Shown here piece after piece: positions 1 to 34,662 of a stretch of DNA of 34,662 nt. Every line of letters starts with the position of its first letter. Within the stretch, counting starts at the first letter, position 1. The notes under the pieces were generated by a model. It made no database searches. It was not told the origin of the DNA and was given only the letters and a program-made list of their open reading frames with translations. The position numbers and the translations under genes were made by a program. The DNA comes from Parvularia atlantis. Its lineage: Eukaryota; Opisthokonta; Rotosphaerida. The DNA lies in NCBI GenBank assembly GCA_943704415.1, contig CALSCO010000187.1, positions 1 to 34,662 on the forward strand, read 5' to 3'.

Positions 1-3000
1 GCGGGCTACTCGCTGTGCTACTCGACGACGTACGGCGCGACGTTCTACGAGGGCACTGAGCGGCGGCGTGCGCCTGCGGACAACGGGTTTACGGCGCAGA
101 CGAACGTCGTGCTGACGATTGTGCCGCCGCCGGCGACGATCCTGACGCTATCGTCTCTGGCCCCGAGCCTGTTCCTGGTGGGCGTGTCGGGCCAGTCGTT
201 CTCCGTGACGGGCGCGATGCCGTCGTCGCTCAGCCAGTTTGGCATTATCCCGTTCAACAGCGACTGCGCGCCGACCGAGTTTGTGACCGTGACCTACACC
301 GTGCTGCAGCTTAACACGACCTTCACGGTCTCCCCGGTGATCGCGCGTGCGGGCTCGTACACGGTCTGCTTCACGTCGTCGGGCGGGCAGACGTGGCTGC
401 GCCAGGCCAACATCCTGCTGGACCTGATCGCAGCGCCCGCGACGGCGACGACGGCCACGCGCGTGACGCCTTCGACGGTGCAGCGCGGCACGCGTGTGCA
501 GCTCACGTTCGAGGGCCTTGTGCCGTCAGCAATGACGTATGTCTCCTTCGCGCTCGCCGACACGCTCGGCCGCGCCGACTGCAAGAACGACCTGGTTGTG
601 CTCAAGCTCGACTCGGACAACTTCACGCTGCCGGTCGTGTTTGTCAACACGGGCATCTACCACATCTGCCTTTCAACCGACGGTGGCCAGACATTCTTCG
701 AGCAGGTCATCCCGCAGTCGTTCATCGCCGTCACCGGTGCGCTCGGCAGGGTGCTTCTGGCGCGTGCTGACGTTGCGCACGCGGCACAGCCTCAATCCCG
801 CCGCCGAGCACGCCGACGCCTCTGCCAGCCGTGGCGCTCTACTACCGGTGCGCCCTGTGATGCCTGCCTGCCACAGTTGACGACTTAAACCGCGACCAGG
901 AACCGACGGTGGTTCGCCGACCTGGCGATCGCGACCGTGCGCCTGTTGGTGTTCGACAGCGGCCAGCAGGTAGTGTTCGCCGTCAACCTGACCAAGTGCG
1001 CCACCGGCACGCTCGACGACTTTTGGACTGCGCGCGTCGTGCCGCCGATGGCGTCCGGCCCCGGCGTCGGCTTCATCGTGCGCGCGTACGCGGCTGACGA
1101 GGTGCGTGCTTGCCGTGCGCATGAGCCATCATCGCTCATGAGCCCACGCGCGCACAGACGGTCTTGGCGAGCGACACGAGCGTGTGCGACACCAACGCGA
1201 CCTACCCGACTGTGCGCGCACACGTCCGCCAGTCTCGCTGTGCCCGCCTCATTGTTGCATAATCGCGCAGCTGAACACGTACAGCTCGGCGACGCTGCTC
1301 GACTCGCACACGCAGGGCTGCGGTGGCCAGCTGACGACGGGCTTCAACGGGCGCTTTACAAGCGCGCCTGCGAGCTGTGCCGCGCCAGCCGACCCGCTCA
1401 CCACGTCGACGACGACGCTGCTGTACAGGTGCGTGCACACGCGAGGCGTGCCTTGCGGCGTTTCTGACGTCCTCGTGCGCAGGAACGCGTTCTGGGCCAG
1501 CGAGCAAGACGGCAGCGGCACGCCTGTGCGCTCGGTGTCGGTGGAGATCTGGGCCGGCGACGAGACTCTGTCGCGCACGCCGCTCTTCTTGTGCGACAAC
1601 TCGGACTACTTTGTGGCGACGCTGCAGATGCCGCTTGAGGGCCTCGTGCGCGCCAACACGACGCGGCTGCGCATCATCGGCTGGGCCAACGCCAACTGTG
1701 CGTCGCCTGGGCGCGTCTGCCAGCACTGACCGCCCCGACGGTGCGCAGACACGCAGCAGCAGAGCACCGACTCGCGTGACTGCGACGAGGGCAACGGCTA
1801 CCCGGCCGACGTGCGCAACCCGTGCGTGCATCGCCTGATATGCCGCTGACGTGCTGGTGGCGGCAGGCGATCAACTGGGCGGCAGCGATCAATGTGTTTG
1901 AGGCGCGCTTCACCGAGGGCAACAACTTCTGCCAGGCGCGCACGTCGACCGCGACCTCCGCTCGTGCGTGAGCACACTTTGTGGGCGCTACAGGGCTACG
2001 CTTACTGCTGCACGCTGCAGTGGCCCAGAGCTACTGCAAGAGCGCGCCACCGCCGACCACGAGCGTCTCGTACCGGTGCGCATTGCGTTGTGGACGCACG
2101 CGTGCGCTCTTGCTGAGCGAAGTGAGCCGCATAGGAACATCGCGTGGTACGGCAACGTCTCGGCGGTGGCCATGGTTACGTACTCGTCCGCCAACGCCGC
2201 CTTCACGCCGTTCGTTACACGGCTGCAACAGTTTGGAAGCTCCTGCTGGACCGGCAACGTGGCCGCCGTGGCGCCCAATGCGGCTGTGCAGCAGGTGCGG
2301 CTAGCACGATCGTGCTCGCTGGCGGGCTGATGGCGATGCGCCCGCGTGTGTGCAGTTTATCCTTGTGGGCTACTCGGCCAGCGGCGAGGCCAAGACGTGG
2401 GACCGCGCCGGCTGCACTCTGCGGCCGCACCAGGTGCAAACTCGAGCTCGGGCGCTTGCACAGAGGCTGACACCCCCATCAGGCAAACTTTGGCAACGCG
2501 CTCACGACTATTGACAACATCCAAGCCTCTGGCTGCGACAGCCCTCCGGCTATCAACACGTTCGGTGCGCCGCCTAGGCAGCGCAAGGCGCGAATGCGTG
2601 TTGCTCATGCTGCGATCGCGAAGCGCTGAGCAGGACCGACTGCGCGGTGAGCACGCTCGTACCTGGTGCGCCGAAAAGCAGCCGCTGTGCGTCGCGCGGC
2701 TGACACGCGGCGCTGTGGACACGCGCAGAATGCCCCGCAAACTGCACAACGTGCCAATATGACCGCCTCAACAACTCGGTGCCCTACATTTCGTGCAGCT
2801 CGTGCTTTGCTGGGTTCGAGCCGATCAACAACGGCGCGGCATGCACTCCTTCAGCCTTTCAGAAGGTACAGGCGCCGACGTGGCTCACAATCGTCATCCT
2901 GGGCGCCTACGCAACGCTCGTCGCCGCGTGCTACTTCTTCTTGCGCCGTCGCCGCCCGAGCGCGTACAACATGCGTTTCGTGGCCGCGAGCCTGAGCCTG

Positions 3001-4345
3001 TTTGACCTCGGCATCGACACGGTGTGCGCCGTTGCCGCACGTTCTCGACAGCTGATGGTCCTGCGTGCCGCGCAGGCCTTCGTGATCACGGTCGCCAGCG
3101 ATCCGAAGCTGCACCCGGCTGTGATGGTCATCGCGATTATACTGCTCGCGGGCCCGTTCCTGGCCAACCTGAGCGTGTTCATCTGGGTGCGCCGTCTGCT
3201 GTCGTGCGGGACTCGTTGGCCTGCTGACCCCGACGTGCCTGCAAGATCGTCCGCACCGAGGCACTCGAGCGGGACGAGTTCGCAAAGTGGCTGCGCAGCC
3301 AGGCGACGGTCGGCGCCGGCATCATCGTGCTCTCGGGCAAGAGCCCCGAGACGTTCTTCCTGCTGGACAGCGACATCCTCGACGTGCGCCGCCGGCGTGT
3401 GGGGTGGCCGTGTGCTCATCCAGCTGTGCGCAGATGGCCTCGTTCAAGGCGCCGATCTCGGACGACGCGAGCACGCGCGTGCGCAACCTGGCCTTCTACT
3501 CGTCGTTCTTCGAGGCCATCCCGCAGCTGTGCCTGCAGGTGCCGCACGTCGTCTGTCGTGTGCGTCGTGCCAACGCCTCGCCGCGCAGATCTACGTCGCG
3601 ACTGCCGTCGGCTGGGACCTGATCACGACGCTGTCGATCGTCTCGGGCGTACTGCTGTTCAGTGCGTGTCGTCGTTGTGCGGCGTGTGCTCGCTGCTGAC
3701 GCCCGGCGCGCAGTGTTCACGGTTGTGCGTCGGCTGATCATCGTCGTTGCGCACCAGACCAAGGGCGGCGCCAAGCGCGATCGTGACAGCGTCGTCTTCC
3801 TGCAGTCGTACGCCAGGAACGACCTCGAGATGTCGACGACGGCCGGCACGCTGCCCGACACGCGCGCGTCGGCCTCGCTGTCTGCGGTCGACCTGACGCC
3901 GGTCACGCCGCCGGCCGTCGTGGACCTGCCCCCGCCTGCTGTCGCCAAACCTGTGGCACCTGCGCCGTCGACCACCCCGCCGCCGCCGCAGCGTCCGCGG
4001 TCCGAGCTGCCGCCAGCGCAGTCGCAGCCGCCGCCGCAAGTGCAGCGTCCGTACTCGCAAACGTCGCCATCTGCTCAGGCCCAGCAGACGTTCCTCCTGT
4101 CGCACTCGTACGACCGCGAGCAGGAGCTGGGTGGCTCGAGGATCGTGCGCCCGGCGCCGATGAACGCGGTCGGCCATCCGCTGCGCAGGTCGGCCAACCC
4201 CGCGCCCGACATGCACCCGACCGCGCAGCGGCTGGCCATGATGGCGGCCCGCACCCCCGCACCGCCACCCCCGCTCACCAACACCACGCCGAACGGTCGG
4301 TCATCGAATGCCGGCTCACTCCGCGGCGAAGACTACCTCTACTGA
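1..4345 (+). CDS. Large multi-exon receptor-like membrane protein (5' end outside window)
   Basis: Reading is open from base 1, so the start lies upstream. About 18 short introns can be placed by phase-compatible GTGCG...CAG junctions (for example 737-789, 848-899, 1101-1156). The ectodomain has at least three copies of an adhesin-like unit ending in a G-x-Y-x-x-C...GG-x-T/F pattern (AGYSLCYSTTYGATFY, AGSYTVCFTSSGGQTW, TGIYHICLSTDGGQTF). Further Cys-containing ectodomain follows, then a Cys-rich juxtamembrane stretch (CPANCTTC...CSSC) near 2740-2840. A membrane helix (TWLTIVILGAYATLVAACYF) follows at about 2878-2940, then more hydrophobic segments to about 3740, including an IPQLCLQ motif at about 3520. 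IPQ-L-x-Q motifs recur in membrane modules of protist surface proteins (from memory). The tail from about 3830 is Pro/Ala/Ser-rich and presumably cytosolic, ending in a TGA at 4343-4345. The family is not recognised. A surface receptor or adhesin role is inferred from layout only. Confidence 0.7.
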
Positions 4346-4697
4346 TGTGTGCTCTGCCATCTTGAACCTGTCCCCCGTAATGCCATTGTCGCTCTTCCGG
4401 CTCACGCTTTATTTCGCCACCTTGCGGCGGCGGCGGCGAGCCATCATCAAAAGGCGGAACGGCCGCGAGGGCTCATCCCATTTGTATGGGCTTTTCGGGG
4501 CGGGAGTGCGACGTGCGCGAGGCGACGGCGGGACGGAGGCGGGAGGGCGGGGACGGAGGCGGGAGGGAGTGACGGGGAGGCTGTACAGCATAGCATAGGC
4601 GGCAGCAGGCAGGCAGACAGGAGCAGAGGCGGCAGAAGGCTAGCAGTACATGAAGAAGGTGTCCCGTGTCGCGCGGCGCGCACCCGACGTCGCCGCT
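4346..4697. other. Convergent 3' intergenic region
   Basis: This 352-bp gap lies between the stop of the receptor-like gene (+) and the stop of the DDX6 gene (-), so it must hold both 3' ends. I see no credible coding exon. It contains a G-rich tandem repeat (listed separately) and AGGCGGCAG/AGGCAGGCAG-type purine repeats at about 4594-4640. No clear AATAAA polyadenylation signal was found on either strand. Confidence 0.6.
4531..4577 (+). repeat. G-rich 20-bp tandem duplication with G-quadruplex pattern
   Basis: A 20-bp unit starting GGACGGAGGCGGGAGGG occurs twice in tandem (4531-4550 and 4551-4570) with about 17 matching positions. The plus strand has runs GGG, GGG, GGGG, GGG, GGG, GGGG separated by short loops between about 4538 and 4577, which fits a G-quadruplex motif. 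It lies in the 3' UTR or intergenic space of two convergent genes. Confidence 0.7.
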
Positions 4698-6705
4698 CTA
4701 GATCGTGTACAGAGCCTTGTCGATCTCGCGCGGGATGGCCTTGATCTCCGTGCCGAGCTCGCGCTCAACGCGGTAAAGGGCCTCGCGGTCGTCGTTCGTG
4801 ATGAAGTTGATCGCAATGCCGAGGTGCCTGGGCGCACGCCGCGTCAGCTCATTATCGTATGCGCGCCCGCCCGCCCGCAGCACCGCACCCGAAGCGCCCG
4901 CTGCGGCCGATGCGGTGCAGGTACGTCTCCGAGAAGCGCGGAAAGTCAAAGTTGATGACGACGTTCACGGCCTGAATGTCGATGCCGCGCGAGAAGACGT
5001 CTGCGGGCCGGTGCGGCTCAGCATGGCACGCCCGGCACGCCTAGCACCCGGCACGCACCGGTGCACACGAGGTTGCGGCAGGCGCCGCTACGAAAGTCGT
5101 GGAAGACCCTGCTGCGCTGCGACTGGATCATCTTCGAGTGGATGTAGAAGCCTGCGAGCGCGTGAGTGAGGGCCGCGGGCACGCCGGCGGGCGGAGGGCG
5201 CACAGGAGTAGCCCAGCTCGGTGATCTTGCGCGCAAGGAGCTCGACGCGGTTGGTGGAGTTGCAGAAGATGATCGACTGGTTGATTTGCAGCTGCGCGCA
5301 CAGAGGCGTTAGCACGCGTCTGCGCCAATGCCGCCGCGCGCACCTTGGAGAAGAGCGTGTTGAGGCACTGCACCTTCTGGCGCTCGTCGACAAAGGCGTA
5401 AAACTGGGTGATGCCGCGCAGCGTGAGCTCGTCCATCAGGTTGATGCGGTGCGGCTTCTTGAGCCTGCGTGTGTGCGCGCGCGTGGTGAGCCGGGGGAGC
5501 AGACGTGCGCGTGTGCTGCGGCTGCAGCTGCGTACCAGCGGTTCGTGAACGCCTCGACCGTCTCGGGGAAGGTCGCCGAGTAGAGCAGGATCTGCCGGTT
5601 GGCGGGCGTCATGCGCAGGAGCGCCTCGATGTCGTCCTGGAACTCGGGCGACAGCAGCTTGTCCGCCTGCGCACCGCACGTCAGCCGCACGTCACACGCG
5701 CGCAGTGGACCGCGCACCTCGTCCATCACCACGATCTGGCAGTTGTCGAGCTTGGCGATGCCGCGCGTGGCCAGGTCCTTGACGCGCCCGGGCGTGCCGA
5801 CGACGATGTGCACTGAGTGGCACGTCAACAAGCATCGCTCACGGACGGCTGACGGCGGCGGCGGCGCGCACCGGTTTGCCCGAGGCGCAGGATGTCCTCC
5901 TTGAGGTCGGTGCCGCCGGTCGAGACCATGACCTCGAGCCCGACGTGCTTTGACAGCTGTTTGCACACCTGCGCCGTCTGCATCGTGAGCTCGCGCGCAG
6001 GGACGAGCACGAGGGCTGTGCGCAGCGCAGTCCGCGATCAGCTGCAGCACAAGCGAGCGAGCGGCACGCGCACCCTGGATGTGCTTCTTGTCCTTGCTGC
6101 ACTTCTCGATCACGGGGATAAGGTACGCCGCGGTCTTGCCGGTGCCGTTCTTGGCGCGCGCGAGGATGTCATATCCGGACAGGGCGATTGGTATGCTCTC
6201 CTGCAGGCCCCGTGCCGCACGTCAGCGCCCGGTGCAGGACGCAGCGAGCACGGCCGTGACGCGCCTCCTGGATGGGCGACGGCCGTTCAAAGCCCATCTC
6301 GTAGATGCCCATCAGCAGCTCGCGCTTGAGGATAAAGTCCTCAAACTCGTTTCCCTTGGTCAGCGTCACGTCCTGCGGCATGCCGCGCGTCGCACGTCAG
6401 CGGTGCGCCAACCCTCAGCGCCTTCGCGAATTCGCGTGACGTGCCTCGGTCTTGACGCGCGTGTCCCTGGCCGGCGCCTTGAGCCCGTCGCGCCAGCCCT
6501 CGCCCGTGCTGCTGCCGTGCGCGCGCGTGAGCCGGCCGGCACCCCCCGCGCGCGACACAGCGCCGACGCACGCGCTTGTGGCGGGCGGTGACGTGCTTGA
6601 GGTGCTGACGGCGGCCAGCGGCGGCAGCAGCGACACCGCGCCAGCCGGGGCAGGTGGCCGTGACGGGGATGGACGTGCCGGCTGGGCGGCGCTGGCGTAG
6701 GACAT
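4698..6705 (-). CDS. DDX6: DDX6/Dhh1-family DEAD-box RNA helicase
   Basis: This is an ATP-dependent RNA helicase of the decapping and translational repression machinery (P-bodies), by family knowledge. Spliced exons align along almost the whole DDX6 core: [40 protein letters not shown] (Q-motif region), [15 protein letters not shown] (motif I), [10 protein letters not shown] (Ia), GTPGRV (Ib), [12 protein letters not shown] (motif II, DEAD), YSATFPE (III), [18 protein letters not shown] (IV), [20 protein letters not shown] (V) and [12 protein letters not shown] (VI). The end [18 protein letters not shown] is the family's typical C-terminus. Start is ATG at 6705 ([12 protein letters not shown]). 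About 90 N-terminal residues are low-complexity and species-specific. There are about ten introns, two of them GC-AG (6373-6444 and 6201-6264). It is co-directional with SPT5 upstream and convergent with the receptor-like gene. Exon joins were made by reading frame and match to human DDX6 from memory. Confidence 0.95.
6201..6264 (-). other. GC-AG intron in DDX6 (donor GAG|GCGCGT)
   Basis: The exon ends PSPIQE (CAGGAG) and the next starts ESIPIALSG (GAGAGCATACC). Conserved DDX6 proteins read IQEESIPIA without a gap, so the intron must start gcgcgtcacgg and end ggcctgcag, with a ctgacg branch-like motif inside. The GT four bases in would break the frame. Length is 64 nt. Confidence 0.8.
6373..6444 (-). 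other. GC-AG intron in DDX6 (donor GAG|GCACGT)
   Basis: On the minus strand, exon ...GTCAAGACCGAG is followed by gcacgtcacg and the acceptor is gcatgccgcag before GACGTGACGCTGACC. Only a split after GAG gives the frame that continues into [12 protein letters not shown], a conserved DDX6 segment. The nearby GT (four bases into the intron) gives the wrong frame. Length is 72 nt. Confidence 0.75.
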
Positions 6706-6850
6706 CGGATGGCCTGCGGATGGGTCGGGTGGACGGCGGATGGGCTAAAGAACGTGGAGCGGATGGACGCTGGCGAAAGCATGTATCAAACTCGTTTAGC
6801 CTTTCATCTTCAGCGGTGCTCTGTACATTAGGCGCTGCACCATCACTTCT

Positions 6851-9800
6851 TCACGAGCGCGGCGCGACCTTGCACAGGTCGCCGATCTGGCGCATGAGCA
6901 GGTCGCCGTTGCCAAACTGGATGATGACGTCGTTGCCGTCCTGGTTCATGAACAGGCCGTCGCGCCCCTTGGACGACCCGCGCAGCACCCGCACTGTGTC
7001 GTCCACCACGGGCTGCACCGGCTGCACCACGTCCTGCGACGCGCGCACGAGCTGCTTGTCGTCGAGCAGGTACAGCAGCACCTGCGGGGCACGTGCGCGT
7101 CAGACGGGGCACGACACGGCACGCGGCACGCACCGAGCCGTCGCCGTACACCTCACGCACGGCGCCGTGCTGCATGCGGTAGAGCCCGCTCGCGTCCTTG
7201 ACCTCGAGCCCGACCGACAGCCACGCCTCCTCTGCGCGCGCACCGGCGGCGTCAGCGCTGACCAGCCGTGCGTGCGCGACAGGGGCAGACGCACCGTCGC
7301 TCGGACGCGGCGTATACGCGTCGTACGGCGTGGCCGGCGCCGACGCGCTCGCGACCGACGAGGCGCCCGGCGTCTGCGGCGCGGGCGTGCCGTATGCCGA
7401 CGACGCCGCCGACGGCGTGGCTGGCACAGCGCCGCCGGGCGTCTCCGGGTTTGCGTAGCCGTAGCCGGGCGTGGCGGGGTTGCGCGAGGACGCGGGCGTG
7501 CCGGCCTCGCTCGGATACGGGCTCGTCGGGTTGTCGAGGCCCGGCGTGCTCTGCGGCTCAAGCCCCGTCAGCGCCCGGCAGCAGGCAGAAGCGCGCACGC
7601 GCGCACCGGGTACGCGCGCGGCGTCGGTTGGTCGCGGTCCTCCCACGCGGCCGGCGTCGTCACGGCGGGCGTGCGCGGCTCCCAGGCCGGCGTGCGGCCG
7701 CCCGCGTCCCAGCTCGGCGTCTGCGCTTGCTGTTTGCGCAGGCGTTCATCAGCGGCCAGCACAGCACGGCACAGCCACCAACAGCGCGCACGCACCCAGG
7801 CCGGCGTGCGCCCGCCACTTGTGCCGTCGTGCATCGGCGTGCGCCCGCCCGCGCCGCCGTACATGGGCGTCTGCGAGCCCGCGTAGCCGGCGTGCATCGG
7901 CGTCTGCGCACCCGCGTAGCCCGCATGCAAGGGCGTCTGGCCGCCGCCAAAGCTCTGGCGCGCGGCGTACTGCGACGACCCCGAGGCGACGCTGCACGAA
8001 ACGTCAGGCACATACGCGCGCGCTGCGTACGAGCAGCGGCGCACCCGCGGCCGGCCTCGACCAGTGTTTCGTTCGGCACGGAGATGTGCTTGTTCTTGCT
8101 GTGGAGCTCCACACGCGCGGTCGTCTCGTTGATCTCGGTCACGATGCCCGCGTAGCCCTTGAACGGGCCCTTGGTGACGATGACCGACTTTTGCAGCAGC
8201 GGGTGCATGCCGCGTCCTGCGCGCCCGCCGTGAGCGCGCAGGAGCACGACGTGCACGTCACACACCACGGCCAGCACCGCCCGCGCCGCGCCCGCCCATC
8301 CGCGAGAACGGCGTCCCCGGCACGGCAAAGATCGGTGCGTTGGCCGGCCCGCTGCGCCCGCGCGGGTAGTCAGCACCACACCTGCGTCGGCGGCGGCGAC
8401 GGCGACGGCGGCCCACGCACGTGCTCCCGACGAGCGTCAGGTTGCGCGCGTTGGCCACAAACATGCCGCCGTTCTCGACCATGTCGGTCGTGTGCACAAA
8501 GATGTACTGCCGGAACACGTGCAGGATCTTCCCGCGACGGCCCTGCGTGCGTCCACGCGTCAGCGCGCTGACGCCAGAACGCACAGCCCGCCGCGCACCT
8601 TGTACTGCCCGTCGATCACCTGCACCGTGTCACCTGCGCGGATCTGGTTCGAGTGCAGGTCGGTCGCGCGCGCCTGGCGCGAGTCGCGCCGCTTCTGGAT
8701 TTCTTGCGGCCGCACGTTCGACACCTTGCCGAGCTGGTCGAGCACGAGGAACGAGTCCTTCTCGACGCGGATGATGACCGCGACGGTCGTCGGGCTGCGC
8801 ACGCCGTGAGCAGCGCCGGCGCAGTGCGATGCTGCACGCACTTGAGCTGCACCAGGTCGCGCACGTCAAACACCGTGTTGGTCTTGCTCGCGCCCGTCGA
8901 CACGTCGTCCGTGCGCTGCAGGTCCTTGCCAAACACTTGGATCTGGCGACGCACCGTCAGCACATCCACGCCCACGCCCACGCCCTGACGCGCATATGTA
9001 CCTCCTGCAGCGAGATGTCGGTAAAGAGCGTGACGATCTGGTTCTGGATGTTGACAATCACGCCCGTCTGGCCCTCGAACCGGCCGGCGATGACCTTGAC
9101 GTGGTCGCCGCTCAGGAAGAATTTTTGCAGCTCGCTCGGCACAAACTTATACAGTTGCTGCACACGCGCGCGCACGGCCGTGGTCAGCAACGGCAAACGG
9201 CACCACGCGGGAACGCACCCCGTCGTACGACACGTAGACGATGTCGTCGGTGACGCTGTCGACGACACCAACGAGGCCGATGACGTCGCCCTCGATCGCG
9301 CGCACGTTGTCGCCCTTGTGGAACGTGGTGTGCGCCTCGGTCTGCAGCGTCTTGGCCAGATCGAGCGAGCCTACGACGGCGTGTCAGCCGCGAGCGACAC
9401 AAAGCAGGCGGAGACGACGCACGGTCCGCGCCAGCCGCGCCGTCCTCGTTGCTGCGTGAGCCCTGGAACTTGGCCACCTCGTCCAGCGTCGGATTGACGT
9501 TCTCGGTCGCCTGGGACGCTTGTGAGGCGAGGCGCAGAAACGCCGCGCCGCTGACGCACCACGATCGACACGTTGACGACCTTGTGCAGGTACCCGTCGC
9601 GGAAGCGCTGGCCGTCAAACACGACGTAGCCGCCCGACTTGCTGATGTAGTTGGCAAAGCCCTGTGCACTGTCGGTCGCGCACAAGGCGTCAACTCGCTC
9701 ACCAGACTGGGTCGCGCACGCACGCGACGGCCTGCTCGTTGAAGAACTGCGACGCGACGCGGTTGGCCGTCTTCTTGCGCTTGCCCCGGCCCTGTACGCG

Positions 9801-11233
9801 CGGCATGCGTTGTGAGTCGCAAGCGCCGCGCTGTGTTGCGAGCGCGCGCGCACGTTCGACTCCTTCAGCCCGAGGTGCTTCTCGCGGATCGCGTTGAGGT
9901 CGAGCCGCGGCACGAGCTTGATCGTGATCGTGTTGGTGCTCTTGTCCTCGTTCATGTCGACGATCTGCGCCAGGTCGCCCGCGTACGGCCCGCGCTGGAC
10001 GCGCACCCACTGGTCCTGCGAGCGCTCTGCGTGAGGTAGTGCGTTCACGGCGACGCGAGCCCGCGCACCTTGGCCAGCGCCTTGGACTTGATGCTGCGCA
10101 CGTTGAGCACGTCGACCATCTCCTTCTCGGGCACGGGCTGGACGGACGACTGGCGCAGGCCGATGATGCCGTAGACGGCCTCGGTCACGTGGCTCTTCAT
10201 CGTCGCCTCGACGTAGATCGCGCCCTTGATGTGCTCGACGGCGACGGCGGCCGTGATCTCGAGCTTGCCGGGCATGGCAAGGCTTTTGTGCATGAGCTGC
10301 AGCGCAAACTCGCGCTCGCGGCCGCGCTGTGCCGTGCGGCATCAGCAGCAGCAGCAGCAGCGATGGCAAGCGACGACAATGCGCGCGCGCACCGTGCACT
10401 TGACCAGGAATAGCGACGGGTCGCCGGCCGCGCGGTTCGGCAGCAGCAGCGCGTCGGCCGTCTGGCCCTCCTCGACCGCGTACTCGGCGCGCGAGAGCGC
10501 GTTGTAGTTGCGGTAGCGGTCGGTCACCTCACGCGCGATTTTCTGCAGCTTTGGCGTCAGCCATCGGGCGCGGCTCCGCCACGGCCATCGACGCGCCTCC
10601 ACGTCCAGCTCCTGCTCGCGGCTCTCGGCGACGTCGCGCGCGCGGATGTCGAGCAGGTTGCGCCCAGCCTCGAGCGCCTCCTCCTGCTCGTCGACCTCTG
10701 CGCTGTCGCCGTTAGCTTGGACGGACGTCCCACGACAAGCCGCTCCAACGCACGGTCTTCCTCGTCCTCGCCCTCGTCCTCGTCGTCCTCATCCTCGCTG
10801 TCCTTCACGTCGGCCTTGTCGAGGACGAACTTGCTCGTGCGCGGCCGTTTGCCGCCTGGTTGGCCGTCTGAGCCACGCGGGGACCCCCATTCGCAAAAGG
10901 CGGCGCCGCACCCCGCTCGGCCCGCGGGCGCTTCGTGGCGCGGCTCGTGCGCGCGTCGTCGTCGCCGTCCTCCTCCCCGTCCTCCTCGTCGTCGTCCCCC
11001 TCGTCCTCCTCGTCCTCGTTCTCCTCGTCCTCGTCCTCGTCGTCCGACGGCGGGCGCACGGCGTGGGCCAGGTGCTTACCGGCGCCGTACGACTTGCCGC
11101 CTGCGGCACGGGCGCTCAGCACAACGACACTGCGTAACACAGGCCGCGCCGCACCCGTCGTCGGCCGTGGCGCGGGCGCCGGCGCCGTGCCGAGCGCGTC
11201 GGCGAGCGTCGGCAGCGCGCGTTCGCGGTACAT
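6851..11233 (-). CDS. SPT5: SPT5 transcription elongation factor (DSIF/Spt4-Spt5 subunit)
   Basis: Spt5 binds RNA polymerase II with Spt4 and controls pausing and processivity (family knowledge). Visible order: a long Asp/Glu-rich N-terminus (about 10780-11060), a second acidic block after FVLDKADVKDSEDEDDEDEG, then the NGN domain (DPSLFLVKCT...HIKGAIYVEA...VRSIKSKALAKV). KOW domains follow, including WVRVQRGPYAGDLAQIVDMN with VPRLDLNAIREKHL, FHKGDNVRAIEGDVIGLVGV, GDHVKVIAGRFEGQTGVIV, AGDTVQVIDGQYK|GRRGKI with VENGGMFVANARNL, and VIVTKGPFKGYAGIVTEI. Next come the TPMHAG-type C-terminal repeats, a Pro/Thr-rich stretch and a last KOW (GLFMNQDGNDVIIQFGNGDL). It has many introns, one possibly only about 28 nt at 10845-10875. 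The start ATG at 11233 (MYRERALP) is the first in frame but is not certain. The 5' neighbour is a divergent carboxypeptidase. Confidence 0.93.
7630..7960 (-). repeat. SPT5 C-terminal repeat (TPMHAG/TPAW units)
   Basis: Within the SPT5 exons the protein reads successive units GGQTPLHAGYAG, AQTPMHAGYAG, SQTPMYGGAG, GRTPMHDGTSG and GRTPAW. After an intron come AQTPSWDAG, GRTPAWEP and RTPAVTTPAAW. This matches the animal-type Spt5 CTR (S/R-TPMYGSQ), whose Thr is phosphorylated by CDK9 (family knowledge). At least eight TP units are visible. Confidence 0.85.
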
Positions 11234-11385
11234 CCACGTGGCCGGCGCTCTCTGCGCTGTCAGGCAAACTCCGGCATGCTGCCTAGTTTTGCATTGTTGA
11301 TTGCAGCGATCTCCGGCATGCTGGGATGCGCGGGGATGAATATGAGAGAAGAGTGCGACATGCTGAGATTCGTGCGGAGGCGGAC
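11234..11385. promoter_or_regulatory. Divergent promoter SPT5 / carboxypeptidase
   Basis: This 152-bp gap lies between the start codons of SPT5 (-) and the M14 carboxypeptidase (+) and must contain both core promoters and 5' UTRs. It has a short inexact repeat (CTCCGGCATGCTG at 11269-11281 and again at 11310-11322). It is locally less GC-rich around 11283-11370. No TATA box is obvious. Confidence 0.5.
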
Positions 11386-13335
11386 ATGCGGTCCACGTGG
11401 CTGGTCACCTGCTCGGTGCTGGTCGCCCTCGTCCTCGCGACGACGCGCGCCGCGGCGCAGATCCCGCGCGACGAGCCCTCGCGCCGCGCCCTCGTCGACC
11501 GCGCCGCCCACAACGTGCTGCGCGCCGTGCTGCCGGGCCTCGACTCGCGCGCGCTGGGCGACGACGCCTTCGAGGTGCGCCGCGTTGGCTGCGCGTCGGT
11601 TCCTCGCGGCTGAGGAGCGCGCACAGATCTTCCTGAGCGAGGACGAGCACGATGCGCTGGCACGCGCGGGCGTCGATGTGACCACCAAGGAGCGCGCGCA
11701 GGTGCCGCGTCAGCCCGCCCAGTGCGCGTCGTGGCTCACTCGCGTCGCGTGCAGCCGCTCAAGGCCGTGCTGCCGGCCGGCTACCCGACGCTGGCCGGCA
11801 TCAACGAGTTCCTCGCAGAGACGCAGAGCGCGTTCCCTGGCATCGCGCGCGTCCTCGACTCGACCGCGTTCGGCGCCGGCCGCACCCACGAGGGCCGCGC
11901 GCTGCCGCTCGTCAAGATCTCGGGCAATGTGACGGCCGACGAGGACGAGCCGGCCGTCCTCATCTCGGTGCGGGCCGCATCGAGCGCTGCGGCGAGCGTT
12001 CACTCATGCCTGTGCGCGTGTGTGTGCACGCAGAGCAACATACACGCGCGCGAGATCGTCACGCCCGTGATCGCCGTCGAGATCATCCGCCGCCTCACGA
12101 CGCGCTACGCCACGTGCGCGCGATCCCGCTGCGGCGGTGGCGCATCTCACAGCTCCGCAGCGACGCGTCCATCCGCCAGCTCGTCGACAGCAACCAGATC
12201 TACATTGTGCCCGTCGTCAACCCGGACGGCTACGAGTGCGCACGTCGCGCGTGACATCAGCAGCCTGCTCACGCGACACGCCCCGCCCGCGCACAGGTAC
12301 GTGTGGAACGTCAACAACATGTGGCGCAAGAACCGCAAGCCCAACACGTGCGCGCGGCGTGCGGCCTGGCCCGTAGCCTGACGCGCACCCTGCCCAGGGG
12401 CGGCTCGTACGGCGTCGACTGCAACCGCAACTTTGACCTCGGCTGGAGCAGCACGTGCTCGGGCAGCTCGGTGCCGTCGTCCGAGACGTACAAGTGCGCC
12501 CGCGCCCGCACCCCAAACACGCATGCGCGCTGTCTGACGCGGCGCGCAGGGGCACCGCGCCCGAGTCGGAGGAGGAGACGCAGATCATCGTCGACCTCTC
12601 GATGCGCTACAACCTGGCCAAGCTTGTCCAGTTCCACTGTGCGTGCGCTGGCGGCAGAAGCTGCACGTGTCATCGCTCATTTCGTTCCGCAGCGTCCGGT
12701 CGCGAGGTCATCCACAGCTACGTGTGCACGCCAATCACCAAGGCACTCGACGACTATATCATCGCCGAGGCCAAGACCCTGGCCGCCGCGGCCAGCTACG
12801 CCACGCGCCGCCCGACTGACGGTGCGCCGCGCGTGCCAGTGCGCGTTGTTGCTGCTGACACCAGCGGCGCCGACGCAGACGGCCAGCACCAGGAGTGGAC
12901 CATCCGCAACCTGACCGCGTACTCGTTCCTAGTCGAGACCGAGACCGAGTTCCAGCCGTCGTACGCCGACGCCCTGGCCGAGTTTGAGCGCGTGTGGCCG
13001 CTCACGGTCGCGTTCCTGGGCCGCGTGACGCCGATCAAGGGGACGGTCAAGTGCGGCGGCGTGCCGGTGCGCGCCAAGGTGACTGTGCGCGAGTTTGGCG
13101 CCGACATCACGTCGACGTCGGACAGTGCGTTTGGCAGGTGCGCGCGTCTCTGTGAACAATGCGCGATCGCTGACAGCGCTGCTCGGGCGGCAGCTTCCGC
13201 ATGTTTGTGCCGGCGGGCACGTGGACGCTCGTGATCGCGGGCGCACCGTGCCAGGGCTCGACGACGACGCAGCGCACCGTGGCCGTGCGCGACGGCGCGA
13301 CCACGAACGTCCTCGTCGACCTCCAAGCAGCCTGA
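11386..13335 (+). CDS. Secreted M14 zinc metallocarboxypeptidase with C-terminal beta domain
   Basis: It removes C-terminal residues from peptides in the secretory pathway or outside the cell (family knowledge). The start MRSTWLVTCSVLVALVLATT is a clean signal peptide ending near ARAAAQ. A pro-region-like segment precedes YPTLAGINEFL. Zinc and catalytic motifs: SNIHAREIVTP (H-x-x-E zinc ligands), VVNPDGYEYVW, WRKNRK (substrate Arg), GVDCNRNFDLGW (Asn-Arg binding C-terminal carboxylate), VQFHSSGREVIHSYVC (third zinc His) and YSFLVETETEFQP (catalytic Glu). All key residues are present. After it, GTVKCGGVPVRAKVTVREFG to the stop looks like the transthyretin-like domain of M14B enzymes. About ten introns; one of 57 nt ends just before DGQHQEWTI. 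Stop TGA is at 13333-13335. Substrate specificity cannot be read with confidence. Confidence 0.9.
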
Positions 13336-13412
13336 GAGAGCTGTCAGTCCGTGTCTTTTCGAGAAGAGCCGAGAACGCTCTGTTTGGTTCACGCTCAAGT
13401 ACACAGGCGGCG

Positions 13413-16400
13413 ATGCACTTCGCCCACGGCGCGGCGCAGCGTCTCGGCGGCCCCGAGGGCTTCTGGGTCGATGCCGCGTCGTCGCCCGACGGCGGCCGGC
13501 TGTTTGCGCTGCTCGCGCACGATCGGCTTGCGCTGTGGACGGCCAAGGTGCGCCGCCGCCGCGATCGATCGAGAGATGCTGTTGCTTCTTAACCGGCGCT
13601 GCACAGCCGCGCCTCGTTGTGTCGCAGTACCGCCGCGGCCCCGAGTCGATCGCGCGAGACGGGACCAACGTGGCGCTCGTGTGGCAGGCCGATGGGACGG
13701 CGCTGGCGGTGCTGGTGCGCCCCCGCCGCCGACGCTCGATCTTTGTGCAGGCTGATCACGGCGCGGCATGACGCCACGTAGACGTCCAAGGGCGCCGTCA
13801 TCTGCATCGGCATCGACCCGGCCGACGGGACGCTTGCCGCGACGCACGTCTCGCTCGGGCATCTGTCCGGTGCGGTCGCGCAGCACTCCTCGCGGCAGCG
13901 CTCTGACGTCGTGAACGTCACAGGGCCCGCGTACGCCGACGGACGCGGCGTGCCCGCCGTCGCGCTCTCGGTGCGCTTCGTCGCGCGGCAGATGCAGGGC
14001 GCGCCGTCCGTGTTGCGGTGCGTTGCGTATGCGCCGAGTGTGGTGCGACGCTGATCGGGCCGCGACGGCAGCATTGTTGGCGGCGCAACACACGTCTTGT
14101 GCGTGCACCAGCGCAGCGTCAGCCTGATGTCGTGGCGCGGCATCCGCGAGCGGCAGGCGCACGCCTTTGCGTACCTCGGTGCGTGTGCGTGCGTGCAGCC
14201 ACTCTCGCTCACGCCTGGCTTTCATGCGCGCAGACGACCGCCAGACGGTCGCGCGCATCGTCGCCGTCGAGCCTGCGCACAGCTACGCACTGCTCATGAC
14301 CGACGGCAGCGTGCACCTATTGCACCTGCCACACACGAGCCGCGCACCCGCCACTGCTGCCGCGGCCGCTGAGCCTGCCCCGCCGTCGCCGTCGCACGCG
14401 GACGTCACGCCGATCTGGACGCCGACGTCGACCGAGCGCCGCGCGACCGAGATCGCCTACAACGCGCCGCTGCGCCGCCTTGCCGCGGGCATGAGCACGT
14501 GCGTGGTGTGCACGATATGAGGCATAGCTGAAGTCGCATACAGCGGCGACGTGCTCCTGTTTGCGCACGTGCAGCGCGAGTTTGTCCCGCTGCCGACGCT
14601 GCCCGGCGCGCGCCACAGCACCCCCGCTGCCGCCGTGCGCGCGCTCGCGTGGTCGTCGGACGGACTTGCGCTCGCCGTGGGCTGCGTGCCGCTGCACCTG
14701 TCGTCGTCGTCGGTGCCGCCATCGCCGCAGTCGCAGGCCGCCGGTGCTTCGCAGCAACCGCCGTGCTCGCTGCTGCTGTACAACGCGTTTGGCACGGAGC
14801 TCGCGACGTCACAGGCTGCGGGCGACACAGCGCAGGAGCGACGAGCGTGCGTGACGCGCGCGCGCGCGTGCCCGGCTCGTTGTGGCGCTGACCGCACGAC
14901 GAGGCGCGCAGTCCGTACGAAATGTTCCCGGACGGCGTGCGCACACTCTTCTGGGGCCCGCAGTCGCTGCACCTCTACGTCGGCACGGCGCCCCGGCAGC
15001 GGCACAGCATCGACGGTGCGCAGCCGACCGCTCTTGCGCCTGTGCCCTTACAGCGCGGCAGGCATGACCGAGCTGTCGCTGCCGTCGTCGACCGTGAGCG
15101 TGAGCGAGCCCGCGACGCCGCGCACGCTGAGCAGCGGGAGTGTCGCCACCACCAACGGGACCGCTTCGCGCCCCAGCGTCGCGCTGCCGTCGGTCTCGCC
15201 GCTCGGCGGTGCGGCGGCGCAGCGCGGGGACCTGCTCGCGCCACCGACCTTCTACGCGCTGCCGCTGGCCGTGTCGACGCTGGCAATGGTGTTGTCCCCG
15301 GTGCGCATGCGCGTGCCGCCTGTGCCGCTGCGTGCGCGCTGACGACCGCGCACTTGTCCAGACCAACATGCGGTATCCGCTGCTCGTGTGCGACGACGCG
15401 CTACTGCTGGACGTGCACGCGACCGAGTCGCAGCACACGCTGCGGCCGGACGTGCGCCGCTGGCGCCAGCTGCAGATCACGCCGATGTACCTGGCCGAGA
15501 ACTGGCCGGTGCGGTACGTCGCGGCGCACCCGCAGGGCACGACGTTCGCCGTGGCCGGCACGCGCGGCTTTGCGATCCTGAACGCGGCGCTGGACAAGTG
15601 GAAGCTGTTTGGCAACTTGCAGCATGTGCGCGTACGTACGCAGCTGTGCAGCTCGCTGACGGGGACACGCAGGAGCGCGACTTTGCCGTCGTGGGCGGTC
15701 TCGCGTGGCTGGGCGACCTTTTGGCAGCGGCTGTGCAGGACGAGCAGACGAAGGAGCACGAGGTGCGAGCTGGCGTGCCGCTGCTGCGCTGCGTGGCTGA
15801 CGCGCGGCCTTCGGCGGCAGCTGCGCTTCTATTCGCGCCTGCAGAACCTCGACGCGTCGCTTGTGCTGTGGGCCGAGAAGCTCGCCGCGCCGTGTCAGTG
15901 CCTACTCGCCACAAGCGCGACCACGCTGCTCGTCTACACGGCCGACAACATCTTGCGCGAGTACGCGATGACCGCGGCCGGCGCCAAGCTCTGGAAACGT
16001 GCGACACCGCTGGCGACCACCGCATCGCTGTGCACTGATGCCGCGCGCAGTCGAGCAGGTGTACTCGGCGTCGCTCGCCAACGCGCTTAGCGACCCTGCG
16101 AGCGTGCGCGGCGTCGCGTTCAGCAGCACGGGCGACGGTGCGCTGAAACAGCGCACGTGCAACGAGCTGACGTTTGCTGCGGCGCACAGCGGCGGAGCGC
16201 ACGGTGCTGGCACTCGTCGGTGGCGACGCACTTCTGTTCAACCCGCAGGTGTGTCTGCTGCACGCTGCTACGCGTGGTCTGACAGTCTGCCGCGCAGTCA
16301 CACGAGCCGCCGCGCGTACTGTCGAGCGAGGCGCTGTTCTGCAGTGTCGAGCACGCGGGCGAGGAGGCGCTGCGCGGGTCTGTCTGGGTGGCCGAGAGCG

Positions 16401-18837
16401 GGTGGATTAAGTTTTGGCTCGCGTCGGCGACCGGGTTCGTCTGCTCGCATGGCAGCCGCCACGGTCAGCTGACACGCTCGTGACCAGGCCCGACCCGGCC
16501 AAGTTTCCCGTCGACGCCGTGCCCGTCGGCATTGTGCTTGACGGCATGGTCGCGGTCGGCGCCGGCAACACCTGCGCGCTCGTCGACGGCCTCGCCGGCC
16601 CGCTGGTCGACCACCGCATCCGGCTGAGCGTGCGCGGCCTCCTTGCGCGCCGTAACGACGACCGCTCACACCGCTCACATATCACCAGACGCACCTGTTC
16701 CTGCACCACATTATCAGCGCGCTGCTGTTTGACCGGTGCGTGTGCGTTTGTGACACTCGCAGTGTCCCACACACGCTGCTCGCAGCAACCTGGCGGACGC
16801 CACGCGCCTCGCAAAGGGCCTGCGCGAGTCCGTCTTCTTCACGCCCGCGCTCGAGTTGCTGCTGCACCAGTCGCTCGAGGCGGCGCCTGTCCCGCGTGTG
16901 CGGCCGGTGTCGACGGGTGCGATCGTCGCACTCAACGCACAAGGAGCGGCTCACACGGTGCGCAGGCGGGCTGAGCCACCTCGAGCTCGCGATCCAGTTT
17001 GCAGAGCAGTTCCCACAGTACTTGGACGTGCTCGTGCAGTGTGCGCGCAAGACCGAGGTCGACCGCTGGGAGCTCCTGTTCCGCTTCTCGGGCAACCCGG
17101 CCAACCTGTTCCGGGTGCGCGCATGCGCGGGGCAAGAGCATGACGGCGCTGAGACGTTGGTGCGCAGGAATGCCTCGCGACGGGGCGGTTGCGCACGGCG
17201 GCGCAGTACCTGCTCATCCTGCAGAACCTCGAGTCGGCCGAGACGAGTGGCAAAGTGCCGGGCACGTGTGTGCTGGGCGCCGTTGTCTCACCTTCGCGGC
17301 CCGCGCAGACGGCGATGCAGCTGCTTGAGGCGACACTGGCCAACGAGGACTACGAGACCGGGCGCGAGCTGTTGCGCTTCCTGATGACGATATTTGGCTG
17401 CGACGAGCTGTTTTCGAGCGGGACACGCAGCGCATCGGCAGGGCTGCACAGGTCGGCGGCAGGAGGGCGGAGGCCGCACACTGGCACGTCAAGCGGTGTG
17501 CCGTCGCCCGTGCACACGGTCTACCAGCAGCAGTCGCCGGACGGGTCGCTCAGCGTGACGTCGCAAGACATGCAGCGCAACAAGGTGCGGCGGTGCTGTG
17601 CGGGCGCACGGTGCGCTGACTGCGCGTACACGCAGCTCTACCTCGAGATCCTGCTGGCGCGGCACGCGCGCAAGCTGATGCAAAAGGGTCGCCTGCGCTC
17701 CCTGCTCGCGTTCGCCGAGGCGCTCAGCCTGCCGCTGCACACGTTCCTGTGGCGCGAGCAGTGCGTGCCGTCGCAGGTGCTGCGCGCGGGCGGACGCTGA
17801 CGGGGCGCACAGCAATCGCGCTGCGGTCGTCGAGGACTACCACGCCGTGTTCCTGTCGCTGCACGAGCAGTTTTTGTGGCACTACCCCGGTGCGTGCCCG
17901 CGTGCGGACGACGACGTCTGCTGACGGGAAGGCAGACGCGGGCGTGCCTTCGGCGGTCGAGGCGCGCAGCCGCGGCATGACGATCACTCTGTACGAGAAC
18001 AGCGCGGCGACGGACGGGTGCGCGCGCGCGTCTGCCGCTGATGGTGCCTGGCTGCTGACCATGTGTTGCAGCGAGTCGTTCGCCACCGCGGTCGACTTTC
18101 ACCGCGACAGCAAGGCGCGCGAGCTCAAGTGCGTCTTTGAGCCGTTGTGCAGCACGCATGGCCTGACACGCGCTCGCGTGGGCGCAGAGAGCTGCGCGAG
18201 GCGGCCGAGCAGGCCGAGTGCCTGGACTACGTCGTGCTGGTCGGAACTATGCTAGGCGACGTGCGCGCAGTCGCCCTCGCGCTGCGTGATGTGCCGCCGC
18301 CGGCCGTGTTGGCGCAGGCCGTCGTCGAGCAGGAGTCGAGCGTGCCGCGGCTGCAGCTGCCGCAGCGCCTGACGAGTGGTGCGTCGACCCACGCGCCCAC
18401 GTTCTCAGCCACGCTGCTGCCGTCGTCGCCGCGCGCGGCGCCGACGCCGTCGTCGTGGCTCAGCTGGATCTTTGGCGCGCGCGGCAGCGGCGACGCGGCG
18501 GCCGGCGATGTTGCGGACCACTTTGCCGCGCCGTCGTCGCCCGAGGACAAGGAGCCCTCGCCCGACGTCTACCACGGCCTGGACCAGCTCAGCCCGCGGC
18601 CGCGGCGCGCGCCGTCGTCCGCCGACGAGACTGAGAGCTCGCTGCTGCTCACGAGCAAGACGTCCGGGCGGCCGCCCAACACGTGCGTTGCTCGTTTGGT
18701 GGCGGAGCGCAGCTGACACGTTCGCTGTAAGGGCCGAAGAGCGGCGCACGCTGTTTGCGGACCTGGTCGAGCGCGTGGGCAGCGCGGGCTACCGCGCGTT
18801 TCGCGACCTTGTGCTGGCTGCGCTCGCGGGCGCGTGA
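13413..18837 (+). CDS. RIC1: RIC1 homolog, Rab6 guanine-nucleotide exchange complex subunit
   Basis: Ric1 with Rgp1 activates Rab6/Ypt6 at the Golgi (family knowledge). Start MHFAHGAAQRLGG resembles the RIC1 start (MYFLSGWPKRL). N-terminal beta-propeller-like segments follow: LFALLAHDRLALWTAK, VRALAWSSDGLALAVGC, MFPDGVRTLFWGPQSLHLYV. Strong matches: YLAENWPVRYVAAHPQGTTF with ALDKWKLFGNLQ, VVGGLAWLGDL, and GSVWVAESGWIKFWL. In the C-terminal RIC1 domain: FAEQFPQYLDVLVQCARKTE, FRFSGNPANLFRECL and AQYLLILQNLESAE, then LARHARKLMQKGRLRSLL and ECLDYVVLVGTMLGDV. More than 20 short introns. The region 18380-18690 is Ser/Pro-rich linker. Stop TGA is at 18835-18837, only 31 bp from the convergent Lunapark-like stop. 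Some exon borders between 14820 and 15060 and between 17880 and 18170 are less sure. Confidence 0.88.
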
Positions 18838-18868
18838 TCGCTGCTTGTGTGCGCGCACGCTTCACACA

Positions 18869-19317
18869 TTATCGGTTGCCTGAGGGCGTGCGGCGCGTGC
18901 TCGGGCGCTGCGGCGTCTGCGCGGCGGTGTTGGGTGCGGCAGCGTCGAGTGCGGCCGTGGCGGCGGCGGGCGGCGGCAGCACGGGCATCTGCCGGCCAAA
19001 CTGCGCCTCGAGCATGTGCACGTAGCGCTCAAGCTCGGCGTTGCGCTGCCGCAGGCGCTCGTTCTCCTCTATCACGGCTGTCTGCGCGTTTGCGGCTGAG
19101 CCTTGTGCGCGCGCAGCTGCAGAAGCGACAGAGCGCACCGGCGTGTCGCCCACGAGGAACGACATCAGCCGGTCGACGGCCGTCGGCGGCGACGCGATAG
19201 TGGGCGCAGCCGTGCGCGGCGTCGCGAGGGTCTCGGTGAGCAGCGCCGACGCCGGTACGGAGCCTCGTGCGGTCGCGGGCGTCTGCGCCGTTGTCGCGGC
19301 GATCTGCATCGGCGTCA

Positions 19318-19353
<36 letters not shown>

Positions 19354-20026
19354 TGTTGGGTGAGAGGACGTTGCGCCTGGGCGAGGCGGTCGCGGGCGAG
19401 GCGGGGCGAGGCGGCGCCGGGTGGTACTGGTCAATCAGGCGCTTGCGCTTGACGTACTCGGGGTCGCTGCTGATGCGCCCGATGATCTCCTCCATCTTGG
19501 CCTGGAGCTTGCGCCGCTGCGCCTCTGCGACACGTGTCGGCGATGTGTTTCGCGATGTGTATCGCGATGCATCGGCGATATCTGCGCACCCGACTGCTGC
19601 AGCTGCGAGCGGAACACGGCCTCGAAGACCTGGTACAGCACTGTCGCCAGCAGCGGCACGGCGACGGCCATGAGCAGGCGCTCGTACCGCTGCAGCTCGT
19701 GCATCGTGTACGCGACGGCCCTGGCGGCGCACGCGGTCGGCACGGGCGCCTGGCAGCAGCAGCGCGCGCCGCGCACCACGCCAACGGCGCCAGCAGCAGC
19801 CCGATCAGCACGATGCTCTGCCGGAATGAGCCGCGCAGGCGCAGCAGCTGCTCTGTCCACGCCTTCTCGCGCTCGATGCGCGCGCGCACAGCGTCCAGCT
19901 CCTGCTCGAACCGCTCCTGATCGGCGCCGCCGCGACGTCAGCGACCGCCGCAGCGGCGCGGCAGCGAGCGGCACGGCGCGGCACCGTCGCGTCCTTGGGA
20001 CGGAAGAGGGCCACGACGTTGCCCAT
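18869..20026 (-). CDS. Lunapark-like ER protein lacking the zinc finger
   Basis: Lunapark stabilises three-way junctions of ER tubules (family knowledge). Exons give MGNVVALFRPKDAT (Gly2, possible N-myristoylation as in Lunapark), an acidic/basic helix ERFEQELDAVRARIEREKAW, then two membrane segments, FRQSIVLIGLLLAPLAW and LLMAVAVPLLATVLYQVFEA. Next is the conserved basic coiled coil EAQRRKLQAKMEEIIGRI followed by DPEYVKRKRLIDQY, matching the segment after the second helix in Lunapark. A low-complexity linker contains 11 Gln. AVDRLMSFLVGDTP matches the family's ALDRIVEYLVGDGP, which normally leads straight into a CxxC...CxxC zinc finger. Here no Cys pairs follow. Instead VIEENERLRQRNAELERYVH forms a predicted coiled coil to the stop TAA at 18869-18871. 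Introns include 19917-19984. Confidence 0.78.
19319..19351 (-). repeat. Pure (CTG)11 on plus strand = (CAG)11 polyglutamine
   Basis: Eleven uninterrupted CTG triplets lie within the Lunapark-like coding sequence and encode an 11-Gln run on the minus strand, right after SPNN. A pure triplet run in coding DNA is expected to be length-variable. Confidence 0.9.
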
Positions 20027-20046
20027 CCGTCACGCTACTTTGCGCA

Positions 20047-20117
20047 CAAGCACGGCCGTGGTTCGGCTCGAAAATGCATCCGTCACACAGCTATTCTGTG
20101 CAAGCACGGCCGTGGTT
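20047..20117. repeat. 17-bp direct repeat with CACGGCCGTG palindrome
   Basis: CAAGCACGGCCGTGGTT occurs at 20047-20063 and again, identical, at 20101-20117, starts 54 bp apart. The core CACGGCCGTG is a perfect 10-bp palindrome. The pair sits 21-91 bp upstream of the Lunapark-like ATG and just 3' of the 7-TM gene stop, so it could be a promoter element. The palindrome alone also occurs by chance in introns elsewhere in this GC-rich window. A run of nine A (20122-20130) follows, close to the 7-TM gene's 3' end. Confidence 0.5.
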
Positions 20118-20143
20118 GAACCAAAAAAAAATGAACAGGGTTG

Positions 20144-22392
20144 TCACTGTGACCGCAGGCTGAGCGCGTCGTCGGCCGTGGCGGGCGGGGCTGCGGCGTC
20201 CGTGGGCGAGTCGGCGTCGGGCGCGTGCAGCGAGCGAATGATGATGTCGGAGCTGGTGAGCGCGCCCTCGGCGTCGCGCAGCGTGAGGAGCGCCGAGACG
20301 GTCTGCTCGGGCTCGCCGCGGTCTGGGCGCGGCGCGCAGCGCGTGAGGCTACTACTGGCGGCGCGGAGCGAGCATCACACGCGCACCGCTGCCCATCTTG
20401 CCCGCGCTCGAGTCGGTCGCGCCCTGCACCGAGTTGGTTTGCTTGGTCGAGAAGTGGAACGCGTTGATGCGGAGCGACGCGACGACGGTCGCAAAGATGC
20501 CCGTGACTGTGTCGCGCGCGCGTGCGTGAGGTGCGCGGTCGTGCGAGGGGAGGCAGCTGCAGAGCACACGGAAGAAGAGCTGCAGGTACGTGAAGATCAT
20601 GAACAGCACCGGCGTGACGAACGCAAAGCTCATCACGGCCAGCAGCGCCACGAACGTGAGCAGACACTGCGCGGGCGTGCGCCGCATGTAAGCAGCCGTT
20701 GCGTTTGTGCAAGCGCGAGGCGCACCAGCGCGGTCATGATCATGAGCACGGTGATCTACGCGCGCGCGGGGCGCAGAGCGGTCAGCACGGCGCGCGCGCA
20801 CACGCTGCGCGCACCTTGTAGATCATTGCAACGTTGTGCGGCGCGATCTTGGAGAACGCGCTGAGCCGGTGCAGCAGCCACCCGCCAAAGCCAATGAAGC
20901 ACAGGCACATGAGGAGGATCAGCACGCCCACGATCGTGAAGCTCACGTTGGACAGCTCCGCAATGGGCGTGCCGTGCTCGAGCGTGAAGAAGTTGACGTC
21001 AGCGAACGCGAGCAGTACCACAAACACCACAAAGCTGCGCAGGCCGGGCGCGCGTCAGCAGCGGGCAGGCGCGCACGCTGCCCAGGCCACGCACGAGATT
21101 GGCACAAACGCGCGCGCCCCGGCCGACATCCAGCCGAGGGCGCCCTGCGGCACGCTCGCGACAACGCGCACCCATGCCGACAGCAGCAGGCTGATCATGA
21201 ACATGAGGCAAAAGTAGCTCTGTGCGCGGTGTCAGCAACCGCGCCGTTATCGCGCGCAGCAGAGTGCGCGCACCGTGAAGCGCAGCGTGAAGAACTGCCC
21301 AAAGCTGAGCCGCCCGTCGTACCCGCCGTAGTCGATCGCAGCCTCGATGAACATGACTGCGCGCGGGCGCGGTCGGTGAGCGCGGGCGTGGACGGGCAAG
21401 GCGGGCGCGCGAGAGCGACGCACAGAAGGTGCCGAAAAAAAGCAGCCAGTAGATCGCGTTGTTGTACTGCAGCACGCGGTACCGCCGCCCCTCGACCGAC
21501 ATGTTGAGCACGTTGACCGCGAGCGAGAGCAGCGCAAAGCCGCCGGCGATCAGGCAAGTGAGCACGCGCAGCGCGACGTAGGCGGGTGACCGCGCGAGCC
21601 GGACCCAGTTGCCCTCGTCTGCGGCTGATTAGCAGCACGCAACAGCAGCAGCAGCCGCGCGCGCACACACACCGGACGTGACGGTGACGAGCAGCGAGGC
21701 GTTGTGCGTGTCGTACAGCGCCTCGAGCGCGACGCCGTCGTCGTAGCTGATCATCGTGAGCGCGTGCCCTGTGCGCGCACATTCGTCGGGCCGCATCGAC
21801 CCACGCGAACGAGCGGGCCGCACCGCGATCGACGTAGCGCGTAACCACGCCGAGCATGTCCTGCCAGCCGGGCTCCCAGCCGGCGGTGGCCGGGAAGGCG
21901 AAGACGGCGACGTCGGGCGCGAGGGCCGCAAACTCAGGCGTCTCGATGATGCTCCCGAACGACGCGCAGCCGGCTGTCGAAACGCGCATGGCACGCACGT
22001 GAGACGCGGACGAGACGCGCACGAGACGCGGCCGCACCGGCCTCCGCCGCCTTAAACTGGAAGAGCACGACGCCGCCTTCTGCGCCCGTCCCCGCTGCCG
22101 TCGCGCGCACGGCCTCAGCACCACGACGAACGACAGCAACGCGCACGCGCGGACGCACCCTGCGGTACGCAGCCGGCCGCGAGCGCCACGACGCGCAGCG
22201 GCGCGCTGCTGACGACGTCGTACTGGGCGGAGGCGTGGAAGAAGTCCGCGTTGGCGAAGCGGGCCGACGTCCCTGCCGCGCGCGCACCCACGTTGGCGTC
22301 CGCGCACGCGCACGTCACGCACCGAGCACGGCGATCTCGGCGCGGGCGACGGCGACGGCGGCCGCGGTCGCGAGCAGCAGCAGCCGCCGCAT
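20144..22392 (-). CDS. Signal-peptide multi-pass membrane protein (about seven TM), unrecognised family
   Basis: The ATG at 22392 opens MRRLLLLATAAAVAVARAEI, a signal peptide. An ectodomain of about 200 residues follows (SARFANADFFHASAQYDVV, TPEFAALAPDVAVFAFPATA, WEPGWQDMLGVVTRYVD, YDDGVALEALYDTHNASLLV). About seven hydrophobic helices come next: LTCLIAGGFALLSLAVNVL, AIYWLLFFGTFCAVMFIEAA, YFCLMFMISLLLSAWVRVV, ISFVVFVVLLAFADVNFF, FTIVGVLILLMCLCFIGFGG, LCFIGFGGWLLHRL leading on to ITVLMIMTALCLLTFVALLA, and FVTPVLFMIFTYLQLFFR. The hydrophilic tail (HFSTKQTNSVQG... ALSLRSQ) ends at TGA 20144-20146. Ten or so introns, each phase-consistent. The layout is like a GPCR-type or PA-domain membrane protein, but I do not recognise the family. 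It is divergent from the type II membrane gene across a GA-repeat region. Confidence 0.72.
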
Positions 22393-22561
22393 GTGCCCCC
22401 TGAGCGTTTCCGCGCGACAGCCGTTGGGTCAACAAACAGACAGAGGGCAAAGCGGCCGCGCGAGGCCGACCGCGCAGCGCAGTGGCACGAAACGAGGCAG
22501 AGAGAGGCAGAGAGAGGGAGAGAGAGGGAGAGAGAGAGAGGGAGAGAGAGGGAGAGAGAGA

Positions 22562-22624
<63 letters not shown>

Positions 22625-22747
22625 GATGTACCGCCTGTGGTTACCCATCAACGGCTACCGACTGGTACACACTTTTGCCGTGGCAGCAGCTCCAGACGCC
22701 GCCGCAGACGCCGCCGCAGACGCCGCCGCAGACGCCGCAGCCTCGAC
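22393..22747. promoter_or_regulatory. Divergent promoter with long purine tract
   Basis: This 355-bp spacer lies between the start codons of the 7-TM gene (-) and the type II membrane gene (+). It holds the GA repeat and, at about 22693-22740, a CGCCGCAGA triplet-type repeat (CAGACGCCGC units). No credible exon is seen; apparent open frames are the dinucleotide repeat read as Arg-Glu. Confidence 0.55.
22509..22619 (+). repeat. 111-nt uninterrupted purine run, mostly (GA)n
   Basis: From 22509 to 22619 the plus strand contains only A and G. It starts as GAGAGAGGGA-type units and becomes a pure (GA)n of about 53 nt from about 22567. Its minus strand is a perfect polypyrimidine tract. It lies about 120-240 bp upstream of each flanking start codon. 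Confidence 0.95.
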
Positions 22748-23770
22748 ATGGGTACCAAGTCTGCGGAACACAGCGAGCGCAAAGACGAGGCATCTGAAGG
22801 GCAGCAGGACGAGAGCGCCGAGTCAGCGCAGGGTGCGGTTGGCACGCGGTTGGCAAGCTCTCGCTTGTCTGAGATGCACACCAGCAGGACACGCGCGCGC
22901 GAGCGAGGGTGAGGGCCGCACCAAGAAGGAGCTCGAGCAGCTGGCGAAAAATCCTGCCGAGAACCTGGATATCCAGGACAAGCGCAACAGTGAGGACGTT
23001 AGCGACAGTGAGGACGTTAGCGACTGCTCGACGACTCTGCTCGTCGCTCTCGTGCTCTTGGTCGGCGTGGTCATTGGCATGGTTATCGGGCACTTCTACG
23101 GCGCCGTGCTGCTGCCGCACGGTGCGTGCGGCATCTGCCGCGTGCGCGCACTCACTCTGTGCCGCAGTGTTGAAGCTTGCTGGCCGTCCCGCGCGAGGTC
23201 GGCGTGGTGACGATCAGCCACGGCGAGCACGGCTCGCTCGCAGCGGCGCTGAACGCCACGGCGTCGTACGCCGGGGAGCCGTGGTGCTTCGTTGACATCG
23301 ACCCGGCCTCGCCGCACCTGCTCTCGCCGCAGATGCCGTTGCTGCTCGCGATGTTTTCGTTCGGCGGCGGCCGGTGGCACACGGATTTCAAGGATGCGCT
23401 CGCGGGCAGCGACGGCAACACAGACATCGGCGAACTGTGCCGACGTGCGCTGCCTGACTGCCTGCCTGCTGCGGCGTGCGCACAATGACGGGTGCGCGCA
23501 GGCCACGAGGCCGCTGGAGGCAAGCTGTTCCTGGCCAACACGCGCTCGACGCGCAAGGTCGACCAGCTGCGCTACCTAGACACGACCGGCTCGCCGGACG
23601 TGCTGGGCGTGACGCTGCACAAGGTCGTGTACCTGCGCTTTGACGGCGATACGCACGGCTTCCACTTTAGCAACATGGCGAGCGCGCCGGTGGACGCGTT
23701 CGACCGCGAGCAGGTGCAGGCGCTCTTTGCGGCGCTGTCCAAGGCTGTGCCGGCGACCAAGGCCCAGTAG
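22748..23770 (+). CDS. Type II single-pass membrane protein, unrecognised
   Basis: Four exons are joined by phase. Exon 1 from ATG 22748 reads MGTKSAEHSERKDEASEGQQ, very polar. The intron 22833-22887 then leads into EGRTKKELEQLAKNPAENLD. A perfect 18-bp tandem duplication (22989-23006, 23007-23024) encodes SEDVSD twice. One membrane helix follows (TTLLVALVLLVGVVIGMVIG), with no signal peptide, so the C-terminus should be lumenal or outside. The lumenal part reads LLAVPREVGVVTISHGEHGS, YAGEPWCFVDIDP, GGGRWHTDFKDALAG, LFLANTRSTRKVDQLRYLD and VVYLRFDGDTHGFHFSNM. The intron 23126-23175 uses an internal GTGCGG donor and a GAAG acceptor to keep frame. Stop is at 23768-23770. I do not recognise the domain. 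An alternative start at 22626 (ATGTACCGC) is less likely because its frame passes through the CAGACGCCGC repeat. Confidence 0.65.
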
Positions 23771-23843
23771 ACGACTTTCCAGTTTTCTGGTGTGTCTTGT
23801 GTGCCGCGCACATGCCAAACACAACAAAGCGCAAGTGCCCGTG

Positions 23844-25338
23844 TCACAGCTCGCTGCGATCGCCCGCGCGGACGCCCTTCGCCGCCCGCTCGAGATCATG
23901 CAGCACAAACTGCTCGGCGCTGCTCATGACCGAACTGAGCAGGCGGTACAGGCCCAGCTGCGTTGCGAAGGGGACGGTGCGGTCGTTGCCGGTTGGCTCG
24001 CGCCCGTCAAACACGTACACGTCGCCCTCGAAGATGCCCGCCAGGGCCGCCATCTGCTTGCGCGCGTCGGAGATGCTGGAGGTCGAGTAGTCCCTGTACT
24101 GGTTGAGCAGGTGCGAGACGTAGACGATCGGGCGCAGGTTGAGCTGCACAAGCTGCGAAACATACGTGCGCAGCTTGGTCTTGCCCCCATCGGCCGCCTT
24201 GAGGTAGTCGGCCGGCACGACGACGATCGCGGCGTGGCAGATGCGCGCGGGAGCATGGGGTCTCTGCTTCTCGACGATGTCCAGGCTGCTGAGCTGCTTG
24301 AGCGATGCCGAGTCGATCTCGCCGTTCTTGATCACGCTGAAGTCGTCGGGAATGAGGCCGCGGGCGAGCTTCTCGAGCAGGCGCGGCGGGCCCAGGTACA
24401 CGCGGTCGTTGCCGATACTCAGCCCGGGCGTGTCGACGACGCGGACCTGCTCGACCGACCGCAGGCTCATGTACATGATCGTGCCTGTGGTGTGGTCGAT
24501 CCCGCCAAACGCCGCGCGGGCCTGCGCGTACACGCCCGAGAGCAAGCTCGTCATCAGGTGGTTGATCAGCGTCGACTTGCCCGAGCCCTGCGGGCCAAAC
24601 ACAAGGATATTGAAGTGCGCTGCGCCGGCCGAGTTCTTGGGCACGGGCCACGACCGGAGGTGCTCGGCGATGAGGCCTGGTGCGGCGGTCAGCGCGCGGC
24701 CAACCGCGGCGGCCATTGAGCGCCGCACCTACGCTCAGCTTGAAGCCCGGCGTGAGCAGCTTGTACGGCTTCTGCTGCGGGTCGGTGACTGAGAACGACA
24801 CGACCTCGGGCAGCTTGTCGATCTTGGCCGTCGGCAGCGGGTGCAGCTTGATCTCGGCGAAGTAGGCGTAGCTCTCGTCAGCGTAGGCGGGGATCTGCCT
24901 GTGGATAAGGTGCCTTGCCGGCTGGTAGTACTCCTGGTCGTTGCCGATCCTGCCGTGCGCGCGGGTGCGGCGTTCAGGTTGGCGCACATGCGCGACAAAG
25001 CTCGAACGGCGCGAAACGCACAGCAGCACTGACCGCGCCGGCAGCTCGACGTGGTGATCATAACCTTGATCGTCGTCGGCTCGCTCAGGCTGGTCTGGGC
25101 AACCTGCCTGCGGGTCGCGCGGCTCAGCGGCGTGCGTCGGCGCACGAGCCGGCGAGCGCGCACGTCGTCTTGACCGCCACGTTTGAGTTGGCCACGAACG
25201 ACGGGCCGAACCAGCCCGCCGCCTGCGCCCGACGCGGTCAGTCGGCGGGCCACCGCTTGTGCCCAGGCCCCGGCCGCGCACAGCGCACTGTACCAGGACG
25301 ACGGCCGTGATCACAAAGCCGAGCGTGAGCCACGCCAT
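23844..25338 (-). CDS. Membrane-anchored IFI44-like P-loop GTPase
   Basis: ATG 25338 starts MAWLTLGFVITAVVLVQC, a signal-anchor-like helix. A segment of about 110 residues follows (FGPSFVANSNVAVKTTCALA, SLSEPTTIKVMITTSS, NDQEYYQPARHLIHRQIPAY, FKLSVG). The G domain reads FNILVFGPQGSGKSTLINHL (P-loop), HTTGTIMYMSLRS (G2/T), QVRVVDTPGLSIG (G3, DxxG), then GLIPDDFSVIKNGEID, ARICHAAIVVVPADYL and RPIVYVSHLLNQYRD at the G4 position. It ends RAAKGVRAGDRSEL, with TGA at 23844-23846. The order and the loop between G3 and the CHAAIVVVPA strand resemble the vertebrate interferon-induced IFI44 family (there ILLIGPIGAGKSS...CDSLGL...CVAFVFDAS...THVD), from memory. A classical NKxD is absent, as in that family. 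Function in this organism is unknown. Confidence 0.68.
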
Positions 25339-25913
25339 GTGGTGCGGTTGGCAAGCGTCGGTCACGTGCAAGCTCTGTGACACAGCCCACTTGGCTGTGC
25401 AGCCCGCCGTCGTCCGCACGATTTTATTTTTTTTTATTTTTGAAGCCCGTCACGGTCACGCCGGCCGCCGTCAGCACGACATGCCGTGTGAGCGGTGCGC
25501 GCAAGGGGCCTTGGTGTCCGTCACTCACTGCTGCCGTGCAGAGTCGCCGCGACATCAGATGCACAACTGCTTTGTATGCATTTTGCTTGTGATGACGTCA
25601 CGCGCGCCTCAGAAACTGACTCTGCGGCTGCTGCGTCTTGTCTAATCGCCGGCTGTCGCGTGCGCGTTGTCTGTCTCTCTTGCTCTGACTTGCCGCTGTC
25701 CTTCGCGGTCGCTCGCTTGGCGTTTGTGCCGCGCGCTTGTGGTGGGTGCGCGCAAGCCCGGAAATTGACCGGTGACACGCAGCAGGCCATCCAGCGCCCT
25801 CGGCAAGGACGGCCCAGGCGAGCAGCAGCCGCGGCGCGCGCGTCGGAGACAAGGTGGGCGCTGAGCGGGGGAAGGGCGGGGGTGCTGACGACGGCGGCGG
25901 CAAACAGCGCAGA
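25339..25913. promoter_or_regulatory. Divergent promoter region IFI44-like / Ariadne
   Basis: This 575-bp spacer is the longest gene-free stretch apart from 30315-30851. It has a T-rich block at 25420-25441 (ATTTTATTTTTTTTTATTTT), unusual for this GC-rich DNA and about 90 bp upstream of the IFI44-like ATG. There is a perfect TGACGTCA (CRE/ATF-type bZIP) site at 25593-25600 and TTGCATAA-like AT-richer sequence around 25560-25590. I find no splice-compatible exon, though an unannotated 5' UTR exon is possible. Confidence 0.5.
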
Positions 25914-27856
25914 ATGGACGACGACTTTGACGTGATGGACACGAGCGACGACGTGGACGTGGCCGATGACGAGGACGAGGAGCTGCAGCCCGGGTTCGAC
26001 GCGGACGACTCGGCGCTGGGGTTCATGGACGTGACGGCCGACAAGAACAAGAAAAAGGACTTTGAGGTCGACTTCACGGTCTACACGGCCGAGGACCTGG
26101 CCGGGATGATCCGCAAGGACAACCAGCAGGTGCGTGACGTGGCAGACGCGCCGCCGGGCGTCTCTCACTCACGCTTGCGCCGCCGCGGCCAGCTCGCCGG
26201 GCTGCTCGGCCTCGGCGAGGAGGACGCCTTCGCGCTGCTGCGGCATTTTCGCTGGAAGCAGGACCGGCTGATCGAGATGTACATGGACAACTCGGACGCG
26301 ATCCAGGCCAAGGTCGGGCTCAGGGCCGCGCAGGGCCCCGCCGCCGGCGCCAAGCCGGGCATCGCGATCCGCGCCGTGTTCACGTGCGAGCTGTGCGTCA
26401 ACGACGGTGCGTCGCACGTGCGCACATGACGTCTGCGGTGTTCTCACGCAAACAAACAGAGCCCAACCAGCGCGTAGTCACGCTCGGCTGCGGTCACATC
26501 TACTGCGCCGCGTGCTACGCGCAGTACATCCGCGCGCGCGTCACGCGCGACCAGGACTCGCGCATCGGGTGCATGGCCACCAAGTGCAACGTGCTCGTGC
26601 CCGAGTCGCTCGTGCTCCAGCTCTCCCCGGCCGACGTCGTCGCGCGCCTGCGGCGGCTGCAGCAGGACCAGTTTATGCGCGACCACGAGTACCTCAAGGT
26701 ATGCGGATTGGCGACGTGGGGCGCATCCGGCGCGTGCACAACATGCTCACGCTCGCCCGTCGCAGTGGTGCCCAGCGCCTCGATGCGAACACGTGGTCGA
26801 GTGCCACGTGCCCAACAGTCAGCTCAACCGCATCGTGCCCACGGTCGTGTGCCATTGCCGCCACGCCTTCTGCTTCGGCTGCGGTCTCGGCGACCACCAG
26901 CCCGCCATCTGCGCCATCGCCAAGAAGTGGCTCAAGAAGTGCGCCGATGACTCGGAGACGGCCAACTGGATACACGTCAACACGAAGGAGTGCCCAAAGT
27001 GCCACGCGACGATCGAGAAGAACGGCGGGTGCAACCACATGAGCTGCAAGGTGCGCGAGCATGCACTCTCGTCGCACGTCGCGCTCACGGCTGAGTGCGC
27101 GCGCTTTTGCAGAAATGCAAGCACGAGTTTTGCTGGGTGTGCCAGGGCCCCTGGTCTGAGCACGGTTCGTCGTGGTACACGTGCAACCGCTTCGACGACA
27201 AGTCGAGCGAGGATGCGCGCAGCCAGCAGGCCAAATCGCGCCAGGCCCTCGAGCGCTACCTGCACTACTTCCAGCGCTACCACAACCACGACAGCTCGGC
27301 CAAGCTCGAGCGCGACCTGCTCGGCAAGATCGAGAAGAAGATGACGATCATGCAGGTGCGGGGCGCGCGCTCGCGGCGTCGCGTGGGTGTGCGCTGATGC
27401 GTTTGTGCTGCAGGAAACGACCGACCTGTCGTGGATCGAGGTGCAGTTCCTCAAGCGCGCCGCCGACACGCTCTTCCAGTGCCGCATGACGCTCAAGTGG
27501 ACCTACGCCTTTGCGTACTACCTGAAGTGCGTGCGCACGCCCGCGCGAGCGGGCGCACGGTGTGCGCTCACCGCGGGAGCGCGCGCGGCAGGAGCTCGAA
27601 CCAGACGCACATCTTCGAGGACAACCAGCGCGACCTCGAGATGGCCGTCGAGAACCTGTCGGGCCTGCTCGAGCAGCAGATCGACCGCGACACGATCGCG
27701 CAGCTGCGCCAGCAGGTGCTCGACAAGACCGTCTACGTCGCGTCGCGGCGAGAGGTCCTCCTGTCGGACTCGGCGCAGGGCCTGCTCGAGGACCGCTGGC
27801 AGTACAACGAAGACCCGGCCGTCTCGGCGGCGGGCCCAGCCCCCAAGTCATCCTGA
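25914..27856 (+). CDS. Ariadne-family RBR E3 ubiquitin ligase
   Basis: RING-between-RING ligases of the Ariadne class act with neddylated cullins (family knowledge). ATG 25914 opens an acidic N-terminus ([20 protein letters not shown]). A UBA-like segment follows ([20 protein letters not shown]). RING1 is [29 protein letters not shown]; the IBR is [15 protein letters not shown]...[12 protein letters not shown]; the linker is [21 protein letters not shown]2 is [34 protein letters not shown], with the catalytic Cys in GGCNHMSC. The Ariadne domain is [30 protein letters not shown] and [19 protein letters not shown]. The intron 26700-26764 must end before TGGTGCCCAGCG to restore the IBR Cys pair. 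All zinc ligands appear present. Stop TGA at 27854-27856 is 64 bp from the convergent TAF9 stop. Confidence 0.94.
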
Positions 27857-27920
27857 GAGAGACCATGCACGATTTCTTGTGTACAGCGTGATTCACGCTT
27901 CATTGCTTGGCATGTCGCTC

Positions 27921-28647
27921 TCAGCGCCGCGCGCGCTTGGTGTCGTTGCCGCCCTCGTCGGGCTCGTCGTAGTCCTCGTCGTCGCGTGCACGCCGGGCGG
28001 GTGCGGGCGCCGGAGTGGGTGCCGGTGCCGGTGCTGCAGGCGCGGCCGGGCGCACGAGCGGGGGCAATGGCGCCGGCGCGGGCTGCTCTAATGGCGGCGG
28101 CGCGATGCGCGGCAGCACGGCGTAGTTGGGCGCGGTCAGGCGGAAGCGCTCGGGCGGGAGGCGGACGTGCGCGCCCTCGTTGATCTTGGGCAGCGGCTGG
28201 GCGTTGCGCTGCGCCGCCAGATCGAGCACGAACTGCGCGCGGCCGTGAGCACGGATGCGCGATCACGGCTCGGGCACAACGTGCCTCGCGCGGCGGCGGT
28301 GCCGTGAAGCTCGTGCCGACGCGCGCCTGCACCGCCAGCCGCACGTCCTCCAGCGTGAGCTCGCTGCTGCGGCCCCCGTGCTCGGCGTACGCCAGCGCGT
28401 CTGTGAACACCTCGTGCGCGTAGCGGTGCACAAACTCGAGCAGCTGCGCCGGCACGCGCGCGTCGTACTCGTCCACGCCCATCGCGTGCAGCAGCAGGTT
28501 GACGATGCGCGCGTTGCGCGGCATCTCGTCAAGCGCCGTCACTACCGCCGCTCCCGCCGTGCCTGCCGTGCCCGCCGTGCTGCCCAGCGGGCGACGGGGC
28601 GACGCTGCTGCGGCTCGCGATGCGGCCGATGCGCCGACAGATGCCAT
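27921..28647 (-). CDS. TAF9: TAF9, histone-fold subunit of TFIID/SAGA
   Basis: It pairs with TAF6 in TFIID (and in SAGA) during promoter recognition (family knowledge). ATG 28647 opens [20 protein letters not shown], a short Ala/Ser-rich leader. The histone fold reads [60 protein letters not shown] and [20 protein letters not shown]. The conserved TAF9 extension is [32 protein letters not shown] (human: RLPPDRYCLTAPNY). It ends in a Pro/Ala-rich tail and an acidic-basic end, [20 protein letters not shown]. Two exons only; the intron at 28233-28284 is GC-AG. Stop TGA is at 27921-27923. It is divergent from the LRR gene over 61 bp. Confidence 0.93.
28233..28284 (-). other. GC-AG intron in TAF9 (donor GAG|GCACGT)
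   Basis: The minus-strand exon ends CCGCCGCGCGAG (PPPRE) and is followed by gcacgttgtgcccg; the acceptor is cggccgcgcag before TTCGTGCTCGATCTG (FVLDL). TAF9 proteins read PPPRDFLLDIA across this point, so the junction is fixed by homology and frame. Length is 52 nt. The donor hexamer equals that of the first DDX6 GC-AG intron. Confidence 0.8.
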
Positions 28648-28708
28648 CACGAGGGAACTGTGTGCATGCAGCTGTGCATCATCGTACATCACGCGACATA
28701 CACAAGTG
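28648..28708. promoter_or_regulatory. 61-bp divergent promoter TAF9 / LRR protein
   Basis: Only 61 bp separate the two start codons, so both transcripts must start within or very near this stretch. It contains CATCATCGTACATC and ACATACACAAG, lower in GC than the flanks. No motif can be named with confidence. Confidence 0.45.
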
Positions 28709-30314
28709 ATGTTCGGTGACAGCGCGTCGGCCGTCGTCGTCGTCGCGCCCGGTGCGCACCGCGAGGCCGACGGTGCCGTGCCGCGGCTCGAGACGCTGGC
28801 GGCGCGGCGGCTGGTGGCGCGCGAGCTCGTGGACGTGCCCGTGGCGCGACTTCGACGCGTCTCGCTCGCGGCCGCCCACGCGCTGCTCGCCGAGACGCTG
28901 CGCGCGCGGCGCGCGGGGCTGGCGGCGGCGCTGCTGGGCGGGTGGCCGTGGCGCGTGGTGGACGTGAGCGGCGTGGCACTGGCAATGCGCGATCTGGCGG
29001 TGCTGCGCCGCGCGCTCGACGGCCGCGTTCGCGAGCTGCATCTGCCGCGCGGTCTCGTCGTGCGCCGCGGCAGCGACGACAGCGAGGGCGAGGGCGGCGC
29101 GTTCTGCGCGTGGCTCGCGACGCCGGCCGCGCGCGGGCTCGTCGTGCATCTGCACGGCTTCGACACCGGCGCATGGCGGAGCGTCCTGGCGCGGCGCGTG
29201 CGGCTGCGCGCCGTGACGATCGAGCTGCACCCGTGCGCATCGCTCCACTCGCTCGCTCGCTGTACGGCTGACGGGCAGTGCGCAGGGCCGAGCTGGCGCG
29301 GACACGGCGAGCGCTGCAGTGCATCGGCACGGACAGCACGGGCGTGTATAGCGCGCTGACTGAGCTGCATCTGCTCGCGTGCGTACGCTGCGCGCGTCTC
29401 AATGGTCGTTGATTGCGGGTCGCAGGCCGCTGCCGCCGTGGGACGAACTGTTTGAGCTGCTGACGCCGGCCGTCGCGCGGCGGCTGCAGGTGCTGCGCGT
29501 GCGCAGTCTGCGTGCGCCGCCGGGCGGGCCGCCGCCGTGGATGCGGCTGCTGGCGCGATGCCCGAGCCTGCGCGCATTCGCGTGGGAAGTGCATGAGCGT
29601 GTGCGACCGGTGGCGACGGCGTGGACGGCGCTCGGGCGACACCTGGGCGCGCACACGGCGCTGGCTCACCTCGTGCTCGCGCACACCGGCATCGGTGTGT
29701 CGTCGCGCGCGCATTTGCTGTACCGCCACGCTGACGGGCGACGCGCAGACGACCACGGACTGCGCCGGCTGTTGAGCGGGCTCGCACTGTCAACGGCGCT
29801 GCGGACGCTCGCGCTCGACGACAGCGCGCTGACACTCACCACCTCGATCGACACGGAGCACATGCCGCCCAGCCTGCGCGGCCTCTCGCTGCGCCACGCC
29901 AAGATGAGCCACGCCGCGCCCGCTTGGACCAGACACCTGCGCGCGCTGCTCGCGCTGCTGCCGGACCTGCGCGAGCTGCACCTCGGCGACAACGCGCTCG
30001 TCGCACCGGACGCGCCCGGGCCGAGCATCGCGGGCCTCGTCGAGCTCATCTGCGCGCTGCCGGCGCTGCGCACGCTGCACCTCGACAACACAGGCCTCGA
30101 CGAGGACACGGCCGGCGCGCTGCTTGCAGCTGTGCTCGGGCCGCAGCGCACGCTCACGACTGTGGGCCTCGCCGGCGCAACGGACCCGCAGCAGCGCCCG
30201 AGCCTCGCACGGCAGCTCCAGCACACGCTCGCAGCAGCAGGCTCGGGCATGGGCTCGGTGCTGCCGCTGACACTGAACGCTGTACCGTGTGCGATCAGCG
30301 ACGTGTACGGGTGA
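28709..30314 (+). CDS. Leucine-rich repeat protein, function unknown
   Basis: ATG 28709 reads MFGDSASAVVVVAPGAHREA with no signal peptide. Four exons are joined by introns near 29232-29283, 29372-29418 and 29696-29749; the last is 54 nt and in frame, so it could also be read through. Helical, Arg/Ala-rich N-terminal sequence leads into LRRs of the ribonuclease-inhibitor type: LALSTALRTLALDDSAL, PPSLRGLSLRHAKM, LLPDLRELHLGDNALV, ALPALRTLHLDNTGLDEDTA and LGPQRTLTTVGLAG. The repeats include L-x-x-L-x-L-x-x-(N/T)-x-L patterns. It ends AVPCAISDVYG, TGA at 30312-30314. LRR proteins of this shape usually bind other proteins in the cytosol or nucleus. No catalytic domain is visible. Confidence 0.72.
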
Positions 30315-30851
30315 CTGTGACACAGGAAGGCACAGCGATGCGCAGGCAGTGACTCGCAGTCTTGCTGGCGACGTCGTACTACTAGTAGTTGTTGAACACG
30401 TCGTAGGCGATGCCGACGCACGCGCACGACAGGTGCAGAAACAGCTTGTTCTCGCCCTTGTGAGTTACGTACCACTGGCAAAGCGCAGCACACAGCCTGA
30501 GCCCACAGCGTAGCCTAGCTACTCTAAGTTAGCGCGAGTTGACGTTGCCTGTTAGCGTCACCACGCTAAAGCCCTTTTGGGGGTTGCTAGTAGCACGCAG
30601 AACGAAGATACATGTAGTGCGGAAGAACCTAAACAAGATGCCTGCCTCGGAGCGTCTATTCAGCGACTCAGAGGCCGCCGAAGTACTGAGCAACGGGAGG
30701 CGAGTCCTCGCGCTTATGCCCACGGTACACATCCTGCGCCTACAGCTCGCTCGTCGTTCACGCCCTCGCCGTTCACGCCCTCCGGCACCGTGACGTGGCC
30801 CGTGACGGTGCTGCCCGCGGCGCGTGAGCTCATGTTTCGGTGCGGATCGCA
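30315..30851. other. Lower-GC spacer with possible hidden minus-strand gene
   Basis: These 537 bp lie between the LRR stop and the EGF-protein start. The stretch 30505-30690 is clearly less GC-rich than anything around it (CTAGCTACTCTAAGTTAGCG, TTGCTAGTAGCACGCAGAAC). It contains a TAGCG/CGCTA stem with a 6-nt loop (about 30560-30575), a perfect 12-bp palindrome ACTACTAGTAGT (30378-30389) and a 15-bp tandem pair CTCGTCGTTCACGCC / CTCGCCGTTCACGCC (30749-30778). A candidate small gene on the minus strand is listed separately. Confidence 0.5.
30382..30833 (-). CDS. Candidate tiny spliced gene, single-pass membrane protein
   Basis: Minus-strand exon 1 (30789-30833) reads MSSRAAGSTVTGHVT. A GTGCCG...GCGCAG intron of 55 nt (30734-30788) joins in phase to exon 2 (from 30733), DVYRGHKREDSPPVAQYFGG. 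A terminal exon-like segment (30382-30474, after TTTGCCAG) reads WYVTHKGENKLFLHLSCACV then GIAYDVFNNY and TAG. It looks like a charged stub, one membrane helix and a short tail. The donor linking exon 2 to the last exon is not settled (phase allows GTTGCT after DSPP), and that intron would be about 200 nt, far longer than its neighbours. The shape recalls very small inner-mitochondrial-membrane subunits, but no family is claimed. The ATG lies only 18 bp from the divergent EGF-gene ATG, which counts against the model. Confidence 0.35.
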
Positions 30852-32351
30852 ATGGCGCGTCTCACGTGGTCGCTGCTCGCCCTCGCGCTCGCGCTGCTTG
30901 TGGCGGCGGCGGCGCCGACGCGCGCGCTGCCGGTGTTCGAGGAGCTGCGCGGCCCCGTGGTGGGCAACGGCTACGTCAGCCTGGTGCTGCCGGTGCCTGC
31001 GAACGCGGCCGCGTACAACGCCGTGTACAAGGGGGGCATCACCGTCAAGCTCGAGGCGTCGCCGACAAACTGCCTGTCGGCGTGCGTGACCGACCTGCTG
31101 CGCGCGTACCCGGACATGGGCTCGTGGACGCGCGCGGGCGTGTGCCGCGCGTACCTCCCGAGCGACGGCCAGACGACCGTGGCGCTGCGCCCGGGCTTTG
31201 CGCACATCACGCTGCACAACCCGCAGACGACCCAGTGCCTCTACACCGTGACCTACTCGGGCGAGCTGTGCGACGCCAGCGACGCGTACGGCCCGGACTG
31301 CGAGCCGCGCACGGCCAAGCCCGCGGGCCAGGTCACGCTCCAGCCCGGCCAGGTGCTCACGTTCGAGGGCGTGTACTCGACCGCGTCGCGCGTGCCCCGC
31401 TACGCCTTCGCCAAGATCCAGGTCGAGCCCCTGGCCGACGGCGGCAACGCGACCGTGGGCAACAACAACGTCACCATCGCCGCGCGCGCCTACGACCACC
31501 CGCGCTTCGACTATGAGGCGTTTGACAACAAGACCCAGGTCACCGTCCCGGCCGCCGGCGGCGTCGCTGTGCAGGTCGACGTCGAGCTGACCACGCCCCC
31601 GCGCACGTTCAACATTGCCACGGTCAAGATCCCGCTCTTCTTCTCGGTCTACGCCGACCCGGCCAACACCGCCTCGGTCACGTTCTCCGTCGTCAGCGTG
31701 GGCGAGGTCGACTGCGCGATCGAGTACTACGGCGGCCGCGACTGCAACATCTTCACGCCCATCACGCCCGACTCGAACACGTACAACCTCTCGTCCACGT
31801 ACACGCCCAACCCGATCGTCGACACGCTCGACCGGCTCGACTTTAGCGTGGGCATGCAAACGCTCTACGGCCAAATGGTCGCGTACCTGCGCTTCGGCAA
31901 CGTGCCCGTGCCCTCGGCCAACCTGTTTGATGTGTTTATCCCCATGTCGGCAGCGTCGGGCACGGGCACGACCGACGTGCGCTTCTACGCGAGCGGCCTG
32001 GGCGTCAACCTGAACGACACGGCCATCTACGTCGCGTTCTATTCGGCCGACGAGCGCCCGGACGACCAGTACCTGTACTGGATGAACCACAACTGCCCCA
32101 ACCGCGACTGCGGCGGCAACGGCATCTGCACGAGCAACCGCTGCCTGTGCAACGAGGGCTTCCCCGCGCCCACGTGCTCGTCCGACGGCCTCGACAATCC
32201 GACCTTGCTCCCGCCCGCTGCCGGTGGCCGGTCCTCGTCCGAGAACTTCCTGATCGCGCTGGGCGTGCTGGGCGCGGTGGGCCTGGTCGCGCTCTGGGGC
32301 TACCTGCACTACCGCCGCAAGAGCGTCGCGGGCTCGTACAACAACCTCTGA
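30852..32351 (+). CDS. Intronless type I membrane protein with EGF-like motif
   Basis: A single open frame of 499 residues. ATG 30852 gives the signal peptide MARLTWSLLALALALLVAAA. The ectodomain of about 440 residues is rich in beta-type sequence and N-glycosylation sites (NVT, NKT, NLS, NDT), for example FAHITLHNPQTTQCLYTVTY, CEPRTAKPAGQVTLQPGQVL and DVRFYASGLGVNLNDTAIYV. The EGF-like motif NCPNRDCGGNGICTSNRCLC follows, then NEGFPAPTCSS. The membrane helix FLIALGVLGAVGLVALWGYL is followed by a short basic tail, HYRRKSVAGSYNNL. No splice-like signal interrupts the frame, in contrast to every other long gene here. It is probably a surface or secretory-pathway protein. The large domain is not recognised. 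Confidence 0.85.
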   Translation: MARLTWSLLALALALLVAAAAPTRALPVFEELRGPVVGNGYVSLVLPVPANAAAYNAVYKGGITVKLEASPTNCLSACVTDLLRAYPDMGSWTRAGVCRAYLPSDGQTTVALRPGFAHITLHNPQTTQCLYTVTYSGELCDASDAYGPDCEPRTAKPAGQVTLQPGQVLTFEGVYSTASRVPRYAFAKIQVEPLADGGNATVGNNNVTIAARAYDHPRFDYEAFDNKTQVTVPAAGGVAVQVDVELTTPPRTFNIATVKIPLFFSVYADPANTASVTFSVVSVGEVDCAIEYYGGRDCNIFTPITPDSNTYNLSSTYTPNPIVDTLDRLDFSVGMQTLYGQMVAYLRFGNVPVPSANLFDVFIPMSAASGTGTTDVRFYASGLGVNLNDTAIYVAFYSADERPDDQYLYWMNHNCPNRDCGGNGICTSNRCLCNEGFPAPTCSSDGLDNPTLLPPAAGGRSSSENFLIALGVLGAVGLVALWGYLHYRRKSVAGSYNNL

Positions 32352-32442
32352 AAGACCAAGACACGCTGTTTTCTCCGTGCGCCGTGGCGCTGTGTGTGGC
32401 GCTGTGTGTGGCGCCTCCGCAAGCTGTGTGTCGGTGGGCGTC

Positions 32443-32446
<4 letters not shown>

Positions 32447-32486
<40 letters not shown>
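32447..32486 (+). repeat. (GT)20 microsatellite
   Basis: Forty nucleotides of pure GT repeat lie 96 bp after the EGF-protein stop and 31 bp before the Cabin1-like start codon. Just upstream are two copies of GCTGTGTGTGGCGC-type sequence (32388-32414). It lies in the presumed promoter or 5' UTR of the downstream gene. Confidence 0.95.
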
Positions 32487-32490
<4 letters not shown>

Positions 32491-32517
32491 TGGTCAAGTG
32501 CACTTTCACGCGATCGG

Positions 32518-34662
32518 ATGCTGCGCTTCCGCGCCGTCAACGAGCGCACCGATGGGCACGACCCGTGGCCGCACTACGAGCGGCTGCTGCGCACGGTGCG
32601 CGTGCCGTCCACCTCGTGCACCGCATCGCGCCAACCCGATCGACGCGGCAGACGCGCGAGCTTGACGGGCGGTACCGCGCGGCCCTCGCGGTCTACGCGC
32701 GCGCCGTCGATGCCGCGCAGCCCGCGCCGCCGCCGCGCGCCGACGGCGAGTCGTCGCCCGAGCGATCGGTGCCGGCCGACGACCCGCGCGCGCTGCTGCT
32801 GGCGGCGCGTGCGCAGCTGCTGTGCGTCGCGCCTCGTCGGATGCGCACGACAGCGGCATGCTGATCGCGCCTGTTCGACAGCGAGCTGCTCGACACGCCC
32901 GCGCTGCACGACCCGCGCGCCGCCGTCACGGCCCTCGGCAACGGCAGCGCCTCGGCCGCGCCGATGCAGCGCACGCTCGTGCGGCTGCAGTACCTGGCGC
33001 ACTACAACCTCGGCACGCTTCATGAGCGGCTCGGCGACCGCGCCGCGGCCCTGCAGCACATGCTCCGCGCCGTCGCCATCGCCCCGGACAGCGTCAACGC
33101 GTGGGCGGCCGTGGCCGAGGCGGCGTGGGCCGTGCGGGTGCGCCGCCTGTGCGCGCGTGCGACGTGTGCTCACGTCCTTGACGCAGAACTACCGGCTGTG
33201 CTGCGCCGCGTGCGAGGCCGTGCTCAAGCTCGAGCGCGACAACGACGCCGTCGCGACGCTCCTGCTCAAGGCGCGTCCCTCTGTGTGCTTGCGCTTGCGC
33301 ACGACGGCTCAACGTGCGCCTGCCGCAGACGCTCTACGTGCTCGACAACCACCTCGCGATGGCAGCGCTGTACGCGCAGCACGGGCCAAGCCGCTTCAGC
33401 CCCGAGCTGCGCGGGCTCGTCGAGCGCACGGCGCGCGCCGCGTCCTTCGTGCAGCCCGAGTGCGTGCACCACACGTGCACGCGCGCCACTCCTCACGGCC
33501 CGCGGCGGCATCGCAGCGACGTCGACGAGCTCGCGTTTGTGGCCGCGCCGACGGGGCGATCGAATGTGATGCGCGAGCTCGAGGCGCGGCGCAGGGAGCA
33601 CGACCGCGGCCAACTCGCGAGCACGCACCCCGCCCCGCCCGCCGCGGCCGTCGTGCGTATCACCGAGCGGACGTGGCCGGGCCTGGCGCGCGCTGTGTCC
33701 GAGACGTGCCAGGTGCGCACACACACTCGCTTCATTTTGGCCGTCCTGACGCGGCGCGGCGCAGGAGCTGTGGCGCAAGCACAACGGCGCGGCCGCGCTG
33801 CAGGTGCCGGTGCTCGTCGGCGTGGCCGGGCGGGGCGACCAGCCCTCGGCGTGCGAACAGCTCGTGGTCGACGACATGGAGGCCACGGCGCCGCCTGTAG
33901 CCGACGACAGCCAGCCGATGGACGTCGACGCTAGCCAGGACACGTCAGCGGGCGTGCCCGCGGGTGCCAAGCGTAGCCGCAAGCGCACGGCAGCCCAGGC
34001 GGTGCGTGCGTGCGTGCGTGCGTGCGGGCGGGCGGGCGCTCCGTGCGCGGCTCACGAGGCGGCACGCGCGCCAGGGCATCGCGACTGTGAAGCGCTCCGA
34101 GCGCAACAGCGAGCAAGCCAAGCGCGCCGACGGCGAGAAGCGGCGCCCGCGCGACGACCCGGACGTGCGCCCGCTCCTGCGCTGGTTCCTGCGCGACCTG
34201 GCCACGCAGCCGTCCGAGGGCTCGGTCGTGCAGGCGTACCGGTCGCCGCCGTCGGTGCGAGGTTCACGTGCGTGGGCTTGACGTGGCTCACGCGCGCCCC
34301 GCAGACGCAGACGGCCGCCTCGACGCTCACGCCGCTGCAGCTACACCTCACGTCGCAGAGCAAGAAGGACTCGGTCGATATGCTGGTGCGCTCGTCGCGT
34401 TCTGGCGCGCACAACTTGAGCGTCGCGGCGTGCGTGCAGAAAACGGACGCGTACAAGCGCGAGCTCGGCGTGCCGTTTCTGGTGGACTCCTCCGACGAGC
34501 TCGACGCGTTTGTTGCGCGCTGGCACGAGCGGCCGCGCGCGCTGCTGGACTTGCTGCTGGACCTGCTGCTCACGCTCACCGTCACGCTCGGCAACACGTT
34601 CTGGGGCAGCGACACTGAGCCGCAGGCGACCGTGCTCTACCTGCATGTGCGTGCCCCCCCCC
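32518..34662 (+). CDS. TPR protein resembling Cabin1/Hir3 (HIRA complex), 3' end outside window
   Basis: ATG 32518 reads MLRFRAVNERTDGHDPWPHY, similar in place and tone to Cabin1's MIRIAALNASS. TPR-like repeats follow: ELDGRYRAALAVYARAVDAA, LQYLAHYNLGTLHERLGDRA, ALQHMLRAVAIAPDSVNAWA, LCCAACEAVLKLERDNDAVA and LYVLDNHLAMAALYAQHG. Next come ELWRKHNGAAALQVPVLVGV and an acidic stretch, MEATAPPVADDSQPMDVDAS. The basic segment AKRSRKRTAAQA|GIATVKRSERNSEQAKR recalls the KRRSARVR region of Cabin1, followed by RPLLRWFLRDL. Cabin1/Hir3 is the TPR subunit of the H3.3 chaperone complex (family knowledge). About nine introns. The last visible exon ends at 34646; the window stops inside an intron with donor GTGCGTG. 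The start lies 31 bp after a GT microsatellite. Confidence 0.55.
34002..34037 (+). repeat. (GTGC)6(GGGC)3 at an intron donor
   Basis: The Cabin1-like intron after ...RTAAQA starts with six GTGC units (34002-34025), then three GGGC units (34026-34037). Because GTGCG is the donor consensus in this genome, the repeat creates several tandem potential donor sites. The first one gives the phase used by the downstream exon. Confidence 0.85.

Follow-up and report, generated by a model that had tools for sequence, protein, structure and literature searches.

A divergent Lunapark-like protein of Parvularia atlantis with a leucine zipper in the place of the zinc finger

The window analysed here is a stretch of 34,662 nucleotides from the Parvularia atlantis assembly GCA_943704415.1 (contig CALSCO010000187.1). 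Its minus strand carries a gene between 20026 and 18869, with the ATG at 20026 and the stop codon at 18871-18869, whose product resembles Lunapark, a protein that shapes the endoplasmic reticulum (ER). The gene converges with a RIC1 gene, whose RIC1 domain scores 50.4 bits in 17153-17797 and whose frame ends at 18716 in the gene finder's model, or at 18837 should its final exon be the last open frame. Joining the reading frames of the Lunapark-like gene requires introns 1-3 (all GT-AG; 68, 56 and 65 nt), and there are probably four short GT-AG introns in total. The product has about 303 amino acids; the gene finder's model gives 297, and retention of intron 4 would give 322. The features of the gene are as follows:

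19985..20026, minus strand: exon 1, encoding MGNVVALFRPKDAT, the Gly2 myristoylation-type N-terminus
19917..19984, minus strand: intron 1, 68 nt, GT-AG, placed by the frame change and the gene finder
19777..19916, minus strand: exon 2, encoding coiled coil 1 (heptads inside residues 11-41) and the larger part of membrane helix 1 (about residues 45-68)
19721..19776, minus strand: intron 2, 56 nt, GT-AG, placed by the frame change; the gene finder favours a donor at 19779, 3 nt earlier
19590..19720, minus strand: exon 3, encoding membrane helix 2 (about residues 75-97) and the start of coiled coil 2
19525..19589, minus strand: intron 3, 65 nt, GT-AG, placed by the frame change and the gene finder
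19418..19522, minus strand: coiled coil 2 / helix-turn-helix AQRRKLQAKMEEIIGRISSDPEYVKRKRLIDQYHP, from AlphaFold2 helices and alignment to reconstructed human and Arabidopsis Lunapark sequences
19181..19417, minus strand: disordered linker rich in Pro, Ala and Gln, including a poly-Gln stretch and seven S/T-P sites; the majority of its ten-residue blocks have a pLDDT of 43-56
19139..19180, minus strand: AVDRLMSFLVGDTP, the LVGD motif region, which precedes the zinc finger in Lunapark; motif pattern found once in the window
19082..19138, minus strand: probable intron 4, 57 nt, in frame, from the GC3 test and the gene finder (the acceptor favoured there ends at 19067)
18998..19081, minus strand: leucine zipper TAVIEENERLRQRNAELERYVHMLEAQF, occupying the zinc finger's place, from the heptad score and an AlphaFold2 helix
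18869..18997, minus strand: C-terminal tail, mostly disordered, and stop codon, from sequence and AlphaFold2

The 57-nt stretch at 19138-19082 lies directly 3′ of the LVGDTP codons, begins with GTGCGC and finishes with GCGCAG. GC3 was counted in 10 of its 19 codons, compared to 280 of the 303 codons elsewhere in the coding sequence (Fisher p = 1.4e-5). None of the 285 19-codon windows of the coding sequence is as low, the lowest having 15. Due to this low GC3 relative to the exons and to the GTGCGC and GCGCAG ends, the stretch is most likely a fourth intron that leaves the frame unchanged. The sequence-only reading had translated through it, and we do not follow it in this respect. A gene finder based on composition, with no donor motif built in and trained on the Lunapark-like coding sequence minus the 57-nt stretch plus one other gene of the window, also opens intron 4 there and places its acceptor 15 nt further on. 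Since the stretch is likely intronic, the zipper probably abuts the LVGDTP motif directly at the intron boundary and probably occupies a last exon of its own. In this exon 5, GC3 is coding-like (61/70 codons).

From the N-terminus, the protein is composed of Gly2, coiled coil 1, two membrane helices, coiled coil 2, a Pro/Gln-rich linker, AVDRLMSFLVGDTP (residues 220-233), the zipper (residues 234-261) and a disordered tail. The N-terminus, MGNVVAL, matches the PROSITE-type myristoylation pattern. Residues 11-38, which form coiled coil 1, rank second among the heptad regions of the protein. Hydropathy alone gives two peaks: the 19-residue windows that exceed 1.6 begin at 45-50 and at 75-79. For coiled coil 2, the best heptad windows start at 95-97, and the coiled coil runs into YVKRKRLIDQYHP. 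The linker is rich in Pro, Ala and Gln and stands where the P domain sits in animal Lunapark. AlphaFold2 was run on the last long exon as a single sequence, with no alignment as input and with intron 4 translated, giving a mean pLDDT of 62.7. Coiled coil 2 (2-19 and 21-33 of this model; pLDDT about 89) and most of the zipper were predicted as confident helices, and little else was confident. The Gly2 N-terminus, the two membrane helices, the coiled coil and the LVGD motif had been reported in Lunapark order by the sequence-only reading, and the peptides quoted for them are indeed encoded on the minus strand where it had placed them.

To compare the protein with Lunapark, human LNPK and Arabidopsis LNP1 served as yardsticks, both as reconstructed sequences. 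The human letters agree with K11, K23, K34, K40 and K100 as printed for Lnp in a passage of PMC6739345, and at 11 of 13 coiled-coil positions printed for Xenopus Lnp in a passage of PMC6238531. Residues 1-140 align end to end with residues 1-141 of the reconstructed human Lunapark with a score of 63. This score was reached by none of 5000 full shuffles, by 8 of 5000 within-segment shuffles that keep the helix composition, and by none of 257 140-residue pieces of other open reading frames in the window, the best of which scored 38. R9, K11 and T14 are identical in place to this human sequence. At the human core positions 18-38 of the same alignment, six of seven residues are hydrophobic, human L28 being replaced by Glu. 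Against the reconstructed Arabidopsis Lunapark, the match taken alone is weak, with a score of 52 (reached by 16/5000 full shuffles, 66/5000 segment shuffles and 0/257 pieces). The LVGD region matches both yardsticks separately, with 0/5000 shuffles scoring as well against human and 1/5000 against Arabidopsis. A pattern LVG[DE]xP, drawn up from the reconstructed Lunaparks and the protein itself, occurs once in the six frames of the window.

Identity to these yardsticks is low, and a search of the PDB with the whole protein gave no relevant match and none to Lunapark. A Pfam scan, which might have assigned the protein to another family, placed no family above its cut-off and gave no Lunapark match; the weak matches below cut-off are to other families, the nearest being PF08990 (20.1 vs 20.9). 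As far as we know, Pfam covers Lunapark by its finger alone (PF10058) and has no model for the N-terminus. The protein shares with Lunapark, LNPK and Lnp1 of animals, plants and fungi the Gly2 motif, coiled coil 1, the paired membrane helices predicted as a hairpin from hydropathy, coiled coil 2, the S/T-P linker and LVG[DE]xP, all in identical order. In contrast to these proteins, it has neither the Cys4 zinc finger (PF10058) nor the LNPARK strand nor any cysteine, and carries a zipper instead. Since the Cys4 finger, a defining feature, was looked for and found to be absent, we would not class this protein among the canonical Lunaparks; it is best read as a divergent homologue, a variant form. 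Saccharomyces Lnp1p, which according to PMC3817238 has neither the myristoylation motif nor LNPARK, is accepted as a divergent Lunapark, but it retains the zinc finger that is missing here.

The spliced product contains 0 cysteines, the LNPARK motif is absent from its sequence, and PF10058 is not listed for it at an E-value limit of 10, where the HMMER filters drop most matches above about 0.1. The sequence-only reading had likewise seen no Cys pairs in place of the finger. We also considered the zipper as a decayed finger (AVIEEN vs ALICxN). In this comparison, 3126/5000 and 1656/5000 shuffles score as well, and the tail holds no vestige of a finger; we therefore gave up this reading.

The zipper itself consists of four heptads with V, L, L and L at the d positions and N, N, V and F at the a positions, and thus has the four helical heptads with Leu or Val at d of the leucine zipper class. 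By a home-made scoring, its best heptad score is 17.1. Among 20,000 shuffles of the tail none attained this value, and among 20,000 shuffles of the 28-mer 20 did; a GCN4 zipper, as reconstructed, scores 20.0 on the same scale. The heptad-like helix noted before the stop by the sequence-only reading is thus non-random. The AlphaFold2 helix has a pLDDT of 93-94 over the middle 20 residues (151-170 of the modelled stretch). Four heptads, mostly Leu at d and Asn at a are also found in GCN4/bZIP-type zippers. The Asn residues at two of the a positions speak for a parallel dimer. Unlike those zippers, the one described here sits on a membrane protein and has no basic DNA-binding region upstream. A bZIP transcription factor was therefore rejected: the zipper is preceded by LVGDTP or, should intron 4 be retained, by a stretch rich in Ala and Ser. 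Searching the PDB with the zipper gave no relevant match (best E 0.46; C/EBP alpha at E 4-5). The closest Pfam match to the 51-residue C-terminal piece is the polyketide-synthase docking coiled coil PF08990 (E 0.0005; 20.1 bits, just below its cut-off of 20.9), which we read as generic coiled-coil similarity.

The role of the finger in known Lunaparks is disputed in the literature. Animal Lunapark self-associates through the finger region, and a proper tubular ER is not restored or induced by four-Cys mutants or by proteins from which the finger or LNPARK has been deleted (PMC6588657, PMC3817238). On the other hand, finger-less Lnp still bound full-length Lnp and still gave stacked bicelles (PMC6238531). 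In COS-7 cells, localisation to junctions was unaffected by deletion of the finger (PMC6588657), whereas loss of localisation is reported by other work, as stated in PMC6739345 and PMC6238531. Yeast Lnp1p without the finger and the following part still inhibited Sey1p fusion (PMC10679814), and in S. pombe both localisation and growth in the absence of Lem2 depend on the lunapark domain (PMC7264229). The starting claim that the finger supports self-association thus stands for the finger region in animals, but self-association does not belong to the finger alone, given the binding of finger-less Lnp to the full-length protein (PMC6238531). No report of a natural finger-less Lunapark was found among the titles, abstract openings and passages covered from the open-access literature.

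The observed anatomy, homology signal, absence of cysteines and zipper pattern are probably explained by a Lunapark homologue that has lost the Cys4 finger and the LNPARK strand and instead carries a four-heptad zipper, probably on its own last exon, directly after LVGDxP. For such a protein we infer a membrane topology, a location in the ER, a partner GTPase, homodimerisation and a replacement of function as follows. Gly2 and coiled coil 1 would tether the N-terminus to the membrane and to an ER fusion GTPase, the two membrane helices would form a hairpin, and coiled coils 1 and 2 would pack in cis. The C-terminal zipper would then pair two molecules in parallel and so provide the self-association of the finger, and the zipper-paired protein would still hold ER three-way junctions. 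That the zipper supplies self-association is the simplest reading, because the rest of Lunapark is kept and a strong zipper is found at the finger's place.

It seems less likely, though it deserves some weight, that the finger was simply lost, that the zipper is a late extension or has a different coiled-coil protein as its partner, and that self-association relies on the linker together with coiled coils 1 and 2. A zipper on its own can bind a different protein, and the results cited above on full-length binding and stacked bicelles (PMC6238531), on unchanged junction localisation in COS-7 cells (PMC6588657) and on the inhibition of Sey1p fusion (PMC10679814) all fit this reading. The failure of finger mutants to restore or induce a normal tubular ER (PMC6588657, PMC3817238) and the need for the lunapark domain in S. 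pombe (PMC7264229) argue against this, and so does a strong heptad zipper at the very position of the finger. A natural protein with a zipper at the finger's position offers a direct test of what the finger does: should the zipper give function back to a finger-less Lunapark, dimerisation is the finger's job. More tentatively, a zipper exon might have replaced a finger exon in one Lunapark lineage, the essential role of the finger might be met by simple dimerisation, and some protist 'losses' might be finger-less Lunaparks missed by domain-based surveys. In the available passages of one survey (PMC9804665), Lunapark is listed for metazoa, plants, Dictyostelium, Cyanidioschyzon, Cyanophora and Trichomonas, with none in stramenopiles and alveolates; its criteria included retained domain architecture, so that surveys of this kind may score finger-less Lunaparks as losses.

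We regard it as quite improbable that a finger exists and was missed, be it in an alternative 3′ exon, through misassembly or in a second full Lunapark gene elsewhere. An alternative finger exon was sought in the three minus-strand frames from 19200 to 15000. A single CxxC...CxxC match was found, at 17017, antisense to RIC1 and by eye unlike a Lunapark finger. The convergent RIC1 gene leaves scant room downstream, and the coding-like GC3 of exon 5 also speaks against a different 3′ end. The assembly (16,251,876 bases, 16.25 Mb, in 616 contigs) was searched in six frames with the PF10058 profile, a search that is blind to introns. There was no match on the contig of the Lunapark-like gene, and the best match in the assembly, with 15.4 bits against a cut-off of 24.2, is a PHD-like finger by eye. 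Searching the assembly with exons 4-5 returned the own locus and two weak matches (E 0.002 and 0.006), one of which (L004) is a CAG-repeat stretch. With these two queries, no second Lunapark was seen. Short or exon-split domains were detected where present: UBA_ARI1 was found at 40.4 bits, and REEP/DP1/HVA22 matches above cut-off were found on contigs C540, C103, C395 and C494, some of them split over exons. These REEP/DP1-type matches on four contigs indicate that tubular-ER machinery is present. Reticulon, RHD3/Sey1, GBP/atlastin and N-myristoyltransferase (NMT) were not found in the assembly, which does not imply their absence. NMT is near-universal and expected in any eukaryote. Because it was missed as well, the assembly-wide negatives, including that for PF10058, are only moderate-to-weak evidence, and the division into 616 contigs adds to the case for a missed finger. 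Convergence of an unrelated two-helix, coiled-coil ER protein on the Lunapark layout is more improbable still: it would fit the low identity to the yardsticks and the lack of a curated model above cut-off, but two separate stretches match in the correct order and the motif pattern occurs only once in the window.

With six peptide patterns each, viral contigs as well as bacterial and archaeal genomes were searched for relatives, and none was confirmed. Rfam gave no match in the window at gathering scores.

Across six gene regions of the window (among them 14224-18716 on the plus strand, 25914-27856 on the plus strand and 21989-20144 on the minus strand), 47 introns were called, with lengths of 44-95 nt and a median of 59. 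The donor is GTGCG in 25 of these 47, which is an unusual choice of 5′ splice site for a GC-rich genome. GTAAGT occurs 0 times in the window, and GTGAGT occurs 3 times on one strand and 4 times on the other (about 9 expected each).

Adjoining the Lunapark-like gene, the minus strand at 20144-21989 encodes a predicted multi-helix membrane protein, two unspliced pieces of which have no Pfam match. By eye it resembles the GPR107/TMEM87 class. A P-loop GTPase gene follows at 23572-25338 on the minus strand (MMR_HSR1, 30.2 bits; cut-off 21.9), with a hydrophobic N-terminal segment by eye. On the plus strand, 25914-27856 encodes an Ariadne-type RBR E3 ligase with a UBA_ARI1 domain, for which a second match lies on contig C138. 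A single-exon protein of 499 amino acids is encoded at 30852-32351 on the plus strand, with one weak EGF-like match below cut-off and hydrophobic segments at both ends by eye.
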